Source of the DNA: Sulfurovum sp.
Lineage (GTDB): Bacteria > Campylobacterota > Campylobacteria > Campylobacterales > Sulfurovaceae
Reading direction: 5' to 3'
Assembly (NCBI GenBank): GCA_030826885.1
Contig: JAUUDF010000011.1
Location: 1 to 54,326, forward strand
Length of the DNA stretch: 54,326 bases
This document shows positions 1-54,326 of the stretch, one piece after another. Numbering within the stretch: position 1 is the stretch's first letter; the number at the start of each line of letters is the position of its first letter. The position numbers and the translations under genes are program-made. The notes beneath the pieces were generated by a model that was not told the DNA's origin, did no database searches, and saw nothing but the letters and a program-made list of their open reading frames with translations.

Positions 1-2
1 AA

Positions 3-176
3 TTGAATCTGTTACGTCCCTATGCCAGAAGCGGTAAGTTTGAAACAAAACTCTTTGAGAACTATTCCCGGATCGACAAAGCCCTCGTCTCCATGATCGT
101 GGAGAGCTATCTCAAAGGTGTATCTACCAGAAAAGTAGAAGTAGTGGTCTGGGCACGGTATTCACCAAATATCTGA
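3..176 (+). pseudogene. IS256-family (mutator-type) transposase remnant, frameshifted
   Basis: An open frame enters from the left edge and stops at 174-176. It encodes the segment before the catalytic core of IS256-type transposases, including the signatures SGKFETKLFENYSRIDKAL and YLKGVSTRKVE. Around 147-150 the match leaves this frame and continues one base downstream: the +1 frame from 157 reads GIHQIS, which is what an intact family member would be expected to have next. After about 175 neither frame resembles a transposase, and comF follows. I see no catalytic DDE residues and no terminal inverted repeat, so this is a dead fragment. The part left of the window could be longer. Family assignment is by recognition of the conserved GVSTRKV stretch. 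Confidence 0.72.
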
Positions 177-236
177 GGGAACACAACAGTTTTCAACTTT
201 TGAAAATCTTATTTTAATGACTGTGGAGTCTCTCTT

Positions 237-812
237 TTACACTTCCACATCCGCCAGTGTCAGTGCGAACAGTACATTGACACCCGATTTCATCAGTACC
301 TGCCGCGCTTCCCGGAGTGTCGTACCGGTCGTGATGATATCATCGACCAGAATGGCATCGACATCACTTTTGCCGCTGTAGACAAACTCCCTCGGGTTCT
401 CCAGTCTGAACTGCAGCGGCTTGCCCGAATAGTTCACGCGGTTTCGTGCACGCAGTACGGCAGGCTGCACGTTGATGCTTTGCATCCGCATCGCACGGGT
501 CAGCTGCGCGACGTGGGAATAGCCGCTTCGGACATCTTCATCGATGCCGACGACATACACCTCTCCTGCATCATTTTCCACAAATTCCCGTATAAAGGGA
601 CGAAAAAGCATTTTTCCCAGTTGACGGTAAATGCGCCACCCTTCAGGCTTGTGTTTGCTTAGAAGCAGCGGCTCAAGCGTGTCGTAGCGGTAAAAGGAGA
701 TGACATCAAGTGTTCCTACCGTTCTGGTACGCACGGAAGGGACAAAGAGCTCCTCCATACACCGCCTGCATACAACAGAAAAACCAAGCCTTCCACAGCT
801 GTAACAACGCAT
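237..812 (-). CDS. comF: ComF family phosphoribosyltransferase-like protein
   Basis: A 191-residue protein. The N-terminus has a four-cysteine zinc ribbon (Cys3, 6, 15, 18). The C-terminal half is a type I phosphoribosyltransferase fold with the PRPP-loop signature ILVDDIITTGTT at residues 154-165. ComF proteins are linked to DNA uptake and processing of incoming single-stranded DNA in naturally competent bacteria, but the biochemical reaction is not settled. The ATG at 810-812 is followed directly by the zinc ribbon, and the length is normal for the family. It lies 3 bases downstream of the DUF2905 gene and was probably the last gene of a sirtuin-DUF2905-comF operon. The transposase remnant lies beyond its stop codon and does not disrupt it. 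Confidence 0.88.
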   Translation of the reverse strand: MRCYSCGRLGFSVVCRRCMEELFVPSVRTRTVGTLDVISFYRYDTLEPLLLSKHKPEGWRIYRQLGKMLFRPFIREFVENDAGEVYVVGIDEDVRSGYSHVAQLTRAMRMQSINVQPAVLRARNRVNYSGKPLQFRLENPREFVYSGKSDVDAILVDDIITTGTTLREARQVLMKSGVNVLFALTLADVEV

Positions 813-815
813 GAC

Positions 816-1016
816 TCACCTGTTCATGAGCCACATCACAAGTGACAACACGGCAGAAACAAGCAGCATCGATGTCAGCGGGATAAATACAAAGCTATGG
901 TCACTTTTGTATGTTATATCTCCCGGAAGGTTGCCAAACCAGTCAAGCAGTCCGTATTTGTAGGCTATGCCTGCTATAATCAGTCCAATACCCACATAGA
1001 TAAGTGTATTTCCCAT
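816..1016 (-). CDS. DUF2905 family small membrane protein
   Basis: A 66-residue protein with two predicted transmembrane helices. The first spans about residues 5-20 and the second about 43-63. Between them is a short polar loop with the family-typical pattern L-P-G-D-I (residues 30-34). DUF2905 proteins are widespread, and I know of no established function. The start is ATG at 1014-1016, preceded by an AGGGG ribosome-binding site. The gene sits 19 bases after the sirtuin stop and 3 bases before comF, so it is probably co-transcribed with both. Confidence 0.85.
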   Translation of the reverse strand: MGNTLIYVGIGLIIAGIAYKYGLLDWFGNLPGDITYKSDHSFVFIPLTSMLLVSAVLSLVMWLMNR

Positions 1017-1035
1017 ACATTACCCCTCTACACTG

Positions 1036-1869
1036 TTACACGCTCTTCGTGTCCGCTATCTGTTCAAGTACATCAAGCGCACCTGATGCAAGCATAATAT
1101 CTGCACCTTCCGGCTCACGCGGGTTCATGCGTATGAGCGGTGCATTGTAACGTTTGGCAACCGCTTCACAGGTATGCCGTACGGTCGGAACGGCTCTGCC
1201 CGCACCTATCTCTACAACGGCAAGTGTTGCTGAGACATCCTCCACTTCATCCAGCCATAGTTCAAGTGCTCTTCGCTGCGCATCGGTACGGCTGCTCTCC
1301 CACTCCCAGTCTCCAAACATCAAAATGTTTGGGCGTGCCATTGCATTGCAGTAGGGACAGCGGGGCAATGGTTCTTTGGCCCTGAACTCCTTTGAAATAT
1401 CAATGGAAATATCATTTGCAGACCAAATCGCACCACGACAGTTTTGTGTACACTGCAAATGGTGAATAGATCCGTGACACTCCATAATCTTTTCCGTCTC
1501 AAATCCCGCTTTTTGGAACTGTCCGTCAACATTCGAGGTAAAAACAAAGTTTCCGTGTTTTTTAGTATTGGAAAGTTCTTTCAGAATCTTAAATCCTCTG
1601 TGCGGCAGAGTATCACGGTACAGATGCAGCCGGTGTCCGTAAAATGCCCAGGCAAGTTGCGGGTCTCTCTCAAACCATACGGGATTTGCCATCTCCTCAA
1701 AGCAAAGTCCCAATTCCCGTGCTTTCGGATATGCCTTCCAAAACCCTTCTTTACCGCGAAAATCAGGTAAACCGCTATCTACGCCCATACCCGCACCGGC
1801 ACCGATAAAAAGCGCATCTGCACTCTCTATCACTTTTTTCGCCTGCTTGATTGATTCAAACCTATGCAT
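1036..1869 (-). CDS. Sir2-family NAD-dependent protein deacylase
   Basis: A sirtuin of 277 residues if started at the ATG at 1867-1869. A TTG 69 bases further upstream would add 23 residues with no family match, and the -10 box lies inside that extension. Motifs in order: the NAD-binding signature GAGAGMGVDSGLPDFRG (23-39), TSNVDGQF (111-118), the general-base His132 in CHGS, and zinc ligands Cys140, Cys144, Cys171 and Cys174. Sirtuins remove acyl groups from lysines using NAD. This one is close to the bacterial SIR2 group with the PDFRG motif, and its substrate cannot be told from sequence. A TATAAT box ends 6 bases before the ATG and there is no Shine-Dalgarno sequence, so the message may be leaderless. 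It probably leads the operon with the DUF2905 gene and comF. Confidence 0.85.
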   Translation of the reverse strand: MHRFESIKQAKKVIESADALFIGAGAGMGVDSGLPDFRGKEGFWKAYPKARELGLCFEEMANPVWFERDPQLAWAFYGHRLHLYRDTLPHRGFKILKELSNTKKHGNFVFTSNVDGQFQKAGFETEKIMECHGSIHHLQCTQNCRGAIWSANDISIDISKEFRAKEPLPRCPYCNAMARPNILMFGDWEWESSRTDAQRRALELWLDEVEDVSATLAVVEIGAGRAVPTVRHTCEAVAKRYNAPLIRMNPREPEGADIMLASGALDVLEQIADTKSV

Positions 1870-1875
1870 AAAGGC

Positions 1876-1881
1876 ATTATA
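1876..1881 (-). promoter_or_regulatory. -10 box (TATAAT) immediately before the sirtuin ATG
   Basis: On the minus strand the order is TATAAT, GCCTTT, ATG. Transcription would normally begin about 6-7 bases downstream of the -10 box, that is at or next to the start codon, leaving no room for a ribosome-binding site. No convincing -35 box is seen, which is normal for this phylum. Confidence 0.5.
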
Positions 1882-1977
1882 GCATAATAAACAATCCTCA
1901 AAATACTGAGTTCTGACAAAAAAATTATATTTTTTCAAAAATTAATGCTACATGCTTTCTTAATAAAGTATCATTTA

Positions 1978-1983
1978 GATAAT
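1978..1983 (+). promoter_or_regulatory. Possible -10 box (GATAAT) for the hybrid regulator gene
   Basis: A GATAAT hexamer lies 22 bases before the first ATG of the downstream regulator gene, in the 136-base divergent spacer with the sirtuin gene. The upstream sequence is AT-rich with no clear -35 box. Support is weak. Confidence 0.3.
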
Positions 1984-2005
1984 ATCTAGTAAGAAAATCA
2001 AGAAA

Positions 2006-4039
2006 ATGGGTAGAAGAAGTATGAAAAAGAATTTTACACTGTTAGTGTTACTTGCAGAAATTGCATATGGCAACGATACTGTTTCAACAATGTCCAACAC
2101 TTCTTTTCTTTACATTCTGCTGGCAATTGCACTCGCTACAGTCGTTTTTGCAGTTTATATCATTTTCAACAAAAAAGCACGTGCGCATACAACTGACCAT
2201 CTCAATGTAAAAGAAAAAGATTCACGTCAGACCATTGAAGAGTACAGAATACAGACCCAGAAAATACCTCTTGAAAACCAACCGTTCCGACTAAGCGGTA
2301 TGCTGCATGTCTTAACGAACAAAATAAGCGGCATACTGAAAGAAAACCATCAGACAATCTATTATGATATCGACAAGTCCATCGGACGCTATATTGTCGG
2401 TGACAACGACTACATCGAACAGGTTTTGGAGATTCTGGTTCAATACGCGGCATCTTACAGAACAGGTTTGGAGATCATCATACATATTTCAAAACATAAA
2501 GAGGCATCTATTGTCTTTGATGTCAACACCCCTCAACATACCCTCGACAAGTCCGAGCTAAAACGCTACCTGAAAGAGAATGAAGCGGATGAAGAGCTGT
2601 CGGACTTTGTCAAGGCGAAACAGATCGCCAAAGCGATGCAGGGATCGGTTCAGGTAAAAAGCAATAAAAGTGATGGTACCCATTATATATTCACCATTCC
2701 TTTCATCAAAGATGAAAAAGACCGATCAAAGCAAAGTCTGCTCATTAAGGTACTTAACGGCAAACGCATTCTTTTTGTCAGCAAATCAGCACTTGAAACA
2801 AAACTCAGCAAGGATATTTTCGAAACCTACAATACGAAATTTAACGAAATGAGTCTCGACGAATTCAACAAGAAACGACCAGGTTTGCACCAATACGACA
2901 TTATTGTCCTCTACTCCTCCTATCTCACGCTACCCCAAATCGCATATCTTAAAAAAATGCATGATGACAAAAACAACCAATTCAAATTTATTGTTATACA
3001 TGATCTTTTTGAATCAGATGAACTCATCAACCGCTCCAAAGAGATTGCAGATGCCGAAATATACAGCCCGATGATCCGTGGTGACGTTGAAGAGATACTC
3101 TATCAGGTATTCATTCAGGAGAATAAAGCGGTCAAGGGTATCAACAACATAGAGATATTCGATCCGAAAACCTTTATCATTCAAAGTCACAAAAATGTTT
3201 CGGAGGATGACCTTAAAAAATTCAGCGGTGCACGTATTGCCGTTGTCGAGGACAGCAAAGTCGATCAGCGTGTCATGCGTAATATACTCAAGGTAGAGGG
3301 CATTACACTCTACTGCCTGAATAACGGCAAAGAGATGATAGACCTTCTGAACAAAGAGCCAATCGACCTTATTTTCAGCGATATCAACATGCCGGTCATG
3401 GATGGTCTTACCATGACAAAAGAGATACGCTCGGAGCCAAAATGGAAAAACATACCCATCATATCGATCTCCTCCATGGTATTTCCCCATGAAATAAAAG
3501 CCATGCAGTCAGCAGGATTCAGTGCCTCCATATCCAAACCCATTGTAACGCAGGATGTTTACAAAGCACTGGAAAAATTTATTGACCTTGAGCAGATACA
3601 GACACGAGAAAATACGGCATCATCCAACACTTCATCTTCAAAACCGCAAATACGCATAGATGATTTTGACCCTAAAGTCCTCAATGTCAAGGCAGCACTT
3701 GCACAGACAAAAAATCGCCTTGAATACAGGGAACTGCTTGAAGAAACACTCGATCTTGTCAAAGACACACCTGAGCAGCTTCGTCAACTCGTAAAAGAGG
3801 GAGACACCAACGAACTGAAAAAGTTTTCCAAGTCTATGACCGCTCTCTATACCAATATCCATGCAGGAGATCTTGTTAAAATGTTTACTGAAATGACGTA
3901 CTACATCAGTAAACACAATACGTCATTTTTACAGGAATATGTCCTTTTGTATCGTAAAAAACTCAAACGACTTGAAGAAGAGGCAAACAAATTTTTCGAG
4001 ATGACACAAAATGAAGTAATAGGCGGGTGCCGCACCTAA
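2006..4039 (+). CDS. Membrane-anchored degenerate histidine kinase / response regulator hybrid
   Basis: A 677-residue multidomain protein. The start may be the ATG at 2021, which gives a cleaner signal-like segment, followed by a transmembrane helix at residues 33-54. Residues about 90-235 align with the end of a kinase dimerisation region and an ATPase domain. However, no phospho-accepting His box is visible, and the N-box reads EQVLEILVQYAAS with no asparagine. Residues about 248-375 look like a worn receiver domain. Residues 408-530 are a full receiver with acidic VVEDS, phospho-acceptor Asp459 in FSDINMPVMDG and a downstream Lys in SKPI. The last 120 residues resemble an HPt bundle, but the usual HTLKG histidine is missing (FSKSMTALY). 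It is therefore probably a phospho-sink or output protein driven by another kinase. It overlaps the convergent CopD-like gene by 4 bases. Confidence 0.75.
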   Translation: MGRRSMKKNFTLLVLLAEIAYGNDTVSTMSNTSFLYILLAIALATVVFAVYIIFNKKARAHTTDHLNVKEKDSRQTIEEYRIQTQKIPLENQPFRLSGMLHVLTNKISGILKENHQTIYYDIDKSIGRYIVGDNDYIEQVLEILVQYAASYRTGLEIIIHISKHKEASIVFDVNTPQHTLDKSELKRYLKENEADEELSDFVKAKQIAKAMQGSVQVKSNKSDGTHYIFTIPFIKDEKDRSKQSLLIKVLNGKRILFVSKSALETKLSKDIFETYNTKFNEMSLDEFNKKRPGLHQYDIIVLYSSYLTLPQIAYLKKMHDDKNNQFKFIVIHDLFESDELINRSKEIADAEIYSPMIRGDVEEILYQVFIQENKAVKGINNIEIFDPKTFIIQSHKNVSEDDLKKFSGARIAVVEDSKVDQRVMRNILKVEGITLYCLNNGKEMIDLLNKEPIDLIFSDINMPVMDGLTMTKEIRSEPKWKNIPIISISSMVFPHEIKAMQSAGFSASISKPIVTQDVYKALEKFIDLEQIQTRENTASSNTSSSKPQIRIDDFDPKVLNVKAALAQTKNRLEYRELLEETLDLVKDTPEQLRQLVKEGDTNELKKFSKSMTALYTNIHAGDLVKMFTEMTYYISKHNTSFLQEYVLLYRKKLKRLEEEANKFFEMTQNEVIGGCRT

Positions 4040-4497
4040 AGAATATTTCTCAGTACAATGGCGTAATGCATTACAAAGAGGTTCAAAAAGAAAATAAGCA
4101 GGCTTGACCCGCGCGAAAGAAACTGCTGAAGCGGTGTACGTCTTTTGCCGTTAGTTCTGTAGGCAATGACGAAATGAATGACCGTCGCTACAGTCAGTAC
4201 ACCTACCATCAGCACTTTTTTATGCAATGCATCCGAAATGGTACTGCCGTCAGAATGCATCATAAGATCGAACAGATGATACTCTGCTCCCATAATAAAT
4301 CCAGTACTCAGCAGCAATACAAGCGACACCACCTCAAACCATCCAAAAATCGGTCCAATGTGCGGATAGACTTCCTGCTGCGCTTTTTTATCACGCAGCG
4401 TTATACCCAGCACAAACATAAAGACCGAACCGCCAATCCAGCTGATCGCCATGATCAGGTGGATATGAAACGCCCACTTGGTGATCCACTCCCACAT
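4036..4497 (-). CDS. CopD-like four-helix integral membrane protein
   Basis: A 153-residue protein with four predicted membrane helices (about 10-32, 50-70, 90-112 and 128-150). Histidines lie in or near the membrane (His11, His13, a central YHLF, a helix-3 HF, and a C-terminal MHYA), and helix 1 contains the pattern WIGGSVFMFV. This matches the CopD / copper-resistance-D type fold and related small heme or copper membrane proteins. Neither copper nor heme binding can be shown from sequence. The ATG directly abuts the lepA stop codon with no gap, so it is likely translated from the lepA message. Its TAG overlaps the stop of the convergent regulator gene. Confidence 0.6.
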   Translation of the reverse strand: MWEWITKWAFHIHLIMAISWIGGSVFMFVLGITLRDKKAQQEVYPHIGPIFGWFEVVSLVLLLSTGFIMGAEYHLFDLMMHSDGSTISDALHKKVLMVGVLTVATVIHFVIAYRTNGKRRTPLQQFLSRGSSLLIFFLNLFVMHYAIVLRNIL

Positions 4498-6309
4498 TTA
4501 ACTGTCCAGCTTCAATACCGCCATAAAGGCTTCCTGCGGTACATTGACCTTACCGATGGCTTTCATACGTTTTTTACCCTCTTTCTGCTTCTCAAGCAGT
4601 TTACGTTTACGGGTGATATCTCCACCGTAACACTTCGCCGTAACATTTTTGCCCATCGACTTGACATTGCTTCGGGCGATGATCGTGTTGCCGATACTCG
4701 CCTGGATCGCCACTTCAAAGAGCTGCCTTGGAATCAGTTCTTTGAGCTTCTCGACAAAGGCAAGACCACGTTGTCTTGCCTTGTCACGCGGTACGATAAT
4801 GGAGAGTGAATCGACCACCTCTCCTGCGACTCTGATATCCAGCTTGACCAGATCACCCGGACGGAACTCGATAGGCTCATAGTCAAAACTCGCATACCCT
4901 TTGGTCACAGTCTTGAGACGGTCATAGAAATCCATGACGATCTCGTTCATCGGAATATCATACTCCATAAGTACACGGGACTCATTGAGATAATCCATCT
5001 TGACCTGTACACCCCGGCGGTCGTTGAGCAGTTTGATTAGGTTGCCCACATACTCCTGGGGGGTGAGGATCGTCGCCTTGACATAGGGCTCATAGATCGT
5101 TTCGATCTTCTGTACCTCAGGCATCTCAGATGGATTCTGTATGGTCAGCTCTTCGCCGTTGGTGAGCTTGACACGATAGACTACCGTCGGAGCAGTCGCT
5201 ATCAGTTCGAGATCAAACTCACGCTCCAAACGCTCCTTGACCACCTCCATGTGCAGCATCCCCAGAAATCCGACACGAAACCCCGAACCCAGCGCCGCTG
5301 AACTCTCCGGCTCGAAACTCAGTGCAGAGTCGTTGAGTTTGAGCTTGTTGAGCGCATCACGCAGATCTTCGAATTTGTCCGTTTCGATGGGGTAGATACC
5401 GGCAAAGACAAACGGTTTGGCAGGTTCAAATCCGCCAATAGGCTCTGGGGTAGGATGCTTCGCATCGGTGATCGTATCACCCACCTGCAGCCCCTCAACC
5501 GTCTTTAGTCCCGTCACCACGATGCCCACTTCGCCTGTCTCGATGGTCTGGGTTTTGATCGGTTTGATCGGATTGGGATACATCAGGTCAAGTACCTGAT
5601 GCTCCTCTTTGGTACCCATGATCTTGATGCGCTGTCCCTTTTCGATCTTGCCCTCAAAGACACGTACCAGCGCCAGTGCTCCCAGATAGTTGTCAAACCA
5701 GCTGTCGTAGATCAACGCTTTGGTCGGTGCCTCTTCATCACCCTGCGGTGCCGGGATACGCTCGACAATGGTATCGATGAGCTCTTTGACCCCCTGTCCT
5801 GTTTTGGCAGAGACAAGATTGTGCTCCGTCGCATCGATGCCGATCGCCTCTTCAAGCTCTGTCAGCACTCGGTCAGGATCGGCAGCAGGCAGGTCGATCT
5901 TGTTCACCACGGGGATGAGTTCGAGGTCGTTCTCTATGGCGATATAGACATTGGCGATCGTCTGCGCCTCGACACCCTGCGCGGCATCGACGATGAGCAG
6001 TGCTCCTTCACATGAGGCAAGCGAGCGGCTTACCTCATAGGAGAAATCGACGTGGCCGGGAGTGTCGATAAGGTTGAGGATGTAATGCTCCCCGTCTTTG
6101 ACATAGTCCAGACGCACAGACTGCGCCTTGATGGTAATACCACGCTCTTTTTCGATATCCATCGTATCCATCACCTGTGCAGACATCTGGCGGTCACTCA
6201 CCGCCCCGCACTCCTGGATGATACGATCCGCCAGCGTTGACTTACCGTGGTCGATATGCGCAATGATTGAGAAGTTTCGGATGTTCTTTTGAGGTACTTT
6301 CTTTGTCAC
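4498..6309 (-). CDS. lepA: Elongation factor 4 (LepA), ribosomal back-translocase GTPase
   Basis: A 603-residue translational GTPase of normal length. The G1 motif AHIDHGKS lies at residues 17-24, the switch-II region DTPGHVDF follows, and the NKID guanine-specificity motif is present. The C-terminal domain carries the LepA-specific stretch [20 protein letters not shown], which separates it from EF-G. LepA binds ribosomes and affects initiation and elongation under stress. The start is GTG at 6307-6309, chosen because AAAGGAG lies just upstream and the protein then begins at the family-typical point before [14 protein letters not shown]. It is separated from prs by a terminator-like hairpin and leads the CopD-like gene. 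Confidence 0.97.
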
Positions 6310-6344
6310 ACCACTCCTTTACAAGAGGCAGTATTACTGTCTCT

Positions 6345-6372
6345 TAAAATATAAAGTATTGCAGAGCAATAC
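6345..6372 (-). terminator. Rho-independent terminator after prs
   Basis: On the minus strand a perfect 7-base stem, GTATTGC/GCAATAC with a TCT loop (6356-6372), is followed by TTTATATTTT. It lies just after the prs stop. A second compact palindrome (AAGAG-CAGTA/TACTG-CTCTT, 6323-6345) comes next, immediately before the lepA ribosome-binding site. It could extend the terminator or influence lepA translation. Confidence 0.6.
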
Positions 6373-6400
6373 ATACAAAAACAATTCACTACTGACTAAT

Positions 6401-7336
6401 TTAGTTCGTCTCAAAGAGAGAGTTGACACTCTCGTTGTTGTAAACCCGTCTGATCACTTCACCGAGCATTGCGGCCGTAGAGAGCATTTTGATCTTTTTC
6501 GACTGCTGTTTCATCGGGATGGTATTGGCAACGATCAATTCATCGAGCTCACCATTTTCAATACGCTCATAGGCAGGTCCTGAGAGTACCGGGTGGGTAC
6601 AGCATGCCATGACAGACGTAGCACCAAGCTTTTTCAGTGCCGCAGCAGCCTTGACCATCGTCCCGGCAGTATCGACCATGTCATCGATGAGAATGACATC
6701 TTTTCCCTCTACATCACCAATGATGTTCATCACTTCCGACTCGTTCGCTTTCTCACGGCGTTTGTCGACAATGACCATGTCAAGCCCGAGTCTTCCGGCA
6801 AAATAGCGTGCACGTGCCACACCGCCAATGTCTGGAGACGCAATAATCGGATTGGGAAGATTTTTTGCCTTGATATAGTCCATGAAAAGAATCGCACCGT
6901 AGAGGTTGTCTACCGGAATATCGAAAAATCCCTGAATCTGCGAAGCATGCAGGTCAATCGTCACCATACGGGTAATGCCTGCAGTTTCCATGAGGTTGGC
7001 AACCAGTTTTGCCGAAATAGGTACTCTCGGTGCCGCCTTTCTGTCCTGTCTTGCGTAGCCGTAATAGGGTACGACTGCCGTAATGGATTTGGCCGAAGAG
7101 CGTTTGAGTGCGTCGGTCATAATGAGCAGTTCCATCAGATTGGCATTGGCAGGTGCACAGGTGGGCTGAATAATAAACACATCTTTCCCCCGTACACTCT
7201 CGGAAATCTGGACAGATATCTCACCGTCACTGAAACGGTTGATGTCCGCTTTGGATAGCGGCATTTCAAGATAGGTGGCTATCTCCTGTGCAAGCTCGGG
7301 ATTGGACGTACCGGAAAAAATCATGTATCCACTCAT
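6401..7336 (-). CDS. prs: Ribose-phosphate pyrophosphokinase (PRPP synthetase)
   Basis: A 311-residue class I PRPP synthetase. It transfers pyrophosphate from ATP to ribose 5-phosphate, supplying PRPP for purine, pyrimidine, histidine, tryptophan and NAD synthesis in the cytoplasm. Visible signatures are the metal-binding DLHASQIQGFF (128-138), the flexible-loop YYGYARQDRK (91-100) and the PRPP-binding loop VILIDDMVDTAGT (214-226). Length is standard. The ATG at 7334-7336 has an AAGGTAG ribosome-binding site. The gene is monocistronic: a divergent gene lies upstream and a terminator hairpin downstream. Confidence 0.97.
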   Translation of the reverse strand: MSGYMIFSGTSNPELAQEIATYLEMPLSKADINRFSDGEISVQISESVRGKDVFIIQPTCAPANANLMELLIMTDALKRSSAKSITAVVPYYGYARQDRKAAPRVPISAKLVANLMETAGITRMVTIDLHASQIQGFFDIPVDNLYGAILFMDYIKAKNLPNPIIASPDIGGVARARYFAGRLGLDMVIVDKRREKANESEVMNIIGDVEGKDVILIDDMVDTAGTMVKAAAALKKLGATSVMACCTHPVLSGPAYERIENGELDELIVANTIPMKQQSKKIKMLSTAAMLGEVIRRVYNNESVNSLFETN

Positions 7337-7487
7337 GGTCTACCTTTTGTATGGGAGTTTTGTCGTCGGAAAGAGGGTCGGTTCCCCACGATAATCAGGC
7401 GTATTTTACTCCATTATTGATAAAAAGGGGATTTAAAGCAAGGGGGTATTACACTTATGCAGACAAATATGACATGCATGGATTGAA

Positions 7488-7985
7488 ATGATAAGACAGT
7501 TTTTCAGAAAAATAGCCACCCACAAAGACAAGTTCGACCATATTCTGGACAAATACAAGATTCCCCGAGAATATTTCAACATCAACCGAAAGATGATCAC
7601 AAAAGGCATTCTTGTCGGTCTTTTTTGGGGTTTCATTCCCATGCCCATGCAGATGGCGGGTGTCATGATCACCACCCCGCTGATGCGCTTCAATGTCCCC
7701 ATAGGGCTAGCGACCGTCTGGCTCAGCAACCCTGTCACCTATCCGCCGCTGTGGTACCTCGAATACCTTACGGGCAATCTTCTGCTTGGGCGTGACGGCA
7801 TCGACCATGTGGAACTGACCATGGAGTGGTTCACAAACAACTGGGACAACATTGTAGTTCCGCTTTATGTCGGTACGGCATTCTACTCTACCGTCGTCGC
7901 CTACCTGATCTATCTACTGCTCAACTGGCTCTGGAGACGTTCAGCCATCAAAGAGTGGAAAGAGAGAAAATGCAAAAAAGACTAA
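7488..7985 (+). CDS. DUF2062 domain membrane protein
   Basis: A 165-residue protein with the DUF2062 arrangement: a charged N-terminus, then a helix containing GLFWGFIPMPMQM, a helix ending in WLSNPVTYPPLWYLEY, and a C-terminal membrane helix at about 125-150. The NPVTYPP motif is diagnostic of the domain. The function of the family is unknown; it is sometimes found with glycosyltransferases, but not here. It stands alone, divergent from prs and overlapping by 4 bases the end of the convergent thioredoxin gene. The ribosome-binding site is poor (GGATTG), so translation may be weak. Confidence 0.82.
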   Translation: MIRQFFRKIATHKDKFDHILDKYKIPREYFNINRKMITKGILVGLFWGFIPMPMQMAGVMITTPLMRFNVPIGLATVWLSNPVTYPPLWYLEYLTGNLLLGRDGIDHVELTMEWFTNNWDNIVVPLYVGTAFYSTVVAYLIYLLLNWLWRRSAIKEWKERKCKKD

Positions 7986-8398
7986 TCGGTCTTCTCCATA
8001 GCCGACACATAGTCAATAAGAAACGATCCCGCTTCCTCGAAGCCCAGTGAGCTCTGCACGGACCTATTGCGCTTCACATCCCAAAAATAGATCGTCGGTG
8101 TATACATCGCACCCAGTTGCTCTGCCTGTTCTGTGTGCAGGTCAATCACCGCGACAACGGCATCTTCCGAAAGTTTCTGATGTACCTTTTTATCGTTCAG
8201 TGTTTCGTTGACCATCTTCTCGCACCATCCGCACCCATCCTTGACCACCACCAGCACTACCATTTTTTTGTGCTCTACCCTTGCCTTCTTCACTGCCTCA
8301 TCCAGCGAGGTTTGCGCACCCAGTACCCAGGCGGCATCTTTTGCGGTAATGGCAAAAAGCTGACAGACAAACAGCACCACAATAAGCATATGTTTCAT
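7982..8398 (-). CDS. Periplasmic thioredoxin-like protein, CGWC type
   Basis: A 138-residue protein with a signal peptide (residues about 1-19, ending FAITA) and a thioredoxin fold. The redox motif CGWC is at 56-59, and a TPT segment before the fold's central strand carries the expected cis-proline. The region before the motif (LDEAVKKARVEHKKMVVLV) places it in the thioredoxin_7/SoxW-like group that reduces or isomerises periplasmic disulfides. A closely similar paralogue with CQWC lies at 48779-49207; the two share an AxxxAK(K/A)E...VVVK-x(2)-CxWC layout. A GGAGGT ribosome-binding site and a TATAAT box lie upstream, so it is probably transcribed alone. Confidence 0.82.
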   Translation of the reverse strand: MKHMLIVVLFVCQLFAITAKDAAWVLGAQTSLDEAVKKARVEHKKMVVLVVVKDGCGWCEKMVNETLNDKKVHQKLSEDAVVAVIDLHTEQAEQLGAMYTPTIYFWDVKRNRSVQSSLGFEEAGSFLIDYVSAMEKTD

Positions 8399-8426
8399 TG
8401 CACACCTCCGTTAAGAGTATGCAATT

Positions 8427-8432
8427 ATTATA
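8427..8432 (-). promoter_or_regulatory. -10 box (TATAAT) for the CGWC thioredoxin gene
   Basis: TATAAT on the minus strand lies 28 bases before the ATG, with a strong GGAGGT ribosome-binding site between them. The surrounding 60 bases between mnmA and this gene are almost pure A/T. Confidence 0.5.
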
Positions 8433-8456
8433 TCATAATATTGTATTTTATTATAT

Positions 8457-9476
8457 TTAACAGATCACGCCGCCGCCGAGCAGTCTTTTGCCGTCATAAA
8501 ATGCTGCTGCCTGTCCTTTTGCAAGGCCGAATACCGGTTCTTCAAGGGTTACCGAAGCGCGTTCATCTTCTATTGTGACATGGCAGGGTACCGCTTTGGT
8601 GCGGTAGCGTACTTTGACCTGACAGTCGAACTCCTGCAATTCTTCAAAAAGGTTGATCTGTTTTACCTCAAAGTCATGTGCTTCGAGTTTTTCGCGTGTA
8701 CCGACGACGATCTGGTTGCTTTCCGGTTTGATGTCGAGAACAAAATGCGGATCGTGTGCGCCGTGGACGAAAAAGCCGCGGCGTTTGCCGATAGTGTAGT
8801 GCATATAGCCTTTGTGCGTACCAACCACATTCCCCTCGGTATCTACCGTTTCACCCGGCATGTCTATTTCCATATGGCGTGCAAGAACTTCATCGTAAGT
8901 GTTTTCCACAAAACATATTTCACTGCTCTCCGGCTGGGTGGCGAACTCTTTGAGTACCTCGATATTCGCTGCATACGCTTTGACATCGGGTTTGACCCAG
9001 GTACCCAGCGGGAAGATCAGGCGTGGCAGCACCTCTTTTTTGACCTCGCAAAGGAAATAGCTCTGGTCTTTGTTGGGGTCGTCTGCCGCATAGATAAACT
9101 CACCGTCACACTGGATGTAGTGTCCCGTTGCAATATGTTCCACACCCACTTCGTCGGCAAATTCGACCATTTTTCCGAACTTGATGGTACGGTTACACAT
9201 GACGCAGGGGTTGGGTGTAAGCCCCGCTTTGTAACTCTCCACAAAGTAGTTGTAGACATTTTCATTGAACTCCTGGCTTAAATCATAAAAATGTACCTTG
9301 ATCCCCAGATAGTCACCGACCTTCTGTACCTTACGCCAGTTCTCTTCATGGTAGCCGGGCTTGTCATGCAGTTTCATATAGACACCCTCTACTTCATACC
9401 CCTCTTTTTGCAGCAGTACCGCCGTAACTGTACTGTCCACACCGCCGCTCATGCCTACCAACACACGTTTTTTCAT
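8457..9476 (-). CDS. mnmA: tRNA-specific 2-thiouridylase MnmA
   Basis: A 339-residue enzyme that makes 2-thiouridine at position 34 of tRNA-Lys, -Glu and -Gln using ATP and sulfur from a persulfide relay. The PP-loop GMSGGVDST is at residues 8-16. The two active-site cysteine regions are [12 protein letters not shown] and SSEICFVEN, and the C-terminal beta-barrel domain is complete. Length is slightly short but within the family range. The ATG overlaps the stop of the preceding SpoA-like gene as ATGA, so it is translationally coupled at the end of the aroQ-pepQ-folK-flhF cluster. Confidence 0.96.
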
Positions 9477-9943
9477 TGTTCTACCTTTTCAATCTTGACT
9501 GCGATTTCATTATTGACATTGACCAGCATTCCGCCGGCAATCGTTTTGCCTTTGTGGACAAGACTGACCTTATTCAAACCGATACCTTCGATGTCTATTT
9601 CCATCCCCGCTTCAACAGATTTGCTTTTAAAACTGCCAAGCAGACAGTGAAGGCTCTCGTACTTTCCCTTTTCTTGCACTTTCTCTGCCGGCAATGGCGG
9701 TAAACAGCGGATCATTCTGTATCTGCCGCATGCCAACAAAGTGGCATCGGCAACGTACTGTCCGGACATATAGATGCACAATCTAAGCAGATCCATATGC
9801 AACAGCAGAACGTCATTTATAGCAAGCTGTTTAAGTGTGTTTCGCCTAATACGCACCACAGGCAGTTCAAGCGTGTAGTCCCTGAAGAGAGGATGCCGTG
9901 ACATCATCTCTTCAAGGCGATCAGCCTGAAGGCTACCCTTCAT
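9473..9943 (-). CDS. Tandem SpoA-like (FliM/FliN C-terminal type) protein, unnamed
   Basis: A 156-residue protein if started at the ATG at 9941-9943, which overlaps the flhF stop by 11 bases; upstream starts would run deep into flhF. I do not recognise a named gene. Two segments fit the SpoA/switch-protein barrel pattern. Residues about 22-80 have LPVVRI, a [13 protein letters not shown] turn, then [22 protein letters not shown]. Residues about 110-156 have [11 protein letters not shown], then [24 protein letters not shown]. The second is the better match to FliN/FliM tails. Its position right after flhF is where Campylobacter carries flagellar regulatory and switch genes, but no FliM N- or middle domain is present. 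It could be a relic or an adapter of a non-flagellar machine. Domain identity is inference. Confidence 0.5.
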
Positions 9944-11018
9944 GTACGTCACCGGCAAAACGCTCAAGCAGATACTCTTTGTTCGCCACAAGCAGATCGT
10001 CCGGTACTTCCTGACCGACAGAGAAGTAACTCATCGGCAGCTTGTAAAGCAGTATAAAGTTCAGCAATGCACCAAAATGTTTCGTCTCATCGAACTTGCT
10101 GATAATGAGCGAATCGAGATTCAAAAACGAAAAGTTACGGTAGATATCATCCATATCTTCATACTTTACCGTTGCAGAAAGCACAAGGTTGACTTCCAGC
10201 TTTCTGGGCGTTTCGGATGTAACGAACTCTACGGTCTTGACGAATTTACCGGTATCGTACGGAGACATTCCGGCCGTATCCACAAGAATAATGTCATACC
10301 CTTCAAGTGCCTCGATGCGCTCTTTGAAAGCTTCCGGGGTCGGTACGGCAAAATGTTCTAACTGCATGATCTGCGCATAATGCGAAAGCTGCTCAATGGC
10401 ACCAACTTTGTAACTGTCGAGGTTGATAAGTGCGACTTTGTATGGCTTCTCAAGCAGGTAGGCGTAGCGTGCCGCCAGTTTGGCGATGGTGGTCGTTTTT
10501 CCCACACCGGTAGGCCCTACCAGCATAATGATTTTCGGAATACTCAAATCTTCCTCTACGACCTTCAGACTCTCATCCATCTCTTCAAGCAGGTAGGAGA
10601 CAAGCAAAGAGGCATCTTCGATGATGGGTGTACAGATAAGTGTGGCCAGTATGCCGTCTATCCACTTGGGCGATATGCCTTTTTTTACAAAAAGCGCTTT
10701 GACATCCTGGGCGACACTCTTTTCAATAATTTCGCCTGTGATCTCCTCTTTCATCTGCTCAATCTGCTCGCGCAGTGTGCTGATTTCACTGTGCATCTCT
10801 TCATCTTCACTTCTCTTTGGCTTGAAATTCTCGATACCGAACGATTTTTCTCTAAAGAGCTCTTTGTCAACGGCAATGATCACCTCCGCACGGATCTGAC
10901 CGTCGTCATAACGCATCTGTTTTGCTGAGACGATCTCCAGATCGGTCGTACCGTACTTTTCAACAGCTTGTGCAAATGCCTCTTTGGGAGTGGAGGCTAC
11001 GAATGTCTCTTTGATCAT
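9933..11018 (-). CDS. flhF: FlhF-type SRP-family GTPase
   Basis: A 361-residue protein with the FlhF architecture. A basic/variable N-terminal domain (1-100, including a coiled-coil-like stretch at 73-100) precedes an N-bundle (about 100-160) and an SRP-type G domain. Visible motifs are GPTGVGKTT (168-176), NLDSYKVGAIEQLSHY, DTAGMSPYD and SKFDET. FlhF normally sets the site and number of polar flagella and, in epsilonproteobacteria, activates the flagellar cascade. It is shorter than typical FlhF (about 400-480) because of a short B domain. It is tightly coupled to folK (ATGA overlap) and to the SpoA-like gene, but flhG, fliA and fliM, its usual companions, are absent from the window. Confidence 0.88.
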   Translation of the reverse strand: MIKETFVASTPKEAFAQAVEKYGTTDLEIVSAKQMRYDDGQIRAEVIIAVDKELFREKSFGIENFKPKRSEDEEMHSEISTLREQIEQMKEEITGEIIEKSVAQDVKALFVKKGISPKWIDGILATLICTPIIEDASLLVSYLLEEMDESLKVVEEDLSIPKIIMLVGPTGVGKTTTIAKLAARYAYLLEKPYKVALINLDSYKVGAIEQLSHYAQIMQLEHFAVPTPEAFKERIEALEGYDIILVDTAGMSPYDTGKFVKTVEFVTSETPRKLEVNLVLSATVKYEDMDDIYRNFSFLNLDSLIISKFDETKHFGALLNFILLYKLPMSYFSVGQEVPDDLLVANKEYLLERFAGDVHEG

Positions 11019-11512
11019 CTTGCTACCTTTTTCATCTGTGAGAGCGGAATGAGTACCGAACTGCGCTGCATCCAGCCCGGATGCGGCAGTGTCAACACTT
11101 TGCTCTGCATGGTTATATCATCATAAAATATCAGGTCGATATCGAGGGTTCTAGGCGCGTCTTTAAAAAGGCGTTTCCTGCCAAAACGTTTTTCGACACG
11201 GAGCACATAGCGCAGCAGTTGTGCCGGCGTCAGGTCCGTTGCGACAAGTATCAGCGAATTGTAAAAGTCGTTTTGCTCGGTAAACCCGAACGGCGGATTC
11301 TTCAATACCGGTGCCGTCTCTATGATGTCGACAAAGGAACTCTTTTGCAAATAGACGAAGAGGTGCTCAAAACGGCGTACCACATCACCGATATTTCCGC
11401 CGATACCAAGCAGGACATGGTGTCGTTTGCCGCTTTTGTTCCTGCTGCTATGGGGGAAATGGGGCGTAAAGACCAATGTCAGGTCTTCATTGAGCCCTCT
11501 TCTTTTTACCAT
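11015..11512 (-). CDS. folK: 6-hydroxymethyl-7,8-dihydropterin pyrophosphokinase (HPPK)
   Basis: A 165-residue folate-pathway enzyme that pyrophosphorylates hydroxymethyl-dihydropterin with ATP. Signatures are LGIGGNIGDV, the ENPPFGF-type loop here reading KNPPFG, YVLRVEKRFGRKR, and RTLDIDLIFYDD, which carries the two magnesium-binding aspartates. It ends with LPHPGWMQRSSVLIPL. The N-terminal 30 residues before HHVLLGIGGN are basic and not part of the core fold, as in other epsilonproteobacterial FolK. It starts 2 bases after the pepQ stop and overlaps flhF by 4 bases. The folK-flhF pairing is characteristic of the phylum. Confidence 0.94.
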   Translation of the reverse strand: MVKRRGLNEDLTLVFTPHFPHSSRNKSGKRHHVLLGIGGNIGDVVRRFEHLFVYLQKSSFVDIIETAPVLKNPPFGFTEQNDFYNSLILVATDLTPAQLLRYVLRVEKRFGRKRLFKDAPRTLDIDLIFYDDITMQSKVLTLPHPGWMQRSSVLIPLSQMKKVAR

Positions 11513-11514
11513 CT

Positions 11515-12534
11515 CTACAGCACCTTCGCCCTGCCGTCAACCATCGCGACCATATCTTCAATGCGTATACCGAACTTTCCGGGAATATAGATGCCCGGTT
11601 CGATGGTATAGACCATCCCGTCCTCAATACGCGTATCGGAACGGGAAGCGATGTAGGGCATTTCATGAATGTCAAGCCCCACGCCGTGTCCGGTAGAGTG
11701 GACATAGTACTCGCCGTATCCGCCCCTCTCGATGATGTCACGTGTCAGTGCATCGACCTCTTTTGCCTTCATACCGCTTCTGGCATGCATAATAGCATGG
11801 TCGTGTGCTTTGCGTACCAGATCGTACGCCTTTTGGATCTTCTTTTTCGCAAAATGCTGGTTTGTGTCAAAAACAAAGCCTTGCTCCGCAAAAACGGTAC
11901 GTGTTCTGTCAGAACAGTAGCGTTTGTACTTCAGCCCTGCATCGACCAAAAGCAGATCGCCCTCTTTAAGCTTTTTCTTGGTCGGTGTGGCATGCGGCTT
12001 GGCAGCATTGGCGTTAACGGCGACGATGGGGTCGAAACTCAGGTCATACTTTCCAAACCCGCCAAGTACGCTCTTTGCCGTATGTGTCAAGGCATATTCA
12101 TCTTTGCCAAAGCCCTCTTCGTTGAAGGTTTTGGCAAGATGTTTGAACGCTTTGGCACCCAGTTTCGCCGCTTTAGCGATGATCTTCAGTTCCGCATCGG
12201 ACTTGATTATCCGTTTTTTATGAGAAAAATCGGGCTCTGGGACAAAATGCACCTTTGTTTCGCTTCGAAGTTTCTCGAAACCGAATACCGTCCACTCTTT
12301 CGGGTCAAAGAGAACTTTCTTCACCCGGCTGTGTTTGAGCAGTTCAACCGCTTTTGCGTAAAGGTCGTTTGCAATGATAACATCGGCATTGCGTACATGC
12401 TCCTCTGCATCCAGCGTATAGCGGCTGTCGGTAATGAAGAATGCCTCTTTGCCCAAATGCAAATAGAGTGCATTGTCACAGCTGTAGCCGCACTCGTAGT
12501 AGATCGCATTTTCATTACGGAGCATATAGTTCAT
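11515..12534 (-). CDS. pepQ: Xaa-Pro dipeptidase/aminopeptidase (M24 family)
   Basis: A 339-residue metallopeptidase. A creatinase-like N-terminal domain (1-120) is followed by the pita-bread catalytic domain. Metal ligands are visible in VDAGLKYKRYCSDRTRT, HSTGHGVGLDIHEMP, YTIEPGIYIPGKFGIRIED and the terminal Glu region. It cleaves the bond next to proline in peptides, in the cytoplasm. PepQ and PepP cannot be separated cleanly by eye, so the symbol is provisional. It lies 15 bases after aroQ and 2 bases before folK in the same operon. Confidence 0.88.
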   Translation of the reverse strand: MNYMLRNENAIYYECGYSCDNALYLHLGKEAFFITDSRYTLDAEEHVRNADVIIANDLYAKAVELLKHSRVKKVLFDPKEWTVFGFEKLRSETKVHFVPEPDFSHKKRIIKSDAELKIIAKAAKLGAKAFKHLAKTFNEEGFGKDEYALTHTAKSVLGGFGKYDLSFDPIVAVNANAAKPHATPTKKKLKEGDLLLVDAGLKYKRYCSDRTRTVFAEQGFVFDTNQHFAKKKIQKAYDLVRKAHDHAIMHARSGMKAKEVDALTRDIIERGGYGEYYVHSTGHGVGLDIHEMPYIASRSDTRIEDGMVYTIEPGIYIPGKFGIRIEDMVAMVDGRAKVL

Positions 12535-12549
12535 CGAATGCCTTTGAAA

Positions 12550-13035
12550 TTACTGGTTGCTTTTCGCCTGCGCCTGCTGCTGTGCCTGTTTCATGGCTGC
12601 CACTTCATTGAGTATCTGGGTCATACCGACCATTGCAAGATGGTACCCGAACGGTCCCATGCCTACAATCTGTCCGGCACATACCGGTGCGGTCAGAGAA
12701 GTGTGTCTGAACTCTTCTCTGGCATGGATGTTGCTCAAATGTACTTCGATCGCGGGAATTTTCACTGCCGCAAGGGCATCACGGATGGCAATGGAGGTAT
12801 GTGTATAGGCTGCCGGGTTGATGATGATCCCGTCCGCATCCCCAAGACACTCCTGAATACGGTCTACGATCTCACCTTCAAGGTTGCTCTGGAAGAACTC
12901 TATCTCAAGATTGTTCTGCTGGGCGAACGCTTTCATCTGCGCATGGATATCTTCGAGTTTCATCGGTCCGTAGATGTTCTGGTCTCTGACACCGAGCATA
13001 TTAAGATTGGGTCCTTGTATCACAACTATTTTCAT
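12550..13035 (-). CDS. aroQ: 3-dehydroquinate dehydratase, type II
   Basis: A 161-residue shikimate-pathway enzyme converting 3-dehydroquinate to 3-dehydroshikimate; type II enzymes are dodecamers. Signatures are [18 protein letters not shown] with the catalytic Tyr of the lid, [32 protein letters not shown] and [17 protein letters not shown] with the catalytic His. The C-terminus has a Gln/Ala/Lys-rich tail ([14 protein letters not shown]) that is probably disordered. It is the first gene of the minus-strand cluster running to mnmA. The divergent mqnX-like gene starts 68 bases away, so promoters for both directions must lie in that gap. Confidence 0.96.
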
Positions 13036-13103
13036 TTTAACTGCCTTCTGTATAATTTAGGGTATTATTTTATCGTAATAGGTTTAAACCCAAGGAAAGA
13101 CAG

Positions 13104-14327
13104 ATGAAAATCATTATTGCCGACTATCTCTACATCGACGGGCGGTTTGTCGAGAATCTCGCCATTGCTTTCGACAGCCACATACAGGCGGTCGATCTGC
13201 CCGAAAACCTTCTGGAGACCTACCCCGATGCCGAACTGATACGTGCCAAGCCCTATACGGTGCTCTACCCGGGCTTCATCAATACCCATGTGCATCTGGA
13301 GTTCTCAGCCAACATCACCTCACTGAAATTCGGTTCCTTCATGCCGTGGCTCTCCTCGGTCATTGAACACCGTGACGACCTGATGCAGGAGTGTAACAAC
13401 GACATGATGCTGCGTGAGTGTCAGCAGATGCTGCGCTCGGGCATTACGGCATTTGGTGCCATATCGAGTTTCGGCACGGAGCTGGAGGTGTGTGAGCTCG
13501 CACCCCAGCGTGTAGTCTTTTTTAACGAACTCATCGGCTCCAATGCCCAGTATGCCGACATACTTTACGGCGATTTTTTAGAACGTATCAAGGCAAGCCA
13601 GAGCTGTGAACCCTCCAGCCGCATCACGCCGGCTGTTGCCATACACGCTCCCTACTCGGTTCACCCTGTCATTCTGCAGCGTGCCGTTTCGCTTGCAAAA
13701 GAGAACAACATGCCGCTGAGCACACACTTTCTCGAATCTGAAGCCGAAAGGGAGTGGCTCACTTACGGCAGCGGAGAGTTCAAGGGATTCTTCGAACAGT
13801 ACTTCAACACCTCTACTCCGGTAACGAACATTACGGAGTTCATGCATGCCTTCGACACCTACCCGACCCATTTCGTCCACTGTGTACAGGCAACAGGAGA
13901 GGAGCTTGCACACCTGCAGAGCCGCGGACATAGCGTTGCACACTGTCCGCGTTCGAACCGCTACCTCGGTGTGGGCAGACTTCATCTTGAAACCCTCAAC
14001 GAACTCAACCTTCCCTACAGTGTTGCCACAGACGGACTCAGTTCCAACGATTCGCTCAACATCTTCGACGAGCTGCGTGCGGCACTCATGCTGCACCACC
14101 AGGCTCCTCTGCAACCCTTCGCGCTCAAACTGCTCAAAGCCATTACGGAAGATGCCGCCAAAGCGCTCCGCCTTGAAAGCGGCAGCCTGAAAGTGGGAAA
14201 ACATGCCGACTTTGCCCTTATCAGCCTGCCTGAACTGCCCAAACGTCCAGAAGAGATCGCACTCTGGACGATATTGCATACCAGAGAAGCCGATGCGGTC
14301 TTTATAGAAGGAGAACAGTATGTTTAA
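13104..14327 (+). CDS. mqnX: Amidohydrolase, probable 6-aminodeoxyfutalosine deaminase
   Basis: A 407-residue amidohydrolase-superfamily deaminase. Metal-site residues are visible: the HVH pair (His62, His64), a downstream HFLE histidine, HFVHC, and the catalytic Asp in ATDGLSSND. A C-terminal composite beta-sandwich ends the protein (GSLKVGKHADFALI). Epsilonproteobacteria make menaquinone by the futalosine route, and a protein of this group from Nitratiruptor has been assigned aminodeoxyfutalosine deaminase activity; the assignment here rests on that and on its place in the conserved aroQ-sppA neighbourhood. Other deaminases of the superfamily are possible. The ATG at 13104 follows AAGGAAAGACAG. 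It overlaps sppA by 8 bases and so is co-translated with it. Confidence 0.75.
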   Translation: MKIIIADYLYIDGRFVENLAIAFDSHIQAVDLPENLLETYPDAELIRAKPYTVLYPGFINTHVHLEFSANITSLKFGSFMPWLSSVIEHRDDLMQECNNDMMLRECQQMLRSGITAFGAISSFGTELEVCELAPQRVVFFNELIGSNAQYADILYGDFLERIKASQSCEPSSRITPAVAIHAPYSVHPVILQRAVSLAKENNMPLSTHFLESEAEREWLTYGSGEFKGFFEQYFNTSTPVTNITEFMHAFDTYPTHFVHCVQATGEELAHLQSRGHSVAHCPRSNRYLGVGRLHLETLNELNLPYSVATDGLSSNDSLNIFDELRAALMLHHQAPLQPFALKLLKAITEDAAKALRLESGSLKVGKHADFALISLPELPKRPEEIALWTILHTREADAVFIEGEQYV

Positions 14328-15180
14328 AAAAATAAGCAATCTGCTCAAATGGATAGGCGAGCACTTCAAGGGACTGCTCTTTGTTCTCATACTCCTGCTG
14401 CTCTTCATGCCTTCGGCAGAAGCACCGATGAAAAAGGCGAATTTGCAGGAGATCAAACTCTTCGGTCCCATTGTCAGTGCCGAGAAGATTCTCAAGCAGA
14501 TAGAGGAGGCAAAAAAGGACAAGCACATCAAAGGCGTGCTGCTCAACGTCAACTCTCCGGGCGGTGCGGTGCCTCCCTCCATCGAGATTAGCTACGCCAT
14601 ACGCGATCTGGCAAAAGAGAAACCGGTCATTGCCTACGCCTCGGGCATTATGGCAAGCGGCAGCTACTATAGCAGTATTTTTGCAGACCGCATCATTGCC
14701 AATCCGGGTGCCATTGTCGGCTCCATCGGGGTCATCATGGAGAGCGCAGACCTGCATGAGCTGCTTGACAAGATCGGGGTCAAACCACAGATCGTCAAGG
14801 AAGGTACCTACAAGGAAGCGGGTACGCCTACACGACAATGGACACCCCAGGAGCGGGCGGAACTCGAACGACTGACCAAAGAGACGTATGATCTTTTTGT
14901 CGGTGATGTCGCCAAAGCGCGTCATCTTGACATCAATGACTCCAAAAGCTATGCCGATGCACACATCTTTCTTGCCGCACATGCCAAACAGGTAGGCCTC
15001 ATAGACAGAGTCGGCACCATGACGGAAGCCAAAAACGCCCTTGCAGAAAAAGCAGGTGTCAAACATCCCCACTGGAAGAAGAAGGACAAACTGCAGACAT
15101 TCATGGAAAAACTTGGCTCCAATGCCATTGTCCAGCTTCAGAGTTATTTTTACGGGATGAAGGCTATACTACCCTATTGA
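14320..15180 (+). CDS. sppA: Signal peptide peptidase SppA
   Basis: A 286-residue membrane serine peptidase of the short, single-domain SppA type (S49). An N-terminal basic segment and one membrane helix (about 15-33) anchor it, with the catalytic domain outside the cytoplasm. It digests signal peptides left in the membrane. The catalytic serine lies in SGIMASGSYYSS, preceded by the oxyanion and substrate region NSPGGAVPPS. The general-base lysine is in the C-terminal half near KEGTYKEAGTP. The start overlaps mqnX by 8 bases. Its last 17 bases overlap the convergent hypothetical gene. Confidence 0.93.
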   Translation: MFKKISNLLKWIGEHFKGLLFVLILLLLFMPSAEAPMKKANLQEIKLFGPIVSAEKILKQIEEAKKDKHIKGVLLNVNSPGGAVPPSIEISYAIRDLAKEKPVIAYASGIMASGSYYSSIFADRIIANPGAIVGSIGVIMESADLHELLDKIGVKPQIVKEGTYKEAGTPTRQWTPQERAELERLTKETYDLFVGDVAKARHLDINDSKSYADAHIFLAAHAKQVGLIDRVGTMTEAKNALAEKAGVKHPHWKKKDKLQTFMEKLGSNAIVQLQSYFYGMKAILPY

Positions 15181-15496
15181 GTATTTTTGCGTATTTGGCC
15201 GGGATTTGCACCTCCCTGCCTTCAAGCAGATTTTTAGCCAGGGTATTGAGCCATGCGCGTGAGGTGTGCACAGCATGCAGCAGCAGTCTGTATTCGCCCT
15301 CTTTTTCGATGAGTTCATAATGCCCCACATCGATTAGCAGTACGTCACTCTCCCCTTCGAGCAGTACTTCGGCACTCATACATTTGTCTTTGGTGTCGAG
15401 ATCGAGTCTGAGTACTTTCCCGTACTCCTCAATCGCAACATTCAGTGCTGTTTTAGTACCTTTGGAGAGTGCCGCATCTTTGAGTTTTCGTAACAT
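15164..15496 (-). CDS. Conserved hypothetical protein, single small domain
   Basis: A 110-residue soluble protein with no recognised family name. It starts with a short amphipathic basic helix (MLRKLKDAALSKGTKTALN). A two-layer alpha/beta pattern of alternating strands follows (VLRLDLDTK, MSAEVLLEGES, VLLIDVGHYEL, YRLLLHAVHTS), then a C-terminal helix with KNLLEGREV. It resembles lipid-binding or SMP-LTD-like small beta domains only vaguely, so no function is proposed. It lies 34 bases after the metY-like gene on the same strand and overlaps the sppA end. Confidence 0.6.
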   Translation of the reverse strand: MLRKLKDAALSKGTKTALNVAIEEYGKVLRLDLDTKDKCMSAEVLLEGESDVLLIDVGHYELIEKEGEYRLLLHAVHTSRAWLNTLAKNLLEGREVQIPAKYAKILNRVV

Positions 15497-15530
15497 GGTG
15501 TAGTGTGTGGTACAACTGCCTTGCAGTTGA

Positions 15531-16784
15531 CTATACTGCTTCGGCAGCCTGCAGGAAATCCTCTGCGATCATTTCGGGGTCTTCAAGCCCTATGGAGACA
15601 CGAATAAGCCCGTCCGTTACACCGTTGAAACGGCGGTCCTCTTCTGAAAAGTCACTGTATATGGTACTTTGCATATGCAGTGCCAGCGTTCTGTTGTCCC
15701 CTATATTGGCGGTCAGGGTCACAAGCTTCAGTGCATCGAGCAGTCTGAAAGCGCGTTCGGGTGTACCGCACTCAAGGGTCAGCAGCGGACCGCAGCCGTT
15801 GGCAAAATCGCTTTTATACCGGTCATGATCCTCACTCTTCGACAGCGAGGGATGATTGACCTCTATTCCTTCAGGCAGCGACGCATCAAGCAGTGCAGCG
15901 ACCTTTGCTACAGAGCGGTTGACACGCTCTACCCGCAGCGCCAGGGTTTCGAGCCCGAGCATGGTCAGAAATGACCCAAAGGCATTGGCGGTCATACCCA
16001 TGTCCCGAATTGCACGTTTTTTACAAATAGGGATAAAGGCTTTTTTGCCCGCCTTTTTAACAAACTTGTGCAGGTCGGCATACTTGGCATTAAGCAGTTT
16101 GTCATTTTCGGGCGATACGGCACGGAAAACGGCAATTCCTCCCAGTGCAGCGGAGTGTCCCGACATATTCTTGGTAGATGAGTGCACGACAATATCGGCT
16201 CCCATATCAAGCGGGCGAACCAACAGAGGCGTTGCCGTATTGTCCACTACCAGCAGCGTCTCATAGTGGCTACATAAATCGGCGATACGTTTGATGTCCG
16301 GCAGTCTCAGGCTTGGGTTGCCGACACTCTCCATGAGTACCATTTTGACACCTGAAGCAAGTTTCTCTTCCATATAGTCGAAGTCCTCGATGCCGCAGAA
16401 GGTATTGGCAACGCCAAAGCGTTTGAGTGTCTCGTTGACAAGCGTATAGGTACCGCCGAAGAATCCGCCTACGCACAGTACTTCATCACCGCTTTTGAGC
16501 AGTGCAGTCGTAACCATGGAGAGCGCCCCCATACCCGAAGCGGTGGCAATGGCGCCGAAACCGCCTTCCATCTTTGCCACAATACTTTCGAGTTTTCCGT
16601 TTGTCGGATTTCCGACTCTTGCATAGAGCGGCTTGGTCACTTCACCAGAGAATATCCCCTCTGCCTCTTCGGCACTTTCATAGCCGAATGCTGCCGAAGG
16701 AACGACAGTCGGTGCAATGGGGCCGGTTTTAGAGCCTACATTTTGTACAAGCAGTGTGTTGAAATAGTCAAAATCGTATTGCAT
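15531..16784 (-). CDS. metY: O-acetylhomoserine sulfhydrylase-type PLP enzyme
   Basis: A 417-residue Cys/Met-metabolism PLP enzyme. The cofactor lysine is Lys205 in HSSTKNMSGH. The phosphate-binding TASGMGAL is at residues 81-88, Tyr and Arg in YARVGNP at 54-60, and the cofactor Asp in VVDNTATP at 179-186. Enzymes of this type condense sulfide with O-acetyl- or O-succinyl-homoserine to give homocysteine for methionine. Cystathionine gamma-synthase or gamma-lyase are alternatives that sequence alone does not exclude. The ATG at 16784 has a GGAAG ribosome-binding site and lies 14 bases after the Rrf2 gene, so the regulator and enzyme share an operon. Confidence 0.85.
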   Translation of the reverse strand: MQYDFDYFNTLLVQNVGSKTGPIAPTVVPSAAFGYESAEEAEGIFSGEVTKPLYARVGNPTNGKLESIVAKMEGGFGAIATASGMGALSMVTTALLKSGDEVLCVGGFFGGTYTLVNETLKRFGVANTFCGIEDFDYMEEKLASGVKMVLMESVGNPSLRLPDIKRIADLCSHYETLLVVDNTATPLLVRPLDMGADIVVHSSTKNMSGHSAALGGIAVFRAVSPENDKLLNAKYADLHKFVKKAGKKAFIPICKKRAIRDMGMTANAFGSFLTMLGLETLALRVERVNRSVAKVAALLDASLPEGIEVNHPSLSKSEDHDRYKSDFANGCGPLLTLECGTPERAFRLLDALKLVTLTANIGDNRTLALHMQSTIYSDFSEEDRRFNGVTDGLIRVSIGLEDPEMIAEDFLQAAEAV

Positions 16785-16798
16785 AGGTATCTTCCTGG

Positions 16799-17212
16799 TT
16801 ATATAGAGTAATTGAGGGTATGATTGGCTTTCATCTGATAGTTCTTCAGTTCCGAAAGCGGTATGGAGAAAACCTCCATGATCCCTTGTTGTATGTCATC
16901 CCAAAACAGTTTAAGCGCCATATTGTCCGTACGGGCCAGGTCGGCAAAGGCATCTGTCTCCAGAATGGTGATAATGTCTTTGAGTGTAATATCTTTGAGG
17001 TCTTTGGCAAGACGATAACCGCCATGCGCCCCCTTGACACTCAGAAGAATACCCTGTTTCTTGAGTTCGAGCAGAATCTGTTCGAGAAAACTCTGGGGAA
17101 CGGCTGCACGTGCGGCGATCTCTTTTATCTTGAGTACTTCATTCTCCTGAATGGCACCAAGTTCATGGAGTGCAGCAACTGCATAAATAGTCTTAGTTGA
17201 AATTCCTATCAT
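16799..17212 (-). CDS. Rrf2-family transcription regulator without cluster cysteines (CymR-like)
   Basis: A 137-residue winged-helix regulator. The Rrf2 signature is clear: STKTIYAVAALHEL (5-18), the recognition region with VPQSFLEQILLELKKQG (38-54) and the wing KGAHGGYRLAK (60-70). The protein has no cysteine at all, so it cannot hold the Fe-S cluster of IscR, NsrR or RirA. Cluster-free Rrf2 proteins such as CymR of Firmicutes control cysteine and methionine metabolism through a partner sulfhydrylase. Its place directly before an O-acetylhomoserine sulfhydrylase gene supports a similar role here, as inference. Its 5' end overlaps the DUF4395 gene by 20 bases. Confidence 0.82.
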   Translation of the reverse strand: MIGISTKTIYAVAALHELGAIQENEVLKIKEIAARAAVPQSFLEQILLELKKQGILLSVKGAHGGYRLAKDLKDITLKDIITILETDAFADLARTDNMALKLFWDDIQQGIMEVFSIPLSELKNYQMKANHTLNYSI

Positions 17213-17648
17213 ATTTTATTACCTTTGCTAATTGTAAAGCGTAGTATAGCTTACATCCGATACAAAAATCGAATAGAACTTCAAGGAAGGCACAAAAAAT
17301 CAGGATGAGTGCTACCAGAGAAGCGAGTTTAAAGTATCCAAACAGAGCAATAAAGGTGATCAGGAATGTTGTTGCCAACCCAAGGTAGAGTGCAAACCGT
17401 TTGGGAGACTCGTCAGAATACTTGGGATCTACCTGCCACTGCTTGAGTATGAACTTTCCTGCCCGTGCAAAAGGACTCCATTGCTCCTGTCTGACTGCAC
17501 GCATTGTAAAATCAAAGAGTATAACATACAAAAAGAAGAAACTGTGTGTTACAGCAAACAACACGGTGAACACCAATACCTGAAAAGAGATTACACGTAC
17601 TAAGTTTGTATCGATGCGTCTGTTGGAGATGGGGCATGAAGGAGACAT
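17193..17648 (-). CDS. DUF4395 family membrane protein
   Basis: A 151-residue protein with the DUF4395 layout: an N-terminal CPISNRRID...VR segment, two pairs of predicted membrane helices (about 20-48 and 88-132), and the C-terminal cysteine motif FCIGCKLYY (127-135). The CPxS and CxGC motifs are typical of the family and suggest thiol chemistry, often near thioredoxin or rhodanese genes. Function is not established. It begins with ATG at 17646-17648 after AAAGGAC, 28 bases beyond the T-run that ends the putative structured RNA. It heads the operon with the Rrf2 regulator and metY. Confidence 0.8.
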   Translation of the reverse strand: MSPSCPISNRRIDTNLVRVISFQVLVFTVLFAVTHSFFFLYVILFDFTMRAVRQEQWSPFARAGKFILKQWQVDPKYSDESPKRFALYLGLATTFLITFIALFGYFKLASLVALILIFCAFLEVLFDFCIGCKLYYALQLAKVIKYDRNFN

Positions 17649-17675
17649 AAAAGTCCTTTGTTAAAAACGTTACAT

Positions 17676-17835
17676 AAAAATAAAAAGCACCTCTAAAGAC
17701 CCTGGTTAGCCACAACATCCGGTTTCTGTTTCAAGATTTAACAATATAAAGGGGAGACTACAACAATCTTAGGAAACCAAATGCCCTTGTCCACCGTGAT
17801 TTACCAGGGTTTTTACAAGTGCTTTTCACTTTTAT
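17676..17835 (-). ncRNA. Rod-shaped structured RNA, 6S RNA-like candidate
   Basis: A minus-strand transcript of about 160 bases from a strong promoter would fold into one long interrupted hairpin. From the ends inward the arms are AAAAGCAC (17819-17826) with GTGCTTTT (17683-17690), ACCCTGGT (17803-17810) with ACCAGGGT (17699-17706), GGTTTC (17773-17778) with GAAACC (17721-17726), and AAGATT (17765-17770) with AATCTT (17733-17738). All four are perfect. Between the second and third stems lies a large asymmetric bubble (24 and 14 bases), and a T-rich run follows the last arm. Long stem, central bubble, sigma-70 promoter and size are those of 6S RNA, the RNA-polymerase-binding regulator. The alternative is a leader/attenuator of the DUF4395-rrf2-metY operon 28 bases downstream. 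I see no known SAM-riboswitch core. Confidence 0.5.
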
Positions 17836-17841
17836 GACCGA

Positions 17842-17870
17842 AGTATAGCCTATTTCAGAATTAATGTCAA
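17842..17870 (-). promoter_or_regulatory. Near-consensus sigma-70 promoter (TTGACA-17-TATACT)
   Basis: On the minus strand TTGACA (17865-17870) and TATACT (17842-17847) are separated by exactly 17 bases. It is the only promoter in the window with a full -35 box, which is unusual for this phylum and fits a highly transcribed stable RNA. The expected start is near 17835. Confidence 0.8.
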
Positions 17871-17915
17871 GTAAATCTATTGATTTTATTAATTTTATCT
17901 GTTTTCCCCCTTGTT

Positions 17916-19403
17916 TCAGGAAGTGAGAAAGGTATGAAAATGGCTTCTTATATACGCCAGAGCATCCTTTTTTGTACCGATTGTACCATCCATCTGTTTT
18001 TCGTAAACATCATCGAGTATTGTCTTAAAGTGTGGAGACGGTCGCATACCGAGGGCAATAAGATCTCTGCCCAAAATCAGAGGTTTCAACGGTTCATCTT
18101 TAACCTGAAGTCTCTGCGCCTCTTTTAAAAGCCACTCGCCTGCTGCGTACTCTCCCTGCTGCGCTTCAGGTGTTGTGCGTCCCAGAAAGTCGGCTTTGGC
18201 GACCAGAACCAGCTCTTCAATGTTCACCTTTGTCGCCAAACGGCGAATGGCGCCTGCCTTGGCACCCTGTGCATAAAACTGCGAAGGTTTGAGGTGGTGT
18301 TCTACCAGCGGCAAAATGCTTTCTATGAAGTCATGTTCATCGGTAAGCCGATAGAGCAGATCTCTTGTGGGCTCTATGCCGGCTCGTTCATGCCCAGTCG
18401 AACGTACTCGTTTGACATTATGAAGATCCGGAAACGGGTTTTGCGAAAGAATCTCCTTCCATGCCCTCACCTCTCCACTCTCAAACTCGATTGTTGTCGT
18501 CACAGGTTTACCCAGATCGTGACAGAGTTCGGCAAACAAAAGCTTTAACCTCTGTTTTTCATACATAGGATGTTCCTGATGCACATCTAAAAGCTGCTGC
18601 ATCGCATCCACAGACATCATGGTGTGTATCCACACATCCCCTTCAGGATGCCATTTGGGATCCTGCGGACAGCAAATAAGCGCATGCAGTTGGGGGAAAT
18701 AGCGTTCTGTGATGCCCCACTCTCTCATCAGTTCAAAGCCGACCGAGGGTTTGGGCGCTTTTAGCAGCAGTTTTTTCCACTCTGCATAGACCCGCTCTTT
18801 GGGCAGTTCCTCAAGCATGCCCTCCCGGACCATCTCTTTGCACAATGCTGCAGTTTCGGGTGCTACCCTGAAACCGAAACGTGCAGCAAACTGCATGGCG
18901 CGGTAAATACGAAGTGGGTCTTCTATAAAAGTGGCATCATCAATGTGCCTCAGCATACCGTTTTGTATATCCTGCAGGCCTCCGTAAGGATCGATAATCT
19001 CACCGCTTTGTATATCCAGTCCCATGGCATTGATGGTAAAATCTCTGCGTCGTGCGGCCGTAGCAAAATCGAGCGAGCCGTTGACGGTTACGTCAAATCC
19101 GCGATGGCCTCTGCCGGTTTTTTCTTCCGTTCTGGGCAAGGAGAAGTCATATTCCTCCCCGTTGCTATGCAGTTTTACCACACCGAAACTCTTGCCTACC
19201 TGACTGACGCTGCCAAAGGGTTTAAGAAGGGCTTCGAGTGTATCAAGAGAATCAAGAGAGTAGACTTCCACATCGAAGTCTTTGAGCGTTGTTCCCATGA
19301 CCAAGTCTCTGACAGCACCACCGACAAGTATGGCTCTGGCACCTGCTTTGTGCAGTGCATCGGCGATCTTGCTCAGTTGTGTTTGCTCAAAGGTCAATCG
19401 CAT
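17916..19403 (-). CDS. cca: CCA tRNA nucleotidyltransferase / polyA-polymerase-like with HD domain
   Basis: A 495-residue class II nucleotidyltransferase. The head domain carries LVGGAVRDLVMG and the catalytic DFDVEVY. RRDFTINAMG and the ...HIDDATFIEDPLRIYRAMQFAARF stretch follow, then the ERVYAEW neck/body motif. The C-terminal half has an HD-type region around CHDLGKPVT (residues about 300-310) and a long helical tail. It repairs or builds the 3' CCA of tRNA; the HD part in related enzymes acts on 2',3'-cyclic phosphates. Its first bases overlap the DUF2237 gene by 17, so the two are likely co-expressed. Confidence 0.9.
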   Translation of the reverse strand: MRLTFEQTQLSKIADALHKAGARAILVGGAVRDLVMGTTLKDFDVEVYSLDSLDTLEALLKPFGSVSQVGKSFGVVKLHSNGEEYDFSLPRTEEKTGRGHRGFDVTVNGSLDFATAARRRDFTINAMGLDIQSGEIIDPYGGLQDIQNGMLRHIDDATFIEDPLRIYRAMQFAARFGFRVAPETAALCKEMVREGMLEELPKERVYAEWKKLLLKAPKPSVGFELMREWGITERYFPQLHALICCPQDPKWHPEGDVWIHTMMSVDAMQQLLDVHQEHPMYEKQRLKLLFAELCHDLGKPVTTTIEFESGEVRAWKEILSQNPFPDLHNVKRVRSTGHERAGIEPTRDLLYRLTDEHDFIESILPLVEHHLKPSQFYAQGAKAGAIRRLATKVNIEELVLVAKADFLGRTTPEAQQGEYAAGEWLLKEAQRLQVKDEPLKPLILGRDLIALGMRPSPHFKTILDDVYEKQMDGTIGTKKDALAYIRSHFHTFLTS

Positions 19404-19758
19404 ATGATTTCAGCGTCTCCAGATCGATCAGTTCCAGCATACGCTCATGTGTTGCATGAATAAAAATATGCGGTGCCATCCCGTCATGGTGTGCCTGCAC
19501 GAAACGGGGACCGGAAAGGCACCAGCTCTGGCCGGGCTTTACCCCTGCAAAATTGAATTCCGGACGCGGTGTAGAGAGATCGTTTCCGACACGTTTTGAA
19601 TAGGCAAGAAACGCTTCTGTAGCATAGATGCACACGGCATGTACACCCGGATTGTCTTTACCCGAAAAGCAGGTACCGTCACGGTAAAATCCCGTCAGCG
19701 GTTTGAGACTGCATGGCTCCAGCGGCTCTCCAAGTACATTTTTTGGCTCATTCATCAT
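19387..19758 (-). CDS. DUF2237 family protein
   Basis: A 123-residue protein starting at the ATG at 19756-19758, which follows AAGGAGAAGCA; upstream starts would overlap the preceding gene by 75 bases. Family features are LGEPLEPCS, GFYRDGTC, HAVCIYATEAFLAYSKRVGNDLSTPRPEFNF (pieces of it), PGQSWCLSGPRF and a buried HATHE. The conserved cysteines and histidine suggest a small enzyme or ligand-binding protein, but no function is established. It sits between an unknown gene (stop/start overlap) and cca. Confidence 0.85.
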   Translation of the reverse strand: MMNEPKNVLGEPLEPCSLKPLTGFYRDGTCFSGKDNPGVHAVCIYATEAFLAYSKRVGNDLSTPRPEFNFAGVKPGQSWCLSGPRFVQAHHDGMAPHIFIHATHERMLELIDLETLKSYAIDL

Positions 19759-20429
19759 TGCTTCTCCTTCGATGGCGGGCAGACGAAATGGCGCATATTC
19801 ACCTCCCCGAGTCGCTCGTGCCATCCAATACATATGTGCGATGTTCCCTTTTCAATGTCAATATAACAGTCGCCAAAATAGTGTCTCAGTACCGCACCGA
19901 CCTCTTTGTCTGAAGGCAGTACAGCCATCCAGACAAACGGCACTGTTTTGAGTGAAGGCACCTCCTTGCAGCTTCGCATCAAATCGCGCAATTGACTCTC
20001 TGCCAGGCAGGGTGTCATCGTTTCATCATAGAGGCTCAATGTCACGACACCGCGTATGCCGAACGTATCGACAAGCTTTTTCCATTTGTCATCCGGATAT
20101 TTGGGTTCATAACGAAACAGATCACACTCTTTTTCATGACAGAGTGCCCATACCCGTTTCAGTGCCTGTGGCACATCTGTTTTTAAGGCATTGAGTGTCT
20201 CTATGGTATAGATGTTTGGAGTATAACCTTCAGCATCAAGAAGCGATTTCTCGGCAAAATAGGCTTGTGCCGAGGCATCCATACGCTGCTTGTGGTGTAT
20301 GACCCCAACGGGAAAATCGGTTTTCCAGTGTAAACAGGAGTCAATATCGAGACTCTCTCTAAACGCTGTTGCATCAAAAGCATCCGTTGCGTGGACTTTT
20401 TTCTCCAAATGTGCAATAATCTCCTGCAT
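19755..20429 (-). CDS. Uncharacterised cytoplasmic protein
   Basis: A protein of 224 residues that I do not recognise. There is no signal peptide or membrane helix. It is mixed alpha/beta with several tryptophans and charged loops. The C-terminal third has strands VPFVWMAVLPS and TSHICIGWHERLG that could form a small barrel. The second ATG (20427-20429) is chosen because GGAGG lies 5 bases before it, while the first ATG at 20432 leaves almost no spacing. Its TGA overlaps the DUF2237 ATG. There are scattered cysteines (CLHW, CHEKECDLF, CYIDI) but no tight metal motif. Function unknown. Confidence 0.6.
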   Translation of the reverse strand: MQEIIAHLEKKVHATDAFDATAFRESLDIDSCLHWKTDFPVGVIHHKQRMDASAQAYFAEKSLLDAEGYTPNIYTIETLNALKTDVPQALKRVWALCHEKECDLFRYEPKYPDDKWKKLVDTFGIRGVVTLSLYDETMTPCLAESQLRDLMRSCKEVPSLKTVPFVWMAVLPSDKEVGAVLRHYFGDCYIDIEKGTSHICIGWHERLGEVNMRHFVCPPSKEKQ

Positions 20430-20560
20430 CATGCCTCCTTCTTCTAATATCTATATTAAACCTAGCATCTTCTCTCTTAATGGGAATAACACTTTCAAAC
20501 ACTCAAGACGCATAGCGGACCGGATGTAAACGAGCGAAACACCCAAGTATAAAAATGTGG

Positions 20561-20944
20561 CTAATCTCCGCCGCCGCACGCTCCATCACCGCCAACCCCT
20601 TCACAATGGTATTGCTCTCCGGAAACATCCGGCCCGTATGTATTCATACTGTTTGGGTATCCATCGGGTTTTGTCCGGGCATAGCGAATGTGCAGCAGCA
20701 GTGAGAGTACTCCTGCTGTCAGCCAGTTTCGCTGCCACCACTGCTTCGCAGGTTTGGGGATCTGATTGAGAAAGTAGGAGACCGTTACGGCACCAATGAG
20801 AGGTACAAACCATACAAACAGCATCTGTACCGTTTTTTGCAACAGTGAATAGACCTCATCACGAAGCAAACGGTAACTCGTGACCATATTAAGGAGTACT
20901 ACATACGCCCCGAAGAAGATCACCGGCCCTTTTAGCGTAACCAT
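20561..20944 (-). CDS. Small membrane protein with Gly/Cys-rich tail
   Basis: A 127-residue protein with three predicted membrane segments (about 5-22, 38-60 and 72-86). A polar region and a short tail rich in glycine and cysteine follow (CEGVGGDGACGGGD). Similar GGxGxCGGGG tails occur on unrelated small membrane proteins, but I cannot assign a family. The ATG overlaps the last 13 bases of the M16 peptidase gene, so it is probably translated with it. The tail could bind metal or be a processing site; neither is shown. Confidence 0.6.
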   Translation of the reverse strand: MVTLKGPVIFFGAYVVLLNMVTSYRLLRDEVYSLLQKTVQMLFVWFVPLIGAVTVSYFLNQIPKPAKQWWQRNWLTAGVLSLLLHIRYARTKPDGYPNSMNTYGPDVSGEQYHCEGVGGDGACGGGD

Positions 20945-22884
20945 TTCTCCAGATCCTCTTTGAGATGCTGGGCGTTGGTGCTACGGATGAAGTAGACACT
21001 GCCGTCTTTGAGTGTCAGTTTGACCAGCGGTTTGTAAAAGCGCAGCATCGTACCGATGGTTCGGCTATATTGACGCTCTTTAAAAGGTACGACTTCTACC
21101 CGTTCTACCATCTCTTTACGTATGGGCAGAACATGGTTTCCGACAGCCACAATGGCATCATCGATGACGATCAGTTTGGCATAGTATCGCCATAGCGTAC
21201 GGTAAAGCAGGAAAAAGATCAACATATATGTCAACGGATCGATCAGGGAGAACAAATAGCCCCACGGTACATCAATGCTTTTGAGGTAGTAGGGATCGCC
21301 CGTAAGCCACTTAAAGGCGAAATAGATCACCCAGTCACTGAGAATCAGCGCAACGATTATCGTAAATGTGATAATGATAAATCCTGTAAAACGGCTGCTG
21401 ACACGCCGCTGAAAAACAATGTCTCTATGCGTGAATGCAATACCTTTCTGTCTCATTTCACGTCTTATCAGCATGATATAGACAGCCACAAACAGTGCCA
21501 GTACAAGCAGGGAAAGCAGCAGTGTCTCCATGGGGAAGAAGTAGTAGTCTCTGTAAACAAACTTGTAGCCGTTTTGGGGCATAAACGCTTCGCGTACACT
21601 TTTTTGAAGAAATTCGGGCGTTATGGACTTGAAAATATCATAGGAGGTTCTCTCTGTGATGTTCTGTTCCTCTCTAAGATACTGCTGCATACTGATCAAC
21701 CCCATCAAGGTATCGGTATCGTGTTCAATGGAGCGGTAGTAGGCGTCGTCATACTGCTTGAGTGCATTCTGTATGGTTTGTACACTCATCCCCTCTACAT
21801 CCGAAGAAATCATCGCTTCAGCCGCTTTGATGTTGTCAGAAAATACTTCTGAAAGTCCGTCAAAACCGATACATGCCACCTGTGCCCTGTCACTGCCGAA
21901 ACTGTTGTCACTGACCGTGTAGGTTTTGCCGTCTTTGTTGCGCAGCTGCTGCTGAAGGCGCTGGGCCAATGAACGGGTATAGACACTCAAAGCCAGATAT
22001 TTTCTGTAGTCATCAAGCAGATACTTGGTACCGATGTAGGCATAGTTGTCTCCTGTTCCCTCATAAAAGCGTCTGTAGGGACGTCCGTTGAGTTTCGGGG
22101 TAAAATGCGGTTCGACGACTCTGGCACTGCCGTTTTTGTCAATACTGCCAAAATAACGGAGTATCTGCTCTCTCATCCTCTCGGCATCGAACTTTCCGGC
22201 AATAAAAAGTTTCATATTTGCAGGGTAGTAGTAAGTGGTGTAGCGCTGCATCACCTCATTGAGTGTAAAACGTCTGTTGTTTTGCTGTGCATGGTAACGG
22301 TCGGGGAGCTCTTTCTTTTTGGGCAAACCGAAGTCCTGACGGTAGATGTCATCACGCGGAGCCATAATGCTCTGCAGGAAATGCTTGAGTGCATACAGCG
22401 GTCTGTGGTACCAGTGTGGTTCGCCTATTTCGGTCTGCAGCGCCTGTTTCTCCACCCTCAGATCTTCCTGCGTGACATTTTTGTCAAAAAGCATCTGTGC
22501 AAAGGTCTTTACCAGCCAGTCTGCCTTCGAAGGCGCAATAGCCGCGACATAGCCCGTCTCATACCGCTTGGTAAAACCGTTGACATCCGTCCCGCCCTCA
22601 TCCTGAATGTAGTCGAGGTAGTCTCTGTGCGGCACTCGGGCATCACGAAAGACCACGTGCTCGACCAAATGTGAAATCCCGTAGGTATTGTCGGTCTCAT
22701 TGTCGTACCCTACCCCGACATCTACCTCCAACTGTACCTTCTCCGCCTTCGGGTCTGAGAGCATATAGACCTGCATACCGTTATCGAGTTTCATATAGGC
22801 AACATTTTTAAAAGGATCTTCTGTCTGCGCAGCCAGTACCGTCACATAACACAGCATCAGCCACAGTATCACCGTTTTCATCAT
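20932..22884 (-). CDS. Exported M16 metallopeptidase fused to membrane helices and a PH-like domain
   Basis: A 650-residue protein with a cleavable-looking signal peptide (about 1-19, ending VLAAQ). The M16 active site follows: His72-x-x-Glu75-His76 in HLVEHVVF, and the third ligand Glu152, 76 residues later, as in insulinase-type peptidases. One M16 pair of domains covers about 20-460. From about 480 the protein changes character: three membrane helices (480-500, 530-555, 565-590), then a soluble end (about 590-650) with the strand pattern of a bacterial PH domain (VVPFKERQYS, VKLTLKDGSVYFI). I know of no standard family with this order. The start is the ATG at 22882-22884, as the -10 box at 22942-22947 excludes longer versions. 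Substrate unknown. Confidence 0.75.
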   Translation of the reverse strand: MMKTVILWLMLCYVTVLAAQTEDPFKNVAYMKLDNGMQVYMLSDPKAEKVQLEVDVGVGYDNETDNTYGISHLVEHVVFRDARVPHRDYLDYIQDEGGTDVNGFTKRYETGYVAAIAPSKADWLVKTFAQMLFDKNVTQEDLRVEKQALQTEIGEPHWYHRPLYALKHFLQSIMAPRDDIYRQDFGLPKKKELPDRYHAQQNNRRFTLNEVMQRYTTYYYPANMKLFIAGKFDAERMREQILRYFGSIDKNGSARVVEPHFTPKLNGRPYRRFYEGTGDNYAYIGTKYLLDDYRKYLALSVYTRSLAQRLQQQLRNKDGKTYTVSDNSFGSDRAQVACIGFDGLSEVFSDNIKAAEAMISSDVEGMSVQTIQNALKQYDDAYYRSIEHDTDTLMGLISMQQYLREEQNITERTSYDIFKSITPEFLQKSVREAFMPQNGYKFVYRDYYFFPMETLLLSLLVLALFVAVYIMLIRREMRQKGIAFTHRDIVFQRRVSSRFTGFIIITFTIIVALILSDWVIYFAFKWLTGDPYYLKSIDVPWGYLFSLIDPLTYMLIFFLLYRTLWRYYAKLIVIDDAIVAVGNHVLPIRKEMVERVEVVPFKERQYSRTIGTMLRFYKPLVKLTLKDGSVYFIRSTNAQHLKEDLEKWLR

Positions 22885-22941
22885 CTCTGTTTTCCTTTTA
22901 ACTGGGTTTAACTTGGTTGAAATAACAATATAAAAAAGAGA

Positions 22942-22947
22942 ATTATA
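22942..22947 (-). promoter_or_regulatory. -10 box (TATAAT) for the M16 fusion gene
   Basis: TATAAT on the minus strand, 57 bases before the ATG. The leader between them holds two AGTTAAA copies close together. The box lies inside an upstream extension of the reading frame and so shows that the extension is not translated. Confidence 0.5.
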
Positions 22948-23003
22948 ACCGATATTTATCAAAAAAGTTAAACAATACACAGAATCATAAACTATAGGCA
23001 GCA

Positions 23004-25406
23004 CTACTCACCATAGGCACCAATATCTTCATGTGCTGAACCTGCTACGGGTCTTAGAAAGTCATCCGATTGCGGATCCAGACTGATGAAACGCGGCTCT
23101 TCATTACCATTCCATGAGTTGTCTGTACCTTCATTGCCAGTAAAAGGAGTCTGGTTGTCATAGGCAATGTTCTTTTCTACCGTCGTATCGTATGTACCGA
23201 GGAACCCTTCTGCCGCGTTTTGGTAGGCGGTATTGTAGAGGAAACGCACCTCTCTTCCTGAATTAAAATCAAAGCCTCTGCTCTTGTTGCCATAGGAAAT
23301 ATTGTGTATGACTTTCGCTCTTCTGCCTTTGGGGGCATCCGGGTCGGAAGCGTTTCCTCCTGCTTTGATACCGTTGCCGTCTCCACTGTTGATACCGTTA
23401 TCCGATACCCTGTTGTATAGAACGCTCGTATCATTCGATCGCCAAGTGTCTATGCCGTCGTCACTGTTACGATAGACACTGTTGTGCAATACCTGATTGC
23501 ATTTTCCCGAAGAGACGGCAATACCGTCTGCGTTGCCGCCATCGGAGGCAAAAGCGACATCGGAGTTGTCATGTACGAGATTGTCACTGACAATGTTGTA
23601 GCCCTTGGCATAAGGGGTGTCATACCCTGCCTCGTTTTCATTCCAGACACCTCCGTAGATACCGACACCCGGAAGCATATTCTGATGCAGATGACACCCC
23701 ACAACCCTGTTGTAACTTCCACGTAACGCGATACCCTCATAGCCCATATACCGCACTTCAATATTTCTGATGAAAATATACTCACCCGTAATACGCATAC
23801 CGACATCTCTTGAGTTGGTATGTGCCTGCGCATATTCAACGCTGCTGTAGGGTCCTTCGATTACAGCATGCTCTCCTGGATAGCTCTCTACAACAATCGG
23901 ATGCTGCGCATTTGCATGCTCAGAGAGTACCAGTGCATGGTCTATTACATACTCCCCTCCTCTTAAAAAGACTATATCTCCTGCCGTGGCTTTGGCAAAT
24001 GCCTTTGCGATGGTACATGGTGTATTCTCGCTACAGCTCTCACCACTGCCATCGGCCGCAGCGAACAATGACCCCTTCTCTATAGGTGTAGGACGAACAT
24101 CACGTTTACCGATGATGATTGATTCACCCTCCATCGCACAATAGTCAATATCGTAATCTTCCAATTCACTATGTGCATTGTAGTGCCTTCCTGCACAATC
24201 GCCGCTATAATAGGCATCATCCTCTGCTCTCAGTGCCTGTTTGATTTGTGCATAGCTTGATTTTCTGACATTCTCAATGGAGTCGTATCCCGAAGTGCTG
24301 TGCGTAAAAGCATCATCACACAAGGCGCCGACAATATGGATGAGATCCTTTTTGGCCAGTACTGCATCGAAACTTCCGGCTACATAGCCATGGTTATTTT
24401 CGGGCAAAGTCAAAAACATACGTTTCGTCTGCGAGGCAAGGTTCCATATGCTTAAATCTATACGCGGGTCAGTGCCTGTGCCCACGACGCCGTTCATCTG
24501 CAAAAAAGCCACATTGCATCTAAGTGTTTCAAGGTCGATCCGGTTCATATCGAATGCAAACCATCCGTCAATCGAAAGAACTAAACTTGCATCAGTTCCA
24601 TACCCTCTGTCTTGAAAATAGCGCATGGTATAAAACGCCTGTCCTCCTCCCTGCGAATGCCCCATCACGGCCAGTTTGTCAAGTGTAAGCCCGTGAGCCT
24701 GCTTTGCAGTCTCTATTGCACTTTCGAAAATATGTATGTTATAGGCAATATCGTACCCAGCGCCCTGCTCGCCACCAATAACGAAGTAACCGTGTGATGC
24801 CAGATATTGCATAATGCCTCTATAGTTGTCTATATGAGAGGAACTCCCGCCGCCTTCCAAAAAGAGCACCACAGGCATACCTTCATGAATGCCATTGCGG
24901 GGGTAATAGACCACATAGTGTTCATCACTCAGCCCATCCTGCGGATAGCGATCTACCTGATAGGGACCTGGCTGTTCATACCTGTTCAATTCCTCTACTT
25001 TAAAACGATAACGGGCCTGTATATGTGTGGAGTCGTGAAAGAAGAGCCTTACTTCATACTCGCCCGCAGGCATTGGTTTTGCATCTTTGTTCAACAATGT
25101 GGTAGCGCCGGTAACCCAGTTCCAGGCAATCGCATTGGCACGCTCGCTGCTCTCTCCCACTCTAAAGACCCCCGCCCAGTCCCTGTCCCCCGAGAGTAAA
25201 AGATTGGTCTGCACAGAAACCGCTTCTGTGGGACGGTAGGTATATCGCAGTGTCTCTATGGGTGGAAGCGTATAGGGTACAAAAGTAGTGATATCTCCTG
25301 CCATTATCGGTACCCAGCCTGTTTTGGCGATACTTTTTTCTGCCTGCAGTGTACACACCAGCATGAACACCCATACAATACGATTGATCCAATCCATACT
25401 TCTCAT
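23004..25406 (-). CDS. Secreted alpha/beta-hydrolase fused to a parallel beta-helix (pectate-lyase-like) domain
   Basis: An 800-residue exported protein. A signal peptide (about 1-22) and a beta-rich N-terminal domain (about 45-140) come first. Next is an alpha/beta hydrolase with nucleophile Ser251 in GHSQGG, an oxyanion-type EGGG at 184-187 and a probable catalytic His339 in NNHG. Residues about 445-800 are a right-handed parallel beta-helix. It begins with the GS..N.PC-AKA-GD-V-LRGG-Y pattern common to polysaccharide lyase 9 / chondroitinase-B-like proteins, followed by many N-x-V/I-x-x-N turns. The hydrolase half resembles cutinase/chlorophyllase-like esterases. A combined deacylase-lyase acting on a polysaccharide is plausible but unproven. 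The ATG at 25406 has AAAGGAT 8 bases upstream. Lone gene with its own AT-rich leader. Confidence 0.78.
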   Translation of the reverse strand: MRSMDWINRIVWVFMLVCTLQAEKSIAKTGWVPIMAGDITTFVPYTLPPIETLRYTYRPTEAVSVQTNLLLSGDRDWAGVFRVGESSERANAIAWNWVTGATTLLNKDAKPMPAGEYEVRLFFHDSTHIQARYRFKVEELNRYEQPGPYQVDRYPQDGLSDEHYVVYYPRNGIHEGMPVVLFLEGGGSSSHIDNYRGIMQYLASHGYFVIGGEQGAGYDIAYNIHIFESAIETAKQAHGLTLDKLAVMGHSQGGGQAFYTMRYFQDRGYGTDASLVLSIDGWFAFDMNRIDLETLRCNVAFLQMNGVVGTGTDPRIDLSIWNLASQTKRMFLTLPENNHGYVAGSFDAVLAKKDLIHIVGALCDDAFTHSTSGYDSIENVRKSSYAQIKQALRAEDDAYYSGDCAGRHYNAHSELEDYDIDYCAMEGESIIIGKRDVRPTPIEKGSLFAAADGSGESCSENTPCTIAKAFAKATAGDIVFLRGGEYVIDHALVLSEHANAQHPIVVESYPGEHAVIEGPYSSVEYAQAHTNSRDVGMRITGEYIFIRNIEVRYMGYEGIALRGSYNRVVGCHLHQNMLPGVGIYGGVWNENEAGYDTPYAKGYNIVSDNLVHDNSDVAFASDGGNADGIAVSSGKCNQVLHNSVYRNSDDGIDTWRSNDTSVLYNRVSDNGINSGDGNGIKAGGNASDPDAPKGRRAKVIHNISYGNKSRGFDFNSGREVRFLYNTAYQNAAEGFLGTYDTTVEKNIAYDNQTPFTGNEGTDNSWNGNEEPRFISLDPQSDDFLRPVAGSAHEDIGAYGE

Positions 25407-25622
25407 GATTCTATCCTTTCAGATACAGTGACCAATACATATCATCTGAACGTTCCAGTTGGAGAAATGTACTGCTTTATCTTCATCTTATCTAAAAAAT
25501 ATATCACAATTACAATAAAATATTTTTATTACATTAATAAAAGTAAATTAATGTTTTTTATTTTTAAAATAACCCCATCTACGCTATACTAAAAGATAAA
25601 AATGCATACAAAAGGAAATACC
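25407..25622. other. AT-rich divergent intergenic region
   Basis: A 216-base spacer, far richer in A/T than its neighbours, between the esterase-beta-helix gene (minus) and the nitroreductase gene (plus). It holds TATACT (25585-25590) as a likely -10 box for the nitroreductase and several possible -10 boxes for the minus gene. A small inverted repeat, ATTAAT-x8-ATTAAT, is also present near 25534-25553. No gene is seen. Confidence 0.6.
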
Positions 25623-26255
25623 ATGCTTCAAAACAAGTTCACCGAAGCCATGCAGTTTCGTCACGCCTGCAAACGCTTTGACGAAAACAAAACAGTTCCC
25701 GATGCACTGATGCAGTATATTCTCGAGGCAGGGCGTACCTCTCCATCCTCTTTTGGGATGGAGCCGTGGAAGTTTCTGGTCGTAAGAAACGATGACCTCA
25801 AGGCAAAGCTGCGACCCTTGTGCTGGAACCAGCCGCAAATCACGACCTGTTCGCATCTGGTGATCATTCTTGCCGCCATCGACTCGGTACGTCCCGAAAG
25901 CGGCATTCCCCAAAAACGCTTTGAAAGAAGGCCTTTGCCACAGGAGCAGATAGATGCCTACATTGCACTTTACGGCAACTTCCTAGCCGACACGCTCTCC
26001 ACAGATGAAAAGACATTCTGCTGGACCGCACGACAAACCTACATTGCCCTTGCCAATATGATGACGGCAGCGGCATATGAAAAGGTTGATTCCTGTCCCA
26101 TAGAAGGCTTTGAGAAGGAAGAGGTAGAAAGGTTGCTTGAAATTAATACTAAAGAATATCAAGTCGCTGTCATGGTCGCTTTCGGCTACCGTGTCAATCC
26201 GCAGAGCAAACAGCTTAGATTACCATTTGACGAAGTGGTAGAATACCTTGACTGA
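25623..26255 (+). CDS. Nitroreductase family FMN-dependent oxidoreductase
   Basis: A 210-residue protein from the ATG at 25623, preceded by AAAGGAAATACC; an ATG 21 bases upstream has no ribosome-binding site. The N-terminal FMN-binding pattern RHACKRFD and AGRTSPSSFGMEPWKF, the middle YIALANMMTAAA and the terminal GYR segment define the nitroreductase fold. Members reduce nitro groups, quinones or other acceptors with NAD(P)H; the physiological substrate is unknown. Its last 8 bases overlap the TTG of the leucine-rich-repeat gene. Confidence 0.9.
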   Translation: MLQNKFTEAMQFRHACKRFDENKTVPDALMQYILEAGRTSPSSFGMEPWKFLVVRNDDLKAKLRPLCWNQPQITTCSHLVIILAAIDSVRPESGIPQKRFERRPLPQEQIDAYIALYGNFLADTLSTDEKTFCWTARQTYIALANMMTAAAYEKVDSCPIEGFEKEEVERLLEINTKEYQVAVMVAFGYRVNPQSKQLRLPFDEVVEYLD

Positions 26256-26808
26256 CTTGTCCCATATCGAAGCATATAGGCGCATTGAACACTGCCGAGA
26301 GCAGAAGATGCCCTACCTTGATTTAAGCGGACTGTCACTCAAGCAGCTTCCCGATTCACTCTCGACTTTAGGCTGGCTCGAACGCCTTTCCGTTGCAGAC
26401 AACGCGCTGCATTCGCTTGAACCCATCGGATCACTGAGAATGCTGCACAAACTCTCAATAAGCCATAACCAAATTGCCGACCTTACACCGCTAGAGTCGC
26501 TGACAAAAATGAAGTTTCTTTTTATACATCACAACAATGTGACCGATATCAGCCCTTTAACACGGTTGAAAGGACTTAAAAAACTCGATGCCGCGCACAA
26601 TGCCATAGAAAAGGTCGGCACACTAAGCAGTCTGACGCAACTGGTCTACCTTGACCTTTCTTTCAACCGCATAGAGACACCGGCAACAGTCTGCCAACTC
26701 CCCTCCCTACGCTGGCTGTCACTTGCGAATAATCCGATTACACCGGATCAGCGGACCTTATGCAGTATAAAAGAACAAGAGAAAGCGTTATCATATTTCA
26801 AAATATGA
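26248..26808 (+). CDS. Leucine-rich-repeat protein (SDS22-like repeats)
   Basis: A 186-residue cytoplasmic protein built from about six leucine-rich repeats of 21-23 residues between residues 24 and 165. Each repeat has an LxxLxxLxxLxLxxNxI core, for example LHKLSISHNQIADLTPLESL and LVYLDLSFNRIE. A short helical cap with the YFKI ending closes the protein. Such proteins are protein-binding scaffolds. The start is a TTG overlapping the nitroreductase stop and so translationally coupled. The first in-frame ATG is 60 bases later and would lose the N-terminal cap helix. The stop codon lies inside the terminator hairpin. Confidence 0.75.
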   Translation: MTDLSHIEAYRRIEHCREQKMPYLDLSGLSLKQLPDSLSTLGWLERLSVADNALHSLEPIGSLRMLHKLSISHNQIADLTPLESLTKMKFLFIHHNNVTDISPLTRLKGLKKLDAAHNAIEKVGTLSSLTQLVYLDLSFNRIETPATVCQLPSLRWLSLANNPITPDQRTLCSIKEQEKALSYFKI

Positions 26809-26817
26809 TAACGCTTT
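26782..26817. terminator. Perfect 17-bp palindromic bidirectional terminator
   Basis: AAAGCGTTATCATATTT (26782-26798) and its exact reverse complement (26801-26817) are separated by two bases. It lies between the convergent LRR and methyltransferase genes and contains the LRR stop codon. With A-rich flanks on one strand and T-rich on the other, it can end transcripts in both directions. Confidence 0.75.
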
Positions 26818-26820
26818 ATA

Positions 26821-27498
26821 CTACTTGCTGATCCTCAGCATCTCATTCGCTCCCTTTTGAAACTCATAATCCGTACCCGTAACCGCTACCTCATAACCTT
26901 TGGCACGGAAATGATCCATCACTGTTTCAAGGTGTGCAGAAGGCTCATTCTCCAGCGTCAGCAGCGGAAAAATGCGTGCCTCTTTGGCAACACGCAGCAT
27001 CTCGTCTATTGCTTCAATATGAAAGGTGCTGTCTAAATGTTCACTGTAGAGGAAAAGAAAGTGCGAACTAAGCGCAAGGTCGAAGCTGTCATCTTCAAAC
27101 GGAAGAGTGGGCAGTGACGCATCGACATACCTTCCCTCTTCCACACCCTCTTCATAATCCATCAGAAACTCCATCATCGCTTCGATGCGCATGTGCTCAA
27201 GTGACTCCACATCGGGTATGTTCTTCCAGACAAACTTGTCGGCATTGGCTCTTACCTGCGCCATCACCTCCTCTGCCACCTCGTCTATGCGCTGCATAAT
27301 CTCCTTTTTGCTGTAGGTATAAAGGGGGTCTATCGAAACGACTTTCCCGCCGTCATAGTCCACTTCTGTATTGAAACTGCTCGGACCGTCGCCGCAGCCG
27401 AGTATCTGTTTGCTCAGTATCTCTTCTTTGGAGAGATTGAACATCTGCATATACTCTTTTTTGCTTCGTCCCCATGGAACAATCTGTTCTAACGTCAT
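26821..27498 (-). CDS. SAM-dependent methyltransferase-like protein
   Basis: A 225-residue protein with a class I methyltransferase fold. The SAM-binding strand-loop is ILGCGDGPSSFN (32-43), the acidic strand-2 residue lies in VVSIDPLY, and LPFEDDSFDLALSSHFLFLY marks the motif IV region. The family occurs in many bacteria without a known substrate. The start is ATG at 27498. No operon partner is present: a gene-free stretch lies upstream and the bidirectional terminator downstream. Confidence 0.8.
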   Translation of the reverse strand: MTLEQIVPWGRSKKEYMQMFNLSKEEILSKQILGCGDGPSSFNTEVDYDGGKVVSIDPLYTYSKKEIMQRIDEVAEEVMAQVRANADKFVWKNIPDVESLEHMRIEAMMEFLMDYEEGVEEGRYVDASLPTLPFEDDSFDLALSSHFLFLYSEHLDSTFHIEAIDEMLRVAKEARIFPLLTLENEPSAHLETVMDHFRAKGYEVAVTGTDYEFQKGANEMLRISK

Positions 27499-27809
27499 AT
27501 TGTGTACCTTTGTAAAAAGTGAATCCGCTATCGTACCATAGCATGACTTTTAGACATGATGAAAATGACATGTATATTTACGGGGTCATTCCATCATATG
27601 GCAGATTGTAAACAGATTAAAACAATCAGTGATGTGCTGACAAACTCTCCTTTTCATTGGCAATGATCATCGGAAGATTGGAGTACTATACGGTCTTTGT
27701 CCCTCTAAGCAGCTCTTTTTGGAAGAAGTTTTGAGTGTTTTGGAAAGAATGCATATTCAGAGCAAAGTGCCAAAACGACACTGCTCTGTGAGGAGAAAGC
27801 AGAGCAGTA
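27499..27809. other. Gene-free intergenic stretch
   Basis: This is 311 bases between the methyltransferase start and the rhodanese stop. A 22-codon open frame at 27598-27666 has no ribosome-binding site and no recognisable product. The right third holds the nested stem-loop listed separately. No tRNA, repeat or other gene is seen. Confidence 0.6.
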
Positions 27810-27822
27810 CTACTGCACTTTG
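27763..27822 (-). terminator. Two-tier stem-loop after the rhodanese gene
   Basis: An outer perfect 8-base pairing, CAAAGTGC (27763-27770) with GCACTTTG (27815-27822), encloses an inner perfect 8-base stem, CTGCTCTG (27781-27788) with CAGAGCAG (27800-27807). The outer right arm lies inside the last rhodanese codons. The T-run after the inner stem on the minus strand is weak (GTTTTGG), so this may be a terminator or a 3'-end protecting structure. Confidence 0.5.
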
Positions 27823-28214
27823 ACAGTAGGTTTTCCTGCTTTGATCCAGCCGTTCTCTATGCCGCCTTTAAGCTCATAGACATGCTTGAATCCCATCTGT
27901 TCAAGTCCCTGACCAAGCGCTTTGGAGCGGTTGGCATGGGCACAGTAAATGAGAACAGGCTGGTTTTTGTCCTTGACAAGGTGTCCGAGTTCAAAAAACC
28001 AGTTGGCAATGTCCGGCTGGCCGTTTGGCGCAAAGAACATCATAGTATGCGCACCCTTGATAATACCTGTCTGTTTCCACTCCATGGGAGTACGAATATC
28101 AATGACCGGATACCCTTTTCCCTGAAGTTTTGCAAACTCGTTTGCATCAACGGTTTTAAACTCTGCAAACAGTGAGGCACTCAGCAGTGCCAGTGAAAGT
28201 ATGATCTTTTTCAT
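27810..28214 (-). CDS. Periplasmic rhodanese-like sulfurtransferase
   Basis: A 134-residue single-domain rhodanese with a signal peptide (about 1-17, ending SLFAEF). The catalytic cysteine lies in YCAHANRSKA, a six-residue active-site loop of sulfurtransferase type. Before it are VIDIRTPMEWKQTGI, the usual strand and helix of the fold, and after it ELKGGIENGW. Export suggests handling of sulfane sulfur or thiosulfate in the periplasm, which would suit a sulfur-oxidising host; this is inference. The gene stands alone with ATG at 28212-28214. Confidence 0.88.
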   Translation of the reverse strand: MKKIILSLALLSASLFAEFKTVDANEFAKLQGKGYPVIDIRTPMEWKQTGIIKGAHTMMFFAPNGQPDIANWFFELGHLVKDKNQPVLIYCAHANRSKALGQGLEQMGFKHVYELKGGIENGWIKAGKPTVKVQ

Positions 28215-28312
28215 TATTGTCCTTTATTTTTGTGGTAGTCTACACAAGAAAGGTTAATGGTTTAGAAGAGAATATATAAAATAGCAGGGGAGTATCAGAC
28301 AGACTGAAAAGA

Positions 28313-29161
28313 TCAGCTTGCCTTCTTTTTGAAGAGTCTGAGCATATCGGCAAGTGTCCGGTGCATATCGCCACGGTTGACGATCATGTCTATAAGTCCG
28401 TGCTCAAGCAGAAACTCCGAACGCTGGAAACCTTCGGGAAGGTCAACACCCACTGTCTGCTTAATGACACGCTGTCCGGCAAACCCAATAAGCGCACCCG
28501 GCTCTGCCATGATAATATCACCCAGCATCGCAAACGATGCCGAAACACCACCCATCGTCGGATCGGTAAGTACAGAGATGTAGGGCAGTCCCTTGTCACT
28601 AAGACGCTTGAGTGCTGCGGAGGTTTTGCTCATTTGCAGCAGGGAGTAGGTACTCTCCTGCATACGTGCCCCGCCAGACGCGGAAACAATGATGACACCG
28701 CACTCTTTCTCGATGGCACGGTTTACCGCACGCACAATCTTTTCACCCTCGACAGAACCGAGACTTCCGCCCATAAAGGCAAAATCGAACACTACCAGTT
28801 CCGCCGGCTCCCCGCCGATGGTACAGCTTCCGCTGACTACAGAAGAGGTTTTACCCGTTTTGGCCTTTGCCTCTTCAAGACGCTTTTTGTAGGACTTTTT
28901 GTCAGAGAACTTCAACGGATCTACCGGTGCAAGAGAGGCATCGTGCTCCTCAAAACTGCCCTCATCGGCAATAGACGCAATGCGTTTGTCCGCACTAATG
29001 CGGAAATGGTGATTACATTTTGGGCAGACGTTCTGCTTGGCCTCTACCTCTTTGTAGTACATCAGTGACGTACACTTGGGACACTTGATCCACTGATTGG
29101 GCTGTTCCTCTTTGGACTTCTCTTTACCGAATAGATTGCTGAACATACTGCTAAACTCCAT
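28313..29161 (-). CDS. accD: Acetyl-CoA carboxylase carboxyltransferase subunit beta
   Basis: A 282-residue subunit that, with AccA, moves CO2 from biotin to acetyl-CoA in the first step of fatty-acid synthesis. The N-terminal zinc ribbon has two CPKC pairs (about 28-31 and 47-50). The crotonase-like core has GGEPAELVVFDFAFMGGSLG, SASGGARMQE and DPTMGGVSASFAMLGD. Length matches the family. The ATG lies 1 base after the IMPase stop, so it is the third gene of the gltB-IMPase-accD operon. accA is not in the window. Confidence 0.97.
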   Translation of the reverse strand: MEFSSMFSNLFGKEKSKEEQPNQWIKCPKCTSLMYYKEVEAKQNVCPKCNHHFRISADKRIASIADEGSFEEHDASLAPVDPLKFSDKKSYKKRLEEAKAKTGKTSSVVSGSCTIGGEPAELVVFDFAFMGGSLGSVEGEKIVRAVNRAIEKECGVIIVSASGGARMQESTYSLLQMSKTSAALKRLSDKGLPYISVLTDPTMGGVSASFAMLGDIIMAEPGALIGFAGQRVIKQTVGVDLPEGFQRSEFLLEHGLIDMIVNRGDMHRTLADMLRLFKKKAS

Positions 29162-29162
29162 A

Positions 29163-29921
29163 TCACCCTTCCTCCAGCGATTTTGCTGCTTTTAAAATGG
29201 TCTCGATCTGCATGGCGACCGGTTTATTTTTCGATACTATAACATAATCTTGCTCAACGATCACTTCGAGTCCTTCGCAAAGTGCCAAACCTGCGGCAAA
29301 ATCGTAAATGCGAAAGGTACCGACAAAGAGTACAAAATTAACCGTATGGGCATAGGCGAGAGAGAGTGCAATGGCACCGGGTGCACGAAACTTCAGACCA
29401 GATTCGTCCAAAAGTCCTATGACCTCGGGATGTGCATAGGCTTTCTCGAAAAGCCCTATTTCAGCATGCGGAACTGATGTTACAGCATGAAATACATCGC
29501 TAAAGAGTCTTCCCTGAAGCAGAGGTTTTCCCGGTGTTTTAATGAACACATCCCCATTGGCAAGGTTGCAGACAACTGCAGCATCGAGTATGCCCTGGGC
29601 ATTGACACGGGCGACAGAAGTACCATAATAGGGAAAGTGTGATAGTGCATTGGAGGAGCCGTCGATGGGGTCGAGAATGATCTGTGCATCCCCCTCCCCT
29701 ATGATGCCTGACTCTTCAGACTCAATATAGCCAAAAGACGAGAGATGTTTCACAAAGACAGATTCGGCAAAGAGATCAAGCTTTGAACTCACATCACCAC
29801 CCGCACCGGCAACCGTTTTGTCGAACCATTCTTCCTGAAAATCGTTTTGCAACGCTTCGGAAATGGTCTCATTCGCTCTGATGCAGGCTTCTACAAAAGG
29901 GTCAAAACTATGCTTTGTGAT
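29163..29921 (-). CDS. Inositol-monophosphatase-family phosphatase
   Basis: The metal- and substrate-binding motifs are SEESG (about residue 67 onward), DPIDGSSN and a shortened C-terminal DFAAGLALCEG. Related enzymes dephosphorylate inositol phosphate, 3'-phosphoadenosine phosphate or fructose bisphosphate. A TTG start at 29852 would give 229 residues but would cut off the family's first helix. That helix is encoded in frame just upstream (FDPFVEACIRANETISEAL), yet no ATG, GTG or TTG precedes it before the gltB stop. The coordinate given uses an ATC codon 6 bases after GGGGA as the likely start. This end is uncertain. The gene is coupled to gltB upstream and accD downstream. Confidence 0.8.
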   Translation of the reverse strand: MTKHSFDPFVEACIRANETISEALQNDFQEEWFDKTVAGAGGDVSSKLDLFAESVFVKHLSSFGYIESEESGIIGEGDAQIILDPIDGSSNALSHFPYYGTSVARVNAQGILDAAVVCNLANGDVFIKTPGKPLLQGRLFSDVFHAVTSVPHAEIGLFEKAYAHPEVIGLLDESGLKFRAPGAIALSLAYAHTVNFVLFVGTFRIYDFAAGLALCEGLEVIVEQDYVIVSKNKPVAMQIETILKAAKSLEEG

Positions 29922-29923
29922 AA

Positions 29924-32900
29924 CTATTCCCCTTTTTTGTTCATCTCCAGTGTCGGTCGTGCCCCGCGCGGCACGACCATCCAGAACTTGCGTACCGCAG
30001 TACGTGCATTTTCAAGGATCTCCTGCGCTTTTTTGCTGCCGGTTTTGGCAACATAGTCTTTGAGCAGACGCTTCAGTTCGAACATCTCGAAATCCCATTC
30101 ATCAGTATCGATGCGGATCGCCTCTACCAGTTCAGGATTGAGTTTTTCATAGAAGGTATTCTCTTCATCATAGACAAACGCTTTACCGCCGGTCATACCT
30201 GCACCGAAGTTGGTTCCGGTGTTGCCCAGAATGACCACAACACCGCCTGTCATATATTCACACGGATGATCCCCGGTACCCTCTACGACAGTAGTCGCTC
30301 CGGAGTTACGGACGGCAAAACGCTCACCAACCTGCCCGCTGATATAGATCGTACCGCCGGTAGCACCGTACAGACAGGTGTTACCGCCCAGTGCAAAGTC
30401 TGGAGCGGATTTACTCGACGTAATGACAATGCGTCCTCCATTCATACCCTTACCGATGTAGTCATTCCCCGCACCATAGAGGTTGATGCTGACACCTTCG
30501 GCAAGGAAAGCGCCCAGAGACTGTCCTGCCACCCCTTTTAGATTAATGGTAATCGTATCTTCCGGGAGTCCTTTGTTGCCGTGTTTTGCCGCAATCTCAC
30601 CGGAGATACGCGCGCCGAAACTTCGGTTCAGGTTGCTGATGGCTTTTTCAATGACTACAGGCTTGCTCGGATCTTCGATTGTCGGCATGATCTCTTTGAG
30701 AATCTCTTTTTCATACTCATTTTTATCATACGGTTCATTGAACGGCTCCTGACAGGTATCAATGCCTTCAACTTTCTGCAGAAGCTGTTCAAAGTCGAAT
30801 TTTTTCGTAAACTCGTCATCGATCACTTTGAGCAGTTCGGTCTTTCCGACGATCTCTTCAAGACTTCTGTACCCAAGCTGTGCGAGGATCTCTCTTACCT
30901 CTTCGGCAAGTAGCGTGAAGTAGTTGATGACCTTCTGTACATTTCCTTTGAAACGTGCTCTTAAGTGCGGATCCTGTGTCGCTACACCGACACCACAGGT
31001 GTTCAGGTGACACACCCGCAGCATCATACAGCCCACAATAACCAGTGCTCCCGTACCGAATGCATACTGCTCCGCTCCGAAAATCGCTGCCTTGACAACA
31101 TCAAGTGCTGTTTTGAGTCCACCGTCGGTTTCAACGGTGACAAGCTGACGCAGGTTGTTGGCTTTGAGCGCATTGTGCGCCTCTACGAGTCCAAGCTCCC
31201 ATGGATTCCCGGCAAAACGGATCGAACCGATAGGTGCAGCTCCTGTACCGCCGTCGCCGCCTGAGATGATTATCTTGTCCGCATAGGCTTTTGCCACACC
31301 GGCAGCAATGGTACCGACACCGGCAGTGGAGACCAGCTTGACCGCTACTTTTGCATGAGGGTTGACCTGTTTCATGTCAAAAATAAGCTGTGCAAGGTCT
31401 TCGATGGAGTAGATGTCATGGTGCGGCGGCGGTGAAATAAGTGTAACACCCGGTTTGGTATAACGCAGCTTCGCGATCAGTGCGGAAACCTTGCTTCCTG
31501 GAAGCTGTCCGCCCTCACCCGGCTTTGCCCCCTGCGCCACTTTGATCTGAATCTCTTCGGCAGAACGCAGATACTCCGGTGTCACACCGAAACGTCCCGA
31601 AGCGATCTGCTTGATCTTGGAGTTTTTGATGGTACCGTAACGCGCGGGGTCTTCCCCACCCTCACCCGAGTTGGACTTTCCGCCAAGCGTATTGAGTGCT
31701 TCAGCCAGTACCTCGTGTGCCTCCTGGGAGATTGACCCCATCGACATCGCCGCGGAAGAGAAACGTTTGAAGATATTTTCAATCGGCTCTACCTCGTCGA
31801 TGCTGATCGGCTCTCTCGGCGAATTGAGTTCGTAAAAGTCACGGATGAACTTCTTGTCGCGTTTGTCGATCATATCGGAGAGTTTTTTGTAGTCCTCCTT
31901 GCTTCCCGTTTCCGCGGCCTTCTGAATGGCTGAGATGACCGGTCTGGAGAAGTCATGGTACTCCTCACCTTTTTTATACTTGTAGAAGCCGCCTTTGTAA
32001 AGCGCGTTCTTCTTGCCTTCAAAGGCATCGGTGTAGGCTCTGTCGTGGTAGGTGTTCAGACGCTGGTCAATATCTTCATAGCCCAGTCCCTTGAGCAGTC
32101 CGACCGATCCGCTGAAACATTCGTTGACAATCTCGTCACCCAAACCGATCACATCGAAGAGTTTGGAGTTACGGTAGGAGGAGATGGTCGAAATACCCAT
32201 TTTGGACATAATTTTAAGAAGCCCCGCACCCATTGCACGACGCACACGGCGCAGTGTTGCAGGCATATCGTCCGTCTCATCCTTCATCAGTTGTTCAACG
32301 GTATAGTAGAGCATATACGGATAGACCGCTGCTGCTCCATACCCGATCATACACGCTACTGAGTGAGGATCGAACACTTCACCCGTTACAGCCACGATGC
32401 TTACCAGGTGTCTGAGGTTTGCATCGAGCAGTGCCTGACTCAAACGGCCAACGACCATCAGCATAGGAATGACTTTTGTTTCGGCAGAAAGGTTTCTGTC
32501 ATCGAGAACAACCGTACGAATGCCGTTGTTTCGCACATCTTCGACAATTGTCTCTACAAGTTCGTTCAGACTCTTTCTGAGGTCATGTGTGTAGGTCGTA
32601 TCGTACGATGCGTATTTGTATGCCGGATCGTATTTGTCATTGCCTTCGGTACCGAACTCTTTGAGGATGGCAAACTTCTCTGCGGACATGACAGGCAGTA
32701 CGGTCTTCAGACGCTTCGCATGTTCGGCATCATCACTGAGCACGTTTCGCAATTCACCAAAACCGGTGTTAAGACTCGTTACTGTTTTTTCACGAATAGG
32801 ATCTATCGGCGGGTTGGTTACCTGTGCGAACTTCTGTTTGAAAAAGTCGGTGAAGTTACGCTGATGGGTCGAGAATGCCGCGATCGGCGTATCGTCACCC

Positions 32901-34342
32901 ATGGCACCGGTGGTCTCTTTTCCTTCGAGCACCATCGGTTTGATCACTTCACGCATCACTTCGAGTGTGAAGTTGAAATAGCGCTGTTTCGCTTCCATCT
33001 CTTTATGATCGGTAGAGACCTCATCGACTTTGGTGTTGGGTACAAACTCCTGAAGGTAGCTCATGTTCTGGCTCAACCACTTGTCATAAGGGTGCATCGA
33101 CTTGATGTAGTCATCGATATCTTTGGATTTGAGCACCTTGCCGAACTTCAGGTCAACCCCCATCATCTCACCCGACTGCAGACGACCGCGTTCAACGATT
33201 TTCTCTTCAGGCAGTTGCAGTACACCGTATTCGGAAGAGATCAGCAGACGGTTGTCGGTTGTAACAATGTACTTTGCAGGTCTCAGACCGTTTCTGTCGA
33301 GTACACAGCCAATGTAACGGCCGTCGGTCATACTCACCGCTGCCGGACCGTCCCACGGTTCAAAACAGGTACTGGCATACTCATAGAACGCACGCAGTTC
33401 GCTGTCCATCCGTGAAGCGTTGTGCCATGGCGCAGGGATGAGTGAACGTGCCGCCTTGAAAAAATCTACGCCGTTGACACGCAGGAACTCCATAAAGTTG
33501 TCAAGACTTGCAGAGTCGCTCATGCCATCCTGAATGATGTTGCCTATACGTTTCATCTCTTCATCGGTAAAGACTTCGGATTTTACCGCCGCCATTTTGG
33601 CTTTGACATTGAAACGGTTGGCAGTGACGGAGTTGATCTCTCCGTTGTGGGCGATCATTCTAAACGGCTGTGCCAGACGCCATTTTGGCAGCGTGTTGGT
33701 CGAGAAACGCTGATGGAAAAGACAAAAAGAGATCTTGAAGTTCTCATCGGCAAGATCGGGGTAGAACTCCTTGATGTGTGTCGGCATGACAAGCCCTTTG
33801 TAGGAGACCACCTTTCTTGAGAAAGAGGGGATGTAGAAATCTTCATCGTCTTTGAGTGCATGCTCAATCTCTTTGCGTGAAAGATAGATCAGTGCATCGA
33901 AACGCTCCGAAGCGACCACACCCTGGGGGGCGACAAATACCTGCTTGATGGTTGGAAGAGTCTCAAGCGCCTGTTCACCCAGTGCCTCCGTGTTTACCGG
34001 TACGGTTCGCGTAAAAAGAACCTCCAGATCATTGTTTGAGCAGACTTTTTTAATGACTTCAAAATCACTTTCGTTTTTGGAGAAGACCATTGCCACGGCA
34101 TACTCTTCCGGAAGCTCCACGCCTTCAGTTTGCGCCACTGTTTCGAAAAATGTCTTTGGCATAGAGAGAAGCAGTCCCGATCCGTCACCTGTCTTTCCGT
34201 CCGCCGCGATGGCACCACGGTGCATCATACGTGAAAGCGATGTGACGGCATCCTCCAAATTCTGATGTGTCGGTGTATTGTCGATGGAGCACAGCAGCCC
34301 GAATCCACAATTGTCCTTGAACGAGGTATATAGATCTCTCAT
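29924..34342 (-). CDS. gltB: Glutamate synthase large subunit
   Basis: A protein of 1472 residues from the ATG at 34340-34342; an upstream start would lack a ribosome-binding site. The class II amidotransferase nucleophile is Cys12 (DNCGFGLL), exposed after removal of a short propeptide. Then come the central domain, the FMN-binding synthase domain (EGGEDPARYGTI, ISGGDGGTGAAPIGS), the 3Fe-4S cysteines in CMMLRVCHLNTCG and the GXGXG beta-helix domain. It makes two glutamates from glutamine and 2-oxoglutarate. The small subunit gene gltD, usually adjacent, is not here; next comes an IMPase gene. It could use a ferredoxin or a distant GltD. Confidence 0.96.
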   Translation of the reverse strand: MRDLYTSFKDNCGFGLLCSIDNTPTHQNLEDAVTSLSRMMHRGAIAADGKTGDGSGLLLSMPKTFFETVAQTEGVELPEEYAVAMVFSKNESDFEVIKKVCSNNDLEVLFTRTVPVNTEALGEQALETLPTIKQVFVAPQGVVASERFDALIYLSRKEIEHALKDDEDFYIPSFSRKVVSYKGLVMPTHIKEFYPDLADENFKISFCLFHQRFSTNTLPKWRLAQPFRMIAHNGEINSVTANRFNVKAKMAAVKSEVFTDEEMKRIGNIIQDGMSDSASLDNFMEFLRVNGVDFFKAARSLIPAPWHNASRMDSELRAFYEYASTCFEPWDGPAAVSMTDGRYIGCVLDRNGLRPAKYIVTTDNRLLISSEYGVLQLPEEKIVERGRLQSGEMMGVDLKFGKVLKSKDIDDYIKSMHPYDKWLSQNMSYLQEFVPNTKVDEVSTDHKEMEAKQRYFNFTLEVMREVIKPMVLEGKETTGAMGDDTPIAAFSTHQRNFTDFFKQKFAQVTNPPIDPIREKTVTSLNTGFGELRNVLSDDAEHAKRLKTVLPVMSAEKFAILKEFGTEGNDKYDPAYKYASYDTTYTHDLRKSLNELVETIVEDVRNNGIRTVVLDDRNLSAETKVIPMLMVVGRLSQALLDANLRHLVSIVAVTGEVFDPHSVACMIGYGAAAVYPYMLYYTVEQLMKDETDDMPATLRRVRRAMGAGLLKIMSKMGISTISSYRNSKLFDVIGLGDEIVNECFSGSVGLLKGLGYEDIDQRLNTYHDRAYTDAFEGKKNALYKGGFYKYKKGEEYHDFSRPVISAIQKAAETGSKEDYKKLSDMIDKRDKKFIRDFYELNSPREPISIDEVEPIENIFKRFSSAAMSMGSISQEAHEVLAEALNTLGGKSNSGEGGEDPARYGTIKNSKIKQIASGRFGVTPEYLRSAEEIQIKVAQGAKPGEGGQLPGSKVSALIAKLRYTKPGVTLISPPPHHDIYSIEDLAQLIFDMKQVNPHAKVAVKLVSTAGVGTIAAGVAKAYADKIIISGGDGGTGAAPIGSIRFAGNPWELGLVEAHNALKANNLRQLVTVETDGGLKTALDVVKAAIFGAEQYAFGTGALVIVGCMMLRVCHLNTCGVGVATQDPHLRARFKGNVQKVINYFTLLAEEVREILAQLGYRSLEEIVGKTELLKVIDDEFTKKFDFEQLLQKVEGIDTCQEPFNEPYDKNEYEKEILKEIMPTIEDPSKPVVIEKAISNLNRSFGARISGEIAAKHGNKGLPEDTITINLKGVAGQSLGAFLAEGVSINLYGAGNDYIGKGMNGGRIVITSSKSAPDFALGGNTCLYGATGGTIYISGQVGERFAVRNSGATTVVEGTGDHPCEYMTGGVVVILGNTGTNFGAGMTGGKAFVYDEENTFYEKLNPELVEAIRIDTDEWDFEMFELKRLLKDYVAKTGSKKAQEILENARTAVRKFWMVVPRGARPTLEMNKKGE

Positions 34343-34399
34343 GTTTCCAACCTTAAAATAGAGTAGCAGCACCCTTCTAAAGTGCCTAAAATGGGGTCG

Positions 34400-34405
34400 A
34401 TTATA
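34400..34405 (-). promoter_or_regulatory. -10 box (TATAAT) for gltB
   Basis: TATAAT on the minus strand about 58 bases before the gltB ATG. TTTGGA lies at -35 distance (17-base spacer), a weak match. Confidence 0.5.
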
Positions 34406-34490
34406 CTTAAAAGTTGGTTATATCCAAATTAATTTGCCCTTAAGAAGCCAACCTGCGGCATGTGGTATGGGCTTTTAACACAACTTCGTT

Positions 34491-34496
34491 TATAAT
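34491..34496 (+). promoter_or_regulatory. -10 box (TATAAT) for recO
   Basis: TATAAT lies 22 bases before the proposed AUA start and 10 bases before the AAAGGAG ribosome-binding site. The expected transcript start (about 34503) is downstream of the GTG at 34462, so that GTG cannot be the start from this promoter. Confidence 0.55.
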
Positions 34497-34518
34497 TGAC
34501 GCAAAAAAAGGAGTCGCG

Positions 34519-35136
34519 ATAAAAGGGTTCATACTTCAGGTGCGAAAAGCCAAAAACGAAGACTCTGTCGCCACCATATTGACCCGGGAGCATATCCGTA
34601 CCTACTACCGATTTTTCGGTGCACGGCACTCCATACTTCAGCTTGGCAATCTTATAGATTTTGAAGTCGAAGGTGAAGACGGCAGATTCCTGCCGCGCCT
34701 GCGCTCTCTCTCACACATCGGATTTCCCTGGCTTTTTGACCGTAACCGGCTGATGCTATGGCACAATTTCATCCAGAAGTTCGAACCCCATCTCAGAGAT
34801 GCCGATGAGATAGACTCCTTCTATTTCGAACTCCTGCTCGATGCTGCCAGAAAATGGCACCTGCAGAACCCCAAACGCATTGTCTGTGAAAGTTATCTCA
34901 AAATGCTTGCCTATGAGGGCAGACTCTATCCCGAAGAGAGATGCTACATCTGTCAACAGCGTCTCGAGGAGGAGATCGCACTGATGCAGGCATTCAAGCC
35001 CGCACATCCCCACTGCATCTATGCGCTGGCGCTGCCTGCGAAAAAAGTACTCGATTTCTTTGAAAGCGGCAAAACCGTTTTTCTCGACGATCATGAGATA
35101 GATATAGTGTTTGAAACGGTCATGAAAGGGTTTTAA
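34519..35136 (+). CDS. recO: DNA recombination/repair protein RecO, epsilon type
   Basis: A 205-residue protein, the short RecO form of this phylum. An OB-fold (about 1-75, IKGFILQVRKAKNEDSVATI... YRFFGARHS...LGNLIDFE) is followed by a helical domain (LFDRNRLMLWHNFIQ) and a zinc pair CYIC near residue 148. RecO loads RecA on SSB-coated DNA with RecR. Family members begin M-K-G-F; here the aligned codons are ATA-AAA-GGG-TTC. AAAGGAG sits 5 bases before the ATA and a TATAAT box sits just upstream. The only other in-frame start, GTG at 34462, lies before the promoter. The start is therefore most likely AUA, or an ATG altered by a point mutation or sequencing error. Confidence 0.85.
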   Translation: MKGFILQVRKAKNEDSVATILTREHIRTYYRFFGARHSILQLGNLIDFEVEGEDGRFLPRLRSLSHIGFPWLFDRNRLMLWHNFIQKFEPHLRDADEIDSFYFELLLDAARKWHLQNPKRIVCESYLKMLAYEGRLYPEERCYICQQRLEEEIALMQAFKPAHPHCIYALALPAKKVLDFFESGKTVFLDDHEIDIVFETVMKGF

Positions 35137-35228
35137 AGACACAGGTGAAACACGGCAGTACCGTTCTTTAGCAAAATTAAGTTATGCTACACCCTGCAAA
35201 ACACCACCATATTCAAGGAATATACATC

Positions 35229-35393
35229 ATGCGAACACTTTTCTCACTGCTCATGCTTTCGCTACTCTTTACAGGCTGTACCAACTACAGTTTCCAACCG
35301 CAAGATACAGCCCCTCAGACCGAATATGACAAAATGGTCAAATCACAGCAGCAGGCACTCACAGAACAGCAAAACGCCGTACTGAACAACTAA
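35229..35393 (+). CDS. Small lipoprotein
   Basis: A 54-residue protein from the ATG at 35229, after AAGGAATATACATC. Its first 20 residues are a lipoprotein signal peptide with lipobox LFTGC (Cys at about 18). The mature part is only about 36 residues, with several glutamines, including TEYDKMVKSQQQALTEQQNA, which looks helical. Function unknown; small lipoproteins of this sort are common in the phylum. A terminator hairpin follows at 35402-35421. Confidence 0.7.
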   Translation: MRTLFSLLMLSLLFTGCTNYSFQPQDTAPQTEYDKMVKSQQQALTEQQNAVLNN

Positions 35394-35401
35394 CCTGGCA
35401 C

Positions 35402-35421
35402 ACAGGGGTTATCCCTGTTTT
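35402..35421 (+). terminator. Rho-independent terminator after the small lipoprotein gene
   Basis: A six-base stem, ACAGGG/CCCTGT, with a five-base loop is followed by TTT-TC. It is located 9 bases after the lipoprotein stop. Confidence 0.5.
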
Positions 35422-35439
35422 CATGCAGACGGTTAAAGA

Positions 35440-35469
35440 GATATACCGGTTATATCTGATTATATCTGA
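35440..35469. promoter_or_regulatory. Operator-like repeat cluster upstream of the GluRS-like gene
   Basis: Two adjacent copies of TTATATCTGA (35450-35459, 35460-35469) are preceded by AGATATA, which forms an inverted repeat with the first copy. The cluster lies 30 bases upstream of the TATAAT box at 35499-35504. It could be a regulator-binding site or the upstream part of an AT-rich promoter. Confidence 0.35.
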
Positions 35470-35498
35470 ATAATCCGAATATATTTAACAAAACCCAC

Positions 35499-35504
35499 TA
35501 TAAT
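35499..35504 (+). promoter_or_regulatory. -10 box (TATAAT) for the GluRS-like operon
   Basis: TATAAT 33 bases before the ATG at 35537, with a GGAGTAG ribosome-binding site in between. No good -35 box. Confidence 0.5.
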
Positions 35505-35536
35505 ATCACGATAAATATACTACGGAGTAGAGTCGG

Positions 35537-36811
35537 ATGCTTAGAATCGCCCTGTCGCCTACGGGTGAAATGCGCCTGGAGAACCTGCGTACAGCCCTCA
35601 TTACCTACATAACTGCCCAACTGCGCAATGAACCGCTGCTGGTGCGTATGGACGATGCAGACACGGAAGCGGTCATAGAGGGCAAAGATACCGAGTACAT
35701 GCAGATTCTCGAAAAGTTCTCCATTGCCCATGAGCAGGTATACCATCAGAGCGAACACAAAAACATACACATTACCCTTGCCATACGTCTGCTTGAAGAG
35801 GGCAAAGCGTTTGTCTGTACATGTCCGCGTTCAAGTGATGATGCAAAAGGCTGCGGTAAAAACTGTGCAGAGCGTACACACGACTATGCATCCCTCAAAG
35901 AGAAGGGACAGGCATTTGTCATACGTATGCAGGAGCCGTACTCTCCTGTTGTTTCAAAAGACCGTTTCCATGGAACCCAGAGCACTGTTCCCGAGGCTGT
36001 AGGCAGCTTCATCATCCTCGATGAAAAAGCCGCACCGACACCGCTGTTCGCCTCTGCCTGTGACGACATGCTCAGCAATATCACACTCGTCATTCGTGAA
36101 GCCTCCTTCCTTGAGCAGATGCCCAAAGAGGAGTACATTAAAAAGGCACTGGGGTACGAGATGCAGACAGAGTATATGCATCTGCCCTCCCTGCTTAATG
36201 AAGAGGGAGAGCGACTCGAATCCTCATCTGACGATACTGGACTGCTTACGCTTTTCAAAGAGGGGTTCATTCCCGATGCCATCATCAACTATCTATTGCT
36301 GCTTGGCTACCCTGATGCACCACAGGAGGTCTTTACCCTACCCGAAGCGCTGACATGGTACGACTACACCCGTCTCTCACCCAAACCCGCTACTTTCGAC
36401 AAAGAGAGACTACGCCGGCTCAACCGTGAACATCTTCATCGTATGGATGACAGGGCACTTTCAACCATATTCGGTTTCGCAGATGCAGACATAGGTAGAC
36501 TTGCAAAACTCTACCTTGGAGAGGCATCGACCATCAGTGAACTCGAAGCGAAGATTCGTCCGGTTTTCTCGCCCAAAATAGCAGATAAAGAGCTAAAAGA
36601 AGCGGTAGAAGCACTCAGAGAGATCATCTGGAATGCACCGGTGATAGAGAGCTTCGAGGCATTCAGAGCCTACCTTCTCAAAGAGAGTGCACTCGATGCG
36701 CAGACACTCGATCGTGCACTAAGAGTACTTTTGACGGGCGCATCGGATGGGCCGGCACTCGAGGCAGTCTATTCCCACATCAAATCTTATCTACTGGAGG
36801 TTATTTCATGA
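35537..36811 (+). CDS. Glutamyl-tRNA synthetase-like protein with degenerate active-site motifs
   Basis: A 424-residue protein clearly derived from GluRS. The start reads R-x-A-x-SPTG, with RTALITYI (18-25) and DTEYMQIL. The linker AGFIPDAI-type stretch (FKEGFIPDAIINYLLLLGYP) and the C-terminal anticodon-binding helices are present. The class I signatures are lost: the HIGH position reads MRLE-N (12-16) instead of LHIGN, and the KMSKS position reads RLESS instead of KLSKR. RMDDAD stands for the usual RIEDTD. An insert with CTC...CGKNC could bind zinc. It is unlikely to charge tRNA in the normal way. It occupies the gltX slot of the gltX-yggT-slt cluster, so another GluRS must exist elsewhere in the genome. 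The stop overlaps the yggT start as ATGA. Confidence 0.78.
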   Translation: MLRIALSPTGEMRLENLRTALITYITAQLRNEPLLVRMDDADTEAVIEGKDTEYMQILEKFSIAHEQVYHQSEHKNIHITLAIRLLEEGKAFVCTCPRSSDDAKGCGKNCAERTHDYASLKEKGQAFVIRMQEPYSPVVSKDRFHGTQSTVPEAVGSFIILDEKAAPTPLFASACDDMLSNITLVIREASFLEQMPKEEYIKKALGYEMQTEYMHLPSLLNEEGERLESSSDDTGLLTLFKEGFIPDAIINYLLLLGYPDAPQEVFTLPEALTWYDYTRLSPKPATFDKERLRRLNREHLHRMDDRALSTIFGFADADIGRLAKLYLGEASTISELEAKIRPVFSPKIADKELKEAVEALREIIWNAPVIESFEAFRAYLLKESALDAQTLDRALRVLLTGASDGPALEAVYSHIKSYLLEVIS

Positions 36812-37086
36812 TCGACGCATTTATCTATTCACTCGTTCAACTGGTACACATGGTCATCAATCTGTACATCTGGATCATCATTATATCGGCACTGCTTAGC
36901 TTCGTCAGACCCGATCCGAGCAATCCTATCGTGCAGGCACTCTACAGGCTGACAGAGCCGGTATATTACTGGGTCAGACGGAAGATGCCCTTTGTCATCA
37001 TCTCCGGCATCGACCTCTCACCGCTTGTCATTATTTTGGCTCTACAGTTTCTCGACATTTTTATGATGCGGCTCTTTTTGGGATAA
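36808..37086 (+). CDS. yggT: YggT family membrane protein
   Basis: A 92-residue protein with two membrane helices (about 8-33 and 68-90). The conserved stretch between them (ALLSFVRPDPSNPIVQALYRLTEPV) is diagnostic of YggT. Family members are linked to osmotic tolerance, chloroplast division or cytochrome assembly (CCB3); the bacterial role is unclear. The ATG overlaps the preceding stop, and the next gene starts 3 bases after its end. Confidence 0.9.
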   Translation: MIDAFIYSLVQLVHMVINLYIWIIIISALLSFVRPDPSNPIVQALYRLTEPVYYWVRRKMPFVIISGIDLSPLVIILALQFLDIFMMRLFLG

Positions 37087-37089
37087 CAG

Positions 37090-38385
37090 ATGAAGATCCT
37101 GCTGCGTCCTCTTGCCACAGCCGCCCTGCTGCTATGTTTGCTGACGGTCGTTCTTAACGCCAAGGCATTCACTTTTTCCCAAGTGCACCGTATGCCTACA
37201 AGCATAGAGAAGGACTACTACATCTGGCGGTTTCTGCGCCAGCGAAACACTACCAAAACAGAAGCGCAGCGTATTATTCGGGAAGTAAGCCACCTGAACA
37301 AAAAACTCAAAGAGGCATACCGGAACAAAACCGGTGCATACCCGAATGTAAAACCCATCACTCCCAAATATTATTTGAGTGAATCGAAAAAATGGGAAAA
37401 CCGGGCACAGGGGAACTTTGCATTCAAAAAAGGCATCGCCCACGTACAGAGACAACAGCTTTCACGCGCAGCAGAATTTTTTCATGCCGCCTACCGTATC
37501 TACAATGAGCGCTGGGAGAAGGACAAATGTCTCTTCTGGCTCTATCTTGTCACAAAAAACAAACACTATCTCGAACAGATGAAGGAACAGAGCGGTCACA
37601 TTAATATGTACAGACTGCTTGCCTCCGACATTACCCATGACAAATATCCCAGAACCATTGTCGTACCAAAGATCAGCAAGGGAAGTCTATGGGGTATCGA
37701 TGCACAGGACCCCATTGACTGGGCGAAAATGAAACAGAAGATCTTCAACAAAGATGTCGATCTTGAAGAACTCGCCGAGGATTGCAAGTCAGAAGAGACT
37801 ATTGGCATGCACACCTACATCAAGGCACGTGCATGCAATTATGAAAAATCCTATTTCCCCATGCCCTACCGTGACCTGATGAAACAGTATCCTGCCCACA
37901 GACAGGCACTTATTTATGCTATTGCCAGACAGGAGAGCCGCTTCATTCCCTCAGCCATCTCCCGCTCTTTTGCATTGGGAATGTTGCAATTCATGCCTTT
38001 TTTGATTGATCATATCGCCAAACAGAAAGGTGAGAAGATCGACTATGATGACATATTCAACCCCTACAAAGCGATCGAATATGCAAACATTCATCTTGAC
38101 TACCTCACCAGCTATCTCTACCATCCACTCTTCATTGCCTATGCATACAACGGCGGCATAGGCTTTACCAAACGGCTCATTCGCAGAAAAGGCAACTTCA
38201 GGCCCGGTCCCTTCGAACCCTACCTGAGTATGGAGAAAATGAAGAATGCGCAGGCACGCGAGTATGGAAAACGCGTCTTGACCAACTATGTGATTTACAT
38301 GAATAAACTCGGACACCCCATGCGGCTGCTGCCCTTCATTAAAACACTGACTGATCCCTATCAGACCGACCGTTTCAGAAAGTAG
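37090..38385 (+). CDS. Soluble lytic murein transglycosylase (SLT domain)
   Basis: A 431-residue exported protein. The signal peptide spans about 1-27 (ending VLNAKA). A long helical superhelix region follows, then a C-terminal lysozyme-like SLT domain (about 275-410). The catalytic Glu is in AIARQESRFIPSA, followed by SFALGMLQFMPF, IEYANIHLDYL and IAYAYNGG. It cleaves the MurNAc-GlcNAc bond in peptidoglycan with anhydro-ring formation. The order GluRS-YggT-Slt is typical of the phylum, and all three are coupled. It ends 3 bases from the stop of the convergent lipoprotein gene. Confidence 0.9.
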   Translation: MKILLRPLATAALLLCLLTVVLNAKAFTFSQVHRMPTSIEKDYYIWRFLRQRNTTKTEAQRIIREVSHLNKKLKEAYRNKTGAYPNVKPITPKYYLSESKKWENRAQGNFAFKKGIAHVQRQQLSRAAEFFHAAYRIYNERWEKDKCLFWLYLVTKNKHYLEQMKEQSGHINMYRLLASDITHDKYPRTIVVPKISKGSLWGIDAQDPIDWAKMKQKIFNKDVDLEELAEDCKSEETIGMHTYIKARACNYEKSYFPMPYRDLMKQYPAHRQALIYAIARQESRFIPSAISRSFALGMLQFMPFLIDHIAKQKGEKIDYDDIFNPYKAIEYANIHLDYLTSYLYHPLFIAYAYNGGIGFTKRLIRRKGNFRPGPFEPYLSMEKMKNAQAREYGKRVLTNYVIYMNKLGHPMRLLPFIKTLTDPYQTDRFRK

Positions 38386-38388
38386 ACG

Positions 38389-38976
38389 CTAAAACGCCTT
38401 TTTAGTGTAGACATATTTTGCCTTTTTGGCAAAATGAAGGACCCCTTTGCCGTACTGCGGGCTCTTAAATTCCATGGTCAACCTCTCTGCATCGATATGC
38501 GGGAAAGTCACAAGAAAGAACTGACTCCACTCCGCTACGAAAGAGATATCCTTGAGCCTTGGGTCATGCTGATCGACAGGCACGATCGTTTTGGGAAGCT
38601 TTCCGTTGAGGGTCAGGTTGAAATCGTAAAGGCCGTTCTCTTCAGCTCCATCGTCATCAACGTAAATACCGACAATGAACCGCTCATCCTCTTTGGGTGT
38701 ATGCTCTTTTTTCTCTTCGAAGATCTCGAAAGGGTTGACATAATTAAGAAAGGAGTCATCTTCTCCCTCTTTTGCACGGCTGTTTCTGTTAAGGTAGGTC
38801 GCTGTAAGGGTGACCTTGGTCAGGTTTCCATCGTACAGCTGGGCTTTTTCCGTTTTGATCAGACGCTTGTAGTACTGTTTCTCATTTTCATAGGTCTTCA
38901 TCAGTTTGACACGCTCTTTTGAAGCGCAGCCCATAAGCAGAAAAAGTGCCGCAATACCAAGTAGTGCCAAGCGCAT
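38389..38976 (-). CDS. Putative lipoprotein of unknown function
   Basis: A 195-residue protein with a lipoprotein signal (lipobox LLMGC, Cys at 17) followed by a basic, then acidic, soluble part. Strands such as VTLTATYLNRN, RFIVGIYVDDD, YDFNLTLNG and FFLVTFPHID suggest a beta-sandwich. I do not recognise a family. A lone gene, convergent with the lytic transglycosylase and divergent from mobB. Confidence 0.68.
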   Translation of the reverse strand: MRLALLGIAALFLLMGCASKERVKLMKTYENEKQYYKRLIKTEKAQLYDGNLTKVTLTATYLNRNSRAKEGEDDSFLNYVNPFEIFEEKKEHTPKEDERFIVGIYVDDDGAEENGLYDFNLTLNGKLPKTIVPVDQHDPRLKDISFVAEWSQFFLVTFPHIDAERLTMEFKSPQYGKGVLHFAKKAKYVYTKKAF

Positions 38977-39068
38977 ATATGCCCCTTGTGTTGATTGGGT
39001 CAGATTTTAACATAGTTTCAATAAAGGTTGATGTATAATCCCCTATTACAAATGAAGGATACAGCCAC

Positions 39069-39566
39069 GTGAGAACAAGAGTAGCCGTTGCATTTACCGG
39101 ACCCTCGGGTAGCGGAAAAACAACACTTGTAGAGAAAGTAGCGACTGCGTTGGTCAAAGAACACAAGGTCGCCATTATCAAGAATGACCCCAAGGACAAG
39201 GCAAACTTCGATGTCGAAGGCAAAGACAGCTACCGCTTCTTTCAAACCGGTGCTGAAGTGGTGGTCACCTCCCCTACCCGTACCACCTACTTCTCACACA
39301 GAGAAAAACGGCTCGATGAAATTGTCTCCATGGTCAACGACTTTGATATACTGCTCGTAGAGGGTCTCAAAACACTCCCTCTGCCACGTATCGCCATCTT
39401 CCGTAAGCAGATTGATGAGAGCTATTTCTCCTGTTCGGAAGCCATCGCCATCGATGATACCATCAACCCGTCAGAGTATGACATCCCCGAAGGTATCGAT
39501 ATTCTCAACCTCAACGATCTCGATGCGATCCTTTCCTGGATCGAAACCAATGCCAAAGCCATATAG
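39069..39566 (+). CDS. mobB: Molybdopterin-guanine dinucleotide biosynthesis adaptor MobB
   Basis: A 165-residue P-loop NTPase. The Walker A motif GPSGSGKTT is at 11-19, the region after it (KNDPKDKANFDVEGKDSYRFFQTGAE) is the MobB signature, and LLVEGLK marks the Walker B strand. It assists MobA in attaching GMP to molybdopterin for molybdo-enzymes such as nitrate reductase or formate dehydrogenase. The start is GTG at 39069 with AAGGA 9 bases upstream and TATAAT at about 39032. It lies 12 bases before fbp. mobA is not in the window. Confidence 0.9.
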   Translation: MRTRVAVAFTGPSGSGKTTLVEKVATALVKEHKVAIIKNDPKDKANFDVEGKDSYRFFQTGAEVVVTSPTRTTYFSHREKRLDEIVSMVNDFDILLVEGLKTLPLPRIAIFRKQIDESYFSCSEAIAIDDTINPSEYDIPEGIDILNLNDLDAILSWIETNAKAI

Positions 39567-39578
39567 AAAGGAACTACC

Positions 39579-40433
39579 ATGCTAACCATATTTGAAACCA
39601 TTGAACAGTGCGCACTAAAAATCGACCACATTATCAAAACCGAAGATCTCGGTTACTGCGATACCGAGAACTCCTCCGGAGAGGACCAGCTAAAACTCGA
39701 CGTCAAAAGCGACTATATCATCGAAGAGGCGTTCAAATCTGTCTCTCTGGTCAAATCGCTCGTCAGCGAAGAGAAAGAGGGAGAGCTTCTGTTGCATAAA
39801 GAGGGCAAGTACACCATCTGCTACGATCCGCTCGACGGCTCCAGTCTTGCCGATGTCAACCTTTCGGTCGGTTCCATTTTCGGCATTTACGAAGGTGAGC
39901 TCAAAGCACAGAACCTTGTCGCTTCCGCCTATGTAGTCTACGGCCCGCGCATCGAGATCATGCGTGCAGTCAAAGGAGAACGGCCAAAGCACTACCGTGC
40001 ACAGGAGGGGCTTTTCAACCTTGTCTGCAAAGAGGTCGTACTCAATGAAAAAGGCAAACTCAATGCGCCCGGAGGTACGCAGCAGCACTGGTGCGACTAC
40101 CACAAAAGCTTTGTAGACGATCTTTTTGCCGAAGGCTACCGTCTGCGCTACTCCGGCGGCATGGTACCCGACTTGCACCAGATCCTACTCAAAGGCGGCG
40201 GCATCTTCTCCTACCCTGGCACAGCCGACAAACCGCACGGAAAGCTCAGACAGCTTTTCGAGGTCATTCCGTTTGCCTTCATCTACGAACAGGCGGACGG
40301 TCAGGCCATAAACGATAAGGGAAAACGCCTGATGGAACTGGTACCCTCCCATCCGCATGACACCAGCCCGTGTTTTTTTGGATCGAACTATGAAATCGAG
40401 AAACTCAAAGAAGCTTACGGAATCAAACACTGA
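39579..40433 (+). CDS. fbp: Fructose-1,6-bisphosphatase, class I
   Basis: A 284-residue enzyme hydrolysing fructose 1,6-bisphosphate in gluconeogenesis and the reductive pentose steps. Motifs are SEEKEGELL, the metal-binding DPLDGSS (about 84-90), [29 protein letters not shown] and the C-terminal [14 protein letters not shown]. It is shorter than E. coli Fbp (332) but usual for epsilonproteobacteria. An autotrophic or amino-acid-using host needs it for sugar synthesis. It starts after AAAGGAACTACC, and its TGA overlaps the next ATG. Confidence 0.95.
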
Positions 40434-40636
40434 TGGAAAAAGAGAATATCGTCCTCGATGAGTGGCAGCTGGCACTCAAGCAGAAAACGGCAGAACTCAA
40501 AGCCTGCCAACAGGAGAGACAGATACAAAGCTGCCTGAAATGTGACAAACTCCTTGCGTGCGAGCTGCGTGATGCCTATGTCAAAGCGGTTTACGACAGT
40601 ATGAACAAGGGTACAGGCGGCGGATTCGAGTTCTAA
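40433..40636 (+). CDS. Small conserved protein with Cys cluster
   Basis: A 67-residue protein, mostly helical, with CQQERQIQSCLKC and LLACELR containing four cysteines (the CxxC pair at about 34-37 and others at about 25 and 43), followed by a glycine-rich end GTGGGFEF. Small proteins of this kind follow fbp or metabolic genes in the phylum; the function is unknown and a metal site is only possible. It is coupled to fbp by a one-base overlap (TGATG) and overlaps the convergent nuclease gene by 4 bases. Confidence 0.65.
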   Translation: MEKENIVLDEWQLALKQKTAELKACQQERQIQSCLKCDKLLACELRDAYVKAVYDSMNKGTGGGFEF

Positions 40637-40884
40637 TGCCCTCTTTGGACAAGAGAAAGTTTATCTGCCCTGCTCATCTTTTTTTTGATGTAATACTCTC
40701 TTTTTGACGCATCGCTTCTATTCTCGAAACATTCATGATGCACAAGAGACACGGGTCGTCTGCTGCGTGTGTACTTGGCCCCTTTTTCGGAGCTGTTGTG
40801 CTCTTCAATACGACGTTCAAGATCGGTCGTGATACCGGTATAGAGTGTGCCGTCGGCACATTCGAGCATATAGACATAATACAT
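40633..40884 (-). CDS. GIY-YIG family endonuclease domain protein
   Basis: An 83-residue single-domain protein. The family signature YVYMLECADGTLYTGIT starts at residue 3, with the GIY-YIG tyrosines in YVY and YTG. The catalytic Arg is in TDLERRIEEHN, and the KREYYIKKKM region supplies the catalytic Glu and basic residues. It belongs to the UPF0213/YhbQ-type group, thought to cut structured or branched DNA. ATG at 40884. A lone gene, convergent with the small Cys protein. Confidence 0.9.
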   Translation of the reverse strand: MYYVYMLECADGTLYTGITTDLERRIEEHNSSEKGAKYTRSRRPVSLVHHECFENRSDASKREYYIKKKMSRADKLSLVQRGH

Positions 40885-41133
40885 GGCAGTAGTTTACCCA
40901 AATCTTGCAATAGAATTCTTGCAATCTTTGCAATGCTCGTATTCATGGGGTTTGTTTCGTGCACGAGGCGCACCCAAAGGTGCGGTGATGCGTATGAAGC
41001 GAAGCCCAGGGATGCGATGATTGCGAAAAGTGGTGAATTTCTATTTCGGGATTTGGGTTTACCCCAACCACAGCACATTTTGGCTAAAATAATCGGTATT
41101 AAAATAAACTCATTTGTTTAAGGAACCCTGCCA
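40885..41133. other. Intergenic region with repeats and hairpin upstream of metG
   Basis: A 249-base spacer with three copies of TTGCAAT (40905-40911, 40919-40925, 40928-40934), a six-base hairpin CGCACC/GGTGCG (40969-40984), and TAAAAT at 41095-41100, the probable -10 box of metG. The ribosome-binding site AAGGAA precedes the metG ATG. The middle part has a base composition unlike other spacers in the window and may be an interspersed repeat or remnant. No supported gene is seen. Confidence 0.45.
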
Positions 41134-43098
41134 ATGTCATCTTGCCACAAAGCCTACATTACCACCCCTATTTATTATGTCAACGACATCGCCCATATCG
41201 GCCATGCCTACACGACCATTATAGCCGACTCTCTTGCGCGCTACTCACGTATGAGCGGACTGGAAACGTTCTTTCTGACCGGTACCGACGAACACGGACA
41301 GAAAATCGAAGAGTCCGCCAAAGCCAGAGGCAAAAGTCCGCAGGAGTATGCCGACGAGATCTCCGCAACCTTCAAGAATCTCTGGGACGATTTCGGCATC
41401 AGCTACGACAAGTTCATCCGTACCACCGACGAAGACCACATGAAAGGGGTGCAAAAAGCCTTCAAGATCATGTACGACAATGGAGACATCTACAAAGATG
41501 TCTACAAAGGACACTACTGCATTTCGTGCGAGACTTTCTTCCCGGAAATTCAGCTTGTAGACGGCGAGTTCTGTCCCGAATGCGGCAAACCGACGACCGT
41601 GGTCGAAGAGGAGAGCTACTTCTTCAGACTCTCGAACTATCAGGAGAGACTGCTGGCATGGTATGAGGAGCATCCCGAGTGCATACTGCCGCGCAGCAAA
41701 CGCAACGAGGTCATCCGTTTTGTCGAAGGCGGTCTTGAAGACCTTTCCATTACCCGTACCAGTTTCGACTGGGGTGTTAAACTTCCCAAAGAGCTCAACG
41801 ACCCCAAGCATGTCATGTATGTCTGGCTCGATGCACTGATGAACTATGTCACTGCACTCGGTTACGGTACCGACGAGGCGAACATGGACTTCTGGCCCGC
41901 ACGCGTACACCTCATAGGCAAAGATATTCTGAGGTTCCACGCCATCTACTGGCCGGCGTTCCTTATGAGCCTTGGCCTGCCTATGCCAAAACATGTCGCG
42001 GCACACGGCTGGTGGACAAGAGACGGTGAGAAAATGAGTAAATCCAAAGGCAATGTCATCAACCCCAAAGAGGTTGCAGACGCCTATGGACTGGACAATT
42101 TCCGCTACTTCATGCTCAGAGAGGTACCGTTCGGCGGTGACGGTGACTTCAGCCAGAAGGCGCTCATCGACCGTATCAACTCCGATCTGGGCAACGACCT
42201 CGGCAACCTGCTCAACCGTCTCATCGGTATGAGCGGCAAATATTTTGAAGGCAGGGTATCCTCCGAGCATGTCGGCACATACTATCAGGCGGAACTGGAT
42301 GAAGTAGAAGCCTCTCTTACCAAACTTGAACCGCTGCTCTTTGAAATGCAGATACACCGCTACCTCGAAGAGCTCTGGCGACCGCTTACCGTGGCCAACA
42401 AAGCTATTGATAAATACCAGCCGTGGACACTCATGAAAGAGGGAAAAGAGGAAGAGGCGATGGCCCTCAACGGGCTCATTGCGAACATTCTTGCCAAAGT
42501 ATCGGTCATGCTCTACCCTGTCATGCCCCAAACCTGTCCAAAAATCGCCTCAGCGCTGGGCTTTGAAATAGACCATGAAAGCTGGACACATCTGTTTAAA
42601 AACAGAGGCCTGCTCAAAGAATTCACCATAGAAAAGACACCACCGCTCTTCCCGCGTATCGAAGAGCCGAGACTGAAACAGGAGAGTCCTGCCGACGCTT
42701 CCAAGGAGCAGACTGGTAAAAAAGAGCAGCCGAAAGCTGCCAAAAAAGAAGAGAACAAAGAAGAAGGCGTAGCGCTTATCGGCATTGACCAGTTCTTCCA
42801 GACATCACTGAAGGTCGGTACGGTCGTCAAAGCCGAAGAGGTACCCAAAAGCAAAAAACTCCTGCTGCTTCAGGTCGATCTGGGAGAGGAAACTCCCAGA
42901 CAGATCGTTGCAGGCATCAAGGAGTGGTACAGTGCAGAGGAGATGCTCGGTACACAGGTATGCGTCGTCGCCAACCTCAAACCCGCCAAGCTGATGGGAC
43001 ACAAGAGCGAAGGCATGCTGCTTGCCGCCAAAGATGAGGACGGTCTGTGCATGATACGTCCGGAAAAACCCAAAAAACCGGGAACCCCAATAGGATAA
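41134..43098 (+). CDS. metG: Methionyl-tRNA synthetase with C-terminal tRNA-binding domain
   Basis: A 654-residue class I synthetase. The signature HIGH is at about 22-25 (AHIGHAYT). The zinc knuckle CISCETFF...CPECGK follows, then KMSKSKGNV at about residue 305 and a helical anticodon-binding domain. A charged linker of about 50 residues (Lys/Glu-rich, 515-550) joins a C-terminal EMAP/Trbp111-like dimerisation and tRNA-binding domain (about 553-654, DQFFQTSLKVGTVVKAE, VGE-type core). It charges initiator and elongator tRNA-Met. The ATG has AAGGAA upstream. The next gene begins 2 bases after its stop. Confidence 0.97.
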   Translation: MSSCHKAYITTPIYYVNDIAHIGHAYTTIIADSLARYSRMSGLETFFLTGTDEHGQKIEESAKARGKSPQEYADEISATFKNLWDDFGISYDKFIRTTDEDHMKGVQKAFKIMYDNGDIYKDVYKGHYCISCETFFPEIQLVDGEFCPECGKPTTVVEEESYFFRLSNYQERLLAWYEEHPECILPRSKRNEVIRFVEGGLEDLSITRTSFDWGVKLPKELNDPKHVMYVWLDALMNYVTALGYGTDEANMDFWPARVHLIGKDILRFHAIYWPAFLMSLGLPMPKHVAAHGWWTRDGEKMSKSKGNVINPKEVADAYGLDNFRYFMLREVPFGGDGDFSQKALIDRINSDLGNDLGNLLNRLIGMSGKYFEGRVSSEHVGTYYQAELDEVEASLTKLEPLLFEMQIHRYLEELWRPLTVANKAIDKYQPWTLMKEGKEEEAMALNGLIANILAKVSVMLYPVMPQTCPKIASALGFEIDHESWTHLFKNRGLLKEFTIEKTPPLFPRIEEPRLKQESPADASKEQTGKKEQPKAAKKEENKEEGVALIGIDQFFQTSLKVGTVVKAEEVPKSKKLLLLQVDLGEETPRQIVAGIKEWYSAEEMLGTQVCVVANLKPAKLMGHKSEGMLLAAKDEDGLCMIRPEKPKKPGTPIG

Positions 43099-43100
43099 CA

Positions 43101-44081
43101 ATGAAAATAGAAGATATCGTCAATCTCACCGAAGGTGTACTGACAAACCAGCCGCAGGTACAGGCCATTGAAGCGGCAACCGTCTACCACTCCAAAGTTG
43201 ACCACGGAGACCTTTTCTTCTCCTCCTCACAGGAAGAGATAGACAAGGCGCTGGAGAACGGTGCCTACGCCATTGTCTATGACAACGACACCATTGTGAA
43301 AAAAGATGACGAGATCGCATGGATCAAGGTCTCGGACATACAGCTTGCTGCCATTAAACTGCTGCGCTATGTCATTTTGAAAAAAGAGGCGAAATTCTAC
43401 TATCTGCTTGAGCATGAGATGAGTTTTTTAAAGATGATCCTCACCCACAAAAGCAATATCTCTTTCATCGCAGACGACTGGAGAAAGGCCTTCGAGCAAA
43501 TACTCAACTCCGACGACATTCTCTTTGTCGGTACCGACAAAGCCCTTATGCAGATGATCAAACCCGACGTGCTGCGACTCAATCGTGAGGTTGAAGGCTA
43601 TGCCATCAGCGACACCCTCTTTAGAACCACCTTCAAGGTGGGCGGTTTTGTCTATCAGGAAAAAGAGGTGGCGCCGTTTCATCTGGAATACCTGCTGCGC
43701 GTGGTCGACTTCTGCAACCGCGAGGAACTTCCCTACTCTGTTGACCGTGTCCGCTACACCAAACACTTTGTACCCGTATTCATCGACGGTAACCTCAATG
43801 CCACCCGGCCGAGCCAGACAGACAAGGTGGTCATTTTCACCGACAATCTGCCGGACATTGAAAAGGCAAGAGAGTATGTCAAACGCTCGACCATGTGGGT
43901 CAAAAGCATTGTCCTCACCCCGCCAAAGACCAAAGTACCCGGCATCGACCGTCCGCACTGGTTTGAAAGTGAGGAGGAGGTCCGTGAAATTCTTAAAAGC
44001 ATCCATTTCAACTATGCTTTCATTTACAACGCAGACAAGAGCATTCTCAATACTATCAAGGAAGAGTACAGTCTCTTTTAG
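43101..44081 (+). CDS. Mur-ligase N-domain-like protein without ATP-binding motif
   Basis: A 326-residue protein from the ATG at 43101 after ATAGGATAAC. The first 110 residues resemble the UDP-sugar-binding N-domain of MurE/MurF: YHSKVDHGDLFF stands where DSRKVKPGDLFV-like sequence is usual, followed by EIDKALENGAYAIVYD. The following region lacks the GTNGKT P-loop, the metal-binding carbamoyl-lysine region and the usual C-domain ending, so it cannot be a normal ligase. The second half has strand-helix repeats (KVVIFTDNLPDIEKAREY, MWVKSIVLTPP) of unknown function. It is coupled to metG and followed by a patatin gene. Possibly a regulator of cell-wall precursors; this is inference. Confidence 0.6.
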   Translation: MKIEDIVNLTEGVLTNQPQVQAIEAATVYHSKVDHGDLFFSSSQEEIDKALENGAYAIVYDNDTIVKKDDEIAWIKVSDIQLAAIKLLRYVILKKEAKFYYLLEHEMSFLKMILTHKSNISFIADDWRKAFEQILNSDDILFVGTDKALMQMIKPDVLRLNREVEGYAISDTLFRTTFKVGGFVYQEKEVAPFHLEYLLRVVDFCNREELPYSVDRVRYTKHFVPVFIDGNLNATRPSQTDKVVIFTDNLPDIEKAREYVKRSTMWVKSIVLTPPKTKVPGIDRPHWFESEEEVREILKSIHFNYAFIYNADKSILNTIKEEYSLF

Positions 44082-44117
44082 TCAGCAGCCGTTTTTTAAT
44101 CCATATAAGGAGCAAAC

Positions 44118-45005
44118 ATGCCTAAAAAGACCGTTTCACTGGTACTTGGCAGCGGCGGTGCCAGAGGACTGGCACATATCGGTGTCATACACTGGCTTGA
44201 AGAGCACGATTTTGTCATCGACTCCATTGCCGGTTCCTCCATGGGTGCGCTTGTCGGCGGTGTCTATGCGGCAGGCAAGCTCGATGAATATGAAAAATGG
44301 GTCAGGGCCATAGACAAACTCGACATCATCGCCCTGCTCGATCTGGCATGGGAGAGCAGTGGACTGATCAAGGGCGACAAGATTATCAATACCCTCATCA
44401 AGCTTGTCGGAGACGTACACATCGAGTCGCTTCCCGTACGCTACACGGCAGTCGCTTCGGACATACAGCGTGAAAAAGAGGTCTGGATAAGCAAAGGCAG
44501 GCTCTTCGATGCCATCCGCGCTTCCATTTCACTGCCGCTCTTTTTTACGCCCGTTACCAAAAACGGCATCACACTCATAGACGGCGGTGTACTCAACCCC
44601 GTCCCCATCGCTCCGACGTTTCATGACAATACCGACCTGACCATCGCCGTGAACCTTGGCGGCAAGGTTGAAGCCGCCTTCGATGAGAAAAAGAAGAGCC
44701 GTACAGAGAAACAAAGCAGCAGGGATGAGGACATCACCACACGCATCAAACACTTCATCCGCAGTATCAAGGCACATACATCGGATGTTGCCGATATCGA
44801 TCTGGATGTTTATGATATTGCCAACCAGGCATTCGATGCCATGCAGGGAACCATTGCCAGAGAGAAACTGGCTGCCTACCCGCCTGATTTCAGCATTGAG
44901 ATACCGCGCAACGCCTGTGGCACACTGGAGTTCGACCGTGCGGAAGAGATGATTGCCCTGGGCTATGCCAGAGCGGAACGTTCACTTCAACCGCTGCTAA
45001 AGTAA
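44118..45005 (+). CDS. Patatin-like phospholipase, RssA type
   Basis: A 295-residue serine lipase of the patatin family. The oxyanion hole GSGGARG is at 11-17, the nucleophile elbow GSSMG at 39-43 (Ser41), and the dyad Asp in LIDGGVLNPVP. The C-terminal helix region with an E/K-rich segment (EKKKSRTEKQSSRDED, about 192-207) is probably exposed. There is no signal peptide, so it acts in the cytoplasm or at the inner membrane face on phospholipids. The ATG at 44118 follows AAGGAGCAAAC. Its stop directly abuts the stop of the convergent repeat protein. Confidence 0.9.
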   Translation: MPKKTVSLVLGSGGARGLAHIGVIHWLEEHDFVIDSIAGSSMGALVGGVYAAGKLDEYEKWVRAIDKLDIIALLDLAWESSGLIKGDKIINTLIKLVGDVHIESLPVRYTAVASDIQREKEVWISKGRLFDAIRASISLPLFFTPVTKNGITLIDGGVLNPVPIAPTFHDNTDLTIAVNLGGKVEAAFDEKKKSRTEKQSSRDEDITTRIKHFIRSIKAHTSDVADIDLDVYDIANQAFDAMQGTIAREKLAAYPPDFSIEIPRNACGTLEFDRAEEMIALGYARAERSLQPLLK

Positions 45006-45833
45006 TTATTTGACCTCTCTGCCGTCCATATACCAGTGCTTCTGGGAGACGGTTTCTCCGTTTTTCAGCACGACTTCATGCTGCTTTTGTCCATTTTTGA
45101 ACCAGACGGTATCTGTTCCGTCGGGAATGCCGTTTTTGAAAAACTGCTCATGTTTTTTCACACCATTGGCATACCAAACCGTTCGCCTTCCTTCAAGCCT
45201 GTTGTGCATATAGGTTTCCTCCAGACTTTTGCTGCCATCTTCAAAATAGTCACAGAAGTACCCCTCTTTGCTGCCTTTGACATACGTTCCTTCGCTGCTG
45301 AGATTTCCGTTACGATGCCATGTCAGGCGTTTGCCGTCGTATTTGCCCTCTTTGAAGTACATCAGCGCACGTTTCTCTCCGGTTTTGTACCACATTTGCA
45401 TTTCCCCGTCACGCTTGCCGTGATGAAACTGAATGAACTTCTTGGGCTGACCGTTGGTATACCAGCTTTTAAACGCTCCCTCTTTCAGCCCTTTGTCATA
45501 GACAACTTCAAGCTTTTTGTGTCCGTTTTTATGCCACTGCACACAATGTCCGTGGCGTACGTTATGATGGTATGCAATCTCTGAGGCTTTTTGCCCGTTT
45601 TCATACCATGTACGCTCCACTCCCTCTATCATCCCGTTTTTGACCGGCTGTTCCTTGAAGCGTTTGCCGCCGGGGTAGACATACTTCACGATACCGTTAA
45701 ACGGTACAGAGGCATTGCGTTCATAAATGAGCCCCTCTTTGGTAAGCGTATTCCAGCTTTTTACCGTATGGCTCTGAGCCCACAGTACCTGAAACGCAAT
45801 ACCCATGCATACAACGATAGCGGTCAATCTCAT
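45006..45833 (-). CDS. Exported MORN-variant repeat protein (YwqK-like)
   Basis: A 275-residue protein with a signal peptide (about 1-19, ending LWAQ) and about ten tandem repeats of 22-24 residues from residue 45 to the end. Each has the form xWYxNGQKxxExxYxxGxxxG, for example TWYENGQKASEIAYHHNVRHG and SWYTNGQPKKFIQFHHGKRDG (parts). These MORN_2-type repeats form an extended beta-hairpin stack and are found in YwqK-type antitoxins and in surface proteins. No toxin gene is adjacent, and export argues for a surface or periplasmic role. Convergent with the patatin gene. Confidence 0.8.
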   Translation of the reverse strand: MRLTAIVVCMGIAFQVLWAQSHTVKSWNTLTKEGLIYERNASVPFNGIVKYVYPGGKRFKEQPVKNGMIEGVERTWYENGQKASEIAYHHNVRHGHCVQWHKNGHKKLEVVYDKGLKEGAFKSWYTNGQPKKFIQFHHGKRDGEMQMWYKTGEKRALMYFKEGKYDGKRLTWHRNGNLSSEGTYVKGSKEGYFCDYFEDGSKSLEETYMHNRLEGRRTVWYANGVKKHEQFFKNGIPDGTDTVWFKNGQKQHEVVLKNGETVSQKHWYMDGREVK

Positions 45834-45950
45834 TTTATTCTCCTGATTCTTTCTATGCCATTTTGAATATTTTTGTAATTGTAGAGTAATTATGTTAATG
45901 AAAAAGTGTTATGATACTCATAAGAAACAGTGGTATCTCTAAAAACTCAA

Positions 45951-46033
45951 TTTTTCAGTCAATACTCTGGCAGTCGCAAACGCAAGCGCCCATTTCATGG
46001 GTTGAGTGCTCCTTTGTCGCATTGACTGAAAAA
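45951..46033. repeat. 83-base element bounded by perfect 13-base inverted repeats
   Basis: TTTTTCAGTCAAT (45951-45963) and its exact reverse complement (46021-46033) enclose 57 bases with a smaller CCCAT/ATGGG hairpin (45989-46000). As RNA it would form a long stem in either direction. It lies between the MORN protein and the small-protein pair and could be a miniature transposon-like element, a terminator pair or a small RNA. Confidence 0.5.
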
Positions 46034-46072
46034 CGTTTTAGAAGTGCCATAATATTATAAATAGGAGTAACC

Positions 46073-46282
46073 ATGACACCACAGGAAAAAGAGTTTGAAG
46101 CCATGAAAGGCGAAATACGCAAAGAGATACGCGCTATTTTCAAAGCAAATATGAAAATATTTGACTGGGACATTCCCGAAAATGACGACAGGGCTTCGGC
46201 GAATCTCATCTTGGAAGCCATGCAGAGTGCACTTGATGAACTCAAATCGGAAGTAGCTTCCGGAAACTATGACAACTATTAA
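46073..46282 (+). CDS. Small acidic helical protein (first of a pair)
   Basis: A 69-residue protein with an excellent ribosome-binding site (AGGAGTAACC). It is predicted fully helical: EKEFEAMKGEIRKEIRAIFK, then a short kink WDIPEND, then a helix ANLILEAMQSALDELKSE. I do not recognise a family. It is followed 9 bases later by another small protein gene. An AT-rich sequence with TATTATAAAT lies just upstream and may be the promoter. Confidence 0.6.
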   Translation: MTPQEKEFEAMKGEIRKEIRAIFKANMKIFDWDIPENDDRASANLILEAMQSALDELKSEVASGNYDNY

Positions 46283-46291
46283 GGAGAAACA

Positions 46292-46498
46292 ATGAGCCAA
46301 AGCAACATGAAACATCTTGAGCGTATCAAAGAGAACATCGACAAATCGACCGAACTGACAGAAGAGGAGAAGAGCAACTCTTTCAAGCACATTGAAGAGT
46401 GGTATGCCGAAGACAAGGCATGGGGCACGTTTATCAATGAACTTGCACAGGTCTCTCCAAAAGTCGAAGCAATTCTTGCTGAACTTGGACTGGTCTGA
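46292..46498 (+). CDS. Small helical protein (second of a pair)
   Basis: A 68-residue soluble protein, helical throughout (HLERIKENIDKSTELTEEEK; SFKHIEEWYAEDKAWGTFIN; PKVEAILAELGLV), with an AAGGAGAAACA ribosome-binding site. It probably forms a two-gene operon with the preceding small gene and may partner it. Not a recognised toxin-antitoxin family: neither protein has an RNase, PIN or DNA-binding signature. Its end is 3 bases from the stop of the convergent peptidase. Confidence 0.6.
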   Translation: MSQSNMKHLERIKENIDKSTELTEEEKSNSFKHIEEWYAEDKAWGTFINELAQVSPKVEAILAELGLV

Positions 46499-46501
46499 CT
46501 A

Positions 46502-47344
46502 TTACGCTTCCACCAGTTCCACTGGATCGATACGGTAGAACGCCTTTAGCTCTGCATAGAGCTCGGGGAAATGGTGTTTGAGGCTGTGGGGTGATTCGAA
46601 AAAGCGTTCGCTCACTACGGCAAAAAACTCCGCTTCATTCGTAGCGGCATAGCTTCCAAGCAGTTTATACTTCCCCCACTCCCTGTTTTTAAGTGCAACC
46701 TTTCTCAGCTTTTTGTAATCGTTGAAGAGTACCCTTGTCCAGCTGTCATACTTGGAGCGTTCAATGGGGGGAACACCGTCAATTGCGCCATCCATAAAGT
46801 CTATTTCATGGGCGAATTCATGTACAATGACATTGTCATGGCGCAGGTGGTAGGCTTCGTATTTGGCATCATGCCAGACAAGTACAACGGTGTCGTTCGC
46901 AGACTGCCCGTCAATGACAAAGTCTTCCTTTGTGTAAATACCGCCATTATCGCGCACCTCTTTCAAAACGACCGGCGTGGGGTAGAGAATAATCGTTTTC
47001 AAATTGTCGTAACAATTTTTTGTCTCAATGTGAAGCAGCAGCAAACAGGCATAAAAAGCGATGACCACCTTCATCTCGTCAGCGACTTCCATTTTGACGC
47101 CCGTAAAATGTTTCGTATGCATAAAACGCAAAATGGAGCGTTCTATTTTCTGTTTGTCCTCACTGCCAAGATGCCTGTAGTGGGGTATTTTCCGAAGTAC
47201 GTTTCTGTAGCGTTCATCGAACGGCATGGCAGCAATTTTTTCAAGAAGCTGTCTCTCTTTTTGCCATATCCACAGCTGCCACGCTAAAAAAAGCAGTGCC
47301 ACTACAGCAAAAAACCCCATAAGCCTGATGTAGTATGCATCCAT
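46502..47344 (-). CDS. M90-family zinc metallopeptidase (MtfA-like), membrane-anchored
   Basis: A 280-residue protein with an N-terminal membrane helix (about 7-27) and a cytoplasmic domain of the MtfA/DUF980 type. The zinc motif is HEFAH at 175-179, followed by EIDFMDG and a downstream glutamate in NEAEFFAV that matches the third ligand. In E. coli MtfA acts with Mlc in sugar-uptake control; here the extra helix suggests a different setting. It starts 6 bases after the ClC channel gene ends on the same strand, so the two are co-transcribed. Confidence 0.88.
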   Translation of the reverse strand: MDAYYIRLMGFFAVVALLFLAWQLWIWQKERQLLEKIAAMPFDERYRNVLRKIPHYRHLGSEDKQKIERSILRFMHTKHFTGVKMEVADEMKVVIAFYACLLLLHIETKNCYDNLKTIILYPTPVVLKEVRDNGGIYTKEDFVIDGQSANDTVVLVWHDAKYEAYHLRHDNVIVHEFAHEIDFMDGAIDGVPPIERSKYDSWTRVLFNDYKKLRKVALKNREWGKYKLLGSYAATNEAEFFAVVSERFFESPHSLKHHFPELYAELKAFYRIDPVELVEA

Positions 47345-47350
47345 TTTCTG

Positions 47351-48667
47351 TCACTTCTTTTCAGTTTGGCTCTGACTGGCCTCTTCTTTGTTCTCAGAAG
47401 CTTTTTCGGGTGATTTGTAGGCTTTTGTCGCATTGCGACGTCTAATGTGAAAATAGATATTGGAAACATACTCTACCAGTACCACGCTGATGCCTGTAGC
47501 AATGACCACATTGTAGTCAAATGTGGTCTCCATGGCAAGTATGACCGCCGTAAGCGGCAATTTCATCAACACACCCATGAAAACCGCCGCACCTATGGCG
47601 GCAAAATAGAACGGCTCAACCGGAAAATGCACCATACTGAAAAGCTCCGCAAAAACATAGCCAATGAGCGCACCAATGCTCATAAGCGGCAGAAATATCC
47701 CACCAACCGCATTGGAGTAGATAGCAACGGTTGTACCGATAATACGCAAAATAATGATACCCAGAATGAAATAGACAGGAATAGTGCGTTCCGTGTTGAT
47801 CAGGTGCATCACCACCTCTTTGCCCGAAAACGCTGCATGCGGTTCAATGAGCAGTACGGTTCCGACCACACTCCCGCCAATGAGGGCAAAAATGTAGTGA
47901 CGGTAGCGGCTGAACTTCTTGAAAAGCTCCAGATCGATCAGATGCAGCAGACGCTGTTTGAGAAAAAGGTAGAAAAAAACAAATGCCGTAATGAAAGGAA
48001 CAAAGAGCAGATTGGCAAAAAGGTACTCATTGTCTATCTTCCGCCCGGTTGAGTGCAGAAAAAGGATCGGGTCGAGAAAATTGATGCTTACTGCAAAAGC
48101 GATTACCGATGCAAGAATGAGATAGCCGATATACTGCTTTATGAACTGATAGGCAATGTTTTCAACGGCAAACGCCATTCCGGTAATGGGAGAGACAAAT
48201 ACAGCCGCAATACCGCTGCTCGCCCCGACACTGATCATCATTTTCACAAGCATTTGTGGCATCTTGAACCATCTGTGTATCTGGTGGGCGATCATCGCCC
48301 CGATACCCGCACTCGGCCCCTCTGTCCCGACGGCAAAACCGGTAGAAAGCGAAAGTGCCGAAGCGATGATTTTCAAAAAAAGCGTTCTTAGCTTCAGTAT
48401 CATCTTGTTGTTTGCGACGGAGTCGGCAATCTCCGAAACACCGTACTCTTTAATGTTTTTATCTTTGCCAATGAGGTAGTTGACTATAAAAATGGCAACC
48501 GTCGGCAGCAGATAAAGGTACCATACAGGCAGTGTAGGAATGGTTTTGAAGGGATCGCCCATAAAAAAGAAGTATGTCAGAAACGTAATGAGGAGTTCAT
48601 ACGCCGTAATGAAAAATCCGCTGATCAGCCCGGTCAATACTGCCGCTATGATCAGTTTTAAAATCAT
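47351..48667 (-). CDS. ClC-type chloride channel or transporter
   Basis: A 438-residue membrane protein with about ten or more helices. The ion-path signature GTEGPSAG (114-121) keeps the gating glutamate (Glu116). The first selectivity motif is degenerate (YGVSEI instead of GSGIP), and GGIFLPLMSIGALIG gives the second. The C-terminal tail (about 415-438) is charged and probably cytoplasmic; there is no CBS domain. The proton glutamate of exchangers cannot be placed with confidence, so channel versus exchanger is open. ATG at 48667; a second start lies further in. It precedes the M90 peptidase. Confidence 0.9.
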   Translation of the reverse strand: MILKLIIAAVLTGLISGFFITAYELLITFLTYFFFMGDPFKTIPTLPVWYLYLLPTVAIFIVNYLIGKDKNIKEYGVSEIADSVANNKMILKLRTLFLKIIASALSLSTGFAVGTEGPSAGIGAMIAHQIHRWFKMPQMLVKMMISVGASSGIAAVFVSPITGMAFAVENIAYQFIKQYIGYLILASVIAFAVSINFLDPILFLHSTGRKIDNEYLFANLLFVPFITAFVFFYLFLKQRLLHLIDLELFKKFSRYRHYIFALIGGSVVGTVLLIEPHAAFSGKEVVMHLINTERTIPVYFILGIIILRIIGTTVAIYSNAVGGIFLPLMSIGALIGYVFAELFSMVHFPVEPFYFAAIGAAVFMGVLMKLPLTAVILAMETTFDYNVVIATGISVVLVEYVSNIYFHIRRRNATKAYKSPEKASENKEEASQSQTEKK

Positions 48668-48778
48668 TACTCTTCCTCATTAGTGAAATTTATTTATTGT
48701 ATCAAAAGAGATTAATAAAAGTGATAAAATACAGAGAAGGAACAGAGAAAAAAACGGTACTGTTACACAGCGGTACCT

Positions 48779-49207
48779 CTATTGATCCAGATAGAGGCTT
48801 TTGCGTATCTGCTCGGCACCCTCAAGGTCATTGAGAAAGGTCTTGACATTCACATAGCCGATATTCTCATACATACTCTTTTCGGTGGCATAGTCGACAA
48901 AAAAGAGTGCGGGGAAAAAGTCCTCCTTGAACTCGGACGGATAAATATCGTCCTTGTCGATGATGAGGGTGACAAAATTCTGAAGCTTTTTTTGCACCAG
49001 ATCGTCACTCAGGGTCTCTTCGACAAGTTTGTGACACCATTGGCAGTGCTCTTTGACAACGACCATTACCAGTATTTTTTTTTCTTTTTTCGCCTTGGCA
49101 ATGGCAGCAGGATAGCTGTCCATCGCCCCTACCTGCCAGGCTTCATCCTTTGCCTCATTGGCGACGAGAAGCGTGCATAAAAGAAGTAACGCTGCCAGAT
49201 AACGCAT
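48779..49207 (-). CDS. Periplasmic thioredoxin-like protein, CQWC type
   Basis: A 142-residue protein with a signal peptide (about 1-17, ending LVANEA) and thioredoxin motif CQWC (about 54-57) after the strand LVMVVVKEH. A cis-proline is in FPALFFVD. It is a paralogue of the CGWC protein at 7982-8398: the order of short motifs (AxxxAK, VVVK, CxWC, E-T-L-x-D) is the same. The differing inner dipeptide suggests a different redox potential. Its ATG overlaps by one base the stop of the EI24 gene upstream, so it may depend on that gene. Confidence 0.82.
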   Translation of the reverse strand: MRYLAALLLLCTLLVANEAKDEAWQVGAMDSYPAAIAKAKKEKKILVMVVVKEHCQWCHKLVEETLSDDLVQKKLQNFVTLIIDKDDIYPSEFKEDFFPALFFVDYATEKSMYENIGYVNVKTFLNDLEGAEQIRKSLYLDQ

Positions 49208-50139
49208 TATTGGACCTCTTGTTGTTCGTTTTTGGTCGATTTAAAATAGTAAAACAGGGCAATGAGACCAAAAAACGGTCCGAAAATGTTGAAGACCGGA
49301 ATAAAATTGAACAACACAGTAATAGTTGTAATGGTCCATATGGCAGCAGTGTGCTGCTTTTTGAGTGTTTTGTCCACCTTTTCATGGGTCAGGGCAAGTG
49401 CATCGTAACTGATGGTATCTTTTGTCAACCAGACCCAGAGTGCAATCTGCACAAAGATGTTCAAAATCGGTACAAAAAGCAGCGGAAACGCCATTATGGA
49501 GAGTCCAATGAAGATCAGGGTATCTTTCAGTGTATAGCCCAGTGTTTTAAACATGGTGTCTCTGGTAACATCATCTTCTGCAAATTCACGTATTTCAATA
49601 TCTTCGATGACAGGTTCGCTGACAAGGCTGGCAACAAAGAGCATACTGACAACGATGGCATTGTAAATAATGTAAAAACCTATGAGAAAGGCGATACCCT
49701 TCTCTACCGTTTCAAACGGAAGCCATGTCAACAGTTTGAGAAACTGTGCATAGATGTAGTCACCTTTGAAGAACCAAACAACGCCCCACAAAAGCGCGGA
49801 GCCTACAAACACCAACAGTGAAAAGATGGAATATTTTTCTTTGGAAACACTGCGCAAAAGAAGGTTGCCAAAGAAGGCATAGACCAGTGCAAATGTCACC
49901 AGCGTCAGCTGAAACCACAGGAAAGTAGAGAGCATCCATGCACCGTTGGACCGTACCATGGAAAAGGGTACCAGTTCGATGATCTTCACACTCAGTGCTA
50001 CCAGTGTGTCCCACATTAGATACCCCAGACCGATCCAGGCCAATGTTACCATTACACCGCCAAGTACGATATATTTCATCGTATGCCATGTCAAAATCTC
50101 TTTAAATCCAAATAGAATTGCCTTGGAGATATTCCCCAT
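49207..50139 (-). CDS. EI24 domain membrane protein
   Basis: A 310-residue protein with about six membrane helices and the EI24/CysZ-type pattern: an N-terminal GFKEILTW, a mid-protein helix pair, and a cytoplasmic segment EPVIEDIEIREF. A re-entrant-looking region follows with FPLLFVPILNIFVQIALWVWLTK cut by prolines, where related sulfate transporters CysZ have a conserved proline-rich pair. Function here is not established; sulfate or other anion transport is a possibility. ATG at 50139 with GGAGCATG upstream. Followed by the CQWC thioredoxin gene with a one-base overlap. Confidence 0.82.
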   Translation of the reverse strand: MGNISKAILFGFKEILTWHTMKYIVLGGVMVTLAWIGLGYLMWDTLVALSVKIIELVPFSMVRSNGAWMLSTFLWFQLTLVTFALVYAFFGNLLLRSVSKEKYSIFSLLVFVGSALLWGVVWFFKGDYIYAQFLKLLTWLPFETVEKGIAFLIGFYIIYNAIVVSMLFVASLVSEPVIEDIEIREFAEDDVTRDTMFKTLGYTLKDTLIFIGLSIMAFPLLFVPILNIFVQIALWVWLTKDTISYDALALTHEKVDKTLKKQHTAAIWTITTITVLFNFIPVFNIFGPFFGLIALFYYFKSTKNEQQEVQ

Positions 50140-50215
50140 ACATGCTCCTTTAACGGGTAGCTCCCGTTTATCTAATTTTATCCTCTATAATTGAAAATAG
50201 ACTTTATCACTGCGG

Positions 50216-50779
50216 TTACTTGCCCTTATTCTCGTTACCCATCCACCTGTCAAAGAGTTTTGCCCCTGTCAGCAGTGCCAGACCGTCAAAGAAGAGGCTG
50301 AAACCTACCAGCAGTCCAATGAGAAGGATAGATGTATGCGGCCAGCCTATAACGAAGATCAGTGCCATAACAAGAGAGAGTACTGCATTGACAATCCAGA
50401 TGCCCCACCCTTTATTGGGGTAGAAGGAGGTCGCCAAGGTAAAACTGCTGAATGAATCCATAAAGAAGTAGATGGAAAAAAGAAGCCCCAGTGTCGCGAT
50501 ACCTCCTATTGGCGAGAGCAGCATATAGGTACCTACCCCCAGAAAGATCAGCGCCTTCAGCCAGCCTTTCCAGTCGGATGCATCCGTTTTATAGGTAAAA
50601 TAGCCTACGGTAAAGCCGCTAAAAAGCAGCATCCACGCTACAAACGCCACGGTTGTCAGCGATGCGAAAACCGGGAACATCGCTCCCAAAAATCCAATGA
50701 CCATCAATACAATACCAACCGTTTTGGCATGTTTTTTAAATATTTCAAGCTCTTCAATCTCTTTGGGGTACTTCCACAT
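50216..50779 (-). CDS. HdeD/DUF308 family membrane protein
   Basis: A 187-residue protein from the ATG at 50777-50779 after AAAGGATTGA; a start 54 bases upstream lacks a ribosome-binding site. Six membrane helices are arranged as pairs, with charged N- and C-ends. The LLIGLLVGFSLFFDGLALL-type final helices and a central GGIATLGLLFSIYF match HdeD-like proteins. E. coli HdeD acts in acid resistance at high cell density; no acid-stress neighbours are present here. The next gene upstream is divergent. Confidence 0.82.
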   Translation of the reverse strand: MWKYPKEIEELEIFKKHAKTVGIVLMVIGFLGAMFPVFASLTTVAFVAWMLLFSGFTVGYFTYKTDASDWKGWLKALIFLGVGTYMLLSPIGGIATLGLLFSIYFFMDSFSSFTLATSFYPNKGWGIWIVNAVLSLVMALIFVIGWPHTSILLIGLLVGFSLFFDGLALLTGAKLFDRWMGNENKGK

Positions 50780-50870
50780 TTTCAATCCTTTGAACAAAAT
50801 TTCCACATGATAGTATAATTTGGTTAACTGCAATGCTACCTAACGTACATTTTGGTTGTCCATTTTAGGG

Positions 50871-50876
50871 TACAAT
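50871..50876 (+). promoter_or_regulatory. -10 box (TACAAT) for the coiled-coil protein gene
   Basis: TACAAT lies 31 bases before the ATG at 50907, with AAAAAGGA as ribosome-binding site. The opposite-strand HdeD gene has TATACT near 50812-50817 in the same spacer. Confidence 0.45.
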
Positions 50877-50906
50877 ACAACCATATCAACACAAAAAGGA
50901 TTACAC

Positions 50907-51134
50907 ATGATGGATTTTCTCAAAAAAGCAATGGACTGGGCACTGGAAAAAGAGGCAGAAGCTGCCAAGGGGTGTCACGCAAGTCCGGAAGATATTGACA
51001 AACAGATCAAAATGATCGAAGAGAAACGAGAAGCACTTAAGAAAAAGTATGAAGAGGAAGATGCCGAATTTGCGCACATTCTCTCCAAACTGCATCTGAT
51101 CAAAGCAGAGAGCCTTAAGTGTCATACTAAATAA
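50907..51134 (+). CDS. Small coiled-coil protein
   Basis: A 75-residue soluble protein from the ATG at 50907 (or 50910). A first helix (MMDFLKKAMDWALEKEAEAA) with a CH motif (GCH) is followed by a charged coiled coil (IDKQIKMIEEKREALKKKYE). The last part ends in LKCHTK. Two CH pairs, one at each side of the coiled coil, could bind metal but this is unproven. Not a recognised family. It is transcribed away from the HdeD-like gene. Confidence 0.6.
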   Translation: MMDFLKKAMDWALEKEAEAAKGCHASPEDIDKQIKMIEEKREALKKKYEEEDAEFAHILSKLHLIKAESLKCHTK

Positions 51135-51267
51135 TATTACTTGTGTACGGGGATACCTTTTCCCGCTTGCATACGAATATATTATATGACAATTTGACAT
51201 ATTTCCTACACTCCCCTTTCTTTTCCCCTATACTGCCACATATTACAATCCCTGAAAGGATACGCTT

Positions 51268-51606
51268 ATGGACGGTTTTATGGAAGTCGACTACACCATT
51301 ATGTGCAAAAACGATGTACGCATTGAACTCACCCTGCATGCACTGCTGCAAAATGAAAAGGTACTGCGTGCGATAAAGGGTGAATTTGCCAAAGGAGTAA
51401 GGAACATCGAGGCAGTCGCAAAAGAGAATACCCCTATTCTCCTGCAGACACAAAAAGAGGTCTACACCTTTAGAGCAAGCAAGAACGATTTTGCCGATCT
51501 GCTTGAACTTGCAGAAGAGGATGCCAGAACACACAAACGCCTCAAAAAAGAGTGTGAAGGTGTAGAACTGGTCGATATTCGAACAGTAGAGCAGATTGCA
51601 GGTTAA
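51268..51606 (+). CDS. Uncharacterised small soluble protein
   Basis: A 112-residue protein with an AAAGGATACGCTT ribosome-binding site and TATACT at 51229-51234. Beta strands (MEVDYTIMCKNDVRIELTL, then PILLQTQKEVYTFRA) flank a helix (EKVLRAIKGEFAKG), and a C-terminal helix (DLLELAEEDARTHKRLKKE) and strand follow. I do not recognise a family. It lies 21 bases before the helicase start on the same strand; the helicase appears to have its own -10 box there. Confidence 0.6.
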   Translation: MDGFMEVDYTIMCKNDVRIELTLHALLQNEKVLRAIKGEFAKGVRNIEAVAKENTPILLQTQKEVYTFRASKNDFADLLELAEEDARTHKRLKKECEGVELVDIRTVEQIAG

Positions 51607-51616
51607 CAATTTTGGC

Positions 51617-51622
51617 TATAAT
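51617..51622 (+). promoter_or_regulatory. -10 box (TATAAT, extended) at the helicase start
   Basis: TTTTGGCTATAAT ends 5 bases before the ATG at 51628. Transcription would start at about 51629, giving a leaderless or nearly leaderless message. No Shine-Dalgarno sequence is present. Confidence 0.55.
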
Positions 51623-51627
51623 TGCCT

Positions 51628-54326
51628 ATGGCAAAGAAAAAGAGAAAATACCTGATCAAACTCAATAACAAAATACGAAACTACTTTGACGGCAAACCCT
51701 TTGACGAGGGCGTTGCCACACTTGACAACGAAAAGCTCATGGAGCTGATGATGCTGCTTGAGATACGTCTGCCCTCTTTTGAGAGAGAAGAGATGCTACG
51801 CGCCCTGCGCCGTGCATGGAGTGAAGAGGGTGCGGGTACACGCGAACCCATTGTCTCCTACCTTACACAGAGCCACAAAGCGGTACATAACGGTAAGCGT
51901 GAAGAGGAGTACTCCGACAAAGTCGGGAAGATACTGAGTATCCTCTCACACTTTGAGCATACCAAAGAAGAAGAAAACCGTATTCTCGATGCGTTCATCG
52001 ATGCCAAACACAGTAAAATAACTCCGAAGAAAATAGGAAACAAACTGCACTATCTCCGTATGAAAGAACGCATACACCGTTTTGAAGAGGCGCTTAATAT
52101 TGTGTTTAACTCTCTCAACGAAATCGAATGTATGCACAGTTTTACTTTTAGGCTCAAAACGCACGACTTTACCAAAATGCTGTTGTGTGTGAGTGACCCG
52201 ATCGATCTTGATGCATTGTTCAACGAAGAAGAGAGTACGGCACTCTCACACCTAAAGCAGGTCAAGGAGACGTGTATTGCGGCAAAAGAAGCAGAGATCG
52301 CCGACTTTTTAAATACCGTCTGCCAGAAACCGCACCCCTACCTTGACGAAGAGATGGTTTCTACGGCGCTCAAGCGTATGCCGCCGCAAGAAGCGCTCTT
52401 TCATGCACCCATAGCGTTTGAGGTCATTGAAAAGATATTAAAAAATATAAGTGACAAGTACGACATTTTTGAAAGTACGGATCACATCATTGTGGAAAAA
52501 GAGAAGCACCATACACTCTTTGGTGCGATGCTCTACTACAATACCTCAGTCTCCTATGAAAAACCGTTTGTCTACAATCTTCTGTGGCATGGCGATGCAC
52601 TGCCTGTCAAAGAGGACATCAACGCCGTCAACGATGACCTGCTGGCACATTTTAAAATTGCCGTGCAGGTCCTGCTTGACGAGATGAAGGCAATGAGTGA
52701 CAAACTTGACCTCGATGAGTCCGTACTGCAGGAGTTCATTGTCCGATTTACTGCTCCTCAAATTGCCAGTTCGCGTACCCTCAAACTCAAAGAGAAGACC
52801 AAACGGCGCATTCTCTTTCATTTTGGCGAATATATCAAGCCGCTTTTGGAAAAACGCAAGCGCGAGGAGCTACTTGCCAAGACGATCCGTGATTTCAAAC
52901 GCCTCTACCCTCTTGCACGTGAACTCAAACGAAAGATCATCTTTCATGTCGGACCGACCAACTCGGGCAAAACCTATGCCGCACTCAAGCAGCTCAAAGA
53001 GGCGACCACCGGCTATTATCTTGCGCCGCTGAGACTTTTGGCGTTGGAGGGGTACGAAAACCTCAAAGCAGACGGCGTAAAGGCATCGCTCATTACCGGT
53101 GAAGAAGAGATTATTGACGAAGAGTCCACCCACATCAGCTCCACCATAGAGATGCTGAACGCATCGGTCGATGTCGATGTCTGTGTCATTGACGAAATAC
53201 AGATGATCGCCGACCGTGACCGTGGCTGGGCATGGGCGAATGCCCTCATCGGCGCACCGGCAAAAACGGTCATTCTTACAGGTTCATCTGATGCACTACA
53301 AGCAGTCGAAGCTCTCTGTGACTACCTTGAAGAGCCGCTTGACGTGGTACATTTCGAACGGAAGAACCCGCTTGAGATGATGAAACATGCGACCCCTCTC
53401 AAGCACATCAAACCCCAAAGTGCCGTGGTGGCATTCTCCCGCAAGGATGTCCTTTCACTCAAACAGCAGCTGAGCCAAAAATACAGTGTCTCCGTTGTCT
53501 ACGGGAATCTCTCTCCCGAAGTACGCCGTGAAGAGGCCCGACGTTTTAGAGAAGGAGAGAGTGAAATACTTGTCGCCACCGATGCCATTGCCATGGGGCT
53601 GAATCTGCCCATACGCACCATTCTTTTTGCCAAAGACAACAAATTTGACGGACTCAGACGACGTGAACTGCTTCCGAGTGAAGTACTTCAGATCGCCGGA
53701 CGTGCCGGACGCTACGGCATTGAAGAGAAAGGGTATGTCGGTGCGCTTGACGAACACAGTCTCAAAACCATCTCCAAAGCCTTCCATACACCATTGGCAG
53801 ACATACAACTGCCTGTCAGTGTCATGGCAAGCCTCGAGCACGTCATGCTCATCGGCGAGATACTCGAAACGGAAAACATCACCGAAATTCTGACCTTTTT
53901 TGCCGAGAACATGGAGTTTGACGGTCCTTTTGTCGCCGCCAACATCGAAAGTATGCTTGAAATTGCCGCCATTGTCGACGAATACGACCTTGACCTTCGC
54001 ACACGCTACTACCTAAGCTGCGCGCCGGCAAGTATCTCCTCTCCCTACATTGAGTCGGTCTTTCACCGCTATATCCGTCAAATCGAGGCTGGCAACCCGG
54101 TTCTCTATATTCCACCGCGTGACCTGCCCTCTTTCGCGCAGACAAACGACATGCTGCTCAATGCCGAAGACAGGGTACGTGAAATATCTCTCTACCTCTG
54201 GCTGAGTTTCAAGTTCCCCGATCTCTTCCAGGACACCAACAAAGCACTCGAAGCACGTGCCAGACTCAACAGCTACATCGAAAACTCACTGCGTCAGGGG
54301 CACTTTACCAAAACGTGCCGCCGCTG
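51628..54326 (+). CDS. SUV3-type DExH RNA/DNA helicase, 3' end outside the window
   Basis: The frame is open to the right edge, and 899 residues are visible. Residues 1-430 are helical and charged, with a basic start (MAKKKRKYLIK), and match no domain I know. The helicase core follows: VGPTNSGKT (441-449, Walker A), APLRLLALE, DEIQ at 522-525 (Walker B), ILTGS (motif III), VVAFSRKDV, then VATDAIAMGLNLP and QIAGRAGRYG (motif VI). The APLRLLA / DEIQM / AIGMGLNL set is that of SUV3, the mitochondrial degradosome helicase. Bacterial homologues occur in several lineages, including this one, and probably unwind RNA for a nuclease. The C-terminal SUV3 domain (SLYLWLSFKFP) is entering at the edge. 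Confidence 0.85.
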   Translation, partial: MAKKKRKYLIKLNNKIRNYFDGKPFDEGVATLDNEKLMELMMLLEIRLPSFEREEMLRALRRAWSEEGAGTREPIVSYLTQSHKAVHNGKREEEYSDKVGKILSILSHFEHTKEEENRILDAFIDAKHSKITPKKIGNKLHYLRMKERIHRFEEALNIVFNSLNEIECMHSFTFRLKTHDFTKMLLCVSDPIDLDALFNEEESTALSHLKQVKETCIAAKEAEIADFLNTVCQKPHPYLDEEMVSTALKRMPPQEALFHAPIAFEVIEKILKNISDKYDIFESTDHIIVEKEKHHTLFGAMLYYNTSVSYEKPFVYNLLWHGDALPVKEDINAVNDDLLAHFKIAVQVLLDEMKAMSDKLDLDESVLQEFIVRFTAPQIASSRTLKLKEKTKRRILFHFGEYIKPLLEKRKREELLAKTIRDFKRLYPLARELKRKIIFHVGPTNSGKTYAALKQLKEATTGYYLAPLRLLALEGYENLKADGVKASLITGEEEIIDEESTHISSTIEMLNASVDVDVCVIDEIQMIADRDRGWAWANALIGAPAKTVILTGSSDALQAVEALCDYLEEPLDVVHFERKNPLEMMKHATPLKHIKPQSAVVAFSRKDVLSLKQQLSQKYSVSVVYGNLSPEVRREEARRFREGESEILVATDAIAMGLNLPIRTILFAKDNKFDGLRRRELLPSEVLQIAGRAGRYGIEEKGYVGALDEHSLKTISKAFHTPLADIQLPVSVMASLEHVMLIGEILETENITEILTFFAENMEFDGPFVAANIESMLEIAAIVDEYDLDLRTRYYLSCAPASISSPYIESVFHRYIRQIEAGNPVLYIPPRDLPSFAQTNDMLLNAEDRVREISLYLWLSFKFPDLFQDTNKALEARARLNSYIENSLRQGHFTKTCRR

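What the first reader, a model, noticed from the sequence alone, without database searches (positions are those of the whole stretch)
17676..17870. Unannotated 6S-like RNA behind the only full-consensus promoter in the window
TTGACA-17-TATACT drives about 160 bases that form a rod with four perfect nested stems, a central bubble and a T-rich end. The alternative, a leader controlling the DUF4395-rrf2-metY sulfur operon, would be just as interesting because no known riboswitch core is visible.
Basis: partly seen in the sequence, partly recalled or inferred. Interest (0 to 1): 0.75.

Follow-up and report, generated by a model that had tools for sequence, protein, structure and literature searches.

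The report
Sulfur-operon leader RNA, not 6S
A Sulfurovum sulfur operon starts with a long hairpin RNA that is not the genome's 6S RNA but an undescribed leader element, apparently built from the ends of an old transposon and kept in shape by compensating mutations.

Summary
The feature is real and lies on the minus strand: palindrome 17886-17873, TTGACA-17-TATACT, then a rod RNA of about 157 nt (17835-17679) ending 30 nt before DUF4395-rrf2-metY. Fold energy is -60.3 kcal/mol, z -5.75. A covariance model gives one strong match in each of 43 of 78 genomes of the genus (mostly titled Sulfurovum). Compensatory changes occur at 18 of 28 pairs.

It is not 6S. No Rfam family reaches threshold. The same genome carries the probable Campylobacterota 6S locus upstream of purD (RF01069, 85.4 bits; published 6S position, PMC3847290). 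Six related operons have a promoter region without the RNA.

The outer stem nearly matches the terminal repeats of an IS5-type element and its miniature derivatives in these genomes. I read it as an old miniature transposon domesticated as a 5' leader. Covarying helices display two conserved unpaired motifs, GGACAAGGG and GUCUCCC. The mechanism (mRNA protection or processing plus recognition of those motifs) is inferred; there are no expression data.

The parts
17873..17886 (-). Palindromic operator AAATCAATAGATTT directly upstream of the -35 box, probably bound by the Rrf2 regulator
   Evidence: Pattern with up to 2 mismatches in 30 of 60 relatives; reversed-pattern control 1 hit in all. Also, with 2 mismatches, upstream of rrf2 in another family (L097) and upstream of FadL-family porin ORFs. 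Binding by Rrf2 is inferred.
17865..17870 (-). -35 box TTGACA
17842..17847 (-). -10 box TATACT, spacer 17
17679..17835 (-). Structured leader RNA (extent of the covariance-model match; start point predicted from the promoter)
17804..17822 (-). Outer stem P1, 5' strand GCACTTGTAAAAACCCTGG, related to an IS5-type terminal inverted repeat
17784..17792 (-). Conserved one-sided bulge region GGACAAGGG
17740..17763 (-). Conserved apical loop region UUGUAGUCUCCCCUUUAUAUUGUU
17687..17705 (-). Outer stem P1, 3' strand CCAGGGTCTTTAGAGGTGC, the better match to the inverted repeat
   Evidence: 17685-17703 on the plus strand is the only match in the window to the repeat with up to 3 mismatches, 0.00 expected
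17193..17648 (-). DUF4395 protein, first gene of the operon
   Evidence: PF14340, E 1.4e-27
16799..17212 (-). Rrf2-family regulator; best specific model CymR, below its cut-off
   Evidence: PF02082, NF047409 76 bits against a cut-off of 195
15531..16784 (-). metY-like O-acetylhomoserine sulfhydrylase family enzyme
   Evidence: PF01053; TIGR01326 is the best NCBIfam model, 301.5 bits, below its cut-off of 495.1

Best explanation
Shown: a structured RNA, found strongly only in this genus, occupies the 5' untranslated region of the DUF4395-rrf2-metY operon and evolves under base-pairing constraint. It is not the genome's 6S RNA. Strongly indicated: its outer stem descends from the terminal inverted repeats of an IS5-type miniature element (MITE) that became fixed in this leader before most sampled operons diverged and was later lost or decayed more than once. 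Inferred mechanism: the operon promoter, controlled by Rrf2 at the palindrome, makes an mRNA whose 5' end is closed at once by the rod. This shields the 5' end from 5'-dependent decay and offers a double strand to RNase III. The nearly invariant bulge GGACAAGGG and loop GUCUCCC are the recognition surface for a protein, metabolite or partner RNA that tunes stability or translation of the sulfur operon. A processed, stable RNA of about 155 nt is a likely by-product.
For: Fold z -5.75. One strong match per genome in 43 of 78 genus genomes, E 3.1e-15 or lower. Both-side changes at 11 of 28 pairs on a sequence-only alignment of 23, and at 18 of 28 pairs with 96.9% of cells paired on 43 sequences, 0 of 500 shuffles as high, slid controls at most 51.7%. 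rrf2 downstream in 43 of 43 loci (one cut by a contig end) and DUF4395 in 42 of 43. A separate 6S-type locus at purD in the same genome. Six operons have a promoter region without the RNA; three of them fall inside well-supported RNA-bearing clades (support 0.991 and 0.994). P1 matches a repeat that is multi-copy in many relatives and occurs in 16 of 39 sampled genomes outside the genus. It flanks elements of 50-267 bp, 8 of 12 with identical 4-bp flanks by eye, and one 1.35 kb element with an IS5 transposase. Both leader arms match the element consensus better than any of 2000 shuffles. Bulge unpaired (mean probability 0.7 or more) in 38 of 43, loop in 36 of 43. 5' single-stranded tail 0-14 nt from the predicted start.
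Against: No expression platform is visible. The SD pairs with the RNA at 0.02 or less in 41 of 43 folds (0.39 and 0.2 in the others; it is partly paired locally, unpaired 0.15-0.79), and loop-to-own-start duplexes are no better than swapped ones (-8.29 against -8.10, sd 2.83). The RNA is absent in 6 and degenerate in 4 of 53 operon loci examined, so it is dispensable. No 4-bp duplication was recognised around the leader, its interior resembles no mobile copy that I saw, and the arm-specific resemblance is moderate (5' arm nearer arm A in 26 of 43, nearer B in 8, tie 9; 3' arm nearer B in 33, A in 4, tie 6). Transcription was not observed.
Confidence: 0.6

Rival explanations
1. Trans-acting small RNA: the leader is processed or terminated into a stable RNA whose C-rich apical loop (UCUCCC, resembling the anti-Shine-Dalgarno sequence) pairs with start regions of other sulfur genes.
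For: The loop is the most persistent element: it stays in the degenerate copies that lost the bulge and is unpaired (0.7 or more) in 36 of 43. No pairing with its own start region, so a cis target for the loop is not evident.
Against: At this operon in all 43 loci and with no second strong match in any of the 78 genomes; no consistent terminator was seen; no target was searched genome-wide.
Confidence: 0.25
2. Metabolite riboswitch for a sulfur or methionine-pathway compound.
For: Covarying helices around nearly invariant unpaired motifs, 5' leader of a metY operon.
Against: No Rfam match at threshold. No terminator listed and no SD-sequestering pairing predicted. The distance to the start codon varies widely (10-117 nt after the model end).
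Confidence: 0.15
3. 6S RNA, or a second 6S copy, sequestering RNA polymerase.
For: Rod shape, length near 160 nt, near-consensus promoter.
Against: No RF00013 match; separate RF01069 locus in 40 of the 43 leader-bearing genomes; one-sided bulge; absent from 6 related operons.
Confidence: 0.03
4. A passive remnant of a mobile element without function.
For: Inverted-repeat ends shared with mobile elements; repeated loss.
Against: 18 of 28 pairs with compensatory changes and nearly invariant unpaired motifs across operons whose DUF4395 proteins are down to about 48% identical to the window's.
Confidence: 0.07

Closest known systems
Correia/NEMIS elements of Neisseria (MITEs whose transcribed inverted repeats are cut by RNase III)
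   Same: Miniature element with long inverted repeats, transcribed with a neighbouring gene and folding into a long stem (PMC10969869 and PMC2229807, passages read)
   Different: Those are multi-copy repeats; this one has one strong match per genome, at one operon, with covarying helices and its own conserved bulge and loop
Campylobacterota 6S RNA upstream of purD (Rfam RF01069 'purD motif')
   Same: Structured RNA directly upstream of a protein gene in the same genomes
   Different: Different sequence, downstream gene and bubble; both RNAs occur together in 40 of 43 leader-bearing genomes
IS5-family insertion sequence and its MITEs in Campylobacterota (GGGCACCTCTAAAAACCC ends)
   Same: P1 sequence, and moderately the next dozen bases on each arm
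   Different: Outermost G pairs lost in the window copy, no target-site duplication recognised, interior unlike the copies seen
QMITE-derived small RNAs of Coxiella (Cbsr3, Cbsr13, Cbsr16)
   Same: Small RNAs that originate from MITEs (reported in PMC10969869, passage read)
   Different: Here a leader of a sulfur operon, with covariation; transcription not yet shown

Membership tests
6S RNA (RF00013) | Covariance-model match | tested here: not met
   Not among the five sub-threshold matches up to E 10 at 17500-18000; 0 in the own genome
6S RNA (RF00013) | Large two-sided central bubble (recalled feature) | tested here: not met
   Unpaired bases lie on the 5' strand only in the MFE of the window RNA
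6S RNA (RF00013) | Being the 6S locus of the genome, upstream of purD in Campylobacterota | tested here: not met
   RF01069 at G000:C3:19460-19590, 85.4 bits; position from PMC3847290
6S RNA (RF00013) | RNA polymerase binding and pRNA synthesis | not testable with these tools
   Needs RNA-seq or biochemistry
Known riboswitch families (Rfam 15) | Match at or above the gathering score | tested here: not met
   0 matches in the window; none in 11 loci with relatives of the RNA
IS5-type MITE | Terminal inverted repeats of the family | tested here: met
   3' strand 16 of 19 bases, 0.00 expected in the window; both arm consensuses above all 2000 shuffles
IS5-type MITE | Target-site duplication (4 bp, recalled for IS5) | tested here: inconclusive
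   Seen by eye in 8 of 12 mobile copies, not recognised around the leader
IS5-type MITE | Several interspersed copies with the same interior | tested here: not met
   One strong match per genome in 43 genomes; the copies in the own genome have other interiors
cis-acting leader RNA | Conserved linkage to one downstream operon | tested here: met
   rrf2 in 43 of 43, DUF4395 in 42 of 43 loci
cis-acting leader RNA | Expression platform (terminator or SD sequestration) | tested here: not met
   Terminator scan of the window only; SD pairing on 43 leaders

The most novel reading that the evidence does not exclude
A transposon end turned regulator: a single MITE insertion became, in the ancestor of these Sulfurovum operons, a structured RNA with its own recognition motifs (an aptamer-like bulge, or an anti-SD-like C-rich loop acting on other mRNAs) that adds a post-transcriptional layer to an Rrf2-controlled sulfur operon.
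Probability: 0.3. Interest if true: 0.8.

Novelty: new variant of a known kind. Interest (0 to 1): 0.62.

Why it matters
Transcribed MITEs that fold and are cut are known, and a riboswitch made from a MITE has been called conceivable (PMC10969869, passage read). Here is a case with covariation, a conserved position, and natural operons that lost the RNA while keeping a promoter region, which makes the question testable. It also shows that a 6S-like shape is a poor guide: in this lineage the probable 6S locus is matched by Rfam's 'purD motif', while RF00013 matched that place in only 1 of 100 relatives, below its threshold and with strict filters (two further matches at E 2.5 and 7.2 lie elsewhere).

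Tried and rejected
6S: rejected (see membership test). Anti-SD pairing of the apical loop with the operon's own start region: no co-adaptation, own -8.29 against swapped -8.10 kcal/mol. Pseudoknot between bulge GGG and loop CCC: 94.3% of cells pair, but equally after shuffling and with no covariation, so undecided. Leader peptide: judged unlikely by reading the alignment, since indels in the RNA are not multiples of three. Relatives outside the genus: of 398 genomes of the order, the 13 strong matches are all in the genus; that search scored only the best 7 candidates per genome, so distant relatives could be missed. The eight weaker loci that I inspected (53.4 bits or less, L213-L220) are inverted repeats of the mobile family. 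The covariance-model alignment A2 is fitted to the structure, so its pair counts lean towards it; A1 (sequence only) is the independent check. R1 matches of 54.5 bits or less are hairpins or opposite-strand echoes as far as inspected and were not counted. The tally of 63 of 100 genomes includes genomes whose only match may be the leader's own P1 strand; 16 of the 39 genomes outside the genus match, some with a single copy, and the reversed control gave 0-2 per strand. RNA-less and degenerate operons (10 loci) were picked by hand from DUF4395 hits without a model match, not exhaustively. In one RNA-less locus (L146) the -35 box is altered. The tree is midpoint-rooted with several weak nodes; the L114-L154 pairing has support 0.08, and L144, L148 and L156 rest on weaker nodes or group with degenerate copies. 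One search used a wrongly recalled accession for purD and was replaced. Literature searches on MITEs in Sulfurovum, Sulfurovum with small RNA and riboswitch, Sulfurovum with noncoding RNA and Rfam, DUF4395 and MITE with riboswitch and covariation listed no title or abstract describing this RNA; the library lacks most subscription journals.

Full report
What is there. On the minus strand the window has a palindrome AAATCAATAGATTT, TTGACA, a 17-base spacer and TATACT (17886-17842). A rod-like RNA follows (17835-17679), then an SD and the genes DUF4395, rrf2 and a metY-like enzyme. The rod folds at -60.3 kcal/mol, z -5.75, with 0 of 200 shuffles as good. The opposite strand is unremarkable (z +0.93). 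The promoter matches 11 of 12 consensus bases; one other such site lies at 29602.

It is conserved. A nucleotide search found 25 of 100 genomes, the own one included; one of these (L025) is a 25-base match outside the genus that I take for chance. A covariance model built from 23 of them (L012, cut by a contig end, was left out) gives strong matches in 43 of 78 genus genomes, E 3.1e-15 or lower, one place each. Titles of 42 related named loci mostly say Sulfurovum. In 398 genomes of the order, the 13 strong matches were all in the genus, in a search that scored only 7 candidates per genome.

It is under pairing constraint. On a sequence-only alignment 11 of 28 pairs show changes on both sides. 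On the 43-sequence alignment, which is fitted to the model, it is 18 of 28, with 96.9% of cells paired, no shuffle as high, and slid structures at most 51.7%. Two stretches outside the main helices are nearly invariant: the bulge region GGACAAGGG and the loop GUCUCCC. They are unpaired with mean probability 0.7 or more in 38 and 36 of 43 sequences.

It is not 6S. RF00013 gives nothing here or in the genome. A C. jejuni study places 6S RNA upstream of purD in C. jejuni and H. pylori and notes that a shorter version of the region was earlier proposed as a purine riboswitch (PMC3847290, passages read). Upstream of purD this genome carries RF01069, 85.4 bits; 70 of 78 genus genomes have an RF01069 match, including 40 of the 43 that carry the leader. 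In G064 the weak RF00013 match (29.4 bits, below its cut-off of 46.4) covers the same place. That RF01069 marks the 6S of this genus is therefore an inference from position and this overlap.

It belongs to the operon. rrf2 follows in 43 of 43 loci (partial at a contig end in L122); DUF4395 in 42 of 43, G014 being the exception with rrf2-metY alone. The upstream neighbour varies (a CCA-adding enzyme gene in the window, a divergent second DUF4395 gene in several others). Among 53 operon loci examined, 43 have the RNA, 4 have degenerate copies that keep the loop (L143, L147, L149, L155; model scores 21.5-41.9 bits), and 6 have a promoter region without it (L144, L145, L146, L148, L154, L156; the -35 box is altered in L146). 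In a midpoint-rooted tree of the three proteins, L154 and the pair L145-L146 fall inside RNA-bearing clades with support 0.991 and 0.994; the other three rest on weaker nodes or group with degenerate copies. This suggests an older RNA with at least two losses.

Where it came from. Weak model matches elsewhere proved to be inverted repeats ending GGGCACCTCTAAAAACCCT. With up to 3 mismatches this repeat occurs in 63 of 100 genomes, up to 31 forward and 29 reverse copies in one, while the reversed pattern gave 0-2 per strand. Some genus genomes may count only through the leader itself; outside the genus 16 of 39 match, several with 10 or more copies. In the window the repeat occurs once, at 17685-17703, exactly at the 3' strand of P1, with 0.00 expected. 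Twelve copies read in full are 50-267 bp; by eye 8 of them have identical 4-bp flanks. A 1.35 kb copy encodes a transposase matching NCBIfam IS5 model NF033581 at 266.8 bits (cut-off 140). The leader's arm consensuses match the element consensus (14.0 and 18.0 against a shuffled maximum of 12.5). Past the repeat, the 3' arm resembles one element arm in 33 of 43 (4 the other, 6 ties) and the 5' arm the other in 26 of 43 (8 the first, 9 ties). I conclude that P1 derives from such an element. The interior is not shared with any copy I saw, and no duplication was recognised at the leader, so an old, domesticated insertion is the reading.

How it may work (inferred). The RNA closes the very 5' end of the mRNA (0-14 unpaired bases from the predicted start) and hardly touches the SD (pairing 0.02 or less in 41 of 43). 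No terminator is listed in the window. A direct on/off platform is therefore not evident. 5'-end protection (recalled principle) and double-strand processing, known for transcribed MITEs such as Correia elements (PMC10969869, PMC2229807, passages read), fit the anatomy. The nearly invariant bulge and loop imply a specific partner. Whether that partner is a protein, a metabolite or other mRNAs is open. C-rich loops that target start regions are known from other bacteria's sRNAs (recalled, from no call).

The palindrome next to the -35 box recurs, with up to 2 mismatches, upstream of rrf2 in another family and upstream of porin ORFs, two of which match the FadL family PF03349. Control by the operon's own Rrf2 protein is therefore likely. 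Its best specific model is the cysteine regulator CymR, well below its cut-off.

Noticed in passing
G000:C3:19460-19590 (L059:961-1091): Rfam RF01069 'purD RNA motif', labelled Cis-reg, lies where the literature places 6S RNA in Campylobacterota; RF00013 misses it in nearly all sampled relatives, so 6S may be filed under another name in this phylum.
   Followed up: partly
window 17873-17886; L097, L075, L079, L085, L086: Palindrome AAAYCWATWGRTTT abutting -35 boxes, upstream of rrf2 genes and of outer-membrane porin ORFs (L075 and L079 match FadL family PF03349; L085 and L086 look alike by eye): a candidate Rrf2 regulon.
   Followed up: partly
L277, L278, L280, L281 (own genome): Another miniature element with related ends (GGGYACCTCTAAAAACG) and an unrelated interior, 121-202 bp where both ends were found, at least four copies in the window's genome.
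   Followed up: partly
L272:302-1652 (G066): IS5-type element with an open 347-aa transposase frame and the same kind of terminal repeats.
   Followed up: yes
L102, L106, L116, L119, L159, L160, L161: A divergently transcribed second DUF4395 gene (open frames of about 225-251 aa) beside the leader in several genomes.
   Followed up: no
L071/L157 (G014): Operon with leader RNA and rrf2-metY but no DUF4395 gene between them.
   Followed up: partly
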